A stretch of 64,000 nt of DNA from Celeribacter baekdonensis. GTDB lineage: Bacteria; Pseudomonadota; Alphaproteobacteria; Rhodobacterales; Rhodobacteraceae. The position numbers and the translations under genes are program-made. Shown one piece after another: positions 1 through 64,000 of this stretch. Numbering within the stretch: position 1 is the first letter of the stretch; every line of letters begins with the position of its first letter. The notes under the pieces are model-generated. The model searched no databases. It was not told the DNA's origin and worked only from the letters and a program-made list of their open reading frames with translations. The stretch lies in assembly GCF_003047105.1 (NCBI RefSeq), contig NZ_CP028475.1, positions 2,418,001-2,482,000 on the forward strand. Reading direction: 5' to 3'.

Positions 1-135
1 ACATGGGATGCCGCCCCGCCTGCAAGCCATCCTTGCCGGGTGTGGCGGCACACTGCCGACTTGCTTTCGGACCACCGCAGGCCGTGCTATCGGTTTGGCC
101 AAGACAACCCGCCGCACATAGAAAGAACGCCATGA
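1..135 (+). CDS. 3' end of an unidentified upstream gene (partial)
   Basis: Frame 1 is open from the left edge and ends at a TGA at 133-135. That stop overlaps the ATG of the next gene in an ATGA arrangement, as expected for two translationally coupled genes. The visible 44 residues are rich in Arg, His and Pro and match no family I recognise. The stop/start overlap is the main support, so it could also be non-coding sequence that happens to be open. Confidence 0.4.
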   Translation, partial: TWDAAPPASHPCRVWRHTADLLSDHRRPCYRFGQDNPPHIERTP

Positions 136-1034
136 TCCCGCCCCGCCCTCATCCCTATGATGCGATCCTGCGGTCTGCGGCGCGGTGCCCCGAGCTTTGG
201 CGTATAGCAGTTCAGATCTTGGCTGCTTTGGCGCTTGGGGCTTTGGTCACACCTTTGCTCTATGCGCTGATCGGGCGCATGGCCCCCGCGTTGATGCCGA
301 TTAGCTTTGGCCCGAACGGGGTTGTCATCGGGGCCACGCCCGGTGGGATGTTTGTGTTGCTCTCGGGCTATGGCGTGCTTTTGGTCGGCAGTGTGATTTT
401 GGCACGTCGGTTGCACAGGCGCAGCCTGCGCGAGATCACCGGACCGGCGAACGTGATGCGCAGGCAATTTTTCGCAACCCTCAAATGGATCGCACTCCTG
501 AGCTTTGTCACCATGTTGCTGCCATGGGACAATCCTGAGTCTGAGCTGTCTGAAAATCTAGGCCTTGGCCTGTGGTTGTTTTGGATGCCCTTCGCGCTTT
601 TGGGTCTGATGATCCAAATCACCGCCGAAGAGGTGTTTTTTCGTGGCTATTTGCAAAGCCAACTGATCGCCTCGACCAAATCCTATACGCTGGGTGTGCT
701 GGCCTCCTCCGTCTTGTTCGGACTGGGCCATCTCAGCGGTGCGGCCGAGGGCGCGGCGGCGATCTTCCCCGTTGTCTGGGCGATACTGTTCGGGCTTGTC
801 GCGGGCGATCTGACCGCGCGCTCGGGCACAATCGGTCCGGCCTGTGCGCTTCACCTGATGAACAACGCCACCGCCATGTTGATTGCACCGCAACAAGATA
901 TGATGTCTGGCTTTGGTCGCATGGTCCAAACGCTTAATCTCACCGACGCCTATAGCGACCCAAAAGTGATCGTCTTTCAAACGCTGCTTTTGTTGGCAAC
1001 TTGGCTGACCGCAAGGCTTGCGATCAGGCGCTGA
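132..1034 (+). CDS. CPBP-family intramembrane metalloprotease (CAAX protease, Abi-like)
   Basis: The 300-residue protein is hydrophobic with about eight membrane segments. It carries the full CPBP signature: Glu166-Glu167 followed by Arg171 (EEVFFRG), His200 in GHLSG and the second conserved His241 with Asn245 (HLMNN). These residues form the metal-dependent glutamyl-protease site of the Rce1/Abi family. Bacterial members act in the inner membrane on mostly unknown substrates. A longer reading from base 3 is possible, but the ATG at 132 overlaps the preceding stop codon and begins a normal N-terminus, so I chose it. The gene lies 63 bp upstream of accD on the same strand. The substrate cannot be told from context. 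Confidence 0.85.
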   Translation: MIPPRPHPYDAILRSAARCPELWRIAVQILAALALGALVTPLLYALIGRMAPALMPISFGPNGVVIGATPGGMFVLLSGYGVLLVGSVILARRLHRRSLREITGPANVMRRQFFATLKWIALLSFVTMLLPWDNPESELSENLGLGLWLFWMPFALLGLMIQITAEEVFFRGYLQSQLIASTKSYTLGVLASSVLFGLGHLSGAAEGAAAIFPVVWAILFGLVAGDLTARSGTIGPACALHLMNNATAMLIAPQQDMMSGFGRMVQTLNLTDAYSDPKVIVFQTLLLLATWLTARLAIRR

Positions 1035-1097
1035 TTGCAATTCTTCTCTCATGGCCTTATCTGAGGGCCAGTAACGTTACGTCCAAAGGCTCCCCGT

Positions 1098-2045
1098 ATG
1101 AACTGGATTTCCAACTACGTCCGTCCAAAGATCAATTCGCTGTTTTCCAAACACGATACCCCGGACAACCTTTGGACCAAATGTCCTGAATGCAACACCA
1201 TGCTGTTCCATCGCGAATTGGCAGACAATCTCAATGTCTGCACCAATTGCGATCACCACATGCATATCACGCCGCGCGCGCGCTTTTCGGCGCTGTTTGA
1301 TGGCGGGGTGTTTTCTGAGATCAAGGTTCCCGAACCGATTGAAGACCCTTTGAAATTCCGCGACCAAAAACGCTATCCCGAGCGGATGAAAGCGGCACAG
1401 CGTTCCACTGGCGAAAAAGAAGCCATGTTGGTGGCTGAGGGCGAGATGGGCCGCACGCCGATCGTGGCCGCGGCACAGGATTTCTCGTTCATGGCTGGCT
1501 CCATGGGCATGTATGTCGGCAATGCGTTCATCGCCGGTGTTGAGCGCGCCATCGCACTCAAACGCCCGTTTGTGATGTTCTCCGCCGCAGGCGGTGCCCG
1601 GATGCAGGAGGGGATTCTCTCCCTCATGCAAATGCCGCGCACCACCGTGGCCGTCGAGATGCTCAAAGAGGCGGGTCTGCCCTATATTGTTGTGCTCACC
1701 CATCCGACCACCGGCGGTGTCACCGCCTCCTACGCCATGCTGGGTGACGTGCAAATCGCTGAACCCAATGCGCTGATCTGTTTCGCGGGTCCGCGCGTGA
1801 TCGAACAAACGATTCGTGAAAAACTACCCGAGGGCTTCCAGCGCGCCGAATATCTTTTGGATCACGGGATGTTGGATCGGGTGACCCACCGAGGTCAGAT
1901 GAAATCCGAATTGGTCACGATCCTACGCATGTTGGGACAAATGACCCCGGCCGTTGCGGGGGATCTTCCGGCACCGGCTCCCGAGGTCAAACCTCTTGAG
2001 GCCGCAAAGCCCCAAACGCCCCCCGCCAAGGACGCGCAAAAGTGA
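1098..2045 (+). CDS. accD: acetyl-CoA carboxylase carboxyltransferase subunit beta
   Basis: AccD is the beta half of the carboxyltransferase that moves CO2 from carboxybiotin to acetyl-CoA, making malonyl-CoA for fatty acid synthesis in the cytoplasm. The N-terminal zinc ribbon is visible as Cys29, Cys32, Cys48 and Cys51. The crotonase-like core follows, with the GGARMQEG and [14 protein letters not shown] segments. The length of 315 residues is normal, ending in a Pro/Ala/Lys-rich tail of the last 25 residues that is probably disordered. The stop overlaps the GTG start of folC by 4 bp, so the two are translationally coupled, an arrangement common in Proteobacteria. Confidence 0.97.
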
Positions 2046-3316
2046 CATCCCCCTCGTCGGACATCATCCTTGATCGGTTGATGTCACTTCACCCCAAGAT
2101 CATTGATCTTGTTCTGGATCGTGTCTGGCGTTTGCTGGACGCTTTGGATCACCCCGAACGCGATCTGCCCCCGGTGATCCACATTGCCGGCACCAACGGC
2201 AAAGGATCAACCCAAGCGATGATCCGCGCCGGGCTTGAGGCCGCTGGAAAATCGGTGCACGCCTATACCTCGCCACATCTGGCGCGGTTTCACGAACGCA
2301 TTCGTTTGGCGGGCACGTTTATTTCCGAACCCGCGCTGATGCAGGTGTTGGAAGAATGTGAAATCGCCAATGGCGGCGCGCCGATCACCTATTTCGAAAT
2401 CACCACCGTTGCGGGCATCCTCGCCATGGCGCGCACGCCTGCCGATTATACCTTGCTTGAGGTCGGCCTTGGCGGGCGGCTGGATGCGACCAATGTGGTC
2501 GAGTCCCCGACCCTAAGCATCATCACCCCGATCTCGATTGATCACACCCAATATCTGGGCGAAACTCTGGCCGAAATTGCGGCGGAAAAAGCCGGGATTA
2601 TCAAACGCGGTGTGCCCTGTATCGTCGGCCCGCAACCCGACGAGGCGATGGAGGTCATCGAGGCCCGCGCCGCCCGTATGGGCGCACCGCTTATGGCCTA
2701 TGGTCAACACTGGCATGTATGGGAAGAACGCGGTCGCTTGATTTATCAGGACGAACACGGGCTGCGCGACCTGCCGTTGCCGCGTCTGATCGGCCATCAC
2801 CAAATCATCAACGCAGGCGCGGCCATTGCCGCCCTGCGTCAACTTGGCGTTGACGATACCGCCCTTGAGGCTGCTTTGACCGACGCCTATTGGCCCGCCC
2901 GTATGCAACGCCTTGCTACCGGGCCCTTGACCGATGCTGCCCCGAAGGCCGAGCTTTGGCTCGACGGCGGGCACAACCCCGCCGCGGGGATCGCCTTGGC
3001 CGAGGCTCTGGACCGTTTGCCAAGACGTCCAACGTATATGGTCTGCGGCATGCTGAACACCAAAGACGTGGGCGGATACCTCAAACCGCTCGCGCGCCAT
3101 GCCGAGCGGCTTTATGCCGTGTCGATCCCCGACGCCCAAGCCACCCTGCCCGCCTCGGCCACCGCCGAAACCGCCCGCGAGGATGGCATGGACGCCGTTG
3201 AATCCGAGAGTGTTTTGACCGCAGTGCAAGAGATCGTCAGCGCCGCCCCCGAGGCACGTATTCTGATCTGTGGCTCGCTCTATCTCGCTGGGCACATCCT
3301 GCAAGACAACGCGTGA
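2042..3316 (+). CDS. folC: bifunctional folylpolyglutamate synthase / dihydrofolate synthase
   Basis: FolC adds L-glutamate to dihydropteroate and then extends the polyglutamate chain on reduced folates, using ATP. The P-loop GTNGKGS is at residues 50-56. It is followed by the YTSPHL motif, the [12 protein letters not shown]ur-ligase segment and the DGGHNP motif of the C-terminal glutamate ligase domain. The length of 424 residues is typical. Translation starts at a GTG that overlaps the accD stop. The next gene is separated by 82 bp containing two nested hairpins, so it is probably a separate unit or subject to attenuation. Confidence 0.96.
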
Positions 3317-3328
3317 TCTGAACAGTCT

Positions 3329-3391
3329 CTGTGCGCTCGCGCATGTAGGCGCACAGGTGATTTGGCTGTATCTGTGCGTCAAGCACAGGAG
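3329..3391 (+). promoter_or_regulatory. tandem mutually exclusive hairpins over a ribosome binding site
   Basis: Four complementary segments are present: CTGTGCGC (3329-3336), GCGCACAG (3349-3356), CTGTGC (3372-3377) and GCACAG (3383-3388). Segments 1:2 and 3:4 can form two hairpins. Segment 2 can instead pair with 3. The 3:4 hairpin covers the start of the AGGAG Shine-Dalgarno sequence (3387-3391) of the downstream flavin monooxygenase gene, while 2:3 pairing would free it. This resembles an attenuator or translational switch, but no ligand or leader peptide is evident. Confidence 0.4.
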
Positions 3392-3398
3392 ATGCATC

Positions 3399-4430
3399 AT
3401 GTCTTTGGAATTCGGAATCGACACGTTTGGCGATGTCACTTGGGACGCTCAGGGCCGCGATCTGTCGCATGGCCAGGTGATCCGCAACGTCATTGAAGAG
3501 GCAAAACTGGCCGATGCGGTTGGCCTCGACATTTTCGGTCTGGGCGAACATCACCGCGACGATTTTGCGGTCTCCGCCCCGGACACGATTTTGGCCGCCA
3601 TCGCCGCTGTGACCTCAAAGATCAAACTGACCTCTGCGGTCACCGTGTTGTCCTCTGACGATCCGATCCGGGTGTTTCAGCGATTTTCCACGATCCAAGC
3701 CATCTCAAATGGTCGCGCCGAAGTCACGCTTGGGCGCGGATCATTTACCGAATCTTTCCCGCTCTTTGGTTTTGATCTCTCAGATTATGAGATGTTGTTT
3801 GAGGAAAAATTTGAGATTTTTTCCAAACTGACCAGCGCGGAGAAAATCAGTTGGTCGGGACGCCATCGCACCCCGTTGAAATCTCAAGCGGTTTATCCGC
3901 GCCCTGAAAAACCAATCCCGGTTTGGGTCGGCGTCGGCGGAACGCCCGAATCCGTGGTGCGCGCCGCCACCAATAACATGTCGATGTCTTTGGCCATCAT
4001 CGGCGGTCCGCCCGCCCGTTTTGCGCCTTATGCCGGCTTGTACCGAGACGTGCGCGAAAAAATGGATGCGGCAACCTTGCCCATTGGCTGTCATTCGCCG
4101 GGCCATATTGCCGCCACGGACCAAGAGGCGCGGGATCGGTTTTTTGACGGCTACCGCGTGATGCACCAACGCATTGGGCGCACACGCGGCTGGCCGCCGC
4201 TGACCCGGGACGCATTTGAGCACGAGGTCGAAAATGGCGCGCTTTACGTTGGCTCGCCCGACACGGTGGCGCGCAAAATCGCCGCCACGGTTCAGGCGCT
4301 CGATGTGCAGCGGTTTGATTTGAAATATTCCGCTGGGCCGGTCAGCCATGAGGTGCTGATGGACAACATTCGGCTTTATGGCGAAGAGGTTGTGCCACGG
4401 GTGCGCGCGATTTTGGGCCTCACAACCTAA
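3399..4430 (+). CDS. LLM-class flavin-dependent oxidoreductase (luciferase-like)
   Basis: The 343-residue protein has the bacterial luciferase-like TIM-barrel pattern: the FGLGEHH motif after the first helix, a TSAVTVLSSDDPIRVFQ segment, and the PIPVWVGVGG strand in the second half. Such enzymes use FMNH2 or F420H2. It resembles the subgroup of probable FMN-dependent oxidoreductases annotated as atypical luciferase-like proteins, whose substrates are not established. The start at 3399 is preceded by AGGAG 7 bp upstream. An in-frame ATG at 3270 lies inside folC and is unlikely. The gene ends 1 bp before the convergent zapE gene. Confidence 0.85.
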   Translation: MSLEFGIDTFGDVTWDAQGRDLSHGQVIRNVIEEAKLADAVGLDIFGLGEHHRDDFAVSAPDTILAAIAAVTSKIKLTSAVTVLSSDDPIRVFQRFSTIQAISNGRAEVTLGRGSFTESFPLFGFDLSDYEMLFEEKFEIFSKLTSAEKISWSGRHRTPLKSQAVYPRPEKPIPVWVGVGGTPESVVRAATNNMSMSLAIIGGPPARFAPYAGLYRDVREKMDAATLPIGCHSPGHIAATDQEARDRFFDGYRVMHQRIGRTRGWPPLTRDAFEHEVENGALYVGSPDTVARKIAATVQALDVQRFDLKYSAGPVSHEVLMDNIRLYGEEVVPRVRAILGLTT

Positions 4431-4431
4431 G

Positions 4432-5523
4432 TCACGCGCCCTCTTCGGCCTCGCCCCAGCTCGCGTCCTGCATCTCGCGCAGGCGCGATGCGGTGCGTTC
4501 AAATTCGAATGCCCCAGCCCCTTCGACATAAAGGCTCTCTGGCTCGTCCACAGCACTACACACCAGCCGCACCTTGGCCTCATAGAGCGCATCAATCAGG
4601 GTCACAAACCGTTTGGCCTCGTTGAAGTTGCTCCGGGTGAGGCGTGGAATATCTTCCAATATCAGAAGCTTAACAGCTCCCGCGATGACAAGGTAATCGC
4701 CGGGACCAAACATTTGGCCGCAGAGATCCCAAAAACTCGCACGTGCAATGCCGTTGTGAAACCTGGGCAAAACGACATCGCGTCCCTTGACCTTGAGTGT
4801 CAGAGACTCGGTCGCACCGCCGGTCAAATCCGTCCAAATATCCTCAATCGCCGCCCGCGCCTCTGCGTTCACCGGCTGAAAATACACCGGCGTGCCGGTC
4901 AAACGGCCTTGGCGATAATCGACCGGAGAATGCAGATGATGCACCTCCAACCGCTCTTTCAGAACCGCGATGAAGGGCAAAAACAGCTGACGATTAAGCC
5001 CGTCTTTGTACAAGTCATCGGGCACCCGGTTCGATGTGGTCACGACGGTGACGCCCTTGGCAAACAGCCCCTCAAACAAACGCCCCACGATCATCGCGTC
5101 GGCGATATCGGTGATTTGCATCTCATCAAAACACAAGAGTTTGATTTCACTGGCGATCTCTTCGACCACGGGCGCGATCGCATCCGGCGTTCCGGCCCTG
5201 CGCGCGGTGTTGATGCCGTCTTGGACCTCTTGCATGAAGGCATGAAAATGCACGCGGCGCGCGGGCACCGGGGCGTGGTCATAAAACAGATCCATCAACA
5301 TGGATTTGCCGCGGCCCACACCGCCCCAAAGGTAGAGCCCGGTGATCGGTTCGGGTTTCTTGCGCCCGCCAATCAGGGACATAAGCCCCTTTTTCCCGGC
5401 GGGCTGGCTGGCCAGTTGCGCCCGCACCCGCTCCAGCATCGGCAGCACAGAGTCTTGCGCCGCATCCGCGCGCAGCGTGCCCTCGGCCACGCGGGCCGCA
5501 TAAATATCCATAAGCGTATCCAT
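4432..5523 (-). CDS. zapE: cell division ATPase ZapE (AFG1 family)
   Basis: ZapE is a peripheral AAA-like P-loop ATPase that binds FtsZ rings in bacteria; the mitochondrial homologue AFG1 helps turn over respiratory-chain subunits. Walker A GGVGRGKS is at residues 67-74 and Walker B LLCFDE at 129-134. Between them is the YDHAP..RRVHFHAFM segment typical of the family. The length of 363 residues is normal. The gene is monocistronic here: convergent with the flavin oxidoreductase and divergent from the MFS gene, with 112 bp between the two starts. Confidence 0.93.
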   Translation of the reverse strand: MDTLMDIYAARVAEGTLRADAAQDSVLPMLERVRAQLASQPAGKKGLMSLIGGRKKPEPITGLYLWGGVGRGKSMLMDLFYDHAPVPARRVHFHAFMQEVQDGINTARRAGTPDAIAPVVEEIASEIKLLCFDEMQITDIADAMIVGRLFEGLFAKGVTVVTTSNRVPDDLYKDGLNRQLFLPFIAVLKERLEVHHLHSPVDYRQGRLTGTPVYFQPVNAEARAAIEDIWTDLTGGATESLTLKVKGRDVVLPRFHNGIARASFWDLCGQMFGPGDYLVIAGAVKLLILEDIPRLTRSNFNEAKRFVTLIDALYEAKVRLVCSAVDEPESLYVEGAGAFEFERTASRLREMQDASWGEAEEGA

Positions 5524-5635
5524 GCCCTCCCCATACTGCGTCCCGGATCATAAGAAAAGATGATGTGTTTCATGCCAATCATTCAATTGACGCGCGTGCA
5601 GGTTTTGCCGAAAGCTGAGACAAAGGAGACCAAAG

Positions 5636-6888
5636 ATGTCCACCGCACGCACACCGCTTCTCACCCCCGTCCTTTTGGCCGGGTGCATCGTCATCATCGT
5701 CAGCTTCGCGATCCGCGCCTCCTTTGGTGTGTTTCAGATCCCAATTGCCACCGAGTTCAATTGGCCCCGGTCGGAATTTTCATTGGCCATTGCGTTACAA
5801 AACCTGTTTTGGGGCATCGGCCAGCCAATTTTTGGTGCTTTGGCCGAGAGGATTGGCGACCGAAAAGCCATTATCATCGGCGCTTTGATCTATGCGGCGG
5901 GGCTTGTGCTTTCGTCATTCGCAGTGACACCTGAGGCGCATCAGCTCTATGAGGTGCTGGTCGGATTTGGCATCGCAGGCACGGGATTTGGTGTGATCTT
6001 GGCAGTCGTAGGACGGGCCTCCTCAGATGAAAACCGGTCAATGTCCTTGGCCATTGCCACAGCGGCGGGATCCGCCGGACAGGTGTTTGGCGCGCCTTTG
6101 GCGGAATGGCTTTTGGGTATGATGGCATGGCAAAACGTGTTCATTCTCTTCGCTGCCGCCATTTTGTTGACGCTCTTGGCGCTGCCGCTGATGCGCTCGC
6201 CACAAATGGCCAGCAAAGCCGAATTAGAGGAAAGCCTTGGCGCGATCCTTGGCAAAGCCTTTCGCGACCCAAGCTACACGTTGATTTTCCTGGGCTTCTT
6301 CTCCTGCGGCTATCAGCTTGCCTTTATCACCGCGCATTTTCCCGCGCTGGTGACCGAGATGTGCGGTGCGATTGACCCCTCGGGCACGCTCGCATCGCTC
6401 GGTGTGACCTCGACCTCGGCTTTGGGCGCGGTGTCGATCTCGCTGATCGGCTTGGCCAATATTTGCGGCACTCTGTTCGCCGGATACCTCGGCAAACGCT
6501 ATTCCAAAAAGTATTTGCTGACCGGGATTTACATTGGACGGACCTTGGCCGCTGCGGCCTTTATTGCCTTCCCGATCACCCCCACATCTGTGCTGGTGTT
6601 CTCGGTCGTTATGGGCGCGTTGTGGTTGGCCACGGTGCCACTGACCTCCGGCCTCGTGGCCCATATTTACGGGCTGCGTTACATGGGGACGCTCTACGGG
6701 ATCGTATTCTTTTCTCACCAACTGGGCGCGTTTCTGGGCGTGTGGTTGGGGGGCGGCTCTATGATGTCTACGGCAATTACACCGCCGTTTGGTGGGTTGG
6801 CGTCGGCATTGGGGCGTTTTCCGCCATCGTTCATTTGCCGATCAAGGAGGTCCCTCTGGGCAAACGTGTGGCAAACGCCTTGGCTTAA
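5636..6888 (+). CDS. MFS transporter, disrupted by a -1 frameshift near its 3' end
   Basis: Reading from 5636 gives a 12-helix major facilitator with the loop-2/3 motif at GALAERIGDRKA and an oxalate/formate-antiporter-like pattern. The frame is normal to GAFLGVWLGG and then becomes unrelated to a membrane protein, ending at 6904. The next frame continues naturally from 6754 as GRLYDVYGNYTAVWWVGV, then the last helix and a stop at 6886-6888. The shift sits in a run of six G at 6748-6753. One more G gives an intact 417-residue protein. Either the assembly lost a base, the gene is broken in its last helices, or slippage occurs. The substrate is unknown. The start has an AAAGGAG-like site just upstream. 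Confidence 0.8.
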
Positions 6889-7517
6889 AATCCTGCGGCT
6901 TTGAGGTCTTCTGCCGTCAAAAGCCCCTCAGACACAAGCCGATCGGCCCAGCCTTTCGGCCCGTCAAACAGATGCGTCTGCCAGCCACGGCTGGCAGCAA
7001 TATCAAGGTTTTCAGGGCGGTCATCGGCGAACAAAAGCGCCTTTGGCGCGATGTGACAGTCCGCTTCGACCATCTCAAAGATCAAAGAATGCGGTTTGAC
7101 ACACCCCATGCGCCCGGAGACATAACGGCGGTCAAACTCCATCAAAAACGGGTACTGCGTTTCGGCAAATTCGAAACTCTCAATCCCGAAATTGGTCAAT
7201 GCAAACACCGGAATGCCCTTAGCCCGCAAAGCCCGTAAAAGCGCGACAGAGCCGGGAATGGCGGGGGCGGCCATTTTGATCCAATCGAAATACCACATCA
7301 GGATTTCGTCTTTGAATTCAGGGTAGTGATCCGCCGTTGCCGTAATGGTTTCGCGAAAATTTGCCCCCTGATCGACAAGATCGTTCATCGCGTGCAAGTC
7401 AACGGTTTCAAACATCGCGCGCCGGCGCGCCTCGCCGATCACCGCATCGTAATGGCGCTCCGGCTGCCATTCGATCAACACATTGCCAATGTCAAAAATC
7501 ACCGCCTCGATGGTCAT
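6885..7517 (-). CDS. HAD-IA family phosphatase (YihX-like)
   Basis: The 210-residue protein begins with the HAD motif I variant FDIGNVL. Asp9 would be the nucleophile and the usual second Asp is replaced by Gly, as in the YihX group of sugar-phosphate phosphatases. Motif II is ALTNF, and the C-terminal acidic motif [13 protein letters not shown] binds magnesium. The likely activity is hydrolysis of a small phosphorylated metabolite in the cytoplasm. The ATG overlaps the stop of the YaiI gene by 4 bp, so they form an operon. Its stop overlaps the restored end of the convergent MFS gene. Confidence 0.85.
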
Positions 7518-7972
7518 AGAGCATCCCTTTTTGCGCCTTGCACGGCGCGTTCCAAAGCGTCCAAAAACCGCGAACGATCCGCCTTTGAAAACGGCTTTCC
7601 ACCACCTTGGCGAAACGGGTCCGCCGCGCGTAAATCATACATCAAATCGCGGGTCGCCAATGCATTGCCGATGTTCGAAGGCGTAAAGGCCTCGCCGTCA
7701 TGTTTGATCACGCGCGCGCCCGCTTCGACCGCTTTGGCAGCCAACGGAATGTCACCTGTGACCACCACATCCCCGACGCCCGCGCGCTCCGCAATCCACA
7801 TGTCGGCCACATCTGGGCCATCGGGCACGATAATCAACTCGACATAGGGATTGGGCGAAGGCCTCAGCCCGCCGTTACACACAAAGAGACAGGGGATTTG
7901 GTGCCGGGTGGCAACTTTTTCAGCCTCGGCTTTGACCGGACAGGCATCGGCATCAATGTAGATTTTGGTCAC
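7514..7972 (-). CDS. yaiI: YaiI/YqxD family protein (UPF0178, DUF188)
   Basis: The family signature [18 protein letters not shown] begins at residue 4, and the later segments [24 protein letters not shown] and RDLMYDLR match the rest of DUF188. The fold resembles PIN nucleases, with acidic residues at Asp8, Asp10 and in the VTGDIPLA strand, but no activity is established. The length of 152 residues is standard. It is the first gene of a pair with the HAD phosphatase, and the mbfA gene ends 40 bp upstream of it on the same strand. Confidence 0.9.
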
Positions 7973-8011
7973 AGATGCCTCCGAGGCGCTGGCTTATAGG
8001 TCAAATCCGCA

Positions 8012-8989
8012 TCAACCGCCGCCGATCAATGCCCCCGCAGCGAACACCAGCGCGCCGCCAAGCACAACCTGAAAAGCCGCCCGCAAGAAGGGGGTTTCCA
8101 TGAATTTGTTTTGAATCCACGCAATGGCCCAAAGCTCGATAAAGACCACGATGAAGGCGATGATTGTTGCGGTCCAGAAATCGGTGATCAAATAGGGCAG
8201 CGCGTGCCCCAAACCGCCAACCATTGTCATGATGCCCGAGGCAAAGCCGCGTTTGATCGGAGACCCGCGCCCTGAAATCACGCCATCATCATGCGCGGCC
8301 TCGGTGAAGCCCATGGAAATCCCCGCGCCGACAGAAGCGGCAAGGCCGACAAGAAAGGTGGTGTGGGTGTTTTGGGTGGCAAAGGCGGTGGCAAAAATTG
8401 GCGCAAGGGTCGAGACTGAGCCATCCATGAGGCCCGCAAGTCCGGGTTGCACCCAAGTCAGCACAAATTGGCGATGCGCGGCTTTGTCTTCCGCCTCACG
8501 TTCGTCCCCATCGAGGAACTCTTTCTCCAATTCCCCGGCTTTTTTGTCATGCCCGGCCTCTGCTGCGGCCAAATGGCCCAAAAGCGCGCGGGTGTCGGCG
8601 TCGGTGGTGCGCGCGGCGGCTTTGAGGTAAAACTCTTCGGCGCCACGTTCCATCGCCTGCGCTTCCGCACGCATCCGCTCAAGCCCGAGATTTTCGATCA
8701 ACCACACCGGATTGCGCGCATAATAGCCCGACACATGTTCGCGCCGGATCAACGGAATCACAGTGCCGAACCGTTTTTTATGCAATTCAATCAAAGAGGT
8801 GCGGTGGCCGTCTTCCTCTTTTGCCATAGCTTCGAACACGGCTGCGCTGCTGGGAAACTCTTCGCGCAGGCGTTCAGCATACATGCGGTAAATCTGCGCA
8901 TCATCCTCCTCAGATGAGATGGCAAGAGCAAGAATTTCCTGTTCTGACAGATCAGAAAAGCGGCGGCGATTGGCAAAACCAGGGATCAT
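8012..8989 (-). CDS. mbfA: membrane-bound ferritin / iron exporter MbfA (rubrerythrin-VIT1 fusion)
   Basis: Residues 1-165 form a rubrerythrin-type four-helix bundle with paired Glu and His ligands (AMAKEEDGHR, HLAAAEAGHDKKAGELE). Residues 170-325 form a VIT1/CCC1-like membrane domain with GLMDGSVSTLAPIFATAFATQ and GFTEAAHDDG. This fusion is MbfA, which in rhizobia exports iron from the cytoplasm and protects against iron and peroxide stress. There it is repressed by Irr at low iron. A consensus Irr box lies 13 bp upstream of the ATG, which fits that control. The protein is full length and faces an independent tetR unit across about 300 bp. Confidence 0.93.
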   Translation of the reverse strand: MIPGFANRRRFSDLSEQEILALAISSEEDDAQIYRMYAERLREEFPSSAAVFEAMAKEEDGHRTSLIELHKKRFGTVIPLIRREHVSGYYARNPVWLIENLGLERMRAEAQAMERGAEEFYLKAAARTTDADTRALLGHLAAAEAGHDKKAGELEKEFLDGDEREAEDKAAHRQFVLTWVQPGLAGLMDGSVSTLAPIFATAFATQNTHTTFLVGLAASVGAGISMGFTEAAHDDGVISGRGSPIKRGFASGIMTMVGGLGHALPYLITDFWTATIIAFIVVFIELWAIAWIQNKFMETPFLRAAFQVVLGGALVFAAGALIGGG

Positions 8990-9001
8990 ATGGGCCTCTA
9001 T

Positions 9002-9018
9002 TTTAGAATGGTTCTAAA
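9002..9018 (-). promoter_or_regulatory. Irr box (ICE motif) upstream of mbfA
   Basis: TTTAGAATGGTTCTAAA is a perfect palindrome of 7-bp arms around TGG. It matches the iron control element TTTAGAA-N3-TTCTAAA bound by the haem-sensing regulator Irr in alphaproteobacteria. Its position immediately before the mbfA start places it at or after the promoter, the arrangement expected where Irr represses. Confidence 0.85.
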
Positions 9019-9031
9019 TTATAAAACTTGC

Positions 9032-9050
9032 TGATGGTTCGCAACCATCA
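9032..9050. promoter_or_regulatory. 19-bp perfect palindrome, operator candidate
   Basis: TGATGGTTCGCAACCATCA has two 8-bp arms around CGC. It lies between the Irr box and the tetR leader region and could serve either divergent promoter. It does not match an operator I know. Confidence 0.45.
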
Positions 9051-9059
9051 ATTGCGCCT

Positions 9060-9117
9060 AAAACTAAACCGTTGCGTTTAGAAAGACTTGCTCATCTGTA
9101 CCGATCAGTTTAGTTTT
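9060..9117. promoter_or_regulatory. cluster of CTAAAC/GTTTAG half-sites, candidate TetR operators
   Basis: CTAAAC (9064-9069) and GTTTAG (9076-9081) form one inverted repeat with a 6-bp spacer. A third half-site, GTTTAGTTTT (9108-9117), is the exact reverse complement of AAAACTAAAC (9060-9069). Repeated inverted half-sites just upstream of a tetR gene suggest autoregulation, which is an inference from position. Confidence 0.4.
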
Positions 9118-9169
9118 CAAACGGACCGTGTGTTGTACGGCTTTCTATCGACATCCCTGTCGAGCACTG

Positions 9170-9197
9170 GGCGGGCCTACGGGCCTGCCTTTTTTTC
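9170..9197 (+). terminator. strong intrinsic terminator upstream of tetR (orphan transcript or attenuator)
   Basis: GGCGGGCC (9170-9177) pairs with GGCCTGCC (9182-9189) over a TACG loop, with one G-U pair, and is followed by seven T on the plus strand (9190-9196). There is no coding gene for it to terminate, since mbfA is divergent and tetR starts at 9296. It must end a small RNA from about 9080-9190 or act in the tetR leader. Confidence 0.75.
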
Positions 9198-9295
9198 TTT
9201 ATCATCCAAGGGCGTAAAAGGCACATCTGTTTTCTTATTTCGCCATTCAGAAAACCCAAAAAGCGCACTATTATACCCAGACACGGAGGGGACCC

Positions 9296-9919
9296 ATGGG
9301 CGACACACACCCGATGATCAAAAAGGGGCGCAAATTCGATCAGGTTGTCGAAGGGGCGCGCACTGTGTTTCTACGCGACGGGTTTGAGGGCGCATCAGTC
9401 GATGACATCGCCCGCGAGGCTGGCGTGTCCAAAGCCACGCTCTATAGCTATTTCCCCGACAAACGCGTGTTGTTTTTGGAAATCGCGGCACAGGAAACCA
9501 AACGGCAAGCCGACGCGTTTGAAGAGCGGATGGACGAGAACCTTTCGCCTGAGGCGCTTTTGCCAAATGTCGGGCGCAAGATCCTTGATTTCATTCTCTC
9601 GGATTTTGGTCAGGCTGTGTTTCGCATTGCCGTGTCCGAAAGCGATCGCTTCCCCGAACTGGGCCGCAAATACTATGAAAGCGGCCCGGCCTTGGTGACC
9701 CATCGCTTGTCGCAATATCTCGCCAGTTGCACCGCACGCGGCGAATTGGCGATTGACGACATCGAGCTGGCCGCCGATCAATTTGCCGAATTGTGCAAAG
9801 TCCGCGTCCAATCCATGCGCCTGTTTCAAACCTGTTGCGACATCGACGAGTCCGACAAACAAAAGGTCATCGACGGCGCAGTGACCATGTTTTTACGATG
9901 CTATGGAGTACGGAAATGA
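9296..9919 (+). CDS. TetR/AcrR family transcriptional regulator
   Basis: The N-terminal DNA-binding domain is clear: the helix-turn-helix spans residues 34-55 (SVDDIAREAGVSKATLYSYF) and is followed by the usual FPDKRVLF. The C-terminal part, with VFRIAVSESDRFPELGRKYYE, belongs to the AefR-like ligand-binding type. The length is 207 residues. The ATG at 9296 has GGAGG 6 bp upstream; the later ATG at 9314 is less well placed. It overlaps the I78 lipoprotein gene by 4 bp. The regulated genes are unknown, and the repeats upstream suggest self-control. Confidence 0.92.
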   Translation: MGDTHPMIKKGRKFDQVVEGARTVFLRDGFEGASVDDIAREAGVSKATLYSYFPDKRVLFLEIAAQETKRQADAFEERMDENLSPEALLPNVGRKILDFILSDFGQAVFRIAVSESDRFPELGRKYYESGPALVTHRLSQYLASCTARGELAIDDIELAADQFAELCKVRVQSMRLFQTCCDIDESDKQKVIDGAVTMFLRCYGVRK

Positions 9920-10209
9920 TCCGCCCAACCGCTCTCACTCTCATCCTCGGGGCATTTGCCCTGAGCGGATGCAAAGAAGACACCCATGTTTCCGACAAAG
10001 GTCCGGCCCCCATGTCTGCAACTGAATGCGCTTTAGAAATCCTCACCCCACTGATCGGTCAGGACAAATCCGCGCTTGATGCGTTTGATCTTCCTGCAGG
10101 CACCCGCATCATTCCTCCTGGGCGCATGGTGACAAAGGACTTCCGGCCTGAGCGCACGAATATTGATCTGGATGCGACGGGTCGGATCATCCGTGTTTGG
10201 TGCGGCTAA
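9916..10209 (+). CDS. I78-family peptidase-inhibitor lipoprotein
   Basis: This 97-residue protein starts at an ATG overlapping the tetR stop (ATGA). Residues 1-18 are a signal sequence and the lipobox LSGC places the lipidated cysteine at residue 19. The mature part carries the I78 inhibitor pattern: LPAGTRIIPPGRMVTKDF, then RTNIDLDATGRIIRVWCG at the C-terminus. Family members inhibit serine proteases such as subtilisin-like enzymes from the periplasm or outer membrane. Co-translation with a regulator is unusual and suggests that the TetR protein controls its own partner gene. Confidence 0.85.
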   Translation: MIRPTALTLILGAFALSGCKEDTHVSDKGPAPMSATECALEILTPLIGQDKSALDAFDLPAGTRIIPPGRMVTKDFRPERTNIDLDATGRIIRVWCG

Positions 10210-10518
10210 CCGCAGCACATCCCCCAACGCAACGCCCCATAAAGGAAAAGCCGAGACAGCGTGCTGCCTCGGCCTTACAAGTTGGTTTTGAGCGAGATCC
10301 CCGGGGTCACGAACTGGGTGGGGGCTGTTAAACCGTGACACCGGGGCAAAGCGTTCTCGCTCTGCCTAACGTTTTGCACCAACACCTTGGCCGAAAAAGG
10401 GATGAAACAAGAAAAGTCACGGACCATTTCATGGCCTCATTAAGGCAACCCGATCACTGACGTGAGAACTGCGCCGAGTTTTCTTGATTTTCGACAGTTT
10501 TGTGACCAAGCTGAGAGC
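10210..10518. other. 309-bp intergenic region with one hairpin
   Basis: Apart from the hairpin at 10250-10273, I see no coding frame with a credible start, no tRNA and no clear promoter. The stretch GAGCGAGATCCCCGGGGTC contains a short GC palindrome but nothing I can name. Confidence 0.5.
10250..10273. terminator. hairpin terminator after the tetR-I78 operon
   Basis: GCCGAG (10250-10255) and CAGC (10257-10260) pair with GCTG (10263-10266) and CTCGGC (10268-10273), with one A-C mismatch and a two-base loop. The T-rich tail is better on the minus strand (TTTTCC) than on the plus strand. Confidence 0.55.
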
Positions 10519-10860
10519 ATGAATGCACCTACTCCCTTTCCCGGCCCCGCGCCTCAACAAGACAGGGTTGCCTTTGATCGCCAAGAGCTTGGCACGATCT
10601 TGGGGCTTTATGGCCGAATGGTAGCCGCAGGCGAATGGCGCGACTATGGCATGTCGTTCCTCAAAGAGGTTGCCGTGTTTTCCGTGTTTCGACGCACCGC
10701 AGAACATCCGATTTATCGGATCGAAAAACGGCCAAAACTGCGCGGGAAACAGGGGATGTATTCGGTCATCGCCATGGACGGGCAAATCCTCAAACGCGGC
10801 GGCGATTTGCGCGCGGTGCTGCGGGTTCTCGACCGCAAACTGATCCGCGCGGTCGAATAG
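10519..10860 (+). CDS. DUF2794 domain protein
   Basis: The 113-residue protein matches DUF2794, a small conserved alphaproteobacterial family of unknown function. Visible hallmarks are FDRQELGTILGLYGRMVAAG, EWRDYGMSFLKEVAVFSVFRR and the basic IYRIEKRPKLRGKQG segment. The start at 10519 gives the usual family N-terminus. It is single-copy and convergent with the NlpC/P60 gene, with 8 bp between the stops. There is no signal peptide, so it is cytoplasmic. No role can be assigned from context. Confidence 0.85.
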   Translation: MNAPTPFPGPAPQQDRVAFDRQELGTILGLYGRMVAAGEWRDYGMSFLKEVAVFSVFRRTAEHPIYRIEKRPKLRGKQGMYSVIAMDGQILKRGGDLRAVLRVLDRKLIRAVE

Positions 10861-10868
10861 CCTCCTCC

Positions 10869-11681
10869 CTACATCCGCCGATGCGCTGTGACCGGACCAT
10901 CGCCCTGTGCGTCAATTCGCGCAATCGCTCGCAAGATCGGCTCATAGGCCACGGCCATGTGATGAGCATTGGCGTGAATCAGAACCTCATCATCAACGCA
11001 AAGCGCCACATGGCCCTTCCAAAACAAAAGATCGCCACGCCTGTAGGGCGCTGAGGCGGTTGCGCCCATACCCATTTGCATATCGCTGTCACCCGGACAG
11101 TCGATGCCACAGGCCAAAAACGCCGCCTGGACGAGGCCCGAACAATCAATGCCAAAGGTGGAATTGCCACCCCAAAGGTAAGGCGTGCCAAAGAACAGTT
11201 GCGCAACTGTGACCGGATCGGAAAAGGGCCGCTCGATCGGGCGGATATGCGGTTTCGGAACGAAAAGCCCGCCCTCAATCTCCATGAATTTGCGCCGCTC
11301 ATCCACGACGCGCATGCGCGCGCCGAAAGACAGGCTGCTCACCGCTTCGGATTTGAAATCATCGGTGGGATAAAGATGCGTGGCGCGCACGGAAATCAGG
11401 TGGGTTGGGATCGAAACGGGACCGAGTTCGGCCTGCGCCACATACCCCACGTAACCATCGCGCCGCGCAACACCAAAGGCCCATCCGTCCCGCCGCTCCA
11501 GCACATCAAACCCCTCGCCCCACAGCAATTGTCGTTCCCGCGCACCGTCCGGCCCGGCCCGCAAATCGGCAACGGGGACGCAGACCGTGGTGGTTTCAGG
11601 GCACACTTCGCTCTGGCCCTGAGAGGCAAACCCCGCAAGGGCCACACGAGTATTGGCAGGAGTCAGGCGGCGATCTGTCAT
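10869..11681 (-). CDS. NlpC/P60 (C40) peptidoglycan endopeptidase with SH3 domains
   Basis: The 270-residue protein has bacterial SH3-like segments at about residues 36-145 (VADLRAGPDG, GYVGYVAQAEL), then an NlpC/P60 domain. The catalytic residues are Cys180 (GIDCSG), His224 (GHVALC) and His236 (IHANAH). Enzymes of this type cleave gamma-D-glutamyl-meso-diaminopimelate bonds in muropeptides. There is no obvious signal peptide, which points to a cytoplasmic role in recycling cell-wall peptides. Its ATG overlaps the stop of the M17 aminopeptidase gene, and the two probably act in sequence on peptides. Confidence 0.92.
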   Translation of the reverse strand: MTDRRLTPANTRVALAGFASQGQSEVCPETTTVCVPVADLRAGPDGARERQLLWGEGFDVLERRDGWAFGVARRDGYVGYVAQAELGPVSIPTHLISVRATHLYPTDDFKSEAVSSLSFGARMRVVDERRKFMEIEGGLFVPKPHIRPIERPFSDPVTVAQLFFGTPYLWGGNSTFGIDCSGLVQAAFLACGIDCPGDSDMQMGMGATASAPYRRGDLLFWKGHVALCVDDEVLIHANAHHMAVAYEPILRAIARIDAQGDGPVTAHRRM

Positions 11682-13060
11682 AGCGACAAAAGCTCAGGCA
11701 ACGCGGCCAAAAGCGCGCGCGCCCCTTGGCCAACGCCGCCTTTGGGTCGGGCAGGTGCGGCGGTCGGGTTCCACCCATAGATGTCAAAATGCATATAGCG
11801 CGGGGTTTCCGTCACGAAGCGCCGCAAAAACAGCGCGGCAGTGATTGACCCGGCCATTCCGCCCGACGGCGCATTGTCGAGATCGGCGATTCCCGGCTCA
11901 ATCATGTTCTCGTAGGGCTCCCAATAGGGCAGTTGCCAGACCGGGTCGGCCACCTTCGTCGCCGCTTTTGACAGCGCCAAAGCGTCCGTCGAATCAGTGG
12001 CAAAAAACGGCGCGAGATCCGGCCCAACCGCCACGCGCGCCGCCCCTGTGAGGGTCGCCATCGAGATCAACAAATCCGGCGGGGTTTCATCCGCCAGCGC
12101 CAGAGCATCGGCCAACACCAAACGCCCCTCGGCGTCCGTATTGTTGATTTCAACAGTCAATCCTTTGCGCGAGGTCAACACATCTTGTGGCCGGAACGCA
12201 TTGCCCGACACCGCGTTTTCCACCGCCGGGATCAACACCCGCAACCGTAACGGCACCTCCAGCGCCATGATCATTTTCGCCAGCCCCAAAACCGTGGCTG
12301 CCCCGCCCATGTCCTTTTTCATCAAGCCCATGGAAGACCCCGGTTTGAGGTTCAGCCCGCCGGTGTCAAAGCACACGCCTTTGCCCACCAACGTCAGCGT
12401 CGGCCCCGCCTCGCCCCAGCGCATGTCGATCAGGGCAGGAGCGCGCGGGGACGCGCGACCCACAGCGTGAATCATCGGGAAGTTTTGCGTTAACAAAGCC
12501 TCGCCCACTGTCACTGAAATCTCTGCTCCATGCGCCTGTGCCAGATCGCGTGCGGCCTGTTCCAACTCAGCCGGGCCCATGTCATTTGAGGGCGTATTGA
12601 TCAAATCACGGGTCAGTGCCTCACCCGCTGCAATGGCCTCAAGCCGGGCAACATCTACGCCCTCAGGCGCAATAAGATGCACGGCGGGTTGTGATTTTTT
12701 TACATATTTATCAAAAACGTAACCGGACAAAAGCCACGCCAAAAGCTGCTCATCCAAAGCCTCACCCGTCAACGTTGTGTGCAAGGCATAGGTGCCGTCC
12801 GATAATTTCGCACGCACCGCACCAAAGACAAATCGACCCCGAGCCCGCGTTTTTTTGGTGCCAAACCCCGCGACAACAGCGGCAATTTTCCCCTCTCCTG
12901 GAATCACACAGACCGATCCCAAAGCGGCGGAAAACCCATTGGTTTTGAGCCAGAGCTGATCGTCGTCGGACCGGCTTGCGAGAAAAGCGTCAAGATCGTC
13001 AGCGTCGATCAAGAACAAGGGAACAGCGGACTCTGTGGGTGAGGCAAAAGAAAGTGGCAT
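11678..13060 (-). CDS. M17 family leucyl aminopeptidase
   Basis: M17 enzymes are two-zinc aminopeptidases that remove N-terminal residues from peptides in the cytoplasm. The zinc and catalytic site is visible in VGKGVCFDTGG (226-235) and the signature NTDAEGR (307-313). The N-terminal macro-like domain fills residues 1-140. The length of 460 residues fits PepA/PepB-type proteins. It is the first gene of an operon with the NlpC/P60 peptidase and overlaps it by 4 bp. Substrate preference is not visible. Confidence 0.94.
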   Translation of the reverse strand: MPLSFASPTESAVPLFLIDADDLDAFLASRSDDDQLWLKTNGFSAALGSVCVIPGEGKIAAVVAGFGTKKTRARGRFVFGAVRAKLSDGTYALHTTLTGEALDEQLLAWLLSGYVFDKYVKKSQPAVHLIAPEGVDVARLEAIAAGEALTRDLINTPSNDMGPAELEQAARDLAQAHGAEISVTVGEALLTQNFPMIHAVGRASPRAPALIDMRWGEAGPTLTLVGKGVCFDTGGLNLKPGSSMGLMKKDMGGAATVLGLAKMIMALEVPLRLRVLIPAVENAVSGNAFRPQDVLTSRKGLTVEINNTDAEGRLVLADALALADETPPDLLISMATLTGAARVAVGPDLAPFFATDSTDALALSKAATKVADPVWQLPYWEPYENMIEPGIADLDNAPSGGMAGSITAALFLRRFVTETPRYMHFDIYGWNPTAAPARPKGGVGQGARALLAALPELLSL

Positions 13061-13094
13061 CGGACGGGCCTTTCATTGGCGTTGCGCCAAGACT

Positions 13095-13208
13095 AAAGCG
13101 TTTCGATATGACGTTAAGATGCGATTCAACTTCGAAACGCGCGCAACATCAATACGTTATCCGCATGTCACGCCAAACTTGTGTGACAAGCCTGTCGTGA
13201 AACGCTTT
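13095..13208. repeat. inverted-repeat element of the AAAGCGTTTCG type, copy 1
   Basis: AAAGCGTTTC (13095-13104) has an exact inverted copy GAAACGCTTT at 13199-13208. The inner part GCGTTTCGA (13098-13106) pairs equally with TCGAAACGC at 13132-13140. The element fills most of the intergenic region upstream of the M17 gene. It shares its core with the copies near 17.75 kb and 18.9 kb. Confidence 0.6.
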
Positions 13209-13309
13209 CGCCAATCCGATACCACCTGCAAGCTGGTTCGCGGGACGGCTGTCCGGCGAACCAATCTCTTTGCTGTCACATCTTTTACGGGCGCGACTAC
13301 CGGAACAGG

Positions 13310-13687
13310 TTAGAGCGATGCGCCCTGAAGATCCCATACCGCCAAAAGGGAATTTTCCCCGATCCGCATCAACCGCTCGACACAAGCGGCCAAGGCCGTT
13401 CCGTCATCGGACAGCGCCAATTCATTCACGTCACTTGCAACGCGCGCGAAACTGACCATCCCGATTTGTTCGGAAATCGCGACCATCGAGCGTGCTGCTC
13501 GCTGTAAATCTTCGAACTGGCCCTTTCTATAGCTGCTCTCGACTTTGGCCAATCTGACCGCCAGCTCTTCCATGGCGCGCGACACGACACCATCGGCCCC
13601 TGACGCGCCAAGTTGACCATAAAGTTGATCCAAACGATCTCGATCAACCTGCACAGCCCCATCGGGCCGCAGCTTTACCACCACCAT
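13310..13687 (-). CDS. hypothetical helical protein, possibly degenerate Hpt-like
   Basis: The 125-residue product is predicted to be mostly helical. A four-helix pattern is suggested by the segments around LDQLYGQLG, RAMEELAVRLAKVE, LQRAARSMVAISEQIGM and ALAACVERLMRIGE. The third segment resembles the phosphotransfer helix of Hpt domains, but Arg stands where the phosphorylated His would be. That comparison is mine and tentative. I chose the ATG at 13685-13687 because translation from the ATG at 13702 adds only MWGTK. It is a single gene divergent from carbonic anhydrase. Confidence 0.65.
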   Translation of the reverse strand: MVVVKLRPDGAVQVDRDRLDQLYGQLGASGADGVVSRAMEELAVRLAKVESSYRKGQFEDLQRAARSMVAISEQIGMVSFARVASDVNELALSDDGTALAACVERLMRIGENSLLAVWDLQGASL

Positions 13688-13854
13688 TTTAGTACCCCAC
13701 ATATTTGAGCGCCCCCACGCGCTGTGGTCTGACTTTGCCTCAAGACCCTCAAGAAAAGGTTTAGTCCCAAGCTGATTTTCCCTCGAATTCCTCGAAAACT
13801 CTCATTACATTCGCCCAAACTGGCTAACGGCATCCTCAAGAGAGTTTCTCCGCG

Positions 13855-14502
13855 ATGAAATATGCAAAACCCCTCCCAAGCTATATGGTTCAACGCTATC
13901 AAGGATGGAAAGCGACCACGTTTTCCGAGAACAAATCTTGGTATCGGCGTCTGGCAGAAGAAGGTCAGCGTCCTCGCGCGTTCATCATTTCCTGCTGTGA
14001 TTCGCGGGTTCATGTGACATCCATTTTTGGCGCGGATCAGGGCGAATTTTTCATCCACCGCAACATCGCCAACCTCATCCCGCCCTTTACGGACGATGGG
14101 GACCACCACGGCACCTCGGCGGCGGTTGAATATGCCGTCACCGCACTGAAAGTGGCGCATATCGTGGTTTTGGGTCATTCCAATTGCGGCGGTGTTCAGG
14201 GCTGTTACGACATGTGTTCGGGCAATGCGCCTGAACTTGAGGAAAAATCCTCTTTTGTCGGTCGCTGGATGGACATCTTGCGCCCCGGATATGAGCGCGT
14301 CCTCGACAAGCCGGAAGGCGAACGCAAGCGGGCGTTGGAAAAGGAATCCATTCTGGTGTCGCTTGAAAACCTGATGACCTTCCCCTTTGTCCAAGCCGCC
14401 GTTGAAGCGGGTGATTTGACGCTTCACGGGCTTTGGACCGACATTGGCGAAGGCGATTTGCATCAGTACGACCCCGAGAGCAACAGCTTTTCTCCGATCT
14501 GA
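13855..14502 (+). CDS. beta-class carbonic anhydrase
   Basis: The enzyme interconverts CO2 and bicarbonate in the cytoplasm. Zinc ligands are Cys47, His108 and Cys111 (GHSNCGG), and the Asp49/Arg51 dyad is present in SCCDSRV. The length of 215 residues is typical. The gene has a GAGAG-type ribosome site and stands alone, convergent with the following small gene with 6 bp between the stops. Confidence 0.95.
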   Translation: MKYAKPLPSYMVQRYQGWKATTFSENKSWYRRLAEEGQRPRAFIISCCDSRVHVTSIFGADQGEFFIHRNIANLIPPFTDDGDHHGTSAAVEYAVTALKVAHIVVLGHSNCGGVQGCYDMCSGNAPELEEKSSFVGRWMDILRPGYERVLDKPEGERKRALEKESILVSLENLMTFPFVQAAVEAGDLTLHGLWTDIGEGDLHQYDPESNSFSPI

Positions 14503-14508
14503 GCGGCT

Positions 14509-14811
14509 TTAGGCCACGAGCCGGAAAACAGTTTCAATCGTGTCATCTTCGACCGCGAGAGCATTGGTCAAAAGATAGGGCGCATCGGCGCTGTTTTCGG
14601 CCCGCGGTGTGCCAATCATCGCTCCGGTTTCAACAGAACTGGAGCGCACGAACATCGGTTTGCTCATCTGCGTGATCGCCTGACGAATGGCCGGGCGGTC
14701 ACTCAGTTCCATTGCCTCGATCTCTTCGGGAAAGAACATCACAGCACCGTTTTGATGCAGGTTCAGAGCGATGGTGCGACCTTGGCGGGCTTTGTCGAAA
14801 TAACAGGTCAT
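14509..14811 (-). CDS. small conserved-looking hypothetical protein (100 aa)
   Basis: The product begins MTCYFDKARQGRTIALNLH and contains FFPEEIEAMELSDRP and FVRSSSVETGAMIGT. I recognise no family. The start at 14809-14811 has AAGGA upstream at a good distance; a longer frame from 14940 would overlap the neighbouring gene. There is no signal peptide or membrane segment. It is probably co-transcribed with the 71-residue gene just upstream, with 34 bp between them. Confidence 0.6.
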   Translation of the reverse strand: MTCYFDKARQGRTIALNLHQNGAVMFFPEEIEAMELSDRPAIRQAITQMSKPMFVRSSSVETGAMIGTPRAENSADAPYLLTNALAVEDDTIETVFRLVA

Positions 14812-14845
14812 GGCGTTTCCTTTTTCGTGTGGCTGTCGATTGGGA

Positions 14846-15061
14846 TCAGGCGGCAAGCGCGATGCGCGCGCCTTGGTCCGGGCGAAAATCGGGGGTCTCG
14901 TGACATCCGCCCAAAAGCACAACATTGGAGCGGCGTGCATCGCGGGTCAAATTGTGGTTCGCCGGGCGGCATGCCGCCTCAAACGTCTGCACATCCCAGT
15001 TGAAAGAAATCGCGCCGTTTGCGGTGCCTGATTGGCCGGTTGTTTTCATCAGCATGATCAT
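14846..15061 (-). CDS. small hypothetical protein (71 aa)
   Basis: The 71-residue product starts MIMLMKTTGQSGTANGAISF and has a single Cys in VLLGGCHETPDF. An AAGGA sequence lies 7-8 bp before the ATG, which supports translation. No family is recognised. It leads a two-gene unit with the 100-residue protein downstream. Confidence 0.55.
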   Translation of the reverse strand: MIMLMKTTGQSGTANGAISFNWDVQTFEAACRPANHNLTRDARRSNVVLLGGCHETPDFRPDQGARIALAA

Positions 15062-15443
15062 CGTTCCATCCTTTCGGTCCGTGCCCCCGGACCCCTTGAG
15101 ATAAAGGGACCACAGAGCGTGGTTTGGCGGTAGGAAAGCATGGAAACAATTTGAGGTATTTGCCGGTTTTCGGCGGAGCAGAAAAACAATAGCTGTGTGA
15201 AATCAGACACCTAAACTAGGGTTAAAGGTCTGTTTGTGAAAGTTAAAATTTGGTGCAACCCTCAGGAAATGGTTAATTTCCGCAAAGGTTAGTGACGCGG
15301 GCCGGGCGAGGGTCGGGCAAGCCTGCGGCGGCTTTGTGGCGACTTTGTGATGCCCCTGTTTGACCGCGATATGGGCCGAATCGCGGACGATAGCGCGGGT
15401 GGCGCGCAACAGGGCACCACCCGCTTAGACTGTGTTATTTGGC
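15062..15443. other. 382-bp intergenic region
   Basis: The region holds the promoter side of the two small genes and the 3' side of the MuiA-like gene. A hairpin, GCGGGTGG (15395-15402) with CCACCCGC (15417-15424), lies 20 bp past the MuiA-like stop and may be its terminator, though without a T run. I see no credible gene here. Confidence 0.5.
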
Positions 15444-17108
15444 TTACTCCAACATCATCCCTTCAGGCCAGCGCAGGCTTTCCTTCACGCTGATGTCCTG
15501 TGTTTCGCCCGCATCCAGATCGAAATGCCACGCCATCACACCGCGCTTGTCGTCCAAATCGGTCACATCGGGCATCCGCGTGGCCGACCAATCGAGTTTG
15601 AGGTCGTCTTGCTCCGACACAGACACCCGGTCGATCACCTCAATCGGCCAGGTCTTGGCCGTAAGGTTTTCAACGGAAATCCGCACCTCAGACGACATCT
15701 CATTCGATTTCGAAATCACCCCCCGATCGCCTTCATTTTTCGCCAACAAAGTCCGGGTCACGCGAATGCCATCAACCACGCCAAAGGCCAGATCGACCTC
15801 GGCCCCGTTCACAACCGTGTTCAAACGGGACTGACCAAGGCTCACCCCATCGCGGATCAACCGCACAGTACCGGGCACCAACATTTCGCCCGTGTCATTG
15901 GTGAAGCTCGCCATAAGATACCCTGTGTCCTCAAAAAGCGGCACAGCCCGCACCACAAGGTCCGGCGACAGGGCCACTTCGGAGAGGGCAAATTCGCTCA
16001 TCCCCGCACCGGAATAGAGCGTCGTGGATGTGGGGTAGCTATAGGTCAGGCTGAGGCCGGTGAGGTTGGCTGTGGCCATCTTTTGCTCCATGCTGCCCAT
16101 CGCTTCTATCACCGGTGCGGCATACCCGGCCATCTCTGCATCCGCGCTGCGCATCAATTCCTGGGCTGGCCGTGGCTCATAAATTCGACGCACCCAAGGG
16201 TAGACCTCATTTGGATCGCTTCGCCGGGCCGGATTGTCGGTGGCAAAACGCAGCATCACGTTTTGCCAATTCTCACCCGTCTCCTGTGATGCCTGCACCG
16301 CACGGGTCAGATCCAGCGCCCCGGTTTCGGTGTCCAACCGCGCCGTGTAGACCGGCTGCCAATAGGCATCATCAACGCTATAGCTAAAATCAACCGTCAC
16401 ATCGCCCGCCTGAGCCACATCCAGCGCGAGCGTGATCGACAGACGGTCACCCTTCGACGGGGCCAGACGGTGCAGAGCGTTTTCAGCGCGGCTGATCTCA
16501 TCTTTGAGAGCCTCAAGATCGCGATCAGCCGCATCTGCGCGCGCGGTCGCATCGGCCATGGCAAGGCGTGCGGCCAGTGATTGTTCGCGGATCATCTCAG
16601 CCGTGGCAGCCATGGTGTCAACTGACGCCTCCGCTGCGGACAGCCGGCCCAAATAAGCCAATGTATCCTCAGCGGCGGCGACCTCAAGACGCACCGCATC
16701 AGCTTTGCGGGTCTCATCGCGCAACTGTGCCTCAAGCGCCTCCAGCGTGGCTTTCGCGGCCTTGGCCTCTGGCGATCTGTACAGCTCTGCATCGCCAATA
16801 GTGGGCGTGCTCGTGTACGAGACCGGACCCAGTGTCGCCCCCGTCACCTTACTTTGCAGGCTGGCGATGATCCGGTCGACAGAGTGGTCCACCGGAATGT
16901 CGGTGAATGTCACCTCATGTTGGCCAGTGGGAAGGTTGATCTGACCCTTTCGGGTCACTGTGGCGCTTTCTGGGTAAAGCGTCACGTCAGTGACGTCTGA
17001 CTGGGCGGTAAAACTATCGGCCAGGCTCATGCCGGGCACTGTCATCGCGCAGAGCACAAGCGCGGATGTGGTCCAAATGGATTGTTTCGCAATGGGGTTT
17101 GAAAACAT
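15444..17108 (-). CDS. DUF4139 / MuiA-family exported protein
   Basis: The protein of 554 residues starts at 17106-17108 with GGAGGAAA just upstream. Residues 1-31 are a signal peptide ending near MSLADS. The N-terminal region (VTDVTLYPESATVTRKG) matches the DUF4140 domain, a coiled-coil stretch of about 100 residues rich in Ala, Glu and Arg follows, and the C-terminal half is the beta-rich DUF4139 domain with VDFSYSVDDAYWQPVYTARL. This is the organisation of mucoidy-inhibitor A-like proteins. The function is not established. It is likely periplasmic or surface-exposed and is transcribed alone. Confidence 0.85.
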   Translation of the reverse strand: MFSNPIAKQSIWTTSALVLCAMTVPGMSLADSFTAQSDVTDVTLYPESATVTRKGQINLPTGQHEVTFTDIPVDHSVDRIIASLQSKVTGATLGPVSYTSTPTIGDAELYRSPEAKAAKATLEALEAQLRDETRKADAVRLEVAAAEDTLAYLGRLSAAEASVDTMAATAEMIREQSLAARLAMADATARADAADRDLEALKDEISRAENALHRLAPSKGDRLSITLALDVAQAGDVTVDFSYSVDDAYWQPVYTARLDTETGALDLTRAVQASQETGENWQNVMLRFATDNPARRSDPNEVYPWVRRIYEPRPAQELMRSADAEMAGYAAPVIEAMGSMEQKMATANLTGLSLTYSYPTSTTLYSGAGMSEFALSEVALSPDLVVRAVPLFEDTGYLMASFTNDTGEMLVPGTVRLIRDGVSLGQSRLNTVVNGAEVDLAFGVVDGIRVTRTLLAKNEGDRGVISKSNEMSSEVRISVENLTAKTWPIEVIDRVSVSEQDDLKLDWSATRMPDVTDLDDKRGVMAWHFDLDAGETQDISVKESLRWPEGMMLE

Positions 17109-17229
17109 CGTTTCCTCCTGTTCGATCGGAGGAAAGGTCCAATGGGCACGGGCGAGACGCAAGTCATATTCCCGCGACGAGGGACCAAGACGGCGCACGC
17201 GGCAAAAGCCCGCCGATCAACGCGCCCAA

Positions 17230-17427
17230 TCAGGCTACGGTTTTATATCCCTTGCCCGCACTGCCACCGAATTTATCCCCAAAGGTGCGGCACAGTTCCT
17301 CGCGCGTCAGGCGCGGCTGGGTATTTGCCATATCCTCGGCCCAATCTCCCATCCGATCTATCGCCTCCGCTTTCGGCTCGGAATGATCGTGACGAATGGC
17401 GCTGAGATTGATCTTCACCCGAAACAT
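17230..17427 (-). CDS. small hypothetical protein (65 aa)
   Basis: The 65-residue product starts MFRVKINLSAIRHDHSEPKA and is charged and soluble. GAGGAGGG about 6 bp before the ATG is a strong ribosome binding site, which is the main reason to accept it. No family is recognised. It precedes the MuiA-like gene by 121 bp on the same strand and could be co-transcribed. Confidence 0.6.
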   Translation of the reverse strand: MFRVKINLSAIRHDHSEPKAEAIDRMGDWAEDMANTQPRLTREELCRTFGDKFGGSAGKGYKTVA

Positions 17428-17714
17428 AAATCACCCTCCTCTTTCTTTGTGTGGCGGTGTCGTAAGTCGACCTGAACATAACAGCGCCACAATTTCTTCG
17501 CGCCAATAAATAAACTTTAAAGTTAACGCGCCATTCGAGGGGGATTTAAAAAATTATCATTTAATTTCAATATTATAAATAGATAAAAACTGCATTTTTT
17601 GATCCGCATAGGTTCCATCATTTCGCTCTCATTTGGCGCAAAAATGGCAAAACTGGACCCAAAATCCATTTAAAAGACGGCGGCGCTGACCGCCAGGAGG
17701 CGAATCGGCACCAA

Positions 17715-17738
17715 AAAGGGCGCCCGCAAGCGCCCTTT
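17715..17738 (-). terminator. intrinsic terminator of asd
   Basis: AAAGGGCGC (17715-17723) pairs perfectly with GCGCCCTTT (17730-17738). Read on the minus strand it is followed by further T residues, and it lies about 100 bp past the asd stop. Confidence 0.75.
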
Positions 17739-17741
17739 CTT

Positions 17742-17780
17742 TAAAGCGTTCCGCCTTTCCCCTGTCTCAGGTTAAAGGCG
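17742..17780. repeat. hairpin repeat of the AAAGCGTTYCG type, copy 2
   Basis: After TAAAGCGTTCCG comes a nested hairpin: CGCCTTT (17752-17758) with AAAGGCG (17774-17780), and inside it CCTG with CAGG around TCT. The leading core is shared with the elements at 13.1 and 18.9 kb. Confidence 0.5.
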
Positions 17781-17835
17781 TGACGATTTAAGACTTTAAT
17801 AACCAAAGATCAGAGGCTCTTTGGGCCTCCCTCCC

Positions 17836-18858
17836 TTAGCCTTTTTTCAAAACCCGACGGCCCAGAAGCTCGGCAATTTGAACCGCGTTCAGAGCCGCGC
17901 CTTTGCGCAGGTTGTCAGAGACACACCACAGGTTGAGACCATTCTCGATGCTCACGTCCTGACGGATGCGCGAGATGAATGTGGCGTAATCGCCAACGCA
18001 TTCAACCGGAGTGACATAGCCACCATCTTCGCGCTTATCGACCACCAAAATCCCCGGCGCAACGCGCAGGATTTCGCGGGCTTCATCTTCGTCCAAGAAC
18101 TCTTCGGTCTCGATGTTGATCGATTCAGAATGGCCCACAAACACCGGCACACGCACACAGGTCGCGGTGACTTTGATCGACGTGTCCAAAATCTTTTTGG
18201 TCTCGGCAATCATTTTCCATTCTTCTTTGGTGTCGCCAGAATCCATGAACACATCAATGTGCGGGATCACGTTAAAGGCAATCTGCTTGGTGAATTTCGC
18301 CGCAGGACGTTCCTGGCCCGGCACATACATGCCCTTGGTTTGATCCCAAAGTTCGTCAATCCCGGCTTTGCCCGCACCAGACACCGATTGATAGGTAGAC
18401 ACAACAACGCGTTTGATTTTGGCGCGATCATGCAACGGCTTCAACGCCACAACCATCTGCGCGGTCGAGCAGTTCGGGTTGGCGATGATGTTTTTCTTGG
18501 CATAGCCCATCACCGCGTCCGGGTTCACTTCCGGCACGATCAACGGCACATCGGCGTCGTAGCGATAGAGCGACGAGTTGTCGATCACCACACAGCCCGC
18601 TTTTGCGGCTTTCGGCGCGTAGATTTTGGTCGCATCCGACCCAACGGCAAACAACGCCATGTCCCAGCCGGTGAAATCAAAGGTGTCGAGATCTTGGGTC
18701 TTGAGGGTCTTGTCGCCAAAGCTCACTTCGGTGCCGAGAGATTTACGCGATGCAAGAACCGCGATCTCATCCACAGGAAACTCGCGCTCGGCGAGGATGT
18801 TCAGCATTTCGCGGCCCACGTTGCCCGTGGCACCTGCGACGACGACTTTATAGCCCAT
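17836..18858 (-). CDS. asd: aspartate-semialdehyde dehydrogenase
   Basis: Asd reduces aspartyl-4-phosphate to aspartate semialdehyde with NADPH, the branch-point step to lysine, diaminopimelate, threonine and methionine. The NADP-binding GATGNVG is at residues 9-15. The catalytic Cys130 is in NPNCSTAQ. The segments STYQSVSGAGKAG and CVRVPVFVGHSESI are typical of the family. The length of 340 residues is normal. The gene is monocistronic, with a terminator after it and a hairpin repeat before it. Confidence 0.97.
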   Translation of the reverse strand: MGYKVVVAGATGNVGREMLNILAEREFPVDEIAVLASRKSLGTEVSFGDKTLKTQDLDTFDFTGWDMALFAVGSDATKIYAPKAAKAGCVVIDNSSLYRYDADVPLIVPEVNPDAVMGYAKKNIIANPNCSTAQMVVALKPLHDRAKIKRVVVSTYQSVSGAGKAGIDELWDQTKGMYVPGQERPAAKFTKQIAFNVIPHIDVFMDSGDTKEEWKMIAETKKILDTSIKVTATCVRVPVFVGHSESINIETEEFLDEDEAREILRVAPGILVVDKREDGGYVTPVECVGDYATFISRIRQDVSIENGLNLWCVSDNLRKGAALNAVQIAELLGRRVLKKG

Positions 18859-18880
18859 TTGGGTCTCCTCATCAGTCTAA

Positions 18881-18941
18881 AGCGTTTCAGCCTTCGGAGC
18901 GTTTCGACCAAAACCCGTGACTCCGGTTTTCTCGAAACGCT
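18881..18941. repeat. hairpin repeat of the AAAGCGTTTCG type, copy 3
   Basis: AGCGTTTCGA (18898-18907) pairs perfectly with TCGAAACGCT (18932-18941). Inside, AAAACC pairs with GGTTTT around CGTGACTCC. A second AAGCGTTTC core starts at 18880. It lies between asd and the KpsS-like gene. Confidence 0.65.
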
Positions 18942-18995
18942 ATAGGATGACTGGCGCGGAGCCTTACGCGAAAGGGCGTTTGGAGGAAAGAGGCT

Positions 18996-20132
18996 TTAGT
19001 GCTCTACGGCAGCCTTTGCCGCTATTATCCGCGTCATTGCGGCGTTTTGATCAATCTCGATGGTGCCACCGGGGCTTTCCGATACATGCGGGAAATGCAC
19101 CTGATCAAGATAATTCATAAATGTGGCCCGCAAAGCCGGATCAAAGGCGAGCGATTCCGCCTCCGCCATCGCCCGACGCAGCGCCATTTGATCCCCGGCC
19201 ACGCGCACCAAACCGGACAGCGCAAAAAAGGCTTCGCCCAACACGATCACTGGCTTGTCGTAGAAAAACGATTGTAGCCCAACCGAGGAGTTGATGGTGA
19301 TCACACCGCGGCTGGCGCGCACCTGTGCAAATGTGTCGGTTTGGTTGTCGACACGCAGCAGACCATGAGAGGCCGCCTCGGCACGGGCCAGCAGTTCGGC
19401 CAGAGAGGTCTTGGCTGAGGGGTGTTCTTTGATCCGAATGTGCCAGCCCTCTGGCAGGGCCTCAGAGGCCTCGGCCAACGCTGCAATCATCCCGTCAACG
19501 GACCCAACCCAACCGCCAAACATGGTGATTTGACTGTCATTGGGCACTTGCAGCGGGACAAAAAGAAACGGCTCGTCTGACAGATCAGCCTCCGCCTGTC
19601 CCACATCGGTGCGCCGCGACAGCCGCGCGGTGAGGTTGGCCCCCATCGCCCGCCAGTCATCACCCTGACGATCCGTGCGCCCCGCCGCCCATGCGGTGAA
19701 AAACCCCGGATCGCGCGGCACAGAGCCCAGCGCATTGACCCCTTTGGGATCAAGCTGCATCCGACCGGGAAAGGGCGCGAGTTCGCCATAAAGCCGTGGC
19801 ACCCCCGCATCGCGCGCGCCCTCCATGAACACCCGGCGAGAGCCGGTGATGCCATTCCAACACATCGCGATCCTGTCTGGGTGGCGGGTGAAATAACGTC
19901 GCGCGCCATTGTATTGCGCCCAGATCAGGCGAAATTTCAACATCCGCACCAGCCCGCTTTTGGGCCGACGTTTGGCCACGGCCATCGCCGCCTTGGCGCG
20001 CGCGTCACTTTCGGGAAAGCCCTGAAACGACAGCGGGATCAATGGCAAAGCCATGCCACCCCCCGCCGCCTTGGCGACAGATGCAAAGAAGCTGTCCTTT
20101 TTGGTCGACCAACCTTTGAGATATGCGATCAT
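18996..20132 (-). CDS. KpsS/KpsC-like capsular polysaccharide synthesis protein
   Basis: The 378-residue protein has the Capsule_synth pattern: a central FLFVPLQVPNDSQI strand, GWHIRIKEHPSAK, and the late VITINSSVGLQSFFYDKPVIVLGEAFF segment in which the conserved Ser and Glu sit. KpsS and KpsC make the beta-Kdo linker between capsule and phospholipid anchor, and related proteins process other surface glycans. There is no signal peptide, so it acts at the cytoplasmic face of the inner membrane. It stands apart from other capsule genes here, which is unusual, since kps genes are normally clustered. The start at 20132 gives a normal N-terminus. Confidence 0.8.
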   Translation of the reverse strand: MIAYLKGWSTKKDSFFASVAKAAGGGMALPLIPLSFQGFPESDARAKAAMAVAKRRPKSGLVRMLKFRLIWAQYNGARRYFTRHPDRIAMCWNGITGSRRVFMEGARDAGVPRLYGELAPFPGRMQLDPKGVNALGSVPRDPGFFTAWAAGRTDRQGDDWRAMGANLTARLSRRTDVGQAEADLSDEPFLFVPLQVPNDSQITMFGGWVGSVDGMIAALAEASEALPEGWHIRIKEHPSAKTSLAELLARAEAASHGLLRVDNQTDTFAQVRASRGVITINSSVGLQSFFYDKPVIVLGEAFFALSGLVRVAGDQMALRRAMAEAESLAFDPALRATFMNYLDQVHFPHVSESPGGTIEIDQNAAMTRIIAAKAAVEH

Positions 20133-20213
20133 CGCGGGGATGCCTCCAGATCAAGCCTCGGTGCCACAGGGGCACCACTGTCTTAGGACAGCCGCCCCAC
20201 CGTCACAAGGCGG

Positions 20214-21407
20214 CTATCGGGGATCGCGCGCGCCAAAGACATAGACCGCAAGGCCCATCACCAGCGTAACGGCGAAGAACCCAAAGACAATGCTATAGGA
20301 CGTCGTCATAGCGCCCTCATCCCCCATCTGCGCGGCAAACAGCCGGGCCGAAGCGATCTGTGACAGGCCAACCCCGCCAATCGAGAACAGGTTGATCAAT
20401 GTCACCCCGCGCCCGACCAGTTCCGGTGGCAACAGCGTGCGACCATGATTCATGATTTGCGGATAATTGGAGGAGAAAAACCCGACAAGCGCGAACAAGA
20501 CAATGGCCACTGTCACCGTGGCATCACCAAAGCCCCACCACAGCATCACCAAGGGCACAAGCGTCAGCGCGGCGCTGCCGCCGACGATCCATTTGTGGCT
20601 TTTGATCAGCCGATCCATCGGGCCAAAAGCAAGGCTGCCAATGATCATCGCGAGCGCCATGACGAGCGTCCCCGTGCCAACCTGTGCCGGGCTCAACCCA
20701 TGCACATCGGACAAATAGCCGCCAATCCAACTGCCACGTAACCCGCCGCCGGGAGCGTAGGCGACCATCGCAATCAACAAGATCGGGTAAAGCGCGCGCA
20801 ATTTCAACAAATCGCGCATTCCTTTGCGCGGGCCCTCACTGGTGTGCTCAAGGCGAGGCGGATCTTGGACAAAGCGATAAAGTGCGCCAGCAATCAGTAG
20901 CGTCAAAGCGGCCAAAGCCAGCAACGTCCCGCGCCACCCCAGCTGCTCCATCGACCATGTCAAAGGCGTTGCCGCCGCAACATTCCCCAAAGAGCCGATT
21001 CCAAGCACGAGTCCCGCCAAGGTCCCAAAGCGCGCAGGCGGCGCAGTACGAGCAATGATGTAGAGCGAAGTCATCAACACAGGCGAACACCCGACACCGA
21101 TCAACATCATCGCCACGCTGACCCCCAACGGCCCCTGTGCCATCGCAAACACAATCGCCCCCAAGCCGCCGCCAAACGCCAAAAGCGTCATCGCCGTGGC
21201 TTTGGGGGAGCGATGGTCCAACAACCACCCCACGGGAATTTGCATTGCCGCAAAAGTGAGAAACCACAGGCCCAAAGCCGTCGACGTGTCATCCGCACCC
21301 AATCCAATTTCGAGCTTTAAGACGGGCCCAAACACCGCAAGACAAGCCCGATAAAATTGACTGAGCCCGTAGGCCAACACGAGCCAAAAAATGCCTTTGA
21401 CCATCAT
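20214..21407 (-). CDS. MFS transporter
   Basis: Twelve hydrophobic segments in 397 residues and the WLLDHRSPKA loop after the second helix identify a major facilitator. The pattern GWRGTLLALAALTLLIAG and the C-terminal half FGPMDRLIKSHK are consistent with organic-anion or nitrate/nitrite-like subgroups, but the substrate cannot be told. The protein starts with two Met; I kept the first. It lies 81 bp upstream of the KpsS-like gene on the same strand, so co-transcription is possible. Confidence 0.85.
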   Translation of the reverse strand: MMVKGIFWLVLAYGLSQFYRACLAVFGPVLKLEIGLGADDTSTALGLWFLTFAAMQIPVGWLLDHRSPKATAMTLLAFGGGLGAIVFAMAQGPLGVSVAMMLIGVGCSPVLMTSLYIIARTAPPARFGTLAGLVLGIGSLGNVAAATPLTWSMEQLGWRGTLLALAALTLLIAGALYRFVQDPPRLEHTSEGPRKGMRDLLKLRALYPILLIAMVAYAPGGGLRGSWIGGYLSDVHGLSPAQVGTGTLVMALAMIIGSLAFGPMDRLIKSHKWIVGGSAALTLVPLVMLWWGFGDATVTVAIVLFALVGFFSSNYPQIMNHGRTLLPPELVGRGVTLINLFSIGGVGLSQIASARLFAAQMGDEGAMTTSYSIVFGFFAVTLVMGLAVYVFGARDPR

Positions 21408-21654
21408 CCCCTCCCAAAAGATTCTTACGCCAATCCAACGGGATTCGGCTTAGCCAGCCCATGAAAGGGATCTGTATGTCCTAGAATTTTTTTCCGCCCC
21501 AACAAGTGAGCTGAAATCAACACGATCTTAGCCTTTTTGTTGCGAAACCTATCCTATCTCAAGATTTAGGGTTTCCCGAACCAAGAGACTATGCGAAATT
21601 TAAACTGAACTTGGCTAAGAATCCGAGTAATATATCGTAACGGAGATACGTATT

Positions 21655-21852
21655 ATGAAAAATGTTGTCCTCGCCTCTGCGCTCGTGATCGCAACCGCAT
21701 CTGCTTCTGTAGCTGGTGGTTACGAACAGCCTGAAATGACCCCTACCGTGGTTGTTGACCAAGGCTCCAGCTCTTCCGCTGGTTCCATGGGTGGTAGCGC
21801 CCTTTTGCTTCTGCTCGGTGCTGCTGCGCTCGCAGTTGCTCTCGACTCCTAA
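21655..21852 (+). CDS. small exported or membrane-anchored Ser/Gly-rich protein
   Basis: The 65-residue product has a clean signal peptide (residues 1-20, ending SASVAGG), a short linker MTPTVVVDQ, a Ser/Gly stretch SSSSAGSMGGS and a C-terminal hydrophobic segment LLLLLGAAALAVAL. Similar short proteins recur in Rhodobacteraceae without known function. GGAG precedes the ATG and a strong terminator follows the stop, so it is an independent and probably well-expressed gene. It converges on yjbF, and the Ser/Gly-rich composition recalls YjbE of the E. coli yjbEFGH operon, a weak comparison. Confidence 0.75.
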   Translation: MKNVVLASALVIATASASVAGGYEQPEMTPTVVVDQGSSSSAGSMGGSALLLLLGAAALAVALDS

Positions 21853-21875
21853 GTCCATAAAATTTTTGAATTTTG

Positions 21876-21908
21876 AAACGGCGGCCAACTGGCCGCCGTT
21901 TTGCTTTT
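21876..21908 (+). terminator. intrinsic terminator of the 65-residue gene
   Basis: AAACGGCGGCC (21876-21886) pairs perfectly with GGCCGCCGTTT (21891-21901) around AACT, followed by a T-rich tail. Confidence 0.9.
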
Positions 21909-21962
21909 AAATTCAACTGTGAGCGACCTATTCTGAGCGGGACATGAGCGGCGATGGCGCGC

Positions 21963-22670
21963 TCATCTCAGGCGACGAAACACCAACTGGCCGATCTCGA
22001 CACTGGCCCATTGCACCGATTGCACCATGCGGCCGCCTGCATCAATCCAATAGGTGTTGGCAAAAGAAAATCCGCCCGTCGCGGTCTGACACGTCTCGCG
22101 CACAACGCGAGCAGAGGTCGAAATCTCGCCCGACGTCACGGATTGGGTTTCCCCCGGAATGATCGCGCATGTCATTGTCAAACGCGTCGTGCGCTCCAAC
22201 CCGTCCAGAAAGCGGTAAGTTTTTGTTACGGTCCCGGCCTGTTTCGTACGGATCAGCCGCACAGCCCCGCCGTCCTCCACAGACATCAAATCATTGCCAA
22301 ATCCACGGGTGGCCGTCAGCATGCCGCGGTCAAGGCTCGTGGTTTTGCGATCCGCCCCAACCCAAGTGACCACAGAGCCGTTTTGCCCGTAGATCGAAGT
22401 CACCGCATAGGCGCTGGTTTTTTCTTGCATCACAAATTGCAGCGGAACCCCTGGGATTTCCTTCATGGTGGTCTCAATCGACACGCGCGGATCGACCGGG
22501 GGCGCAGCTTTACCCTTGCCGCCCAGCTTCCCCACAGCCATGGACGAGAGATCTTTGATCGTTGCGCTGGCCCGTTTGGCAGACTGGTCATTGCCACAGC
22601 CCATCAGAGCAAACGACACCCCGAGCGCGGCCAATGCCGCCGTGAGACGTATCCTCTTGCGCTGTGTCAT
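21963..22670 (-). CDS. yjbF: YjbF-family outer-membrane lipoprotein
   Basis: The protein of 235 residues starts at 22670, overlapping the yjbH stop by 4 bp. Its signal sequence ends in the lipobox LMGC, with lipidated Cys25. The mature part (VVTWVGADRKTTSLDRGMLTATRGFG and the RFLDGLERTTRLTMTC stretch) matches the YjbF/GfcB lipoprotein family. Such proteins act with a YjbH-type beta-barrel in export or modification of exopolysaccharide. It closes the polysaccharide block of this region. Confidence 0.88.
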   Translation of the reverse strand: MTQRKRIRLTAALAALGVSFALMGCGNDQSAKRASATIKDLSSMAVGKLGGKGKAAPPVDPRVSIETTMKEIPGVPLQFVMQEKTSAYAVTSIYGQNGSVVTWVGADRKTTSLDRGMLTATRGFGNDLMSVEDGGAVRLIRTKQAGTVTKTYRFLDGLERTTRLTMTCAIIPGETQSVTSGEISTSARVVRETCQTATGGFSFANTYWIDAGGRMVQSVQWASVEIGQLVFRRLR

Positions 22671-24817
22671 CTCCAGTACCGCCCCCAACGGTCTTCGATC
22701 TCTGGCTGTTGGGTGCCGCGGATACGATCATAGAGCCGCCCCTGCACATTCAGGCGCGCGCCGCCATCGCGGGTGAGCGATTGCAACAGGAAATCATTGT
22801 GTTCGGTGGTTGGTGTCCCGAGAAACCAATCAGAGGGCATAGAAATCCGAATGCCCTTGTCAAAAGAGCCTTCGCCAAAGTCATCAAAGGGCACATCAGT
22901 CAAAGTCGCATAGGCCCCAACCCGCCAGCCATTGTTGAATTCTCGATCAAGGGAAAAAGTCGCCCCCCAATCGCCAGCCAGATAACGGCCCATATCCACC
23001 TGACCGTGGAAGCCATTGCCGATGTCGTAATACCCGGACACGTGACCCGTCACGATGTCGTAGTCGCCAAAGCCAAACAGGTCATCGAAGTCGCGTTTGA
23101 GCGCATAGTTGATCTCGGCACCCAGAGCCAATCGACTGGCGGATTTTTTCCAAAGCACCTCACCGGACACACCACCATACATGCGCTCAAGATAGCCGAC
23201 AGAGGCGCGGGTAAAGATGTTTTCAACCGGGTGACCATACCAATTGGCTGTCAGATTTTCGAGCTGCACCTGATTGGAGTAATACGGTGCCTCAGAGCGC
23301 ACTGGCGGCAAAGTGGTGTCATCAACACTAACATCTTCATCGGCGATATTGCCGCTCAACCGCACCGAGGTTGAAGCCCGCAAAGACAGCCCCGGCATCA
23401 GCTCATAATTGACCTTGCCACGCAGACCGATGTCAGCACGCAATGGGCTTTCGGGATCAAAAACGGAGGCCGTCACATAGGGTGACACAGACCACTGCAG
23501 GCGGGGATAAACATCCTCAAGCCGCACCAGAGGATCGGAAGGCAAAGCACGGGGATCGGCAAATTGTGTCACGGCCAGCATCTCGCCAGCCGGTTCAAAT
23601 TCAAGCCGCTCGACACCCGTGCGCGGGACGATGGTCGATTGTGTGGGCACGCCCTCGACCACTTCGGTCATCACAAAGGTTTCGACCGACGGCGGAAAGG
23701 CCCGCGACATCAGGCGCGACAGGCGGCCAAGCGCCTCGGCGCGAGCGGCAAAACGCGTGTTGTTAAATCGAACCTCGGCGCGCGTTGCGCTCAAAGACAT
23801 AGCTTCAAGCTCAAGCCCCTCATTGGCCATCGCCTCCGCCAACGCTTTGCGGATCGCAGGGGCGTCTTTACCATCCTCGATCCATGCCCCCGACCACCCA
23901 AGCGCATCGGCCGAGCGGCTCGGACGTTGCATCACCGGGATCGGCGCACTTTCAAGCCCGCCTTTCACCCCTGGGGATTTCGGGTTGAGAAACCCGGTGA
24001 TCCCAAACCCGAACATGTCGCCATAGAGATAAGAGGCGGTGGCAGTGATTTTGGGGGTGATGTGGTAGCTCAGACCAACGTTGAAAGGCGAACGATGCGT
24101 AACGATGCCGCGATCCGTTTCGGCCAGATAGGCGTCGGAAGAATATTCCGCCAAAACGGTCATCTTGTCACTGAGATCATAGCTCAACCCGCCAAACACT
24201 CCAACAGGACCACGAAACCATTGATCAAAATTAGGTGTGCCGCCCGTGTCCAGGAGGTCACCATCGCGCGTGCCGATAGAGAAACCAAGGTCATTTTGCG
24301 TCGCCAAACGGCCCCAACCAAGCCCCCCGGTCACGCGCAAGCGCTCGCCCACGGATTTGGTGGCCACAATATACTCGCTGCCCAAAAGACTTGTGCCCAT
24401 CAGATCGCGTAGACCGATGGCCACGGCGGGGCGATAGGTGCCCTCGTCAAAAAACTGATAGCTGAGATCAAAGGTGCGATCCCAATAGACGTCGAATTCA
24501 TCGCTCAGATTGTCTGTGCCGCTGTAGCTGAGGCTGCCAGACAGGCGCGGCAAAATTTGAAAGGCCAAGGTGGTGCGGCGGACGGGACCAAACCGGGTGT
24601 GCGACAGGCTCAGTTGCCCATCTGGCGCCGTCTCTGCCGTGGGCATGTCCAAAAGGCCTGCGGAGCCATAAAGGCCAAAGCGAGAGGTGTGCAGATCCTC
24701 AGCCACCGTCGGCATGCCCAAAGTAAGCGTCACAATGCCACCGAGTGTCGCCCAACGCGCGCCCTTAGCCATCAGGCTTTTGGCCGTCTCCCGTCCCTGC
24801 ATGCTCCTGATACTCAC
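22667..24817 (-). CDS. yjbH: YjbH-family outer-membrane beta-barrel protein
   Basis: The 716-residue product opens with a signal peptide and the family motif FGLYGSAGLLDMPTAETAPDGQL. Alternating beta-strands then fill most of the length (FQILPRLSGSLSYSG, YDIGNGFHGQVDMGRYLAGDWG). It matches YjbH/GfcD proteins, predicted outer-membrane proteins of exopolysaccharide operons. The start could be the GTG at 24817 or the ATG at 24802 or 24772; the last would give the most compact signal peptide. It overlaps yjbF downstream. Confidence 0.88.
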   Translation of the reverse strand: MSIRSMQGRETAKSLMAKGARWATLGGIVTLTLGMPTVAEDLHTSRFGLYGSAGLLDMPTAETAPDGQLSLSHTRFGPVRRTTLAFQILPRLSGSLSYSGTDNLSDEFDVYWDRTFDLSYQFFDEGTYRPAVAIGLRDLMGTSLLGSEYIVATKSVGERLRVTGGLGWGRLATQNDLGFSIGTRDGDLLDTGGTPNFDQWFRGPVGVFGGLSYDLSDKMTVLAEYSSDAYLAETDRGIVTHRSPFNVGLSYHITPKITATASYLYGDMFGFGITGFLNPKSPGVKGGLESAPIPVMQRPSRSADALGWSGAWIEDGKDAPAIRKALAEAMANEGLELEAMSLSATRAEVRFNNTRFAARAEALGRLSRLMSRAFPPSVETFVMTEVVEGVPTQSTIVPRTGVERLEFEPAGEMLAVTQFADPRALPSDPLVRLEDVYPRLQWSVSPYVTASVFDPESPLRADIGLRGKVNYELMPGLSLRASTSVRLSGNIADEDVSVDDTTLPPVRSEAPYYSNQVQLENLTANWYGHPVENIFTRASVGYLERMYGGVSGEVLWKKSASRLALGAEINYALKRDFDDLFGFGDYDIVTGHVSGYYDIGNGFHGQVDMGRYLAGDWGATFSLDREFNNGWRVGAYATLTDVPFDDFGEGSFDKGIRISMPSDWFLGTPTTEHNDFLLQSLTRDGGARLNVQGRLYDRIRGTQQPEIEDRWGRYWR

Positions 24818-24937
24818 CTTATGCCCCGTTTTTTACACACCATATCAGAATTAAACCGATGGCCTAGCCCGTATGCGATCCGCATGATCTGATGGAACAC
24901 GGTCACACGCGGGTGATTGCCATGACCACAAGCAGGA

Positions 24938-26811
24938 TCACGCTTTGAGCGGCATTTGCGTTGACGTATAGCCGTCTACACGTTCCATCGCCACTTTGCG
25001 CAGTTTTTCGGGGTCCGCCCCCTCGATTGCGGCCTGAACCTCGCGCAACATCCCCGCAATCTGAATTTCGCTCAAATGCGCTTCCTCGGCACGCAAAATT
25101 TTCGGATGCGGTGTTTTACAAAGGCTATCTGCATCCACAAATAGCTCCTCATAAAGTTTTTCTCCCGGACGAAGGCCCGTGATTTTAATCTCGATATCCC
25201 CCTCTCCGGTGACCGGGTCTTTGACACGGCGACCTGAAAGGTGGATCAATTTGCGTGCGAGAGCGATGATCTTTTGCGGCTTTCCCATATCCAAAACAAA
25301 GACGTCGCCGCCCTCGGCATAGGCTCCGGCCAAAAGCACAAGACGCGCCGCCTCAGACACCGCCATAAAATAGCGGCTCATCTCTGGATGCGTCACAGTC
25401 ACGGGACCACCCGCCTCGATTTGCGACTGGAACAGCGGCAAGACAGACCCGGACGAGCCCAACACATTGCCAAACCGCACCATCGCAAATTTGGTCTCCG
25501 CTGCTCTGGTTTGAACATCCTGCACAATCAATTCCGCCAAACGCTTTGTCGCGCCCATCACGCTGGTCGGGCGGACAGCCTTATCTGTCGACACAAGGAT
25601 AAACCGTTCTATGCCCGCAGCCACAGCGGCATCAGCCAATATTTTGGTCCCCAAAATATTATTTCGCGCGCCCTCAAGCTCATTTCCCTCAACCAAGGGC
25701 ACATGTTTGTACGCAGCCGCATGAAGAATGATCTCAACCTTTTCGGCGTCAATCACTTGGCGCAACCGCACCGGGTCGGTCACGGACCCAAGGCGGGAAC
25801 ATATTTCAACAGAACCAACCTCAGTCCGTTTGATCAGATCAAGATCGGCCACGTAAAGATTGTATTCGCTTTGCTCAAACAAGACGATTTTGGCGGGGCG
25901 GCACGCAATCAATTGGCGGCACAATTCAGAGCCAATAGACCCCCCGCCCCAGTGACCATCACAACGCGTCCGGCGTAGCTTTTGGCCACCTCCGGGGTCT
26001 CAAGATCAACTTTATTGCGCCCAAGAATTTCATCAGGATCGACAGTGCGCAATCTTTCATTACCCCGGTCCAACAAATCAATGAAGGAGGGCAAAATTTG
26101 TACGTCAATATCGGCGCGAATACACATGTCGACAATCGCTTGCTGTCGCGCTTTGGCACTCTCAGGCAAGGCTATGATCAGCTTCGAAATTGATTGGCGA
26201 AACATATTGGCAATCAAATCTTTCGGCGGGCAAACAGGTATGCCGCCCATTTCCATCCCATGCATCGTGGGATTGTCATCGAAAAACGCAACGGGACGCA
26301 TGTCAGACGACTGTCTCAACGCCGAAGCCAATTGAATCCCGGCGGGGCCCGCACCGAACACGGCAACCGTTTGGCGTTTGTGTAAATGTTCCCGAAGCCA
26401 ACCAAACACTGAAACCGCAACAGCGCGCGCGCCCACCATCCCGGCAAAGGAAAACACCCCAAAAGTCAGGGAAAGAGCCAGCGCATGCGGCACCTCGAGA
26501 CCAAAAGAAACGATCATCAGACACAGCATGATCGCGAGGTTGGCGCGAGCAATATTAAGCACGTCGCCGGAGCCTAACATCACAAGTTTGATCCGCTGAA
26601 GCCGGAAGGCCATGATCAGCGCAGACAGCCCCACAGTGAGGTAAAGCCAAAATATGCCAGGATAGGACACGGGGAAATCCACCCCAAAGAGCATGAAATG
26701 TGTTGCTGTGAGGGCAACGAATAAAACCCCGATGTCGTTTGCCATCAAAACGGAGCGCACAACACGCACAGGCAAGGAGGTCAGGCCAGTAATGAGTACT
26801 TTTTTGTACAC
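24938..26811 (-). CDS. CapD/FlaA1-type nucleotide-sugar epimerase/dehydratase, split by a frameshift
   Basis: The N-terminal part (26811 to about 25940) has four membrane helices and a CoA-binding-like Rossmann segment VAVFGAGPAGIQLASALRQ. The frame ends just after VTGAGG, where family members continue SIGSELCRQ. That continuation is in another frame and runs to 24938 with AAAYKHVPLVE, STDKAVRPTSVMGATKR and RFGNVLGSSGSVLP. A run of six C at 25940-25945 (G on the coding strand) needs one more base, which gives an intact 624-residue protein. These membrane dehydratases make deoxy-amino sugars for surface glycans. If real, the break removes the NAD-binding glycine loop. Confidence 0.85.
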
Positions 26812-26921
26812 GCGTTCACTCGCTTTAAAAGTGTATTCCCCCGCCTACCTCGCAAAAAGCATAGGCTTGGGAAAGAGCGCAAATCCACAAAAACAAAACT
26901 ATATGCAAAAAAGTCCCAGAT

Positions 26922-26942
26922 TGGGCGGCGAAGAACCGCCCA
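26922..26942 (-). terminator. hairpin terminator after the sugar transferase gene
   Basis: TGGGCGG (26922-26928) pairs with CCGCCCA (26936-26942). On the minus strand a T6 tract follows about 10 bp later. It separates the sugar transferase gene from the CapD-like gene. Confidence 0.55.
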
Positions 26943-26945
26943 GGG

Positions 26946-27557
26946 TTATCGCCGACGCAGGACCGAAGCACAGGTCAGCACAAGGATTTTCATATCAAAA
27001 CACACAGACTGGTGTGTTTGATAGATCATATCCAAACGCGCCTTTCGTGGCACGCACCGGCGCGCATAGACGTGGTCCGTTTGCTCTGCACTGACGCATT
27101 TGGACAAAAGGCTTTCCTCATGCGCGTGAAAATACAAACTCGCCAGCCCCGTCACGCCGGGGCGATTGTGTAGGACATTTGCGTAGAGATCGGGAAAGCG
27201 CTCAACATAGATTCTCAGCGGCGGCCGCGGACCGACAAAGGACATATCCCCGCGCAGAATGTTCCAAAGCTGCGGCAGCTCATCCATCCGGGTTTTTCTC
27301 AGAAAGCGGCCGGTCTTTGTCACGCGCGCTGTCTTATCGCCGCCGGATACTCCGCCGTCATTCTGCGCCACAGTCATGGTGCGAAATTTGATCAGTTGAA
27401 ACCCGGTGTCTGCGGTTTTCATCCGTTCAGACGCATAAAAAATCGGTGCCCCGTCTTGGGTCAGGATCAAAAGCGCCACGACCACAAAGACAGGCCAAAG
27501 CAGAGCCGCCAAAACAAGTGCAAATATAATGTCAAAAAGCCGCTTTCGCCCTGTCAT
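26946..27557 (-). CDS. initiating sugar transferase (polyprenyl-phosphate hexose-1-phosphate transferase)
   Basis: The protein of 203 residues has one N-terminal membrane helix (RKRLFDIIFALVLAALLWPV) and the catalytic domain of the WcaJ/PglC family: LIKFRTMTV, the DELPQLWNILRGDMSFVGPRPP motif and RPGVTGLASLY. It transfers a sugar phosphate to undecaprenyl phosphate, starting assembly of a surface polysaccharide. The start at 27557 overlaps the stop of the epimerase gene by 4 bp, so they are coupled. It is shorter than WcaJ and similar in size to PglC-type enzymes. Confidence 0.9.
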   Translation of the reverse strand: MTGRKRLFDIIFALVLAALLWPVFVVVALLILTQDGAPIFYASERMKTADTGFQLIKFRTMTVAQNDGGVSGGDKTARVTKTGRFLRKTRMDELPQLWNILRGDMSFVGPRPPLRIYVERFPDLYANVLHNRPGVTGLASLYFHAHEESLLSKCVSAEQTDHVYARRCVPRKARLDMIYQTHQSVCFDMKILVLTCASVLRRR

Positions 27558-28450
27558 AACGCGCCTCTCACCCGCTGCCATTCGGCAACAATATCTGCCG
27601 CTGTGTCGGCCAGGGTGACCTGCGGGCAGATGTCAAAAAGAGCCGCACAATTCAAGGTGATGTTTTGATGCCCCGAGACTGGTACGGGCACAGCCGTCCA
27701 TGGCACCCCGGCCGCCTCCAAAAGCGCATTCATCGCCACAGGATGACGCACTCCCAGGTTGAGAACAGGTGGCAAAGGCTGATCCATGGCAATCAGCCCG
27801 CAAAGCAAGCGAAACAGGCTTAGTGGTCCGATATAAGACCGGCGCGGGCCATCGCCATCGGGGAATATATCCAACCGCAACGGCACATCTTTTGTCGCGC
27901 GCGCCATAGCGTTGCCCAAAAGCATATCCGCGCCCGCGACATTGCCGATACGAAGGCAACAGATTTCAAGCCCTAAGGCATCCGCACGCCGGGCACACCG
28001 CGCCTCCATTTCCACCTTGGCCGCCCCATAGGCGTTGAGCGGGTGGAGCGCATCGGTTTCGACAAAAGGATGCCCCACCCCCGCACCGTAAACCGCAGAA
28101 GAGGACGCGACGATGAGTTTTGAAATCCCCGCAGACTGCGCCGCTGAGATTGCCGCATCCACGATCTTGACGTTGGCTTTCATCTCCGCCGGATTGTCTT
28201 TGCGCCCGGTTTGGGACACGCCAGCAAAGACCAAAAGCGCCTCCAGCCCGCCGCGCCGCGCGGCCTCATTGATCAAGGGCTGAGGGTCCGTGAGGTCAGA
28301 CCAGTGAAAACCAATCTCCGGGTCAGGCGGAGGCGCGCGAAATTGCCATGTGATCTGTACATGCTCCGCGGGGTCCACCCGTGATGCCGCACGCAACAGT
28401 GCGCCGATCCGCCCAGAGGCCCCGATAAATGCGGCGCGGTGGTTTGGCAT
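27554..28450 (-). CDS. NAD-dependent epimerase/dehydratase (extended SDR)
   Basis: The glycine loop GASGRIG is at residues 10-16, followed by the SDR core VASSSAVYGAG and the YGAAKVEME catalytic Tyr-Lys pair. The length of 298 residues fits nucleotide-sugar 4-epimerases and dehydratases. Its coupling to the sugar transferase suggests that it supplies the first sugar of a surface glycan. The exact reaction is not visible. Confidence 0.85.
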   Translation of the reverse strand: MPNHRAAFIGASGRIGALLRAASRVDPAEHVQITWQFRAPPPDPEIGFHWSDLTDPQPLINEAARRGGLEALLVFAGVSQTGRKDNPAEMKANVKIVDAAISAAQSAGISKLIVASSSAVYGAGVGHPFVETDALHPLNAYGAAKVEMEARCARRADALGLEICCLRIGNVAGADMLLGNAMARATKDVPLRLDIFPDGDGPRRSYIGPLSLFRLLCGLIAMDQPLPPVLNLGVRHPVAMNALLEAAGVPWTAVPVPVSGHQNITLNCAALFDICPQVTLADTAADIVAEWQRVRGAL

Positions 28451-28532
28451 ACTTGCGTGGTGTCCTGTTCAGATCTTTGATCGCCATGCTACCGAGCCGC
28501 GCGCCAAGGTGCCAGTCCCGAAAATCGCCGCC

Positions 28533-30500
28533 TCACTCACGGCTCAACGCGACAACCGGATCAAGACGCGCGGCATTGCGCGCCGGAAGAAAGCCAAAGG
28601 TGACGCCGATCAGGGTCGAGGACAGGAACGCCACGACAATGGCCGTGAGCGAAAAACTTAGCCGCACGCTGTCTACAAAGCGCTCCACCAAAACCCCGCC
28701 AACCAAGGCCCCCGCAATCCCAAGCACCCCACCGACAAGACAGACCATCACCGCCTCCAGCAAAAACTGGCTGACGATATCGGAGCGCCGCGCGCCAATG
28801 GCGATGCGTACACCGATCTCTTTGGTCCGCTCGGTGACGGAGACCAACATGATGTTCATCACGCCAATCCCGCCGACGATTAACGAAATCACCGCGATCA
28901 TTGCCACAAGATAGGTCAGAGTTTCAGTCGTCGACGTGATGGTGGCGCGGATCGTGTCGGTGTTGGTGAGAAAGAAATCCTCGGTGCCGTGGCGTGCGGT
29001 CAAAAGCGTGGAAATCTGGATTTCGGCCTCGGCCATATCGAAATCATCAATGACCCGAATGCCAATGCTGTCGAGGTTGTTTTGCCCCGACACCCGCGCC
29101 ATCGCCGTGGTGTAAGGCACCCAAACATTCAACGACGATGGACCAAACGTGGCCCCTGTCGAACGCACAATGCCGATCACCCGGACCGGCACATGGCCCA
29201 AGATCAACACCTGCCCTAAAGGATCGACCCCTGTGTCGAAAAACGTGTTTTGGGTGTCCTCATCAATCACCGCGACCTGCGTGTAACTCGTGACATCGCT
29301 GTCACTGAACACGGTGCCAGAGACGGTCTCATAGGCATGCACCTGAAAGTAATCGCCGCTCACCCCGCTGATCGTCGCGGAGGCTTCGGTGTTGCGATAG
29401 ATCACCGAGGCCTGTGTGGAGACAGCGGGAGACACGCTATCAGCAAAGGACATCAAAGACAGGGCATCGGCATCTGAGGGCATCAGCGTTTCGATCCGTC
29501 CTGAATCGCGCGCACCAAAGCCCGAACCTGCGCGCACCGAGATCGTGTTGGTGCCCAAAGAGCTGATGCTTTCGAGCACCTTTTCCTGCGTGCCATTGCC
29601 AAGCGCCACCACCAGCACCACAGAGGCGATGCCGATGATGATGCCAAGCATGGTCAGAAAAGAGCGGGTGCGGTGCGCCAACATCGCCTTGAGCGAAATG
29701 TTGAACGCCTCCCCCAACCGCTGCAATGTCGCGCCGATATGGGCACTGGCAGGTGGGATTTGCGCTTTGTAGGCGGTCTTATTCTCGGGGGCTTTGCCGT
29801 CTTGTCGTTGATCCGAAATGATCCGGCCATCGCTGATCTCGATGATCCGATGGGCATGTTTGGCGACATTCGGGTCGTGTGTGACCATGACGATCGTGTG
29901 GCCCTTGGCGTTGAGATCACGCAAAAGCGCAATCAAATCATCGCCACTTTTGGTGTCCAGTGCGCCGGTCGGCTCATCAGCGAGGATCACCTCGCCCCCA
30001 TTCATCAGGGCACGCGCCACCGAGACGCGTTGTTGTTGGCCGCCGGACAGTTCGGTGGGGCGATGATCAAAACGCGCCTCCAAGCCCAATTGGGTCAACA
30101 GCTCTTTGGCGTGTTCTCGCCGCGCACTCCGCCCGACCCCGGCATAAATCGCGGGCACCTCAACATTGCCAACCGCATCCAGATCGGACAGCAATTGATA
30201 GCGTTGGAAAATAAATCCGAAATGTTCACGCCGCAGCCGCGACAGTTCGTCAGGATCAAGATCCTCAACATCCTTGCCATCAAACATATAGGTCCCGGAA
30301 CTGGCCCGATCGAGACAACCAAGAATGTTCATCAGGGTCGATTTACCCGAGCCAGATGTGCCGATAATGGCCACCATTTCGCCGGGATAAATGTCGATAT
30401 CCACCTCGCGCAACACGGTGATGACCTCGTCCCCGGCAGGGAAACTACGGGTCAAACCGCGCGCGGAAATAAGCGGGTTTGGACGCGGGGCATCGGCCAT
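28533..30500 (-). CDS. MacB-type ABC transporter, ATPase fused to permease
   Basis: Residues 1-230 are the ABC ATPase with Walker [10 protein letters not shown] (47-55), signature [15 protein letters not shown] and Walker [13 protein letters not shown]. Residues 280-655 are the MacB permease: one helix, a large periplasmic domain and three C-terminal helices with [24 protein letters not shown]. MacB acts as a mechanotransmitter that, with a MacA adaptor and an outer-membrane channel, expels toxins, peptides or lipid-linked molecules. The start at 30500 is 1 bp after the adaptor stop. No TolC gene is nearby. Confidence 0.93.
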
Positions 30501-30501
30501 A

Positions 30502-31668
30502 TCAGAACCCCATCCCCGGACCCATGCGGCCAGAACTGCCTGTGGATGCCGCAACGGCTGCTCCGATCACAACCAAATCGCCCTCGTTGACACCAGAGAG
30601 GATTTCCGCCGTCACTTTGTCGTTCAGACCCACCTCAACCGGCTGCATTTTTTCTGCGCCGCTGATGGCGTCATACACCACGACAAACCTCTGTCCCTCT
30701 ACACCCGTATTCAAAGCCGCAGCAGGCACGGTCAACACATCCAGCGCCTCATCCAAGACCACAGACACCTGTGTCGTCATCCCGATCCGCAACACATGAT
30801 CCGGGTTATCAACCTCAAGAATACCGTTGTAATAAATCGCCTCATCAGTCGAAATCGTGTCGCTGTCCTCGATCTCCGAGGGGGCAGGTTCGATGTCGCG
30901 CACCGTGGCGGCAAAAGCGTTGTCGGGTTCACCAAGGATGGTAAAGCTGACCTTTTGCCCCGCCGCGACATGCACCACATCGGCCTCGGAAATTTCGGCT
31001 TTGACGAGCATTTTATCGAGATTGGCCAATTTCACCAAGGTCGGCGAAGTCGTGTTGGCATTCACCGTTTGTCCTTCGTCCACGACCACGGCCACAACTG
31101 TGCCGCTGATCGGCGCGGTCACCGTGGTCCGGTCCAGTGCGATTTTCGCGGTCGACACATTGACCTCAGCACTCGATTTTTGCGCCCTCAACGCCTCAAG
31201 TTCGGCCTCATAAACCGCCAGATCAGCAATCGCGCTTTCGACATCTTCTTGTGAGGCGTAATTTTGTTTGTTCAGTTCGTTCAACCGGTCCAAAGACAGC
31301 TGCGCCTTTTTCAAACTCGCATTTTTCGCTGCAATCTGCGCGTTGATATTCGCCAACTCCGCTTCGGCCTGAAGCACGTCATTGTGTTGGTCCTGACTGT
31401 CGATCTGTGCGATCAAATCCCCCGCCGACACGGCTTGTCCCAAAGTGACGGCCATGGTTTCGATCTGACCTGAAGTGCGTGCGCCGACGCTGATCAATTG
31501 CTTGGCTTCGATCGTACCTGAGGCCAGCACAGTCTCGGACACGCCCCCCCGCATAACACGCGCCGTTTGCGGCGGAGCTTGGTCGTCCTTGTTCGAATAC
31601 TGGGTCCACCCCCAATAGCCCGCTCCACAGAGCAAAATGATAATCAAGAGGCGAAGGGGGGTTTTCAT
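30502..31668 (-). CDS. MacA-type periplasmic adaptor (HlyD/RND MFP family)
   Basis: The 388-residue protein has an N-terminal membrane anchor (residues 5-22), a lipoyl domain (GARTSGQIETMAVTLGQAV), a long alpha-helical hairpin at about residues 95-160, and barrel domains ending in a Gly/Met-rich tail. It bridges the MacB-like transporter and an outer-membrane channel. It is the first gene of the two-gene exporter operon, and a terminator separates it from the EF-G-like gene upstream. Confidence 0.92.
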   Translation of the reverse strand: MKTPLRLLIIILLCGAGYWGWTQYSNKDDQAPPQTARVMRGGVSETVLASGTIEAKQLISVGARTSGQIETMAVTLGQAVSAGDLIAQIDSQDQHNDVLQAEAELANINAQIAAKNASLKKAQLSLDRLNELNKQNYASQEDVESAIADLAVYEAELEALRAQKSSAEVNVSTAKIALDRTTVTAPISGTVVAVVVDEGQTVNANTTSPTLVKLANLDKMLVKAEISEADVVHVAAGQKVSFTILGEPDNAFAATVRDIEPAPSEIEDSDTISTDEAIYYNGILEVDNPDHVLRIGMTTQVSVVLDEALDVLTVPAAALNTGVEGQRFVVVYDAISGAEKMQPVEVGLNDKVTAEILSGVNEGDLVVIGAAVAASTGSSGRMGPGMGF

Positions 31669-31772
31669 GTCGGACCTTTCAGATGCCGCGGCGCAGAGAG
31701 TTTGAACCTGTATTACGCAGGAGCGTCGGATTTCCGTCGCACTTATCTCGCTGAGGGGCCAAATTCAAAAAA

Positions 31773-31797
31773 AGCCGCCGAAGAGACCTCGGCGGCT
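31773..31797 (-). terminator. intrinsic terminator of the EF-G-like gene
   Basis: AGCCGCCGA (31773-31781) pairs with TCGGCGGCT (31789-31797). On the minus strand a run of T follows directly (31767-31773). Confidence 0.9.
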
Positions 31798-31829
31798 CAT
31801 ATTTTGGTTTGCTGTGCGGGGGCGCTCAA

Positions 31830-33746
31830 TCAGGTCGCCGGGGCCATCGTTGCGACCGCGCCATGGGCCTCTTCATAGTGATCCAGTTCCGCCTCATACC
31901 ATGCTGTGCCGCGCGACGCGCTGCCCAAGGCTTGAAACAACTCCGCGTCAGATGCGGCAGGCAAAAGGGCCGAAAACACATCCCATCCGGCCACATCGCC
32001 TTCGGCCTCAAAGCCCAGAACCTGTCCCTTGAGCCCCGTCACCAAAGGCACCAATCCGCCTGAAAACGGGCTTGGCACATGGATGCTGATCCGGTGGATC
32101 GGTTGCAAAACGATGGGTTTCGCCTCCGCCATTGCGTCGCGCACGGCGCCTTTGGCAGCGGTGCGGAAGGCATGATCGGAGCTGTCCACCGCATGATGTT
32201 TGCCGTCTTTGAGTGTGACTTTGATGTCCACCACGGGCCAACCGTTTGGCCCCTCGACCAATGCATCGCGCACACCGGCCTCAACCGCCGACATGTAATT
32301 GCGCGGCACTGCCCCGCCTTTGACGGTCTCGGCAAAAACAAATCCTGCACCACGCGGCAGAGGTTCGATCTCCATCACCACATCGGCAAATTGCCCGGCA
32401 CCACCGGATTGTTTGCGGTGGCGATGCTGGGTCTCAACCCGGCGCGTGATGGTTTCGAACAGCGCAGGCGGGATCGCCTCAAGTGTGACCGACACACCAA
32501 ACACCTCATCGAGTTTTGCCACAACACGGCGTTGATGACGTTGGTCTTGGGTCGCCAAGATCGCCTTGCCGCTTTGGCCGTCCTGCTCAACGCTCAGACC
32601 CGGATCAATCTCGGCCAATTTCGTCAAAGCCAAGGACAAGCGTGCGTCATCGCGGTCATTGACGGGCGAGATCAAGCCTCTGTGCTTTGGCGCATGTGCC
32701 GTGGCCCAAACCGGCGTGTCAAACGTCTCACTTGCACCATAAACCGGGGTGCGCAGGGACAGGTGATCGGTTTTCACCGTCAATGCGAGCGCACCGGGCG
32801 CAAGATGGCCGACCGGCGTTTTGGCGTCGATATCGACGAGGCTGCCGATGCTGCCGCCCGCCACTTCTGTGCCCGCTGAAACCTCTGCGCCCACGGCGCG
32901 GATCAATACGGTTTTGCCAAGGTGTTTGACCTGATCGGCAAAAATCCCAACCGCGACGGGAGACGCGCCCAACCGATCCGAGAGCGCCTCAATCCCCGGC
33001 ACCTCATGGCGCAGGCTTTTCATCAACCGCGTTAGGCCATTGCCCTTTGCTGCCGCGCCCAGAAAGGTTGGGATCAGGTCGTGATGTTGCAGCACTTTGG
33101 TCGAGACCTCATAGATTTCATCGCTCATCACCTTTTGGTCCTCGATCAACTCTTCCAAAAGCGCATCATCGAAATCGGCAAGATGTTCGAGCAGATCGGC
33201 ACGGGCCTCTTGTTCGCGCGCCTGCATATCTTTTGGCACCTCCACCAAGGATGACCGCGCGCCGTCATGAAACGCCCAAGCCCGTTCAGAAATCAGATCC
33301 ACCACCCCGGTGATTTCGCCATTTTCGCGGATCGGCACTTCGCGCAGCACAATCCCATGGGCCGAATAGGCCTGAAGGGCGGCAACCACATCGCTGGTGC
33401 GATCGGTTGCGACATCGAGCTTGTTGATGAAAATCAGCGTCGGCACATTGGACGCCTCCAACAGGCGCAGATAAGGCGCGGCCAAAACCGCAGCGTCCAC
33501 ATCTGCGGACACACACAGCACCGCCGCATCACTCGCGGCCAAAGACGATCCGGTGAGCGACAGGCCCTCAGCACCGCCCGGACAGTCCAGCACAGCCCAG
33601 TCCTCATCCAGATAGCGAAACATCGTGACCGCAGCCTCACCAAATAGGCTCAAAGAGCGGGATGTGCCCGCCTCAAGCCCAGCGAGCGCTTTGGCCAAGG
33701 TTGATTTGCCTGATTGAGATGGACCTAAAATGGTGACGGTTTTCAT
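31830..33746 (-). CDS. EF-G-like translational GTPase paralogue
   Basis: The 638-residue protein follows the EF-G domain order but is about 60 residues shorter than canonical FusA. The P-loop is GPSQSGKST (8-16) and the guanine-specificity motif NKLD is at 108-111. Switch II reads DCPGG (54-58) instead of DTPGH, so the catalytic His of EF-G is Gly, and no clear switch I is visible. Domains III-V are recognisable (RRVETQHRHRKQSGGAGQFADV). GTP hydrolysis is probably slow or altered. Related divergent EF-G paralogues are widespread and of unclear role; this is not the housekeeping factor. Confidence 0.88.
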   Translation of the reverse strand: MKTVTILGPSQSGKSTLAKALAGLEAGTSRSLSLFGEAAVTMFRYLDEDWAVLDCPGGAEGLSLTGSSLAASDAAVLCVSADVDAAVLAAPYLRLLEASNVPTLIFINKLDVATDRTSDVVAALQAYSAHGIVLREVPIRENGEITGVVDLISERAWAFHDGARSSLVEVPKDMQAREQEARADLLEHLADFDDALLEELIEDQKVMSDEIYEVSTKVLQHHDLIPTFLGAAAKGNGLTRLMKSLRHEVPGIEALSDRLGASPVAVGIFADQVKHLGKTVLIRAVGAEVSAGTEVAGGSIGSLVDIDAKTPVGHLAPGALALTVKTDHLSLRTPVYGASETFDTPVWATAHAPKHRGLISPVNDRDDARLSLALTKLAEIDPGLSVEQDGQSGKAILATQDQRHQRRVVAKLDEVFGVSVTLEAIPPALFETITRRVETQHRHRKQSGGAGQFADVVMEIEPLPRGAGFVFAETVKGGAVPRNYMSAVEAGVRDALVEGPNGWPVVDIKVTLKDGKHHAVDSSDHAFRTAAKGAVRDAMAEAKPIVLQPIHRISIHVPSPFSGGLVPLVTGLKGQVLGFEAEGDVAGWDVFSALLPAASDAELFQALGSASRGTAWYEAELDHYEEAHGAVATMAPAT

Positions 33747-33877
33747 GCGGTAATCCTCCGGGTCATCGTCCTTTCACGCCCATTTCAAAAGGCGCGATTG
33801 GGGATGAGGCTACGCCCCGGCGCACCGCGTGACCTTGGTTCAGGTCAAACCGGAGCAGAATTATTGACGCCCCCGTG

Positions 33878-34774
33878 CTAGGCAATGGCAACCTGGCGCA
33901 TGTCCCTGAGCGCAAAATCAATCAAGGCACGCACCTTTAAAGGCAAAGTGCGCCCTTCGAGGTAAACCGCGCTGATCGGGTGACCGGGGGCGGCAAACCC
34001 GTCCAGCAGCGACACCAAACGCCCGGCCTCAAGATCATCATCCAAAACAAAGCGAGGGCAAAAGGCAATCCCTTGCCCGGCCACGGCCAAATCCCGCGCC
34101 ACCCGTGCGCTGTTGACCATGAACCGACTGGGCACGGTGACCGCATTCTCCTGCGCGCCCTCCACAAACACCCAATGCGCCGGACGTCGGCGGTTGGTGT
34201 CAATGATGCATCTGTGGTGCGCCAAATCTTCGGGTCGCTTTGGTGCGGGGTGCTCGGCGAGATAGGCCGGAGAGGCGACAAGTACACTGCGGATTTCGCC
34301 CAGCTTGCGCGCCTTCAAGGTTGGTTGATCCGGCGGGCCGATCCGAAACGCCAAATCGACCCCTTCGGCGGCCAAATCGACATAGCTGTCGTTGAGCCTT
34401 AGGTCGATGGTGAGGTCAGGGTGCGGGGCAGCGAAGCGTTGCATCAGGCCCTGAACATAGGTCTCGCCAAAGGTCACGGGTGCGGACACCCGCAATGTGC
34501 CGGAAAACCCGCGACTGTCCTCGGTCACCGCCGAGAGCATTGCGTCGAGTTCGTCCAAAAGCGCAGGCGCACGGGCCAAAAGTTCTTCGCCCGCCGAGGT
34601 GATGCCAACCTTGCGCGTGGTGCGTTGCAACACTCGCACGCCAAGGCGCTGTTCCAACTCGGCCACATATTTTGACGTCAGTCGATTGGACATGCCAAGC
34701 CGTTCCGCCGCCGCAGTAAACGACCCGGTTTGCGCCGTCGCGACAAAGGCTTTGAGACCGTCAATCAGGTCCAT
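33878..34774 (-). CDS. LysR-family transcriptional regulator
   Basis: The first 60 residues carry the winged helix-turn-helix (FVATAQTGSFTAAAERLGMSNRLTSKYVAELEQRLG), and residues 90-295 form the periplasmic-binding-like effector domain. The protein is 298 residues long and resembles the CrgA/DsdC-like branch that often has the NRLTSKYV variant. It is divergent from the DODA dioxygenase gene across 161 bp, the usual layout when a LysR protein controls its neighbour. Confidence 0.92.
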   Translation of the reverse strand: MDLIDGLKAFVATAQTGSFTAAAERLGMSNRLTSKYVAELEQRLGVRVLQRTTRKVGITSAGEELLARAPALLDELDAMLSAVTEDSRGFSGTLRVSAPVTFGETYVQGLMQRFAAPHPDLTIDLRLNDSYVDLAAEGVDLAFRIGPPDQPTLKARKLGEIRSVLVASPAYLAEHPAPKRPEDLAHHRCIIDTNRRRPAHWVFVEGAQENAVTVPSRFMVNSARVARDLAVAGQGIAFCPRFVLDDDLEAGRLVSLLDGFAAPGHPISAVYLEGRTLPLKVRALIDFALRDMRQVAIA

Positions 34775-34884
34775 CGCGTGAACATTAAGAACATTTTATT
34801 CTGAGTCATTCCACATCTTCACCATTTCATTCCCTCATATCAAGCGCCATCTTTGGCTCAAGCCATTGGGGCAAAGGTCCCCGA

Positions 34885-34921
34885 ACAGTATTCGCACAGT
34901 CTTCAGACAGTATTCGCACAG
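34885..34921 (+). repeat. 15-bp direct repeat at 22-bp period before the dioxygenase gene
   Basis: ACAGTATTCGCACAG occurs at 34885-34899 and again at 34907-34921. The period of 22 bp is close to two helical turns. The second copy ends 14 bp before the ATG at 34936. It may bind the divergent LysR protein, or be a recent local duplication. Confidence 0.55.
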
Positions 34922-34935
34922 CAAAGGACATCACG

Positions 34936-35754
34936 ATGAGCCTCTCACAAGACCTTCAGAACCTGAAAGACCGTCTCAAATCTTCGGACCGGATGCCGGT
35001 TGTGTTTTTGGGTCACGGCAGCCCGATGAACGCGATTGAGGACAACAGCTATTCGCGCAGTTGGGCCGAATTGGGGTCTTCTCTGCCGCGACCACAAGCG
35101 ATTTTGGTGGTGTCAGCGCATTGGATGACGCGAGGGTCAACACTCGTGGACGTGTCGCGCTTGCCGAAAACCATCCATGATTTTTACGGCTTCCCACAGG
35201 AACTGTTTGCCCAACACTACCCTGCCCAAGGCGCGCCGGATGTGGCCAAAGAAGTCGTGTCACTCCTCGCCAGCCACCACGCGGAGGGCGATGACACTTG
35301 GGGGTTGGATCACGGCGCTTGGTCGGTTTTGAAATGGCTTTACCCGGAGGCGGATGTGCCGGTGTTTCAGCTGTCGATTGATATGACCAAAGACTTGCCA
35401 CATCACCTTGAGATTGGTCAGGCGCTGTCTGAGCTGCGTCATCGCGGTGTGCTGATCCTCGGATCTGGCAACATCGTTCACAATCTGCGCACGATGAAAT
35501 ATGGGGCCGAACCCTATGACTGGGCGCTGGATTTTGACGGACTGTTTGCCGAACGTCTTATGGCACGCGACCATGCGGTGCTCTCGGACCGTGAGGGGCT
35601 TGGCCCCCTGTTAAAACTGGCCCATCCGTCGCTGGATCACTACCTTCCGGCGCTGACGATTGCCGGGGCCTCAGACGCCAAAGATGCGTTGATGTTTATG
35701 AACTCATCCATCGACATCGCCTCGGTGTCCATGCGCAGTTTCATCTATTATTGA
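34936..35754 (+). CDS. ygiD: DODA-type extradiol aromatic ring-opening dioxygenase (YgiD family)
   Basis: The 272-residue protein has the class III extradiol (LigB-like) fold signature of 4,5-DOPA dioxygenases: FLGHGSPMNAI with a metal His near the N-terminus, VVSAHWMTRG, the DHGAWSVLKWLYP segment, GSGNIVHNLR and a late His in LAHPSLDHYLP. E. coli YgiD is a zinc-containing 4,5-DOPA dioxygenase. Its role here is unclear. The LysR gene next door is the obvious regulator. It converges on the transglutaminase locus, with 6 bp between the genes. Confidence 0.9.
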   Translation: MSLSQDLQNLKDRLKSSDRMPVVFLGHGSPMNAIEDNSYSRSWAELGSSLPRPQAILVVSAHWMTRGSTLVDVSRLPKTIHDFYGFPQELFAQHYPAQGAPDVAKEVVSLLASHHAEGDDTWGLDHGAWSVLKWLYPEADVPVFQLSIDMTKDLPHHLEIGQALSELRHRGVLILGSGNIVHNLRTMKYGAEPYDWALDFDGLFAERLMARDHAVLSDREGLGPLLKLAHPSLDHYLPALTIAGASDAKDALMFMNSSIDIASVSMRSFIYY

Positions 35755-35760
35755 CCACGC

Positions 35761-36645
35761 TTAGGCGTCCTCAAGCGGGATCACATCCACCGCCTGACGG
35801 CTTTCTTGCCCGCCTGAGGTCCGCATCACCCCACGCACCGGGGCGACATCACCATAATCGCGCCCGTGGCCCACGGTGATGTAATCTGTTCCGGCAAATT
35901 GATCATTGGTCGGGTCAAATTCGATCCAACCCGCCTCCTGACCGACCCATGCGCGCACCCACGCATGCATGGCATCCGCCCCCTCAAGACGCGGCTGACC
36001 GGGCGGGGCAAAGGTGCGCAAAAACCCCGAAACATAGCCTGCCGGAATGCCGATCCCTCGCAGGGCCGCGATCATCACATGAGCGAAATCCTGACAGACA
36101 CCATGGCGTTTCTCAAAGGCCTCCTCAGGCGGCGTGTTCACATCGGTTGCTTCCGGATCAAAGGCCATATCGCGGTGAAGCGCCCGACCCAGCGTTTCGA
36201 CGACCTGCATCGCGGTCATCTCTGGCGTGACGAGATCGCGGGCATAGGCGGTCATCGCGGGGGACGGTGACACCAGCGGCGAGGCCGAGGCAAAGTGATG
36301 CGGAGCATTCGGACCAAGCCCATGCACCGCACTCAAATCCCGTGCGAACTCCGTCAGACGTGGCGAAAAATCAAGCGGCGCGGCTCTGTCAAACCGCTCG
36401 ACCTTGGCCGTTAGGCTGAGAGAAATCGCATCAATCGGATGATGCCACGCCACCATGCTCATCGCATTGCCAAAAAAATCTACACCATCGCGGCGCTCAT
36501 CGGGTCGGGGCGTGACCTGAAGCAGGCGTTGCCGAACCTGTTGAACGCCCGTGATATTGGAGGGCAACAGCCGCACCAAATTACGTGCCCGATCTGAACT
36601 GGCGGCGTAATTATATTCGATCGTCAGGCTCACATCATACAGCAT
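35761..36645 (-). CDS. transglutaminase-like cysteine peptidase family protein
   Basis: The 294-residue protein has the bacterial transglutaminase-like N-terminal domain (residues 1-85) and a papain-fold transglutaminase core. The catalytic triad is Cys184 (HGVCQDFAH), His227 (DAMHAW) and Asp244 (IEFDPTND). Bacterial members usually act as proteases or amide hydrolases rather than cross-linkers. It is the last gene of a three-gene set with the ATP-grasp/alpha-E and DUF2126 proteins, with only 3 bp to the upstream gene. There is no signal peptide. Confidence 0.92.
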   Translation of the reverse strand: MLYDVSLTIEYNYAASSDRARNLVRLLPSNITGVQQVRQRLLQVTPRPDERRDGVDFFGNAMSMVAWHHPIDAISLSLTAKVERFDRAAPLDFSPRLTEFARDLSAVHGLGPNAPHHFASASPLVSPSPAMTAYARDLVTPEMTAMQVVETLGRALHRDMAFDPEATDVNTPPEEAFEKRHGVCQDFAHVMIAALRGIGIPAGYVSGFLRTFAPPGQPRLEGADAMHAWVRAWVGQEAGWIEFDPTNDQFAGTDYITVGHGRDYGDVAPVRGVMRTSGGQESRQAVDVIPLEDA

Positions 36646-36648
36646 CGC

Positions 36649-39072
36649 TCACCTCAAATAGGTCGCGGCGATCAGATCGGAAATCCGCGCCAAATCGGCC
36701 CTGATGGCCCTCAACCGCTCCGGCGTCATCTCGACCGGCATGGCACAGGCAATCCCGGTCTCAAGCGGCAAAATCGTGCGCAGCAACTCGGAGGGACGAC
36801 CGTGCAGATGTGCGTTGGGCAAAGCCTCCGCATGTTGACGCAGGGCGCGGATCAAAAACAACAATGCGCGCGGATTGTCGGCATCCAAAGCCAAAAGATC
36901 CACCACGGTGTCACGACTGGTTTCGACCCGGTAGCGGCGCTGATGGGTGATGATCGAATCCCCCACTTCAACCGCCAAATCGAGCGCCCCTTCGGGCGCA
37001 TCCTCGCCGGTGAAACGCGCCAAAAGCGAGGCCATCGCATCCGCCCGCTCCAAAGCCCGGCCAATGCTCAAAAACCGCCAACCGGCAAAGCGGTACATGT
37101 TTTCGTGCACAAGCCCGGTGATCCCGGCAATTTTGCGCACCAAAACCGACATCGCGCGCGCGCAATCATCGCCGGGCTGTGCCGTTTTGGTCATCCGCGT
37201 GGCGGTTTTCAACAAATCGCTCAGCGCCGAAATCCCATCCGTCGAAAACCGGTCGCGCACGTTGAACGCACAAGTCCGCGCCGTGAAAATGCGCGCGATC
37301 AACGCCTCAGGCACGGTTTGCGACAGATCGATTCCATATCCGGCCATGTAGCTGCGCAGCGCTTTCAAACGCGGATCATTGCGGTTGTCGGTGGCCGCCA
37401 AACGCAAATGATAGGCCCGGATCAAACGCGCCGCATCTTCGGTGCGCTCCACATAGCGACCAAGCCAAAACAGGTTATCGGCGGCCCGCGCAGGGAGAAT
37501 ACTGGGGGCGGCACGGCGAAAATTACCATCAGACGGGGCGACTGATTTTGTATGTGGCAAAGGCCGATCGGAGACCACCCAAACGTCCGCCACCGACCCG
37601 CCGCGTTGCATCGCGAGGGCGGTGACATCTTCGCTGCGACCAATACGGGCATAGCCACCCTTCATGAACTGCCAGCCCTCAGAGGTCCGTGCAGCAAAGA
37701 CCCTTACGGTCATCGGGCGCGGCACAATCTGGCCACCGCCTGCGCCATCCGCCTGCCATGCGGGCGTGGTCGAAAGCGTCACCGCCTCTTGCCCAACAAG
37801 CCGATCACCTTCGCGTTCCAACCAATCCGCAATAGAGCCCATGGCGGTGCCGCGAAACTCACCGCCCAGCGCCGTGGTCGCCCCAAGATCAAACGGAAGA
37901 TCCACCGCATCCGCCGGGCTGATCAGCATGTTTTGAGCGTTTTTTTGAACATAGGCCCGCTCTCGCGCGCCACCACACCACCATGTTGCGATGTTGGGCA
38001 ACGCCAAAGCTTGCCCGGTGAGCACCTTTGACATCCGCGGTAAAAACGCCATCATCGCCCGCATCTCAAGCACACCAGATCCCAGTGCATTGGCCATGCC
38101 AAGGTGCCCGCCGCGCACCGCTTCCATCAGACCGGGCGTACCAATTTGGGATTTTGGATTGAACTCAATCGGATCGGCAAAAGCCGCATCAATCCTACGC
38201 CACAACATGCCTAGCGGCTGCAACCCCTCAATCGTGCGCACCATGGCTTGGGCGTTTTCGACCACGATATCTTCGCCCTCAAGCAACATCATCCCGAGGT
38301 AACGCGCGATGTAAGTGTGTTCGTAATAGGTGTCGTTGGACGGCCCCGGCGTCAGGATGCCGCTCACCCGATGGGGCTCCCCTCGTGGCGAGGCCAGGCG
38401 TTCCATCGCGTTGCGAAACGTGCCGAAAAAGCCCGACAGTTTGTGGATATGCGCGCGCGGAAAGCGTTCGGGGAAAATTCGCCCGGTCGCCATCCGGTTT
38501 TCAAGCGCAAACCCTGCGCCAGAGGGCGCTTGTGTCCGATCCCCCAGAACAAACCATGTGCCATCCGGCGAACGCCCAATCTCGAACGCAATGAAATGCA
38601 GGTAATGCCCACCGCGCGGCTCCACCCCGACCATTGGGCGCAGCCAGTGTGGCGATCGCGCGATCAAAGCCGCCGGGAGGTGATTGTCCGCCACCAAACG
38701 CGCCGGACCATACAGATCGGCCATGACCCGTTCCAAAAGATCGGCGCGCTGCGTCAGCCCGGCACAAATCGTGGACCACTCGTCTTCGTGCAAGATCACC
38801 GGAATGTGGCTCAGAGGCCAATCGCGTTCGGCCAAGGGATCGTTGGAATATTGGCGATAAAACACACCCGCGTCGCGCAGGTATTGATCACCGCGCTCAA
38901 ACCGCGCCTCAATCTCGGCCGGGGTGAGACGCGCAAAGCGATCCACAAACCGCCGCCACACCGGGCGCATCTGGCCTTTGGCGTCAAACAACTCATCTGC
39001 CACGCCCGGGCGTTGCAGATAGGCGGAAAAGAAATCCGACGTCACGTCAGTGGGCCGAGCTGAATTGGGCAT
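36649..39072 (-). CDS. circularly permuted type 2 ATP-grasp fused to an alpha-E domain
   Basis: Residues 1-480 are a circularly permuted ATP-grasp domain (DUF404/DUF407) with EDEWSTICAGLTQRADLLE, GRSPDGTWFVLGDRTQAPSG and the RIDAAFADPIEFNPKS segment. Residues 500-807 are the all-helical alpha-E domain (DUF403), beginning ILPARAADNLFWLGRYVERTED. The two are separate genes in many bacteria and fused here. ATP-grasp enzymes of this kind are predicted to form peptide or amide bonds. Comparative genomics places them with transglutaminase-like peptidases in a system predicted to make and trim a peptide tag or small peptide; the product is unknown. Confidence 0.93.
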   Translation of the reverse strand: MPNSARPTDVTSDFFSAYLQRPGVADELFDAKGQMRPVWRRFVDRFARLTPAEIEARFERGDQYLRDAGVFYRQYSNDPLAERDWPLSHIPVILHEDEWSTICAGLTQRADLLERVMADLYGPARLVADNHLPAALIARSPHWLRPMVGVEPRGGHYLHFIAFEIGRSPDGTWFVLGDRTQAPSGAGFALENRMATGRIFPERFPRAHIHKLSGFFGTFRNAMERLASPRGEPHRVSGILTPGPSNDTYYEHTYIARYLGMMLLEGEDIVVENAQAMVRTIEGLQPLGMLWRRIDAAFADPIEFNPKSQIGTPGLMEAVRGGHLGMANALGSGVLEMRAMMAFLPRMSKVLTGQALALPNIATWWCGGARERAYVQKNAQNMLISPADAVDLPFDLGATTALGGEFRGTAMGSIADWLEREGDRLVGQEAVTLSTTPAWQADGAGGGQIVPRPMTVRVFAARTSEGWQFMKGGYARIGRSEDVTALAMQRGGSVADVWVVSDRPLPHTKSVAPSDGNFRRAAPSILPARAADNLFWLGRYVERTEDAARLIRAYHLRLAATDNRNDPRLKALRSYMAGYGIDLSQTVPEALIARIFTARTCAFNVRDRFSTDGISALSDLLKTATRMTKTAQPGDDCARAMSVLVRKIAGITGLVHENMYRFAGWRFLSIGRALERADAMASLLARFTGEDAPEGALDLAVEVGDSIITHQRRYRVETSRDTVVDLLALDADNPRALLFLIRALRQHAEALPNAHLHGRPSELLRTILPLETGIACAMPVEMTPERLRAIRADLARISDLIAATYLR

Positions 39073-39156
39073 GATGTCCCTTGGGTATCCTCACCTTGCC
39101 TTTGCCTCTGGGGCATTTTGCGGGATTAGACTACCGCAAAACGCCCTAAACAAGGC

Positions 39157-42100
39157 TTAAAGCAGACCGATGGGCCTCCTGAGGTCAAGCGTCAAGGGAA
39201 ATTCGGGATGCGGGACCTCTGTGACGGGGGTGTATGTGCCCGGCGCATGACCATAGGGTTCAAACCGCGCCAAACGCCGCGCTTCGGCCTCGTTGCCATT
39301 GACCGGGAAGGTGTCATAGCTGCGCCCGCCGGGGTGGGCAACGTGATAGGTACACCCGCCAAGCGCCCGACCCGTCCAATCATCATAGATGTCAAAGGTC
39401 AGCGGCGCATTGACTGGTAAGACCGGATGCAGCGCCTCCGGCGGTTGCCAAGCCTTGAACCGAACGCCGCCGACAGAGGTGCCGGAGGTGGCGGTGCGCG
39501 CCATCGGCACGGGACGTTGATTGCACATGATGCGGTAGCGATCTTGGTGCAGCGTGGTCATTTTGACCTGAAGCCGCTCGACCGAACTGTCGGTGTAGCG
39601 CACGGTGCCGCCAATCGCGCCAGTTTCACCCAACACATGCCATGGCTCAAGCGCCTGACGGATTTCCAAGTGGACGCCCTCGGCCTCAATCTGACCACAA
39701 AACGGAAAGCGGAACTCGGCCTGTGCAACATACCAGTCCGGGTCCAATTCGAACCCGTGCAGTTTGAGATCCGCCAAAAGCGATAAAAGGTCTTCCCACA
39801 AGAAATGCGGCAACATGAACCGATCATGCAGCACCGTGCCCCACCGCACCGGCTTGCCCTCAACCGGGGCGTTCCAACAGCGCGCAATGATCGCCCGCAG
39901 CAACACCTGTTGGGCAAGGCTCATGCGTGGATGCGGCGGCATTTCAAAGCCACGGAACTCGACCAAGCCAAGCCGCCCGGTGGGACCATCGGGGGAAAAC
40001 AATTTGTCGATGCAAATCTCGGCGCGGTGAGTGTTGCCGGTCACATCGGTCAACATATTGCGCAACAAACGATCCACCAACCACGCGGGCGGCACAGCGC
40101 CTTCGGTTGGAGGCGTGATCTGCGATAGGGCGATTTCAAGCTCATAGAGCGTGTCGTGCCGCGCTTCGTCCATGCGTGGGGCTTGCGAGGTTGGGCCGAT
40201 GAACAGCCCGGAGAACAGATAAGACAGCGCCGGGTGACGTTGCCAGATCAGGATCAGCGACTTGAGCAAATCCGGGCGGCGCAGAAACGGCGAATCCGCA
40301 GGTGTCGCCCCGCCGACAACAACGTGGTTGCCGCCGCCGGTGCCGGTATGACGCCCGTCGATCATGAATTTATCCGCGCCCAGACGCGACAGACGCGCCT
40401 CTGCATAGATCGCCTCCGTGGTGGCCACGCAATCGTCCCAACTGTGCGCCGGGTGAATGTTGACCTCGATCACGCCGGGATCGGGAGCAACCCGGATCAC
40501 GTTGAGACGCGGGTCTTCGGGCGGGGAATAGCCTTCGACATGGATCGGCAGGCCAAGCTCCTCGGCGGTGTCTTCGGCGGCGGCCAACAGCTCAAGGTAA
40601 TCTTCGAGCGCCTCACAGGGCGGCATGAACAGGCACAACCGACCGTCGCGCGGCTCAATCGCAATCGCGGTGCGCACTTCGCTTGTGGAGGGATCAATGC
40701 CCTGCGCGATCAAAGCCTGGCGTTCGGCCTCTGACGCTTTGGCTTGGCTCACAGGCTGGCTGTGGCCCACGGATTCCTCGGGCAAAAGATCAGCTTTTTC
40801 CTTGGCTTCCTGTGCCGCACGCGCCTCTTCCTCGGCGGCCAGTCGAGCGATTTCCGCCTCAACACCCTTACGCCGTTCGGACAGCTTTTCGTGGAAATCC
40901 GGCAATGGCCCGTGATCAATCATCGGGTCAGACGGATAGGAATAGGGGAAGTTCGCCGGCGGGATATGCGGCAAAGCCCCCAACGGCAGGCGGAAGCCCA
41001 CAGGGCTATCACCGGGCACCAAAAACAAATGCCCGCGCCGGGTTTGCCACAGTTCCGAAATCCAATTCGACCCGGCTTTTGATTGCCATCTCTGGATCGG
41101 CAAGACGTACCCCGACGGCTCGGTTAACCCGCGTTCAAACACCCGCGCGTATCGGGCGCGGTCTTCGGGATTCTTCAGCTTGCTGTTCTCTGGATTCACG
41201 TTCGGCGGCAACAGGGATTCTTTCAAAATCCACTCCGCCGGGTCCTCAAAAGCGGGCTGAGCATTGACCGGATCGACCCCGAGGTTCTCTGCGAATTTCT
41301 TCATAAACGCCCCGGCCTCAGTGGCCCCCGCGGGCACAGGCACGTCTTCTTTGGCGATCAGGTCCGGGTTTTTCCAAACCGGTTTGCCATCGCGCCGCCA
41401 ATAGAGCGAAAAGGTCCAACGTGGCAGGCTTTCACCCGGATACCATTTGCCCTGACCATAGTGCAGGAACCCACCCGGCGCGAACCGGGTTTGCAACCGC
41501 CGGATCAATTCATCCGCCAAGGCACGCTTTTGCGGCCCCACGGCCTCGGTGTTCCATTCTTCGCTTTCAAAATCATCAATCGACACAAAGGTCGGCTCGC
41601 CGCCCATGGTCAGGCGCACGTCGCCCTCCTCCAGAGCTTTGTCAACCTTATGCCCCAGCGCGTTGAGCCGATCCCATGCGTCATCGGAAAAGGGTTTGGT
41701 GATGCGCGGGTGTTCAGAGACGCGTTTGATCTCCATCTGGAAATCAAAGCTGACCTCAGGCGCACCGACCGACGTATAGCCACCCGAAATCGGCGCGGCG
41801 TTGCGGTAATGTGGGGTAGCGGCCAGCGGGATATGGCTTTCGCCGGTCAAAAGACCGGAGGTCGGATCGAGCCCAATCCAGCCCGCGCCAGGGATAAACA
41901 CCTCGCACCAAGCATGAAGATCGGTAAAATCATGATCGGTGCCAGACGGACCATCCAACGCCTCAACATCGGGTTTGAGCTGAATAAGATAGCCGGAGAC
42001 AAAGCGCGCCGCCAAACCCAAATGGCGCAACACCTGCACCAACAACCAACTGGAATCGCGACACGAACCGGAGCGTTTTTCAAGCGTCTCCTCGGGGTCT

Positions 42101-42599
42101 GCACCCCCGCTTCCATCCGAATGGTGTAGTTCACGAAATTGGCGATCTGGGCGTTGAGACCGACCAAAAAATCCACGGTCCGCATCTTTTTAAGATCCAG
42201 CGTGCCGATAAATTGCGCCAAAAGCGGGCCTTCGGGGTCCGGCGTGCGGTAGATCACAAGATCGTCTTTCAGGTCCGCCGGATACTCAAACGGCCATTCT
42301 TCGGCCTCTTCTTCGATGAAGAAATCGAACGGGTTATAGACGGTCATATCGGCGACAAGATCGACCTCGATTTTGAATTCCCGCACGGGTTCGGGGAAAA
42401 CAAACCGGGTTTGCCAATTGCCATAGGGATCTTGTTGGCGATTGACGAAATGGTTGGCGGGCGAAACTTTGAGCGAATGCGAAATCACCCGCGTACGCGA
42501 ATGCGGCGCCGGACGCAGGCGGATGATTTGCGGACCCAGCTCGACATTGCGGTCATATTTATAATGGGTGACGTGATGGATGGATGCGTAAATCGCCAT
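39157..42599 (-). CDS. transglutaminase / DUF2126 protein, split by a frameshift
   Basis: The first part, from 42599, has a transglutaminase-like N-terminal domain and runs in frame to [14 protein letters not shown]. The continuation [20 protein letters not shown] is in another frame, with the catalytic Cys (about residue 180), then [23 protein letters not shown], a linker and the long DUF2126 region to 39157. The break is in four G at 42094-42097 (C on the coding strand). Adding one base gives an intact protein of 1147 residues. An internal ATG at 42045 lies after the Cys, so neither fragment alone would have a complete active site. It leads the three-gene set. Confidence 0.88.
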
Positions 42600-42746
42600 G
42601 GTCTGTTCGCCCTTTGCCCGAATGCTCGATCCCTATCAGACTATAAGCGCTTGCCCGCGTCTTCACGGGCAAAACGCCTTAGGTCGAGATTTGGCGGGGA
42701 AAAATAGGGCAAACGATCATTTTTTTAGCAAACAGCGGGTGCGGTG

Positions 42747-44036
42747 CTATCCTGCGAGAAACGGCATGCTGAGGCCAAAGAACTCTGCCAAAAGCACGAA
42801 ATTCAAGCCCAGCACAACAACAGCCCCTACCCCGGCCAAGATGCGCAACCCCGGATGGATCACAAACTCGCCCATAATCTCACGGCGCGATACGAATATG
42901 ATCAGCGCGATCATCGGCACGGGCAGAGCGATAGAGAGCACAACCTGAGACATCACCAAAGCATCGGTGGCATTCACACCTGCGGCGACAACCGCAAAGG
43001 CCGGAACCATCGTCACCAAACGGCGAATCCAAATCGGCACGCGGAAATGCAAGAAGCCCTGCATGATCATCTGCCCCGCCATGGTGCCGACCACCGAACT
43101 GGAAATACCCGAGGCAATCAAAGAGGCCAAGAACATCCCTGCAGCAGCCGCGCCCAAAAGCGGCGTCAACGTATGATAGGCCGTTTCAATTTCGGCCACC
43201 TCAGAATGCCCCAAGTGAAAGGCGGAGGCCGCCATCATCACCATCGCCATATTGACCATGCCTGCCAACGCAAGCGCGACCACGACTTCGGTGTTGGAGA
43301 ATTTCAACACTTTGCGCCGCTCGGCTGCGTTACGCACATTGGCGCGCGATTGCGTCAGACCCGAATGCAGGTAAATCGCATGGGGCATCACAGTGGCCCC
43401 GATGATGCCAACCGCGATGGTCAGGGCCGCCGCATCGGGCAACTCCGGCGTGATCATCCCCATGCCCGCCGCGCCCCAATCAATCGGCGCGATGATGATT
43501 TCGGCCAGGTAACACAGGCCGATGACGCCCACGAGCGCACCAATGATCAATTCCATCGGGCGAAAGCCTTTGCCCTCAAAAATCAGGATCGCATAGGTGA
43601 TGATGGCGGTGATGATCATCCCGACCATCAAAGGCAGGTCAAACAGCAGGGCAAGCCCGATGGCACCGCCCAAAAACTCGGCCAAATCGGTCGCCATGGC
43701 CGCAACTTCGCTGATCGCCCACATGATCCACACCACCGGGCGGGGGAAATTGTCCCGCGACAGTTCGGCCAGATTTTTGCCCGTCACAATGCCCAACCGC
43801 GCCGAGAGCGCCTGAAACAGCATCGCAATCAGATTGGCCAGAAGCACAACCCACAGGAGCGTATAGCCATAGCCCGCACCGGCTTGGATGTTGGTCGCGT
43901 AATTGCCCGGATCCATATAGGCGACGGAGGCGATGATGGCGGGTCCGGCAAACAACAAGCGTGCGCGCCAGCCACCGCGCTCCCCTGCGAGAACAGAGGA
44001 AATACCTTGTTTTGTGCGATCGGTCAGGGAGGGCAT
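42747..44036 (-). CDS. mntH: Nramp-family manganese/divalent metal transporter
   Basis: MntH imports Mn2+ (and Fe2+) with protons across the inner membrane. The metal site is visible as DPGN (42-45) in the first helix and MPHA (217-220) in the sixth. Eleven hydrophobic helices fit in 429 residues. The gene is divergent from mntR, and a palindrome matching the MntR box lies 34-49 bp upstream of its start, so repression by Mn-MntR is very likely. Confidence 0.96.
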   Translation of the reverse strand: MPSLTDRTKQGISSVLAGERGGWRARLLFAGPAIIASVAYMDPGNYATNIQAGAGYGYTLLWVVLLANLIAMLFQALSARLGIVTGKNLAELSRDNFPRPVVWIMWAISEVAAMATDLAEFLGGAIGLALLFDLPLMVGMIITAIITYAILIFEGKGFRPMELIIGALVGVIGLCYLAEIIIAPIDWGAAGMGMITPELPDAAALTIAVGIIGATVMPHAIYLHSGLTQSRANVRNAAERRKVLKFSNTEVVVALALAGMVNMAMVMMAASAFHLGHSEVAEIETAYHTLTPLLGAAAAGMFLASLIASGISSSVVGTMAGQMIMQGFLHFRVPIWIRRLVTMVPAFAVVAAGVNATDALVMSQVVLSIALPVPMIALIIFVSRREIMGEFVIHPGLRILAGVGAVVVLGLNFVLLAEFFGLSMPFLAG

Positions 44037-44069
44037 GAAAACGCCTTACAAATAGGTTTCAAGCAGATT

Positions 44070-44085
44070 TATAGCCGACGCTATA
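44070..44085. promoter_or_regulatory. MntR operator between mntH and mntR
   Basis: TATAGCCGACGCTATA is a perfect 6-4-6 palindrome. It contains the ATAGC-N4-GCTAT core of the enterobacterial MntR box and lies just upstream of mntH in the divergent region. Confidence 0.75.
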
Positions 44086-44223
44086 CTTATTGCAACAGTA
44101 AAACTGACCTGAACGACAGCCCTGTCCCCCGAACCCATGTCGTTGGCGCCCCCTGGTCTAAAACGCTGGTGAAAAAGTCACCCCTAGGCTATACAGCATT
44201 CCCAACAGAACAGGAGAGCCGTC

Positions 44224-44673
44224 ATGGCCCCATCGCTTTCGCCCGCTCCCTCCCCGGAACACCCAAACACCACACAAGCGGATCGGTTCACCCGCGCCCG
44301 CGAGGTTCAGGCCGTGGCACTGTTGGAAGATTATGTTGAGATGATCGGCGATTTGATCGCAGAGCATGGCGAAGCCCGCGTGGCCGATATCGCCGAACGG
44401 ATGGGCGTGGCGCAACCCACCGCGACCAAAGCCATTGCCCGGCTCAAACGCGAAGGGTTGGCAACGTCACGCCCCTATCGCGGGGTGTTTTTGACCGATG
44501 ATGGCGCGGCTTTGGCCGATCGGGTTCGGGCGCGTCACCGGACGGTTGTGGCCTTGCTCATCGCCGTAGGTGTGCCCGAAGACACCGCGGAACTGGACGC
44601 CGAAGGGATCGAGCACCACGTCTCAGACGGCACTTTGGCGGCGTTTGAGGCCTATCTCGCACAGCAAAAATAG
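44224..44673 (+). CDS. mntR: manganese-responsive transcriptional repressor (DtxR/MntR family)
   Basis: The 149-residue protein has a winged helix domain (ARVADIAERMGVAQPTATKAI) and the MntR dimer domain. Six residues line up with the Bacillus MntR metal ligands: Asp36, Glu39, His105, Glu127, Glu130 and His131 (GIEHH). The N-terminal extension of about 25 residues, rich in Pro and Ser, is typical of proteobacterial MntR. AGGAG precedes the ATG. When bound to Mn2+ it should repress mntH through the operator between the genes. Confidence 0.94.
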   Translation: MAPSLSPAPSPEHPNTTQADRFTRAREVQAVALLEDYVEMIGDLIAEHGEARVADIAERMGVAQPTATKAIARLKREGLATSRPYRGVFLTDDGAALADRVRARHRTVVALLIAVGVPEDTAELDAEGIEHHVSDGTLAAFEAYLAQQK

Positions 44674-44774
44674 CGGAAAAATAGAGACACTGCGAAACTG
44701 CCGCAGGCCTCTTTAGGTCACCCCTATTGGACAACAGCGCAGAATTCCCAAGGCTTTCCTCAAAGGAAAGCAGT

Positions 44775-45076
44775 ATGAAACTCAACGCATTGAAATACCT
44801 ATTTATTGCAGGATTTATTGCAACCGGACCCGCACTGGCGCAGTCCCCCTATATGTAAGTTGTCGGCCTGTCGGAGGGGGACATATTAAATGTCCGCTCC
44901 GGTCCCGGTGCCTCCTATGCCGACATGGGCGATGATCGCCTTTGGCGATCACACTCCGGGGTCCGACCAAAACATCGGCCCCAACGGCGAGCCCGTGCCC
45001 GTGGTCCATCCTGCTCAGCGCACCCGATGAGGCCTGGGACATGCGGACCGTCTACGGCTGTTGTGCACTGCAATAA
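44775..45076 (+). pseudogene. decayed SH3-like exported protein gene
   Basis: The ATG at 44775, after GGAAAGCAGT, opens a signal peptide (LFIAGFIATGPALAQSPYM), but codon 28 is TAA at 44856. The same frame then reads VVGLSEGDILNVRSGPGASY, a bacterial SH3 motif, and loses sense near 44930. Plausible remnants continue in other frames (FGDHTPGSDQNIGPNGEP, then APDEAWDMRTVYGCCALQ to a stop at 45074-45076). At least one nonsense change and one or more indels are required, so no single miscall explains it. It lies between mntR and the convergent ferredoxin gene. Confidence 0.7.
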
Positions 45077-45166
45077 GGGAATTGACCCAATAAAGCCCCC
45101 CCCTCTCGCAAGGTTTTATCCTTTAGCGGAAGGGGACGGGGCAATCCCTGACGGATCTGTGGGTGC

Positions 45167-45478
45167 TTATTCCGGCGCCAGTTCAACCGTCAGCCCGTCA
45201 AGCTCGTCGTTAAAGGGGATCTGACAGGACAACCGGGAATTGTCGCGCAACCCGTCGGTCAAATCGAGCATATCCACCTCCGTGTCACTTTGCGCTTTCA
45301 GATGAGACAGCCATGTTTCTTCGACATAGACATGGCATGTCGCACAGGAGGCCGCGCCCCCACATTGGGCTTCGATCGCTAGCCCGGCATCGCGGATGAT
45401 TTCCATGATCGACAGGCCAGAAGATGCATCGAGGTGATGTATGTGGCCGTCGCGATCTTTCACATGAATAAGCGCCAT
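45167..45478 (-). CDS. [2Fe-2S] ferredoxin (adrenodoxin/putidaredoxin-like)
   Basis: The 103-residue protein has four cluster cysteines: Cys39, Cys45, Cys48 (CGGAASCATC) and Cys85, in the spacing of vertebrate-type ferredoxins that feed P450s. The start at 45478 gives the standard N-terminus MALIHVKDRDG. It is the last gene of the nine-gene operon headed by a cytochrome P450, so it is the likely electron donor for that enzyme. No dedicated ferredoxin reductase gene is present, so a reductase from elsewhere must serve. Confidence 0.93.
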   Translation of the reverse strand: MALIHVKDRDGHIHHLDASSGLSIMEIIRDAGLAIEAQCGGAASCATCHVYVEETWLSHLKAQSDTEVDMLDLTDGLRDNSRLSCQIPFNDELDGLTVELAPE

Positions 45479-45512
45479 TTGGTGGTTCCTTTGACTTGGT
45501 ATTGGATGGGGA

Positions 45513-46190
45513 TCACGAGGGACCTCGTGTCCGAAAGACCCGCGCAAAATCTGCGGCAATGCCATCACAGTTCAGATCCGCTGTGAGATCAGGCAGTGCG
45601 GCATCCACAAGAGATGCTGGCACCGGATTGCCCCGCCACGCGGTCAGAAAGGCGTCGAAATACGGGGCGGTGAATTCAGGGTGGTATTGAACCGAGAGAG
45701 CAGGAAACGCATAGTCGATGCGCCCAATCGGACAACGTGCACTGCCAGACACCGACTTGGCGCTGTCTGGCGCGGTCAAAACTTGGTCTTGATGGACGGC
45801 AAAGGCGGATTTGCCCGCATAGGTCTCTTTGCCAACAACCCAGCCCTGATCAGATTTTCGAACCGTTGCGCCAAACGTGTCGGCTATGATTTGATGACCA
45901 AAGCAAACGCCACCGAACGGCAGACCGATGTCGCGTGCTTGACGCAGGAAATGTTGCAAATCTTCCTTCCACGCAATCGCGTCATAAACACCGTACCGGC
46001 ACCCCGACAGCAGATAGCCATCATAGTCCGTCAGGCCCGGAAGACGCCCCGTTTGATCCAGCTTGATCCGCGAAAATTGAGCCTCCGGGAGCGTTGGAGA
46101 CAGCCAGTTTTCGAACATGTCCCCATAATCCCCAAAGTCAGAAACATGTGGGTCAGACGGGCTGTCGAGTTCAAGAATACAGAGCTTCAT
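45513..46190 (-). CDS. class-I glutamine amidotransferase-type hydrolase
   Basis: The protein of 225 residues has the triad of GATase1 domains: Cys96 in GGVCFGHQ, His170 and Glu172 in QYHPEF. It is a free-standing domain. In amine pathways that use gamma-glutamyl intermediates, similar free GATases (PuuD, and AtdA2 of aniline degradation) hydrolyse the gamma-glutamyl amide. With two glutamine-synthetase-like ligases in the same operon, a gamma-glutamyl hydrolase role is the best inference. The start at 46190 (MKLCILELDSPSDPH) is chosen over one 33 bp earlier because it matches the domain start. Confidence 0.85.
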   Translation of the reverse strand: MKLCILELDSPSDPHVSDFGDYGDMFENWLSPTLPEAQFSRIKLDQTGRLPGLTDYDGYLLSGCRYGVYDAIAWKEDLQHFLRQARDIGLPFGGVCFGHQIIADTFGATVRKSDQGWVVGKETYAGKSAFAVHQDQVLTAPDSAKSVSGSARCPIGRIDYAFPALSVQYHPEFTAPYFDAFLTAWRGNPVPASLVDAALPDLTADLNCDGIAADFARVFRTRGPS

Positions 46191-46285
46191 GAGGTCAAAC
46201 CGCCAAACTGGCGTGCCGCCCATCTGTGCACCCCGGCTCTTTGTGTCCGGCAGAAAATCTTAGCGATGTGAAACATGGGAAGGTC

Positions 46286-47113
46286 CTATTTGCGACGCGC
46301 CGTCGTGTCGCGCAGGGTGATGACCGCAGAGGCAATAATCAGAATGAGCGACATGAGAACGATCAATGAGCCGATCGCGTTGATTTCAGGCGTCACCCCG
46401 CGCCGCATGGTCGAGTAGATGTACATCGGCAACGTGTTGTCGCGCCCGGTTAGGAAAAAGGTGACGGGAATTTCATCAAAGGACAGCACGAAAGAGAGGG
46501 TGCCAGCCCCGATGATGGCCGTTTTGATGTTGGGAAGCGTGACGTAGATAAAGGTCTGAAAGGCCCCCGCCCCCAGATCTGAAGAGGCCTCACTGAGAGA
46601 TTTTGGGACTCGCTGTAAGCGGGCAAAAATTTGGGTCACGACGACGGCCAAAAGCGCCGTTGCATGGCCCAAAATAACGGTCTCAAGGCTGAGGTGAAAG
46701 CCAAACAGACGAAAGGCGTTCAACATCGAAATCCCGGTGACAATGCCCGGCAAGGCGATCGGCAACAACAGCAAGCGCCGGAAAATCGTTTTGCCCGGAA
46801 AGCTATATTTATGCAGGGCCAGCGCCGCAGGTATCCCAACCACAAGTGTCAGAACAGTCGAGCACAACGCCACATAAACACTGTTGCCCAATGCGGCCAA
46901 AAGCGCCTCGTTGGCAAACAAGGTTTCGTACCAATGGGTCGTGAAACCGCTAAGTGGCCACGTCAAAGATCGCGAGTCGTTGAAGCTGAAAATAATCAGC
47001 ACCCAAATTGGGATATAGAGAAAGGCCATCAGCAGACAGACGAATGTCATAAAGGCACTGTCGGCCGCCAAACGTTTCACCCTCAGGGCTGTTTTTGAAT
47101 GTGTCGCGCGCAT
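46286..47113 (-). CDS. ABC importer permease, PotC type
   Basis: The protein of 275 residues has six membrane helices and the permease coupling motif EASSDLGAGAFQTFIYVTLPNI (EAA loop). It begins after an N-terminal MRATHSKTALRVKRLA. It matches the second permease of spermidine/putrescine-type importers. The start at 47113 lies 2 bp after the PotB-type stop. It works with the PotB-type permease, the ATPase and the binding protein of this operon. Confidence 0.92.
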   Translation of the reverse strand: MRATHSKTALRVKRLAADSAFMTFVCLLMAFLYIPIWVLIIFSFNDSRSLTWPLSGFTTHWYETLFANEALLAALGNSVYVALCSTVLTLVVGIPAALALHKYSFPGKTIFRRLLLLPIALPGIVTGISMLNAFRLFGFHLSLETVILGHATALLAVVVTQIFARLQRVPKSLSEASSDLGAGAFQTFIYVTLPNIKTAIIGAGTLSFVLSFDEIPVTFFLTGRDNTLPMYIYSTMRRGVTPEINAIGSLIVLMSLILIIASAVITLRDTTARRK

Positions 47114-47115
47114 GT

Positions 47116-47982
47116 TCAGGCCTCCACCTTGCCTTTTTGCTCGACCCAGTCGCCCAGCGAGATGATTGTCAAAACGATGAACAGCATCACCACGGCCAAG
47201 GCCGATCCAAGGGGCCAATTCAGGGCCGCGCCAAACTGTGATGCGATGACATTCGCCACCATCTGTCCGTCAGGTCCGCCCACAAGAAACGGTGCGATAA
47301 AATCCCCGAAGCTCAGACAAAAGGTCATGGTGAACCCCGCCACGACCCCCGGCAAAGACAGGGGGAACGTCACCCTGAAAAAGGTGGCCCAAGCGCCCAT
47401 ACCAAGATCGGCCGACGCTTCGGTCAGGTTGTGCGGGATCTTCTCCAGCGCGGTGTAGATCGGCATCACCATAAAGGGGATGAAAATATAGGTCAGCGTC
47501 ACCACCATTGCCGATTGGCTATAGAGCAGGAAGGACAGCGGCTCTGCAATCATCCCTGTGTTGATCAGAAATGAATTCAGAATGCCCTCCGTGCCCAAAA
47601 TGGTTTTCCAAACATAGGCGCGCAGCAAATAAGACACCCAAAGCGGCGCAATGACGCCCAAAAACAGAACCGTGCGCCAAGTATGATTGTGCAGTCGGAA
47701 CACCAAAAAATAGGCGAAAGGATAGGCCAAAAGAAGAGAGGCCAAGGAGGTCAACGCCGCAATTTTCAACGTGCGCAACAGCACCCGGATATATTGCGGA
47801 TCTTCAATCAGGGTCAAATAATTGCCAAACTGAAACGCCGGTTCAAACAGAGGGTATTTTTTGATCCAAAAACTGTAGGTGAGAAGCCCCGTATAGGGGA
47901 TCAACATGAACAGAATGATCCATAGGATTGGAATGCCAAGCACCAAGTGCCCCGACATCCGGGTAAGGCTGCGTGGTGCCAT
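47116..47982 (-). CDS. ABC importer permease, PotB type
   Basis: The 288-residue protein has six membrane helices and the EAA loop EASADLGMGAWATFFRVTFPLS. The stretch LRAYVWKTILGTEGILNSFL is characteristic of PotB/PotH-like subunits. It is separated by 2 bp from both neighbouring genes, the ATPase upstream and the second permease downstream, so expression is tightly coupled. Confidence 0.92.
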   Translation of the reverse strand: MAPRSLTRMSGHLVLGIPILWIILFMLIPYTGLLTYSFWIKKYPLFEPAFQFGNYLTLIEDPQYIRVLLRTLKIAALTSLASLLLAYPFAYFLVFRLHNHTWRTVLFLGVIAPLWVSYLLRAYVWKTILGTEGILNSFLINTGMIAEPLSFLLYSQSAMVVTLTYIFIPFMVMPIYTALEKIPHNLTEASADLGMGAWATFFRVTFPLSLPGVVAGFTMTFCLSFGDFIAPFLVGGPDGQMVANVIASQFGAALNWPLGSALAVVMLFIVLTIISLGDWVEQKGKVEA

Positions 47983-47984
47983 GG

Positions 47985-49076
47985 TCAGCTTTCCTTTTCA
48001 AAGACAGAGATGGCTTCGGCGTCGATCCCAAGGCGGACCGTTGCGCCGAGCGCAGGTGTCGTGGAGCGCGCCATCCCACTGGGCAGAAGCGCATCCACCA
48101 AAACCTCCTGACCACCGTCCAGACGCACAAGACTGCGCAACCCAAGCCCGTAATAGATGTGCTCCGCCACAGTCCCGGTCAAAACATTGCCCGCACCGCT
48201 GTCGCTGTTGAACAAGAACCGCAGCTTTTCGGGGCGCAGCCCGATTTGTATGGGCCGGGCCAGCAATGCCGCGTCAAACTTTGCGACAGTCAACGTTTGA
48301 CCAGAGGCCTCGACCACCGCCTGTCCGTCAGACTGAGAGACCAGTTTGGCGGGCAGGAAATTGGTCGTCCCGATAAAATTCGCCACATAGGAGGACATTG
48401 GGTTTTCATACAAATCCTGTGGTGTGCCGTCCTGAGCAACCACACCTTTCTGCATCACCACAACGCGATCAGACATCACCAGGGCTTCGGTTTGATCGTG
48501 TGTCACCATGATGAAAGTGATGCCAATTTTGTCGTGCAGATGTTTCAACTCAACTTGCATCTGTTCGCGCAGATTGGCGTCCAAAGCCGACAGGGGTTCG
48601 TCGAGCAAAAGCACTTTGGGGTGGCGCACAATCGCCCGTGCCAAAGCGATACGTTGTTGTTGCCCGCCAGAGAGTTGATTGGGGCGTTGATCAATTTTAT
48701 CCGGCAACCCAACAAGATCCAAAGCCTCCAACGCCATCCGGCGCGCGTCGGCTTTGCCAATGCCTTTCATCTTTAGGCCATACATTATGTTCTGACCCAC
48801 GGACATGTGCGGAAACAGGGCGTAATCTTGGAACATCATGTTCACGTCGCGCTTTTGCGGCGGCATGTAAGTGACGTCCTGACCCGAGAGTTTGATCAGA
48901 CCCGAGGTCGGCGTTTCAAACCCGCCAATCATACGCAACAGTGTCGATTTCCCACACCCGGACGGGCCCAACAATGTGAGAAACTCCCCGTCCTGAACTT
49001 TAAGGTCAACGTGGTCAACACCGACCACCGTCCCGTAGTGCTTGCTGATATTGCTGAGTTCTATAACTGGTGGCAT
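47985..49076 (-). CDS. ABC importer ATPase, PotA type
   Basis: The protein of 363 residues has Walker A GPSGCGKST (37-45), the signature [15 protein letters not shown], Walker B VLLLDEPLSALD, and a C-terminal TOBE domain (residues 280-360) typical of polyamine and sugar importers. It energises the PotB/PotC-type permease pair in the inner membrane. Confidence 0.95.
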   Translation of the reverse strand: MPPVIELSNISKHYGTVVGVDHVDLKVQDGEFLTLLGPSGCGKSTLLRMIGGFETPTSGLIKLSGQDVTYMPPQKRDVNMMFQDYALFPHMSVGQNIMYGLKMKGIGKADARRMALEALDLVGLPDKIDQRPNQLSGGQQQRIALARAIVRHPKVLLLDEPLSALDANLREQMQVELKHLHDKIGITFIMVTHDQTEALVMSDRVVVMQKGVVAQDGTPQDLYENPMSSYVANFIGTTNFLPAKLVSQSDGQAVVEASGQTLTVAKFDAALLARPIQIGLRPEKLRFLFNSDSGAGNVLTGTVAEHIYYGLGLRSLVRLDGGQEVLVDALLPSGMARSTTPALGATVRLGIDAEAISVFEKES

Positions 49077-49143
49077 CTTTTTCGCTCGCAGGAGTTATGA
49101 GACCTCGCACCAACACAGGGTGCGAGGATCAATGTTTCATTTG

Positions 49144-50181
49144 TCACTGCGACTTCACAGAGTTCCAGGCGTTCGTGTACGCTTCGAGACGCTCACCGAG
49201 TGGAGCCCAAAGCAAAAGGCTATCCAAGTAATCCGGGTCATCTTGGTGCAACATTGCGTATTGCTCGGGCGGCATACATGCTATGGCCGCAACCGGGTTT
49301 GACACGGAATATCCATTCACATTGGCCACGCCACATTGTCCGTCTTCTGACAGCAACATATTCAACAGCTTATAAGCGCAGTCCGTATTGGGCGTGTCTT
49401 TCACCAACATCCAGCTGTCCATCCAGCCTTCCGCCCCTTCGGTGGGAATAAACTCTGTCACCTGGACGTCCTGTTCCGCCAAGAGGTTGGATTGATAACC
49501 GCCCCATGTGTTTGACACCCACACTTCACCCCCGGCATACAAATCGACCAACTCGCCCGCTGTGGCCCAATATTTGCGGACAAGGGGCTTCAATTCGACC
49601 AAAAGCTCTACGGCCTCGGCCAACTGAGCGTCGGAAAGATTGTAGATGTCCATGTCGCCATTCATACGCGCCGCGACATAGAGCGAAGATTTATCATCCC
49701 AGAGCGAAATTTTGCCCGACAAATCCGCTGCAAACACATCGCGCAGCGACATGGGCGGCGTGTCAAATTTGTCGGTGCGATACATGAACGGGATCGACCC
49801 CCACGTGTAAGGCATCCCGTAATAGGCGCCATCGCGTTGAATGCCGTCCAGCTTAAGGAATTTTTCGTAGATATTGGCCCATTCGGTGATTTTGCTGGTG
49901 TCGAGAGGGTCAACGAACCCCGCATCAATCATCAAAGAGGTTGTGTCGATAGAGGGGGTGATCAGGTCATAAATACCGCCCCCCGCCGCCAGTTTGGGCG
50001 CAAAATCGTCATTTGACCCAACATAGGTTGCATTCACTTTACAACTGCTGGTGGCTTCGAAATCCTTGATGAAACTGTCATCGGCATAGCCTTCCCATGT
50101 CAGGACATTCACTTCACCCGCCAAGGTGGCCGCCGGGGTCGCCGCTATCAAGACAGCGGTCATCATGTGCTTAATCTTCAT
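49144..50181 (-). CDS. periplasmic polyamine-type substrate-binding protein (PotD/PotF-like)
   Basis: The 345-residue protein has a signal peptide (residues 1-21, ending TLA) and the PotD-family opening VNVLTWEGYADDSFIKDFEA. Later hallmarks are YGMPYTWGSIPFMYRTDKF, the AGEVWVSNTW-like AGGEVWVSNTW segment and MDSWMLVKDTPN. The aromatic and acidic pattern suits a cationic amine ligand. It sits between the ligase genes and the transporter genes, so transport and metabolism of one substrate are probably linked. The exact ligand is unknown. Confidence 0.92.
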   Translation of the reverse strand: MKIKHMMTAVLIAATPAATLAGEVNVLTWEGYADDSFIKDFEATSSCKVNATYVGSNDDFAPKLAAGGGIYDLITPSIDTTSLMIDAGFVDPLDTSKITEWANIYEKFLKLDGIQRDGAYYGMPYTWGSIPFMYRTDKFDTPPMSLRDVFAADLSGKISLWDDKSSLYVAARMNGDMDIYNLSDAQLAEAVELLVELKPLVRKYWATAGELVDLYAGGEVWVSNTWGGYQSNLLAEQDVQVTEFIPTEGAEGWMDSWMLVKDTPNTDCAYKLLNMLLSEDGQCGVANVNGYSVSNPVAAIACMPPEQYAMLHQDDPDYLDSLLLWAPLGERLEAYTNAWNSVKSQ

Positions 50182-50273
50182 TTTTTACTTCCCTGTTGGT
50201 TTTTTTCGATGCGCAATCTGGGGAGGAGGCGCGGCAGGTCGCACCGGTTTTGGTCCCTGCCGCTTTGGAAGAC

Positions 50274-51755
50274 TTAGGGAACGCAATGCAGGTAGCGTTC
50301 CACATCCCAATTGGTGACCTCGCGCAGGAAACGGGTCCATTCATCGCGTTTGTATTCATCATACAGGTCGTAAAGCCCGCCCGGCATCGCGCTTTTGACA
50401 ACCTCATCCGCCTTCAGGGCTTCCAAGGCATCATGCAAATTCAGCGGGATCAGTTTCACGTCGCCGCCGTCTTGCCAGACCGTGGTCACGTTGCGGCTCT
50501 CCGGTTGACCCGGGTCGATTTTATGATCAATCCCGTCCTGCATCGCTTTCAGCAAAGCGCAGCAGAACAAATGCGGGTTGACCATGCTGTCCACGGCACG
50601 GAATTCAAACCGATCCGGCGACGAAATACGAATGGTGCAACTGCGGTTTTGTAGTCCCCAATTGGCCCCGATCGGTGCCCAAAGACCGAAATCGTTGAAC
50701 CGGCGATACGAGTTCACCGTGGACGCCCCGATGGCGGTCAGCGCATCAATATGCTTGAGCGCCCCGCCCAACAGATGATGCCCCAGTTCGGTCGGCAACC
50801 AGCCGCCGTCAGTGTTTTCGAACTCGTTCACTCCGCCCTTGGAGTACATCCAGTTCTCTTCCATGCCGGGCAATTCGCCGTCGACAAGATGCTGAACTTC
50901 GCGTGTGCTGCCGGTCCAAACCGAACAGTTGTGGTGGCACCCATTTGCCGCATAGCCCATGAAAGGTTTGGCCATAAAACATGCGATCAACCCGTGTTGA
51001 CGCGCCACCTCGGCACAAATCTGACGATAGGTCGTCATCCGATCACAGGTGGCCAGCGCATCATCAAATTGATAGTTCAACTCGACCTGACCGGGCGCAT
51101 CTTCACAATCGCCTTGAATCATATCCAAGCCCATCGCCAAGGCGTAATCCGAGACCTGTTTCCAGATATCGCGGGCAATTTCGAATTGACCGATGTGATA
51201 GGCATAGGCCTTGGTGATCCCCTCATAGGGTTGCACCTCGCCCTCCTTTGGTTTCAACCAAAGCATCTCCGGTTCCAACCCAACACGCAGGGTCAAGCCG
51301 TTGTTCTTTTCTTGAAATTCCTTTTGGAACCGCTTCAGGTTGCCACGCGTGTCATATTCGTAATAGCAACCCGGTTTTTCCAGATCTTCAAGGCTGTAAT
51401 ACAGCGTGCAAAACACCCGAGCGATGCGTTTGTCCCATGGCAGTTGCACGAATGTGTCCGGGTCCGGCAAGGCGATACATTCCATCGCATTGGCATCAAA
51501 GCCAATCAAATCTCCCTTGAAATTCGGGGTCACATCAGCAACCCCACCCATCCAAGTTTGCACCCCTTTTCGCGCTTGCGTTTCCCAATGACGCGCCGGG
51601 GCGGCCTTGCCCATGACACGCCCTGTGATCGAAATATATTGGTAGTAGATGTAGTCCACCCCAAGGTCGTCGATTTTCTTGCGCACCCGTTTGACCAATT
51701 CATCGCGCTGTGCGTCAGCGACATCCCGGTGATAGTCCGTTTGTGTACCAACCAT
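50274..51755 (-). CDS. glutamine-synthetase-family ligase 1 (gamma-glutamylamide synthetase-like)
   Basis: The protein of 493 residues has the GS fold: an N-terminal beta-grasp part (VDYIYYQYISITGRVMG), metal ligands Glu161 and Glu163 (GLEPEM), Glu218 and Glu225 (GDCEDAPGQVELNY), the ATP-site His of ANGCHHNCSVW and NSYRRFNDFGLWAPIGANW. Members of this kind join glutamate to amines other than ammonia. The start at 51755 (MVGTQTDYHRDV) is more likely than 51797, whose extra residues are Lys/Asn-rich and follow a T tract. It is adjacent to a second, diverged GS-like gene. Confidence 0.9.
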   Translation of the reverse strand: MVGTQTDYHRDVADAQRDELVKRVRKKIDDLGVDYIYYQYISITGRVMGKAAPARHWETQARKGVQTWMGGVADVTPNFKGDLIGFDANAMECIALPDPDTFVQLPWDKRIARVFCTLYYSLEDLEKPGCYYEYDTRGNLKRFQKEFQEKNNGLTLRVGLEPEMLWLKPKEGEVQPYEGITKAYAYHIGQFEIARDIWKQVSDYALAMGLDMIQGDCEDAPGQVELNYQFDDALATCDRMTTYRQICAEVARQHGLIACFMAKPFMGYAANGCHHNCSVWTGSTREVQHLVDGELPGMEENWMYSKGGVNEFENTDGGWLPTELGHHLLGGALKHIDALTAIGASTVNSYRRFNDFGLWAPIGANWGLQNRSCTIRISSPDRFEFRAVDSMVNPHLFCCALLKAMQDGIDHKIDPGQPESRNVTTVWQDGGDVKLIPLNLHDALEALKADEVVKSAMPGGLYDLYDEYKRDEWTRFLREVTNWDVERYLHCVP

Positions 51756-51812
51756 GGTAAGTTCCCTGTTTTTTTGATTTTTTGATTTTGATTTCAACTT
51801 TTGCCCAACGTA

Positions 51813-53135
51813 TCAGGCCTCAAGATATCGACGCCGTTCCTCATCCGGCACAGATTTTCGAAGAGCTGAATCTTCAGCCTTACAAGCCAACGCGAAATTG
51901 TCCACGAAAGCGTCGCCAAACAAACGGCGACCGTTTTCACTGTGCTCAAGCCGACTTGCCGCCTCGTACAGATCGCGTGGGAAGCGAGCGCATCCCGCAG
52001 GCACATCGTCTGGACCACCCGCCTGAGTGGCAGGGCGATGGGGGAGATCGCGCTCAATCCCATCAAGACCTGCGGCCAGCATCAGGGCCATGGTCAGATA
52101 GGTGTTGCAATCCGCCGGAGGAGACCGGAATTCAAGCCGGGCATGCTCCCCAGCCGATGGAACCGACCGGACGGATGTGGTGAACGTATAGTCCTGCCAA
52201 GTCACCGCTTTGGGGGCCCAACTTCCGGGGGCCAACCGTCGGTATGCATTGACCGAACTGGTACAGAGCGCATAGCACTCAGGGACGACTTCCATCATTC
52301 CGGCAATAAATGTCTGTGCCAACGGGCTGGTTGTCCCGTCAGGGGCAGAGAATTTGTTTTCTCCACTTACCTTGTCATGCAACGACACCGAAAGATGCCC
52401 GCCCAAACCCGGGTAGCCCGCTCCCAAAAAGGGCATAAAACTGGCCGTCAAACCCTTGCGACGCGCAAACGACCGCACTGCCAGACGCAGAAACGCTGCA
52501 TCATCAGCCGCTTTTAATCCGAACTCTGCCCCCAATGTCGTTTCCAAACACCCTGGACCCAACTCGACCCCAAGGCCAAACAGATTGACGCCATAGCCCA
52601 AGATTTCGGCCTCCATGTCAGCAATCAGAGCTGCATGGGTCGCCGCCGTAGTGCCTGACCAGCATTTGTTGTCCGGGGCAAATGGTTTGAGATGTCGAAA
52701 CCCGCTGTCTCGCACCGAAAGATCCGTTTCATCCAGTAGGATCACTTCGAATTCAAAAGCCCCTTTGACCAAATATCCCATGGCTTCGGCCCGCTCCAAC
52801 TGACGGCGCAAAACCTGACGCGGCATCAGCTCCTTTGCCTCCCCTTCCATCTCCGCGATGATCGCAACCGCACCGGGTTCGGCGGGGTAAGGGCGCAGAC
52901 TTGAGAGGTCGATGGCCTGTGGGGCCGTGCCATAGGTCGTTCCGGCAAACAGATCATCACCGCTGTCCCAATAGGCCAATGTATTGGAAAACCGCGGATC
53001 TTCGGCCCACTCCAAAAACTGATCCTTGCGCAGGCGACGTTCGCGGAAAATCGAGGCGGTGTCGAATTGCCCAACATGGACAACCTCGGCCTGATGTTCG
53101 TCCAACTTGGCTTTCAATGCTGAGAGATCACGCAT
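51813..53135 (-). CDS. glutamine-synthetase-family ligase 2
   Basis: The 440-residue protein is clearly of the GS family but differs strongly from its neighbour. The N-terminal part is short (FDTASIFRERRL), metal ligands appear as Glu128 and Glu130 (GAFEFEV) and Glu191 and Glu198 (ELGPGCLETT), followed by GLGGHLSVSLHD and NAYRRLAPGSWAP. The late ARLEFRSPPADCNTYLTMALML is conserved. All main ligands are present, so it is probably active. It starts 1 bp after the P450 gene stop. Two different GS-like ligases in one operon suggest two acylation steps or two amine substrates. Confidence 0.9.
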   Translation of the reverse strand: MRDLSALKAKLDEHQAEVVHVGQFDTASIFRERRLRKDQFLEWAEDPRFSNTLAYWDSGDDLFAGTTYGTAPQAIDLSSLRPYPAEPGAVAIIAEMEGEAKELMPRQVLRRQLERAEAMGYLVKGAFEFEVILLDETDLSVRDSGFRHLKPFAPDNKCWSGTTAATHAALIADMEAEILGYGVNLFGLGVELGPGCLETTLGAEFGLKAADDAAFLRLAVRSFARRKGLTASFMPFLGAGYPGLGGHLSVSLHDKVSGENKFSAPDGTTSPLAQTFIAGMMEVVPECYALCTSSVNAYRRLAPGSWAPKAVTWQDYTFTTSVRSVPSAGEHARLEFRSPPADCNTYLTMALMLAAGLDGIERDLPHRPATQAGGPDDVPAGCARFPRDLYEAASRLEHSENGRRLFGDAFVDNFALACKAEDSALRKSVPDEERRRYLEA

Positions 53136-53136
53136 G

Positions 53137-54327
53137 TCAAAGCGCCTTGTCGAACGCGATTGGCAGGCTCAGCGGGCCGGTATTGCCACTGTCGGGCAAC
53201 CATTCGGCAGCCCCATTCAGTCGCGGATTTAACAGCCGTTGTGACAGCAGTTTCAGCGCCTCGGTCATGTCACCGCGTGCAATGGGAGAACCAATGCAAT
53301 GGTGCTTGCCTCCGCCAAATCCGAAATGCGGCTTGCGCGTTTTGGTAATGTCGAACCCGTCTTCGAAATGCTCGGGATCCGTGCTTGCGGCGGCAGAGAA
53401 CAAATGCACAGTCGTCCCCTTTTCGATCCGCAAGCCCCGATACTCGAAATCTTCGGCCGCTTCGCGTGTCACCCATGTCGTCGTGGGGCGGGTGCGCATC
53501 ACCTCTTCGACCGCCGCGCGGCCCAAATCGGGGTTTTGACCCAAAAGCGCCCATTGATCCGGGTGCTCCAAAAAGCTGCTCATAGCCAAACCGATCTGGT
53601 TGCGCGTGGTGTCAACACCGCCAAAGATCGTCAAAACGATCATATCATACAGCTCTTGTTCTGAGAGTTGCCCGCCGACGCCACTTGCAGCAATCAAATT
53701 GCCAACAAAATCATCACGCGGCGCCGCGCGGCGCTCCTCAACCAACGCCTTCGCATAATTTATCAACTTGGTGGCCGCAGCATCCACGCGGGCTTCGTCA
53801 CGTTTATAATTCACCCCCAGCGCATACCCCATCTCCACGGCCAAATCCGCGAATTCTCGCCAATTTTCATCGGAGAGGCCGACCAGTTGACAGATCACGC
53901 GAGTCGCATATGGCTCCGCGAAATCGGCCATAAATTCGCATTCTCCGCGCGCCTCAAACTTTGAGATCAATTCGTCCGCCAAGGCTTGGAAGCTGGGCAA
54001 TAAGGATTTTACCAGTTTGGGCGCAAAGGCGGGCTGACCGAGACGGCGAAGACGCGTGTGATCCTCGCCTTCCTTGTTGAGCATAATCCGCTTCCACCAC
54101 TGCGCCCAGACACCGTGGGTGTCGTTGTGATCTGGCCACTTATAGGACCCCTGCCGCAAAGATGGGCTCATCACCAATTCCTTAACGGCATCATAGCGCA
54201 GGGCGGCAATGCCGTAAGGCGTGTAGGCAAACCAGCTTTTGGCACGCGCATCGGCCACTTCCTGCGACCGCATGGAGAAACCTGGTTTCGAAATGTCGAG
54301 GCGTGGAGCGTCCATGATATCGTTCAT
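53137..54327 (-). CDS. cytochrome P450
   Basis: The 396-residue soluble P450 has the I-helix oxygen-activation motif GGVDT (236-240), the K-helix ExxR (Glu275, Arg278) and the haem loop FGFGGGKHHCIG with Cys344 as thiolate ligand. No membrane anchor is present, as in bacterial class I systems that use a ferredoxin. The start at 54327 (MNDIMDAPRLDISK) is preceded by GATCATAGCAC rather than a strong ribosome site, but longer starts look unnatural. It is the first gene of the operon and is divergent from the Lrp-type regulator. It may hydroxylate or dealkylate the amine substrate, an inference from context. Confidence 0.93.
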   Translation of the reverse strand: MNDIMDAPRLDISKPGFSMRSQEVADARAKSWFAYTPYGIAALRYDAVKELVMSPSLRQGSYKWPDHNDTHGVWAQWWKRIMLNKEGEDHTRLRRLGQPAFAPKLVKSLLPSFQALADELISKFEARGECEFMADFAEPYATRVICQLVGLSDENWREFADLAVEMGYALGVNYKRDEARVDAAATKLINYAKALVEERRAAPRDDFVGNLIAASGVGGQLSEQELYDMIVLTIFGGVDTTRNQIGLAMSSFLEHPDQWALLGQNPDLGRAAVEEVMRTRPTTTWVTREAAEDFEYRGLRIEKGTTVHLFSAAASTDPEHFEDGFDITKTRKPHFGFGGGKHHCIGSPIARGDMTEALKLLSQRLLNPRLNGAAEWLPDSGNTGPLSLPIAFDKAL

Positions 54328-54462
54328 TGTGCTATGATCTCGTTTTTGGTTCGGCGAAGTCAGGAGATGTCTGTGCAAACTTCGGCAATTCTCTGGACTC
54401 AAATGTTGCATTGATACATAATTCGTCGCAACCGAATGAATTTCGATGATTGGGCGAAGGTT
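54328..54462. promoter_or_regulatory. divergent promoter region of the P450 operon and Lrp gene
   Basis: This 135-bp region must hold both promoters. It contains the short inverted repeat ATTCG (54421-54425) and CGAAT (54433-54437) with a 7-bp spacer, which is a candidate site for the Lrp/AsnC protein. No stronger motif is visible. Confidence 0.4.
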
Positions 54463-54963
54463 ATGGAATTAGACCGTACAGACTACCAGATTATGGACCT
54501 TTTGCAGAATGATGCTCGTTTGATGAACAAACAAATCGCTGCCGAAGTGGGATTGGCTGCGTCATCTTGCCACGAGCGGATCAAACGATTGTGGGCGGCG
54601 GGCGTTTTAAAGGAGACCAAGACCATCGTTGAGCCCAGTATGCTTGGGTATGAGCTCTCCATTGTGGTGATGGCAAAAATCTCCAAGCATGGCCAAATCA
54701 ACATTGATGCTTTGATGGATCGGTTGATTGCCCTGCCCGAAATTCAACAGGTGCATCTGGTGACAGGGCAGTTCGATCTGATCGTCTACATGATCGCCAA
54801 AAATATGAACCACCTCAAAGAGGTCGCCCGTGCCGCGTTCAGCGATACGGAAGATATTTCAGCCTACGAAACCTCAATCACCTTTGACTCTCGCACAGAT
54901 TTTGGCGTGCCGTTGCGGCCCGATGAAACGTCAAATCGCGGGGCGACCCAAAGGGGTGTGTGA
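54463..54963 (+). CDS. Lrp/AsnC-family transcriptional regulator
   Basis: The protein of 166 residues has the N-terminal helix-turn-helix (LMNKQIAAEVGLAASSCHERIKRLWAAGVL) and the C-terminal RAM ligand-sensing domain (IQQVHLVTGQFDLIVYMIAKN). I chose the ATG at 54463 because GAAGG lies just before it and the family usually begins ELDRTDYQIM; a start at 54436 would add nine residues. It is divergent from the P450/GS/transport operon and is its probable regulator, sensing the amine or an amino acid product. Confidence 0.9.
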   Translation: MELDRTDYQIMDLLQNDARLMNKQIAAEVGLAASSCHERIKRLWAAGVLKETKTIVEPSMLGYELSIVVMAKISKHGQINIDALMDRLIALPEIQQVHLVTGQFDLIVYMIAKNMNHLKEVARAAFSDTEDISAYETSITFDSRTDFGVPLRPDETSNRGATQRGV

Positions 54964-55045
54964 TAAGATTGCGATCGGAGTGACGAGGGGCATCCTAAAA
55001 GCTCAGCCTCAATGCATTTGAGATCTTCTCAAATGGCTGAGGCGC

Positions 55046-55465
55046 TTAGCCAATCCACGGAGCAATCGCCTTGGCGAGCCAATCAGGCGGCGCTTGTTTT
55101 TCCAGCGTGTCCATTGAGGTGAACACACAGGTGTAGCTGCCCTCAAAACAGATCGCATCGTTTTGTTTGCCGATCACGGAAAAGACAATCGAGGTGCGTC
55201 CAAGACGGGTTGGCGCAACATGACAGATCAGCTTGTCACGCGGCGTGGCCGGTTTGCGAAAGTCCACGGTCACATTGACAAATGGCGTCGCAAGCTTGTG
55301 ATCCGTGCAAAATTCGAACCACCCGCGCCCAACCACCTGTTTGTAAAACTCGTCAATCGCCTCAACGCCATAGTTGAGCAGACGCCCGGTGTAGACGATG
55401 CCGACAATATCGCAGTCGCCAAAAGCGATGCGTTGTTCGACGGCAATGGGCTCTGCTTGGGTCAT
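55046..55465 (-). CDS. acyl-CoA thioesterase (4HBT hot-dog fold)
   Basis: The protein of 139 residues has the hot-dog pattern with the catalytic-loop Asp in FGDCDIVGIVYTGRLLNYG, as in 4-hydroxybenzoyl-CoA thioesterases and YbgC. The start at 55465 gives MTQAEPIAVEQR; a much longer frame to 55624 overlaps the thiolase gene and is not credible. It follows the thiolase gene on the same strand behind a hairpin at 55500-55525, and may release CoA from a pathway intermediate. Confidence 0.85.
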   Translation of the reverse strand: MTQAEPIAVEQRIAFGDCDIVGIVYTGRLLNYGVEAIDEFYKQVVGRGWFEFCTDHKLATPFVNVTVDFRKPATPRDKLICHVAPTRLGRTSIVFSVIGKQNDAICFEGSYTCVFTSMDTLEKQAPPDWLAKAIAPWIG

Positions 55466-55499
55466 CTTTATAGGTCTTTCGAAGGGATCGTTCAAAGCC

Positions 55500-55525
55500 G
55501 GGACCGGAGTTTGATCTCCGGCCCC
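55500..55525. terminator. hairpin between thiolase and thioesterase genes
   Basis: GGGACCGGAG (55500-55509) pairs with CTCCGGCCCC (55516-55525) with one A-C mismatch. Neither side has a strong T run, so it may only reduce readthrough. Confidence 0.5.
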
Positions 55526-55532
55526 GTGTGTT

Positions 55533-56708
55533 TTACAGGCGCTCAATGGCAAGGGCGATGCCCTGTCCGCCACCGATGCACATCGTCGCCAAACCATAGC
55601 GGCCACCAATGCGCTCAAGCTCATACATCAGTTTCAACGTGAGGATCGCGCCCGTGGCCCCAATCGGGTGACCAAGCGCGATCGCCCCGCCATTGGGGTT
55701 CACCCGCGCGGGATCAAACCCCAACTCGGTGCTGACCGCGATCGCTTGCGAGGCAAAGGCTTCGTTCGATTCAACCACATCAAAATCACCCGCCGTCAGG
55801 CCGGTTTTCTGCATCAAATTGCGCACAGCCGGGATCGGGCCAACCCCCATCACCTCGGGGCGCACGCCAGCGTGGCCATAGCCGACGATGCGGAATGTCG
55901 GGGTCAGACCCGCCGCTTCGGCGGCATCACGACGCGCCAGAACAATCGCCCCTGCCCCATCATTGAGGCCCGAGGCATTGCCCGCCGTCACAGTCCCGTC
56001 TTTTTGGAACGCAGTGCGCAGACCGGCCAGCGCCTCAATGGAACTTGGCTTGGGGTGCTCATCGGTGTCAAACACGGTGACGCCCTTGCGAGTCTTGATC
56101 TCGAGCGGGGAGATTTGGCTGGCAAACCGCCCCTCGGCAATCGCCCGTGCGGCGCGGTTTTGACTTTCAAGCGCAAAGGCATCCTGTGCCTCACGGGTGA
56201 TACCGTGTTCCGCCGCAACATTTTCGGCAGTGACCCCCATATGCCCTGTGCCAAATGGACAGGTCAGCGCGCCGAGCATCATGTCGGTCGCACCTGTATC
56301 CCCCATCTTTTGGCCCCAACGGATCGCAGGGACAATATAGGGCGCGCGGCTCATACATTCCGCGCCACCGGCAAGACCAAACTCGGCATCGCCAAGCATC
56401 AGGGATTGCACCACGGACACGATGGCCTGAATGCCCGAACCACAGAGCCGGTTCACGTTCATCGCCGGGGTCTCAACCGCCATCCCGGCCTCAATCGCGG
56501 CGGCACGGCTGAGGTACATGTCCCGCGGCTCAGTGTTCAACACATGACCAAAGGCCACCGTGCCGATCTGATCCGGCGTCGTGCCCGAGCGCTCCAAAGC
56601 GGCCTTGGTCACATGGGTCGCAAGCGCAATCGGGGACATCCCTGAAAGAGCGCCGCCAAAGGTGCCAATCGCGGTCCGGGCCCCGCCTAAAATTACAATA
56701 TCCGTCAT
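55533..56708 (-). CDS. acetyl-CoA acyltransferase (thiolase)
   Basis: The 391-residue enzyme has the acyl-binding Cys89 (NRLCGSGIQAIV), the His in ALGHPIGATG and the second Cys in CIGGGQG near the C-terminus. Thiolases cleave 3-ketoacyl-CoA or condense acetyl-CoA. With an acyl-CoA dehydrogenase, ETF and hydroxyacyl-CoA dehydrogenase in the same block, a degradative role is more likely. No phaB or phaC gene is present. Confidence 0.94.
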   Translation of the reverse strand: MTDIVILGGARTAIGTFGGALSGMSPIALATHVTKAALERSGTTPDQIGTVAFGHVLNTEPRDMYLSRAAAIEAGMAVETPAMNVNRLCGSGIQAIVSVVQSLMLGDAEFGLAGGAECMSRAPYIVPAIRWGQKMGDTGATDMMLGALTCPFGTGHMGVTAENVAAEHGITREAQDAFALESQNRAARAIAEGRFASQISPLEIKTRKGVTVFDTDEHPKPSSIEALAGLRTAFQKDGTVTAGNASGLNDGAGAIVLARRDAAEAAGLTPTFRIVGYGHAGVRPEVMGVGPIPAVRNLMQKTGLTAGDFDVVESNEAFASQAIAVSTELGFDPARVNPNGGAIALGHPIGATGAILTLKLMYELERIGGRYGLATMCIGGGQGIALAIERL

Positions 56709-56728
56709 CTCTCAATCCTTATGTGAAA

Positions 56729-56756
56729 GGCCCCGCACCCTCGCTGCGACGGGGCC
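56729..56756 (-). terminator. hairpin after the acyl-CoA dehydrogenase gene
   Basis: GGCCCCG (56729-56735) pairs with CGGGGCC (56750-56756). Read on the minus strand it is followed by TTTCAC, a weak terminator tail. Confidence 0.5.
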
Positions 56757-56765
56757 AATATTCGA

Positions 56766-58568
56766 TCAGCTTGCCTGTGCCAACATGTCAGGCTCAAGCC
56801 CGATCACGCCCAGCGACCCATTGCGCATGGTGGTCAGCCGCGCCTGTGCCATTGGGAAAATATGATGAATGAAACATTCGGCCAAGGATATCCGATAGCG
56901 CCAAAACGCAGCGTCACCTTCGCCCGCCACAAGATGGCGGGACGCCGCCGCTGCACTGTCAATCAAACACCACGCCGAAAGGCTCATGCCGAACACATCC
57001 ATCACACTTTGCGCGGCGGCCAGCGGCAAAGCGGCATCCGTAACCTGAGCCGCAAGCAGCCATTCACAGGATTTTTCAATCAGATCAGCGGCTTCATGGG
57101 CGCTGCGACGCATCAGGTTGACGTCCAGCGCACCCTCGCCCTCACCAGAGAGAGCGTTCGCACTGGCGCGGATGTCGGATATGATTTCACTCACCGCAAG
57201 CCCTTGGTCTCGCAAAATTTTACGCCCAACAAGGTCCATCGCCTGAATGCCGGTCGTGCCTTCGTAAATCGTGGTGATCTTGGCATCGCGGTAAAACTGC
57301 GCCACGCCGGTTTCCTCGACATAGCCCATGCCGCCATGCACCTGCACCGCCTGAGAGGCCACGGTAACAGCCATTTCGGTCGACCAGGCTTTGACCACCG
57401 GGATGAGCAAATCCACCCGGCGTTGATGACGGGCACGGATGTCCGCGTCAGAGGCGCGTTCGGCCATATCAATGGACAAAGCGGCGCGCAGGGCCAGAAT
57501 CCGGGCACCTTCCGTTTGCGCTTTCATCACGCCCAGCATGCGTTTGACATCCGGGTGCTGGATGATCGGCGCAGGCGAGGTGCCATTTGTGATCGCGCCC
57601 TGTTTGCGTTCGGAGGCGTACGTTGCTGCGGTTTGAAACGCGTGTTCAGCGACGCCGATGCCCTGAAGCCCGACGTTCAGCCGCGCGTTGTTCATCATCG
57701 CGAACATATACTGCAAACCACGGTTCGGCTCACCAACCAAATAGCCGATCGCACCCTCATTGTCGCCATAGGCCATGGTACAGGTTGGGCTGGCGTGAAT
57801 GCCCAGTTTATGTTCGATCGACACACAACGCAGGTCATTGGCGACCCCCGGCTGACCCTCGGCATCCGGCAAGAATTTTGGCACCACGAACAGGGAAATG
57901 CCTTTGGTCCCTTCCGGCGCATCGGGCAGACGCGCCAAGACGAGGTGGACGATGTTGTCGACCATATCGTGCTCACCGTAGGTGATGAAAATCTTCTGAC
58001 CGCTGATCAGATAATGGTCGTCCTTAGGCACCGCTTTAGAACGCACCTGAGACAGATCGGACCCGGCCTGAGGTTCGGTCAGGTTCATTGTCCCCGCCCA
58101 TTCGCCCGACACCATCTTTTCAAGATAGATCGCCTGAAGCGCAGGATCGGCATAAGCGGCCAGTGCTTCGATGGCGCCTTGGGTCAGCAAAGGGCAGAGT
58201 TGGAACGAGATATTCGCGCCGTTGAACAGCTCTTGGATACAGGTGTTGACCAACACCGGAAGCCCCATACCACCGAACTCAGGTTCTGCGGCGGGGCTGT
58301 TCCACCCGGCCTCCACCAAGCTGGTGTAGGCCTCTTTCCACCCGCGTGGCATGGTGACCTTGCCATCTTTGAACCCAAGACCATCGACATCGCCCTGATG
58401 ATTCAAAGGCGCCAGAACGTCATTGGCGAATTTTCCGGCCTCAACCAAAATGGCTTCGATCGTTTCGGGCGTGAAATCCTCAAACCCGTCCAGTGCAGAA
58501 AGCCCGGACAGGTTACACAGATCTTCAAGGATAAAGTTAATTTCGCGCAAGGGGGCGTGATAGGTCAT
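56766..58568 (-). CDS. acyl-CoA dehydrogenase, DmdC-like
   Basis: The 600-residue length, the N-terminal extension ([18 protein letters not shown]) and an additional C-terminal helical domain mark the long acyl-CoA dehydrogenase type that includes methylmercaptopropionyl-CoA dehydrogenase DmdC. FAD-site segments are visible: [20 protein letters not shown] and [20 protein letters not shown], followed by [18 protein letters not shown]. It oxidises an acyl-CoA to the 2-enoyl-CoA and passes electrons to ETF, encoded immediately upstream. The acyl chain handled is not visible; many roseobacters carry several such paralogues. Confidence 0.92.
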
Positions 58569-58580
58569 GGCTCAATCCTT

Positions 58581-59501
58581 TTAGAGCTTCCCGGTCAATT
58601 CCGGAACGGCTTGGAACAAATCTGCGACGAGGCCGAAGTCGGCGACCTGGAAGATGGGGGCCTCTTCGTCCTTGTTGATGGCGACGATGACTTTGGAGTC
58701 TTTCATGCCGGCGAGGTGCTGGATCGCGCCGGAGATGCCGACGGCGATGTAGAGCTCGGGGGCGACGACTTTTCCGGTTTGGCCGACTTGCCAATCGTTC
58801 GGGGCAAAGCCCGAGTCGACCGCCGCGCGCGAGGCCCCGACGGCGGCGCCGAGTTTGTCCGCGAGCGCCGAAATGATGGCAAAATCTTCTTCGGAGCCGA
58901 CGCCACGCCCGCCGGAAACGACGATTTTGGCGGAGGTCAATTCCGGGCGATCATTGACCGCGACCTTGTCCTCGACAAACTGTGACAGGCCCGCATCCTC
59001 CGCGCCAGAGATGTCCGACACCGCTGCTGCACCCGACAGGCCCGCCGCCTCAAACGTCGAGGTGCGGAAGGTGATTACCTTTTTTTCATCTTTCGAACGT
59101 ACCGTTTGAATTGCGTTCCCGGCATAGATCGGGCGCGTGAACGTATCGGCATCCACAACGGAGGTGACATCGGTCAAAATCATCACATCCAAAAGCGCTG
59201 CAACCCGCGGCAAGACGTTTTTGCCCGTGGTCGTGGCGGGCGCGGTGATATGCGTGTAATCCCCCGCCAAAGACACGATCAAAGCGGCCAGATTTTCGGC
59301 CAGGCCATTGGTATAAGCCGCGTCATCGGCGCGCAAAACCTTGGTCACGCCGTCAATTTTCGCGGCCTCATCGGCAGCCGTCGCAGGGCCACAGACCAAA
59401 ACCGTCACATCGCCAAGTTGGGCGGAGGCGCTCACCGCTTTGGCGGTGGCATCCATCGCAACTGCGCCAGAGGCGACTTCAGCAAGACACAAAACAGCCA
59501 T
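58581..59501 (-). CDS. etfA: electron transfer flavoprotein subunit alpha
   Basis: EtfA binds FAD and carries electrons from acyl-CoA dehydrogenases to ETF-ubiquinone oxidoreductase. The C-terminal FAD domain is evident in [33 protein letters not shown] and [18 protein letters not shown]. The length of 306 residues is normal. Its ATG overlaps the etfB stop by 1 nt, so the subunits are made together. Confidence 0.96.
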
Positions 59502-60253
59502 CAGACAAGCCCTCCTTCTTTGAGTTTCGCGACCAGTTCATCGACCGATCCGACCTTGATGCCAGCGTCGCGGCCTTTCGGCTCGTCGGTCGACACAACG
59601 GTCAAACGCGGCGCGGTGTCGACGCCGTAATCTGCGGATGTCTTTTCATCCAAAGGCTTTTTCTTCGCCTTCATGATGTTCGGAAGCGAGGCATAGCGCG
59701 GCTCATTGAGGCGCAAATCGGTGGTCACAATCGCCGGAAGCGCGACCGAAATGGTCTGCAACCCGCCGTCGACTTCGCGGGTCACAACCGCTTTGCCCGC
59801 TTCGATTTTGACCTCAGAGGCAAAGGTCGCCTGGCCCCATCCCAAAAGGGCGGCCAGCATCTGACCGGTTGCATTCATGTCATTGTCGATCGCCTGTTTG
59901 CCGAGAATGACCAGCTCAGGCGCCTCGTCTGCCACGATCTTGGCCAAAATTTTGGCCACGGCCAGCGGCTCAATCTCGACGCCCTGATCCTCAACCACAA
60001 GAAGGCCGCGATCCGCCCCCATGGCCAGCGCGTTGCGGATCGTATCGGTGGATTTCTTCTCGCCGATCGACACAATGACGATCTCGCTGGCCACGCCGGC
60101 CTCTTTCAGACGAATGGCCTCTTCAACCGCGATCTCATCGAACGGGTTCATCGACATCTTCACATTCGCAAGATCAACACCCGTGCCATCGGCCTTTACT
60201 TTGACCTTCACGTTGTAGTCGATCACGCGCTTGACTGGTACGAGTACCTTCAT
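59501..60253 (-). CDS. etfB: electron transfer flavoprotein subunit beta
   Basis: The protein of 250 residues starts [19 protein letters not shown] and has the AMP-binding and signature region [18 protein letters not shown], followed by [32 protein letters not shown]. It pairs with EtfA. The start at 60253 is set by the family N-terminus. It lies 16 bp after the hydroxyacyl-CoA dehydrogenase gene would end, in reverse order: the etfB, etfA, acyl-CoA dehydrogenase order follows transcription. Confidence 0.96.
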
Positions 60254-60269
60254 TTTTACGCTCCTTGTG

Positions 60270-61151
60270 TTAGCGGGTCGGTGTGGGAGGCACCGTGCTA
60301 TAATCATAAAAACCGCGACCGGCTTTGCGGCCAGTCCACCCGGCCTCGACGTATTTCACCAACAGCGGGCATGGGCGATATTTGCTATCCGACAGACCGT
60401 GGTAGAGCACATTCATCACCGCCAGACAGGTATCGAGCCCGATGAAATCGCCAAGCTCAAGCGGGCCCATCGGGTGGTTGGCCCCGAGTTTCATCGCTTG
60501 GTCAATCGAAGAGACACAGCCGACACCTTCGAACAACGTGTAGACCGCCTCGTTGATCATCGGGACCAAGATACGGTTGACGATAAAGGCCGGGTAATCC
60601 TCGGCCACGGCGGCAGTTTTGCCGATCCGTCTGACGACCTCGTTGATGGTGTCAAAGGTCTCATTGCTGGTGGACAAGCCCCGGATCAATTCCACCAATT
60701 TCATCACCGGCACGGGATTCATGAAGTGAATGCCCATGAACCGATCTGGCCGATCGGTGGCCGAGGCGAGCCGGGTCACCGAAATCGACGAGGTGTTCGT
60801 CGTCAGAAACGTTTGCTCCTGCAAGTGCGGCATCAGACCTTCGAAGATGCGCAGTTTGAGGGCTTCGTTTTCTGTGGCGGCCTCAATCACCAGATCCGTA
60901 GCCCCCACCCGCGCCATGTCATGCGTGGTCGAAATCCGTGCAAGAGCCTGATCCCGGTCTTCGGCTGTGATCTTTTCGCGCTCGACCTGACGGTCCAGAT
61001 TGCGGCGGATCAACGCCATTGCCGCGCTCAACGCATCGGCACTGATGTCGCTCAGAACGACATCCATCCCGGCCTGCGCCATGACTTGGGCAATCCCGTT
61101 GCCCATCTGCCCGGCACCAATGACCCCTGTGGATCTGATCGTGGTTGTCAT
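60270..61151 (-). CDS. 3-hydroxyacyl-CoA dehydrogenase (3-hydroxybutyryl-CoA type)
   Basis: The NAD-binding loop GAGQMG is at residues 12-17, and the catalytic His142 is in [15 protein letters not shown]. The protein of 293 residues is a single-domain enzyme, unlike the fused FadB type, and resembles Hbd/PaaH. It oxidises L-3-hydroxyacyl-CoA. It lies just upstream of etfB on the same strand and downstream of the Liv-type transporter genes, so import and oxidation may serve one substrate. Confidence 0.94.
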
Positions 61152-61165
61152 ATGAGGTATACCTT

Positions 61166-62092
61166 TCAGTTGAAGGACTTGCGCAGCACAGCCTGAAGCT
61201 CACCGACGATCCCTTTGCGGAACGCCAAGACGCAGATGATAAAGATCAACCCCATGATCACGGTGACCCACGCCCCAAGAGGCCCAGAGGACAGCGTATT
61301 TTGCAGCGTCACGATGAGGCCTGCACCAACGGCGGGGCCGAAGATCGTGCCCAACCCACCCAAGAGTGTCATCAACACAACCTCGCCTGACATGTGCCAG
61401 TGCGCGTCGGTCAAAGAGGCCAATTGGAACACCACCGACTTGGTCGCACCCGCAAGCCCGGCAATCGTAGCGGAAATCACAAAGGCCAAAAGTTTGTAAC
61501 GGTCGATGTTATAGCCAAGAGATGTGGCGCGGGGTTCATTGTCGCGGATCGCACGCAGCACTTGGCCGAAAGGCGAATGCACCGCGCGGGCAATCACGCC
61601 AAAGCCGATGAGGCAGACCCCCAGCACGAAATAGTACATCGCGCGGTCGTTGCTCAAATCAACGAGCCCCAAAAACGTGCCGCGCGGAATGCCTTGCAGG
61701 CCATTTTCACCGCCGGTGAAGCCGGAGCGGATAAAGACGAAATAGACCATCTGCGCCAAGGCCAAAGTGATCATCGCGAAATAGATGCCCTGACGGCAGA
61801 TCGCCAAGACGCCCACCAAAAGCCCAAGGACCATCGCCGCAGCGGTCCCGGTCAGAATGCCGAGTTCAGTCGGCAAGCCCCAAACTTTGATCGCGTGACC
61901 TGTGACATAGGCCGCGCCACCAAAAAAGGCCGCATGACCAAAGCTGAGCAGACCGCCATAGCCGAGGATCAGATTGAAGGCGCTGGCAAACAGCGCAAAG
62001 CACAGCACCTTCATCAACAGCACCGGATAAAACAGCAGCGGCGCGACCAGCAACAGGGTGAGAAGGAGTGCATAAGCCAAATATTTCTTCAT
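61166..62092 (-). CDS. branched-chain amino acid-type ABC permease (LivM)
   Basis: The protein of 308 residues has about ten membrane helices and the LivM hallmarks ASAFNLILGYGGLLSFGHAAFFG and SLGYNIDRYKLLAFVISATIAGLAG. The start at 62092 (MKKYLAYALLL) is chosen because the upstream 34 residues are hydrophilic and atypical. It pairs with LivH. Such importers take branched-chain amino acids, amides, urea or small organic acids. Confidence 0.94.
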   Translation of the reverse strand: MKKYLAYALLLTLLLVAPLLFYPVLLMKVLCFALFASAFNLILGYGGLLSFGHAAFFGGAAYVTGHAIKVWGLPTELGILTGTAAAMVLGLLVGVLAICRQGIYFAMITLALAQMVYFVFIRSGFTGGENGLQGIPRGTFLGLVDLSNDRAMYYFVLGVCLIGFGVIARAVHSPFGQVLRAIRDNEPRATSLGYNIDRYKLLAFVISATIAGLAGATKSVVFQLASLTDAHWHMSGEVVLMTLLGGLGTIFGPAVGAGLIVTLQNTLSSGPLGAWVTVIMGLIFIICVLAFRKGIVGELQAVLRKSFN

Positions 62093-62103
62093 GTTCCCAG
62101 CTT

Positions 62104-62994
62104 TCAGTTGGTGCGACCGAACAGTCCGGCAGGGCGCAGGACAAGCACGACGGCCATCACGATGAAAATGATTGTGGAGGACGCTTCGGGCCAAAACACT
62201 TTGGTCAGACCTTCGACCACGCCCATGGACAGGCCGGTGACGATGGCCCCCATAATGGACCCCATGCCGCCGATCACCACCACGGCAAAGACCACGATGA
62301 TCAGGTTCGATCCCATCAAGGGATTGACCTGTGTGATCGGAGCGGCCAGCACCCCGGCAAAGGCCGCCAAAGCAACGCCATAGCCATAGGCCAACGTGGT
62401 CAAAAGCGGCACGTTGACACCGAAAGCCTGCAACAGTTTCGGGTTTTCCGTACCTGCGCGCAGGTAGGCCCCGATTTTGGTGCGTTCAAACAAATACCAC
62501 GTAAAGGCACAGACCACCAAAGAGGCCACAACCACCCAAGCCCGGTAATAGGGCAGGAACATGAACCCAAGGTTCACCCCCCCATTGAGGGCTTTTGGGG
62601 CGGCGAAAGGTTGACCCGATGCGCCAAACATTTTGACGAAAAGGCCTTCGATCAACATTGCCAAGCCAAAGGTCAACAGCAAGCCATAGAGGTGATCTAC
62701 CCCGGCCAAGCGGCGCAGCAAAAATCGGTCAAGCACCACGCCGATAAACCCGACGATCAGCGGGGCGAGTATCAGCGCGCCCCAGTAGTCGATATGCAGG
62801 TATTTCCCAAGCAACCAAGCGGCAAAGGCCCCCAACATATAAAGCGCACCATGCGCAAAATTCACGATGTTCAGCAGCCCGAAAATCACCGCCAGACCCA
62901 AGGACAAAACGGCATAAAACGACCCGTTGATCAGGCCCAGCAACAGCTGGCCAAACAGGACTTGGGGCGCGATGCCCAGCAGGTCGGAAAACAT
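62104..62994 (-). CDS. branched-chain amino acid-type ABC permease (LivH)
   Basis: The protein of 296 residues is hydrophobic and has the LivH signature LINGSFYAVLSLGLAVIFGLLNIVNFAHGALYM and VIGGMGSIMGAIVTGLSMG near the C-terminus. It is 11 bp upstream of livM and follows the binding-protein gene. The ATPases LivG and LivF are not in the window and presumably lie beyond the right edge. Confidence 0.94.
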   Translation of the reverse strand: MFSDLLGIAPQVLFGQLLLGLINGSFYAVLSLGLAVIFGLLNIVNFAHGALYMLGAFAAWLLGKYLHIDYWGALILAPLIVGFIGVVLDRFLLRRLAGVDHLYGLLLTFGLAMLIEGLFVKMFGASGQPFAAPKALNGGVNLGFMFLPYYRAWVVVASLVVCAFTWYLFERTKIGAYLRAGTENPKLLQAFGVNVPLLTTLAYGYGVALAAFAGVLAAPITQVNPLMGSNLIIVVFAVVVIGGMGSIMGAIVTGLSMGVVEGLTKVFWPEASSTIIFIVMAVVLVLRPAGLFGRTN

Positions 62995-63023
62995 TGAGTG
63001 ATCCCATTTCTTTAATGCGTGAC

Positions 63024-63051
63024 CCCCGCCAGAGCCGTGACCCCGGCGGGG
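63024..63051 (-). terminator. hairpin between the binding-protein gene and livH
   Basis: CCCCGCC (63024-63030) pairs with GGCGGGG (63045-63051). There is no T run, so it may reduce readthrough or protect the more abundant binding-protein message, a common arrangement in ABC operons. Confidence 0.5.
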
Positions 63052-63071
63052 AAGTGGACCTTATCTTGGGC

Positions 63072-64000
63072 TTATTTTGTCGGGCAGGTGCTCTCGGACA
63101 GCGGCCCATAAGCCTCTTCGCCCGGAATGACGCGCACGATCTTCAAATAGTCCCACGGACCCGTAGATTCTTCGGGGGATTTGACCTCAGCGAGATACAT
63201 GTCATGCACCATCCGCCCATCGGAACGCAGCACACCGTTTTGGGCGAAAAAGTCGTTTACGGGCATCTCGCGCATTTTGGCCACAACCGTATCAGTGTCG
63301 TCCGAGCCGGTGGCTTCGATGGCTTTGAGGTAATGCGTGACCGACGAGTAGACCCCGGCCTGAACGCCCGTGGGCATCTTGCCCGTGCGCTCATAAAACC
63401 GCTGCGACCACGCGCGGGTTTCGTCGTTCAAATCCCAATAAAAGCTGGTGGTCATCAACAGACCCTGTGCCGTCTCAAGCCCAAGTGCGTGGACGTCTGA
63501 GAGGAACACCAAAAGCCCGGCAATTTTTTGGCCTGCGCTGACGATACCGAATTCATTGGCGGCTTTGATCGCGTTGATCGTGTCGCCACCGGCATTGGCA
63601 AGGCCAATGATCTTGGCGCCAGAGGCCTGTGCCTGAAGCACAAAGGACGAGAAATCGGAGGCCGGGAACGGGTGCTTGGACGCGCCCAAAACTTTGCCGC
63701 CGCCCGCTTCGACCACCGCGGTCACATCCCGTTGCAAGGATTCGCCAAAGGCGTAATCCGCGGTCAGAAAATACCAGCTATCGCCGCCTTCTTTGACAAT
63801 CGCGGAGCCTGTGCCAACCGCCAAAGCGCGGGTGTTATAGGTCCAATGCAGGCCGCTTGGGATGCAGGCGTCATTGGTCAGCGGCGACGAGGCCGCCCCA
63901 GACACCAAAGCAACTTTGTTCTGTTGTTTGGCCACTTCGAACACGGCCATAGCAACCGATGTGGTCACCAGTTCGGCAAAGGCGTCCACCTGTTGGGTGT
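63072..64000 (-). CDS. LivK-like ABC substrate-binding protein (partial, runs off the right edge)
   Basis: About 309 residues are visible without the N-terminus. The pattern is that of periplasmic type-I (Peripla_BP_6) binding proteins: VALVSGAASSPLTNDACIPSG, KEGGDSWYFLTADYAFGESLQRD, and QASGAKIIGLANAGGDTINAI. The C-terminal part contains the paired domains of branched-chain amino acid binding proteins. The missing N-terminus would hold the signal peptide. It is the first visible gene of the importer and sits upstream of livH. The ligand is unknown. Confidence 0.88.
   Translation of the reverse strand, partial: TQQVDAFAELVTTSVAMAVFEVAKQQNKVALVSGAASSPLTNDACIPSGLHWTYNTRALAVGTGSAIVKEGGDSWYFLTADYAFGESLQRDVTAVVEAGGGKVLGASKHPFPASDFSSFVLQAQASGAKIIGLANAGGDTINAIKAANEFGIVSAGQKIAGLLVFLSDVHALGLETAQGLLMTTSFYWDLNDETRAWSQRFYERTGKMPTGVQAGVYSSVTHYLKAIEATGSDDTDTVVAKMREMPVNDFFAQNGVLRSDGRMVHDMYLAEVKSPEESTGPWDYLKIVRVIPGEEAYGPLSESTCPTK

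Follow-up and report, generated by a model that had tools for sequence, protein, structure and literature searches.

A cytochrome P450, double glutamine synthetase-type ligase and PotDABC-type importer operon of Celeribacter baekdonensis as a candidate system for secondary-amine catabolism

Analysis of the window (the whole stretch of 64,000 nucleotides of Celeribacter baekdonensis DNA under study) revealed a nine-gene operon on the minus strand, at 45167-54327, that encodes a P450, a [2Fe-2S] ferredoxin, two relatives of glutamine synthetase (GS), an importer of the PotDABC type and an amidotransferase of class I. Its predicted role, with a probability of roughly two in three, is the catabolism of secondary amines by gamma-glutamyl chemistry, whatever the order of the steps. 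The most likely substrates are cyclic amines of the pyrrolidine, piperidine, morpholine or piperazine kind, or small amines carrying N-alkyl groups. A secondary amine is suggested by three leads: the identity of the P450 to a Mycolicibacterium smegmatis protein that we take to be PipA, a homologous gene set in Paracoccus sp. TOH, and genomes devoid of DmmA in which P450 and GS are paired among methylamine genes.

Results

Organization of the operon and of the regulatory region

All ten genes, the nine of the operon and a divergent Lrp gene, are present as open reading frames at the places given below, the gene starts being refined by comparison with relatives.

54463..54963, plus strand: Lrp/AsnC-type regulator (PF13404/PF01037; start refined from 54436)
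54433..54445, no strand: palindromic operator-like element CGAATKAAWTTCG, exact match, P450-Lrp intergenic region
53137..54327, minus strand: cytochrome P450, 396 aa, Cys344 (PF00067); proposed secondary-amine monooxygenase
51813..53135, minus strand: GS2, 440 aa, member of a distinct subfamily of GS-type ligases (PF00120; Phe at the R339 position)
50274..51755, minus strand: GS1, 493 aa, GS-type ligase of the gamma-glutamyl amine ligase type (PF00120; TIGR03105 298 bits, below cut-off)
49144..50181, minus strand: periplasmic amine-binding protein of the PotD/YdcS type (PF13416)
47985..49076, minus strand: PotA-type ATPase of the importer (TIGR01187, above cut-off)
47116..47982, minus strand: PotB-type permease (PF00528; best NCBIfam model PotB, below cut-off)
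46286..47113, minus strand: PotC-type permease (PF00528; best NCBIfam model PotC, below cut-off)
45513..46190, minus strand: class-I glutamine amidotransferase (PF00117); proposed gamma-glutamyl amide hydrolase
45167..45478, minus strand: [2Fe-2S] ferredoxin, 103 aa (PF00111, 4 Cys); proposed P450 electron donor

The intergenic gaps along the operon are 1, 57, 92, 67, 2, 2, 95 and 34 bp. Reading frames and family matches thus bear out the preliminary description, which had proposed a one-strand operon with this content; the P450 cysteine that it had placed at position 344 keeps this number in the refined protein of 396 aa, and the Cys-His-Glu set claimed for the amidotransferase is found in the motifs GVCFGHQ and QYHPEF. 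No reductase or aldehyde dehydrogenase gene was found within the operon.

The Lrp/AsnC gene is divergent from the operon, as had been described, and a conserved palindrome lies in between. Lrp relatives of 50-52% identity adjoin the same P450 in loci L010, L011, L013, L014, L016 and L087. The element CGAATKAAWTTCG, a pattern drawn by eye from the very sequences that were then scored, is matched exactly in the P450-Lrp intergenic region of the window as well as in that of L010, L011, L013, L014 and L087, and was found in only 10 of 158 loci, namely these five and the duplicate loci L041, L042, L056, L075 and L077. It is absent from L016, although the Lrp gene is present there.

The two ligases

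Alignment of the GS-type proteins indicated that all six metal ligands, which we take to be E129, E131, E212, E220, H269 and E357 in Salmonella GS numbering, are intact in both, in agreement with the earlier claim. Among the GS2 relatives listed (the best 120 of 813 matches, with the window's own protein among them) the ligands are kept in 120/120, and the ammonium-site residue E327 is replaced by Trp in 120/120; the ligands are likewise kept in 37/37 GS1 sequences, where E327 is replaced by Trp in 14 and by Phe in 23. The retention of metal and glutamate residues together with the loss of ammonium-site residues is the pattern of ligases forming gamma-glutamyl organic amides (GoaS, GMAS, PuuA). 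A role of GS1 and GS2 in ammonium assimilation is disfavoured, since these ammonium-site residues are gone.

The R339 position is occupied by Phe in 115/120 and by His in 5/120 of the listed GS2 relatives, with Arg absent, and the loss of this residue makes the activity of GS2 doubtful. The scores of GS1 and GS2 are below the cut-off of the type III model TIGR03105 (298 and 156 bits versus 469.6) and far below that of the gamma-glutamylputrescine synthetase model GGputSyn (203 and 137 bits versus 650); neither protein is therefore filed as GMAS or PuuA. GS1 represents the ligase kind present in every P450-GS architecture. In all the complete operons of types A, B and C that were read, GS2 is its neighbour.

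The P450 and its redox partners

The window P450 is 56.5% identical to an M. smegmatis P450 (P0269), which we take to be PipA, with the family name CYP151; about 40% identity is the minimum for placing P450s in one family. It is 56-57% identical to the P450 of Gordonia pGKT2, and its nearest solved structure is entry 3p3l, presumably the natural-product P450 AurH. The ferredoxin cysteines are at positions 39, 45, 48 and 85, and the best NCBIfam match is an ISC-type [2Fe-2S] model, below its cut-off. A ferredoxin relative of 65% identity is found at the equivalent position in L010 and L087, while none was found in L011, nor in L013 up to the contig end. Related P450-GS sets use four exchangeable kinds of redox partner. 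The P450 match contains a single TGA in genomes G115 and G024.

Distribution and phylogeny

The gene order of the operon is repeated in L010, L011, L013 and L087, which indicates a unit beyond chance. The genome sets searched were samples; in those drawn from the window's order, a P450 of at least 60% identity was found in 7/390 genomes and GS2 in 7/380, and these are the same seven genomes. A block of 10,247 bp spanning the operon is 99.4% identical between Roseovarius (L010) and a Ruegeria plasmid. Pseudomonas, Rhizobium, Paracoccus and actinobacteria also carry related sets of P450 and GS genes.

In the P450 phylogenetic tree, a GS gene at a distance of up to 8 kb marks 36 rows, every one of which falls inside one 50-row group (SH-aLRT 93), and none of the 19 rows outside this group. 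The GS label, changed by hand before the count for L016 ('cut', the contig ending 1,056 bases on) and L064 ('broken GS'), changes 8 times on the tree versus 22.0 in shuffles, with 0/500 as low. Seven P450s within the group have no nearby GS (L015, L148, L065-L069). P450 matches shorter than 330 residues (L033-L037) as well as L039 and L040 were left out, near-copies (L156-L158, L057, L060) were removed, and stop signs in matched stretches were entered as X. An APC permease, and no GS adjoining the P450, was found in L089 and L153-L155 (P450 46-47%), and no GS match in L156-L158 (40-41%). P450s about 40% identical in Nocardia and Micromonospora sit outside GS clusters.

Type-B sister operons (L070-L074) carry a P450, a small ferredoxin and an FAD reductase in one row with the two ligases, GS2 ahead of GS1, and have an aldehyde dehydrogenase in 4/5 and an amidotransferase in 5/5; PuuC was the best model (560 of 850 bits) for the L070 aldehyde dehydrogenase, the one tested. 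L147 and L150-L152 likewise have the P450, the small ferredoxin and the FAD reductase in one row with GS, and actinobacterial sister operons carry PuuD-type genes. Plasmid p2 of Paracoccus sp. TOH, a strain reportedly called a piperazine degrader in the title of a paper, harbors genes for a P450 and its accompanying reductase, GS2, GS1, an amidotransferase and aldehyde dehydrogenases. This cluster is a lead towards secondary amines and may have a role in piperazine use, for which the mainly open-access literature searched showed no gene cluster from this strain.

Proposed pathway and order of the steps

The PotD-type ABC importer would take up the amine cation, and the P450, by analogy with related P450s, would hydroxylate the carbon adjoining the nitrogen with electrons supplied by the ferredoxin together with a reductase whose gene lies outside the operon. 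The resulting carbinolamine is expected to open or split into a primary amine bearing an aldehyde, or into an amine and an aldehyde. GS1, to judge by its active-site letters, could then form, at the expense of ATP, an amide between the amine and the gamma-carboxyl group of glutamate, while GS2 perhaps serves a second nitrogen or a second product; as in the Puu pathway, glutamylation might stop an amino-aldehyde from re-closing into a ring. An aldehyde dehydrogenase, whose gene lies in or beside many sister operons and outside that of the window, would yield the acid, and the amidotransferase would remove glutamate to release an amino acid. The conserved palindrome suggests that Lrp regulates from the shared operator region.

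We give oxidation by the P450 ahead of ligation slightly better than even odds, and the reverse order slightly less than even. The earlier interpretation is supported in part: amine catabolism with gamma-glutamyl chemistry is the favoured reading, and its ligase-before-P450 order is the slightly less favoured one. Its scheme, which follows the Ipu system, has the ligase form a gamma-glutamyl amide, the P450 hydroxylate the amide and the amidotransferase release the product; dimethylamine would give gamma-glutamylmethylamide directly and a cyclic amine a gamma-glutamyl amino-aldehyde. We consider this scheme unlikely, and no GS enzyme is known to us to couple secondary amines. The pairing of GS and P450 is tight even where the genome has a GmaS apart from the pair (G066, G361), and this argues in its favour, as do the Ipu precedent with ligase, P450 and amidotransferase-type hydrolase (PMC6776027) and aromatic amines such as 1-naphthylamine, which according to PMC11335346 are likewise tagged ahead of oxidation. 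In Ipu the P450 acts after glutamylation. However, MorA reconstituted with ferredoxin and reductase oxidizes free morpholine, as stated in PMC9477822, which is relevant if MorA falls within the clade; the same paper places GS genes at locus numbers adjoining the PipA- and MorA-like P450s of Gulosibacter.

Importer and amidotransferase

The PotA-like ATPase scored 376.6 bits with TIGR01187 (cut-off 355.6), and the binding protein has the fold of the spermidine/putrescine importer proteins PotD/PotF. Residues E185, D247 and D278 of PotF are, we assume, polyamine-site positions. In an alignment of 33 of the 120 listed relatives plus L018, in which the PotF chain is a variant with S247, the window protein has no acidic counterpart of E185 (Ser) or D247 (alignment gap), and D255, aligned to D278, is the only acid kept, together with aromatic residues. 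The nearest solved structure of the amidotransferase by sequence is gamma-glutamyl peptidase 1 (E 1.4e-9). The protein matched PF00117 only and not the PuuD/Peptidase_C26 model PF07722; the counterparts tested, those of L150, R. opacus and Paracoccus TOH, do match this model.

Less probable by far is a pathway for polyamines or diamines, in which a putrescine- or spermidine-like compound would be imported and then glutamylated by either or both of the ligases, with the P450 standing in for PuuB. The PotD type of the importer, the PuuC-like and PuuD-like partners in sister operons and a GS2 relative (57%) that in L084 stands without GS1 beside a DAO-family FAD oxidoreductase agree with it, but the acids at the E185 and D247 positions have no counterpart, which also speaks against plain putrescine use. 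Other GS genes of the same genome lie, as judged by eye, in Puu-like settings (L005/L009 by an oxidase-like ORF, L002 by an amidotransferase-like ORF), a counterpoint weakened by the splitting of the L005 GS over two frames. Biosynthesis, with the P450 tailoring a gamma-glutamyl-protected amine in a natural product, fits the structural relative 3p3l and the Nocardia and Micromonospora P450s outside GS clusters, but is very improbable given that the operons read hold no core biosynthetic gene, that importer, aldehyde dehydrogenase and hydrolase suit degradation, and that copies are plasmid-borne, one of them in a piperazine degrader.

Association with methylamine genes

In L062, L063 and L183-L185 the genes for TMAO demethylase and trimethylamine monooxygenase lie next to the P450-GS pair. 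Among 20 genomes of genus g28, 8 carry the E-type P450 (86-100% identity) and 3 carry DmmA; 7 of the 8 are without DmmA, and G1335 has it together with a GS that is covered only in part, by three frame pieces (L186). DmmA is absent from the 6 genomes with unbroken GS and P450, but also from 11 genomes without such a pair; G159 has a broken GS and no DmmA. Fisher's test across the 20 genomes gave p = 1.0, so that the methylamine lead lacks statistical significance and there is no statistical exclusion of P450 and DmmA in g28. In G1320, which has GS and P450, the 20 kb that were read contain no Tmm or Tdm match. Dimethylamine could also be served by a gene within the same cluster (L171) that combines FAD-oxidase and GcvT parts and is presumably dimethylglycine dehydrogenase-like.

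In searches with PF11927, a far paralogue (22-27% identity where aligned) was found in all 9 genomes with any match, out of 10 searched; PF11927 alone is thus no DmmD marker, and DmmA was used in addition. The window's own genome carries a DmmA gene (over cut-off) and a DmmD-like gene, which weakens dimethylamine as the substrate of the window operon. A wider scheme, which we put forward tentatively and with a probability of about one in three, sees the P450-GS pair as a general, horizontally moving secondary-amine module that replaced DmmDABC in g28 as a P450 dimethylamine monooxygenase, ligase and P450 together converting dimethylamine to gamma-glutamylmethylamide, and from such an operon XplA/XplB would have taken flavodoxin, reductase and fused GS.

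Discussion

The operon links amine systems that were described apart, those for isopropylamine, morpholine/piperidine, putrescine and methylamines, and offers a candidate route by which this bacterial group may draw nitrogen and carbon from secondary amines. It raises the questions of whether trimethylamine breakdown can use a P450 as its dimethylamine monooxygenase and of the origin of the redox partners in the explosive-degrading XplA/XplB system; the presence beside GS1 of the second GS-like enzyme, GS2, in which the arginine is replaced, adds to these questions. The gene set was not found described in the literature searched, which was mainly open-access.

The P450-GS pair of L062, L063 and L183-L185 possibly takes the same step as the dimethylamine monooxygenase DmmDABC, to whose protein families it is unrelated. 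One type of sister operon has flavodoxin, reductase and GS in common with the xplA/xplB cluster on pGKT2, where a P450 is 57% identical to the window's and GS is fused to XplB; in the P450-GS operon of Pseudomonas jinjuensis, the reductase is 45% identical to XplB and the flavodoxin 53% identical to that of XplA. In contrast, the P450 domain of XplA itself is merely 26-27% identical, and the substrate is RDX. The pip/mor systems (PipA, MorA) share the P450 clade provided that PipA is the M. smegmatis protein; the window operon adds a second ligase, importer and amidotransferase, and has a [2Fe-2S] ferredoxin and no reductase. The Puu pathway (PuuA, PuuC, PuuD) likewise has a gamma-glutamyl ligase and an amidotransferase-fold hydrolase, with the aldehyde dehydrogenase matched in sister operons, but its oxidation is by the flavin oxidase PuuB and that of the window by a P450. 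The Ipu system for isopropylamine (Pseudomonas KIE171, Arthrobacter aurescens TC1), compared by description, combines a GS-type ligase, P450 with ferredoxin and reductase, and an amidotransferase-type hydrolase, and the window operon has this gene content, with GS-type ligase, P450 plus redox partner and amidotransferase in one cluster; Ipu differs in its primary amine substrate and uptake via permeases, and the available text of PMC6776027 mentions no PotDABC importer, second ligase or Lrp. The pathway logic is already known from Ipu, Puu and mor/pip, while this combination of P450, double GS and importer appears to be new.

Gene content and conservation of the operon

Analyses of the window by ORF and family searches confirmed the nine genes on the (-) strand and the divergent Lrp gene of the preliminary description, and the gene starts were adjusted by comparison with relatives. 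Inspection of the deduced proteins bore out the residues noticed there, namely Cys344 of the P450, intact metal ligands in both glutamine synthetase (GS)-type ligases, GS1 and GS2, and the Cys and His-Glu motifs of the amidotransferase; the four cysteines of the ferredoxin are all present. The window is part of contig 4 (C4) of a 4.44 Mb genome carrying several further GS-type genes, and at C4:1124697-1126000 (L005/L009) a GS-type gene adjoins an oxidase-like ORF, with the match in two frames near the end. Elsewhere in the window, at 39157-42599 (-), two overlapping ORFs carry a PF08379 N-terminal part and a Transglut_core plus DUF2126 part, and look like a single transglutaminase-like/DUF2126 protein broken by a frame change, either real or a sequencing error.

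The P450-GS operon is a true unit. Architecture A, the gene order of the window, was found in other genomes at loci L010, L011, L013 and L087 (a Ruegeria plasmid), with the constant order Lrp, P450, GS2, GS1, binding protein, PotA, PotB, PotC and amidotransferase. After the amidotransferase, the window, L010 and L087 have the ferredoxin gene; neither L011 nor the few hundred bases remaining of L013 yielded one. Over 10,247 bp, a stretch that spans the operon, L010 and L087 are 99.4% identical, which indicates that the operon has moved as a block.

The palindrome CGAATKAAWTTCG lies at 54433-54445, between the Lrp and P450 genes, and occupies the equivalent position in L010, L011, L013, L014 and L087; among 158 loci it is limited to these five and five duplicates, and it was not found in L016 although Lrp is present there. 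The roles of Lrp and of the palindrome are thus far putative.

The P450 (at least 60% identity) was detected in 7 of 390 genomes sampled from the Rhodobacterales, and GS2 in the identical seven genomes among 380 sampled from this order. In the class-level sample GS2 occurred in 2 of 385 genomes, the window's own and G552, and the P450 was present in both. Genome G115, which has a type-B operon, carries an additional GS2 relative (57%) without a P450, adjoining a DAO-family FAD oxidoreductase gene (L084, 8622-11233).

Other architectures

Architecture B (L070-L074) starts with P450, a 61-aa ferredoxin, FAD reductase, GS2, GS1, a PAS protein and a sigma-54 regulator, continues with binding protein, PotA, PotB and PotC, and ends with an aldehyde dehydrogenase (4/5) and an amidotransferase (5/5); a set of this kind was also present within the 20 kb read at L085 (G552) and L188 (G1330). 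In architecture C the redox partner is a CPR-type reductase, which forms one protein with the P450 in Rhizobium alvei (L018) and has its own gene in Paracoccus sp. TOH (L088); the further genes encode GS2, GS1, aldehyde dehydrogenase, amidotransferase and PAS and sigma-54 regulators. For architecture D the P450 was found in 16 of 198 Pseudomonadaceae genomes drawn, all 16 having P450, FNR-type reductase, flavodoxin and GS; an amidotransferase follows the flavodoxin in 15, and a second one lies on the opposite strand in all.

A P450 match occurred in 12 of 351 actinobacterial genomes drawn. L147 and L150-L152 carry P450, ferredoxin, FAD reductase, GS, a family-3 solute-binding protein gene and PuuD-type matches, the gene families having been tested in L150 only; L149 carries this set without the redox pair, and in L148 the P450 is present and a GS was not found. 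In architecture E a GS1 relative and a P450 (49-50%) adjoin genes for an ammonium transporter, trimethylamine monooxygenase and TMAO demethylase; in L062 the monooxygenase and the demethylase scored above their curated cut-offs. Comparison of the architectures revealed that the P450 and a GS form the constant core, around which four kinds of redox partner are exchanged.

In L147, L149-L152 and the Pseudomonas loci L017, L132-L142, L144 and L145, a gene for a cache-domain protein lies near one for an FCD regulator, and the GS is followed by a gene for a family-3 solute-binding protein; the cache-domain and solute-binding proteins are possibly amine-sensing partners.

P450 phylogeny

A tree was built of 69 P450s, each labelled for whether a GS gene lies within 8 kb. 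The 36 that have one sit in a single 50-row group (SH-aLRT 93), and none of the 19 rows outside it has a GS. The remainder of the group comprised seven P450s without GS, three cut by contig ends, one with a broken GS and three Mycolicibacterium proteins without context. The label changed 8 times on the tree against 22.0 in shuffles (0/500 as low); details of the tree are unsure, the method being quick and some branches long.

Ligases and amidotransferase

Residue positions are given in what we take to be Salmonella GS numbering. Among the relatives listed, GS2 keeps the six metal ligands, R321, R344 and R359 in 120/120, with E327 replaced by Trp in all 120 and R339 by Phe in 115 and His in 5. 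All 37 GS1 sequences have the metal ligands, and E327 is replaced by Trp in 14 and Phe in 23. With the type III and gamma-glutamylputrescine synthetase models, both ligases score below the curated cut-offs. The residue pattern is consistent with ligases of amines, not of ammonia, and the role of GS2 is putative; an argument of this kind from residues is made in PMC11335346 for NpaA1 and other GoaS enzymes. An amidotransferase match was found in 24 of the 25 loci searched, with GxCFGHQ in all 24 and QYHPE or QFHPE in 22, neither of the latter being found in L071 and L073.

Substrate leads

Gene content, conservation, co-occurrence and motifs are observed here; the substrate class and the order of the steps we infer, and there are three leads to the substrate. 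The first comes from a M. smegmatis P450, in our reading PipA, with which the window P450 shares 56.5% identity. This protein matches the P450 of L150 at 90% identity, and around the L150 gene lie genes for a GntR/FCD regulator, ferredoxin, FAD reductase, GS and a PuuD-type hydrolase. PMC9477822 states that piperidine induces PipA, that reconstituted MorA oxidises morpholine, and that Gulosibacter GS genes bear locus numbers next to PipA-like P450s. A second lead is Paracoccus sp. TOH, a strain on which there is a paper with piperazine degradation in its title; plasmid p2 of this strain encodes proteins with 60% (P450), 59% (GS2) and 67% (GS1) identity to those of the window.

The methylamine gene pattern in genus g28 is suggestive as a third lead. 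In five g28 genomes (L062, L063, L183, L184 and L185) genes for an ammonium transporter, GS, P450, trimethylamine monooxygenase and TMAO demethylase are grouped, and their P450 is a candidate P450 dimethylamine monooxygenase. In G066 and G361 a GmaS-type ligase lies about 15-16 kb from the P450, DmmA was not found, and a far paralogue was all that was found of DmmD. What seems to be missing is an enzyme to oxidise dimethylamine, which is a secondary amine. Over 20 g28 genomes, the pattern of P450 versus DmmA was not significant (Fisher p = 1.0), and G1335 has both, with its GS in pieces. In L064 and L186 (the latter in G1335) the GS and some neighbouring genes are in several frame pieces and the P450 stays open. 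The window's own genome carries at C4:2706001-2726000 (L173) a methylamine cluster in which genes for a GmaS-type ligase and an ammonium transporter accompany DmmA and a DmmD-like gene.

Comparison with the RDX genes of pGKT2

The RDX genes of Gordonia plasmid pGKT2 are located within a P450-GS operon (L086, 12007-17499) in the order FCD regulator, cache protein, P450, GS fused to XplB, and XplA; XplA and XplB are names that we assume for proteins labelled P450 and FAD-dependent oxidoreductase in the record. Alignment with the Pseudomonas jinjuensis operon revealed identities of 57% for the P450, 59% for the GS, 45% for XplB and 53% for the XplA flavodoxin, while XplA's own P450 domain showed 27%. 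The simplest reading of these sequences would be that the redox partners of the RDX system derived from a P450-GS amine operon.
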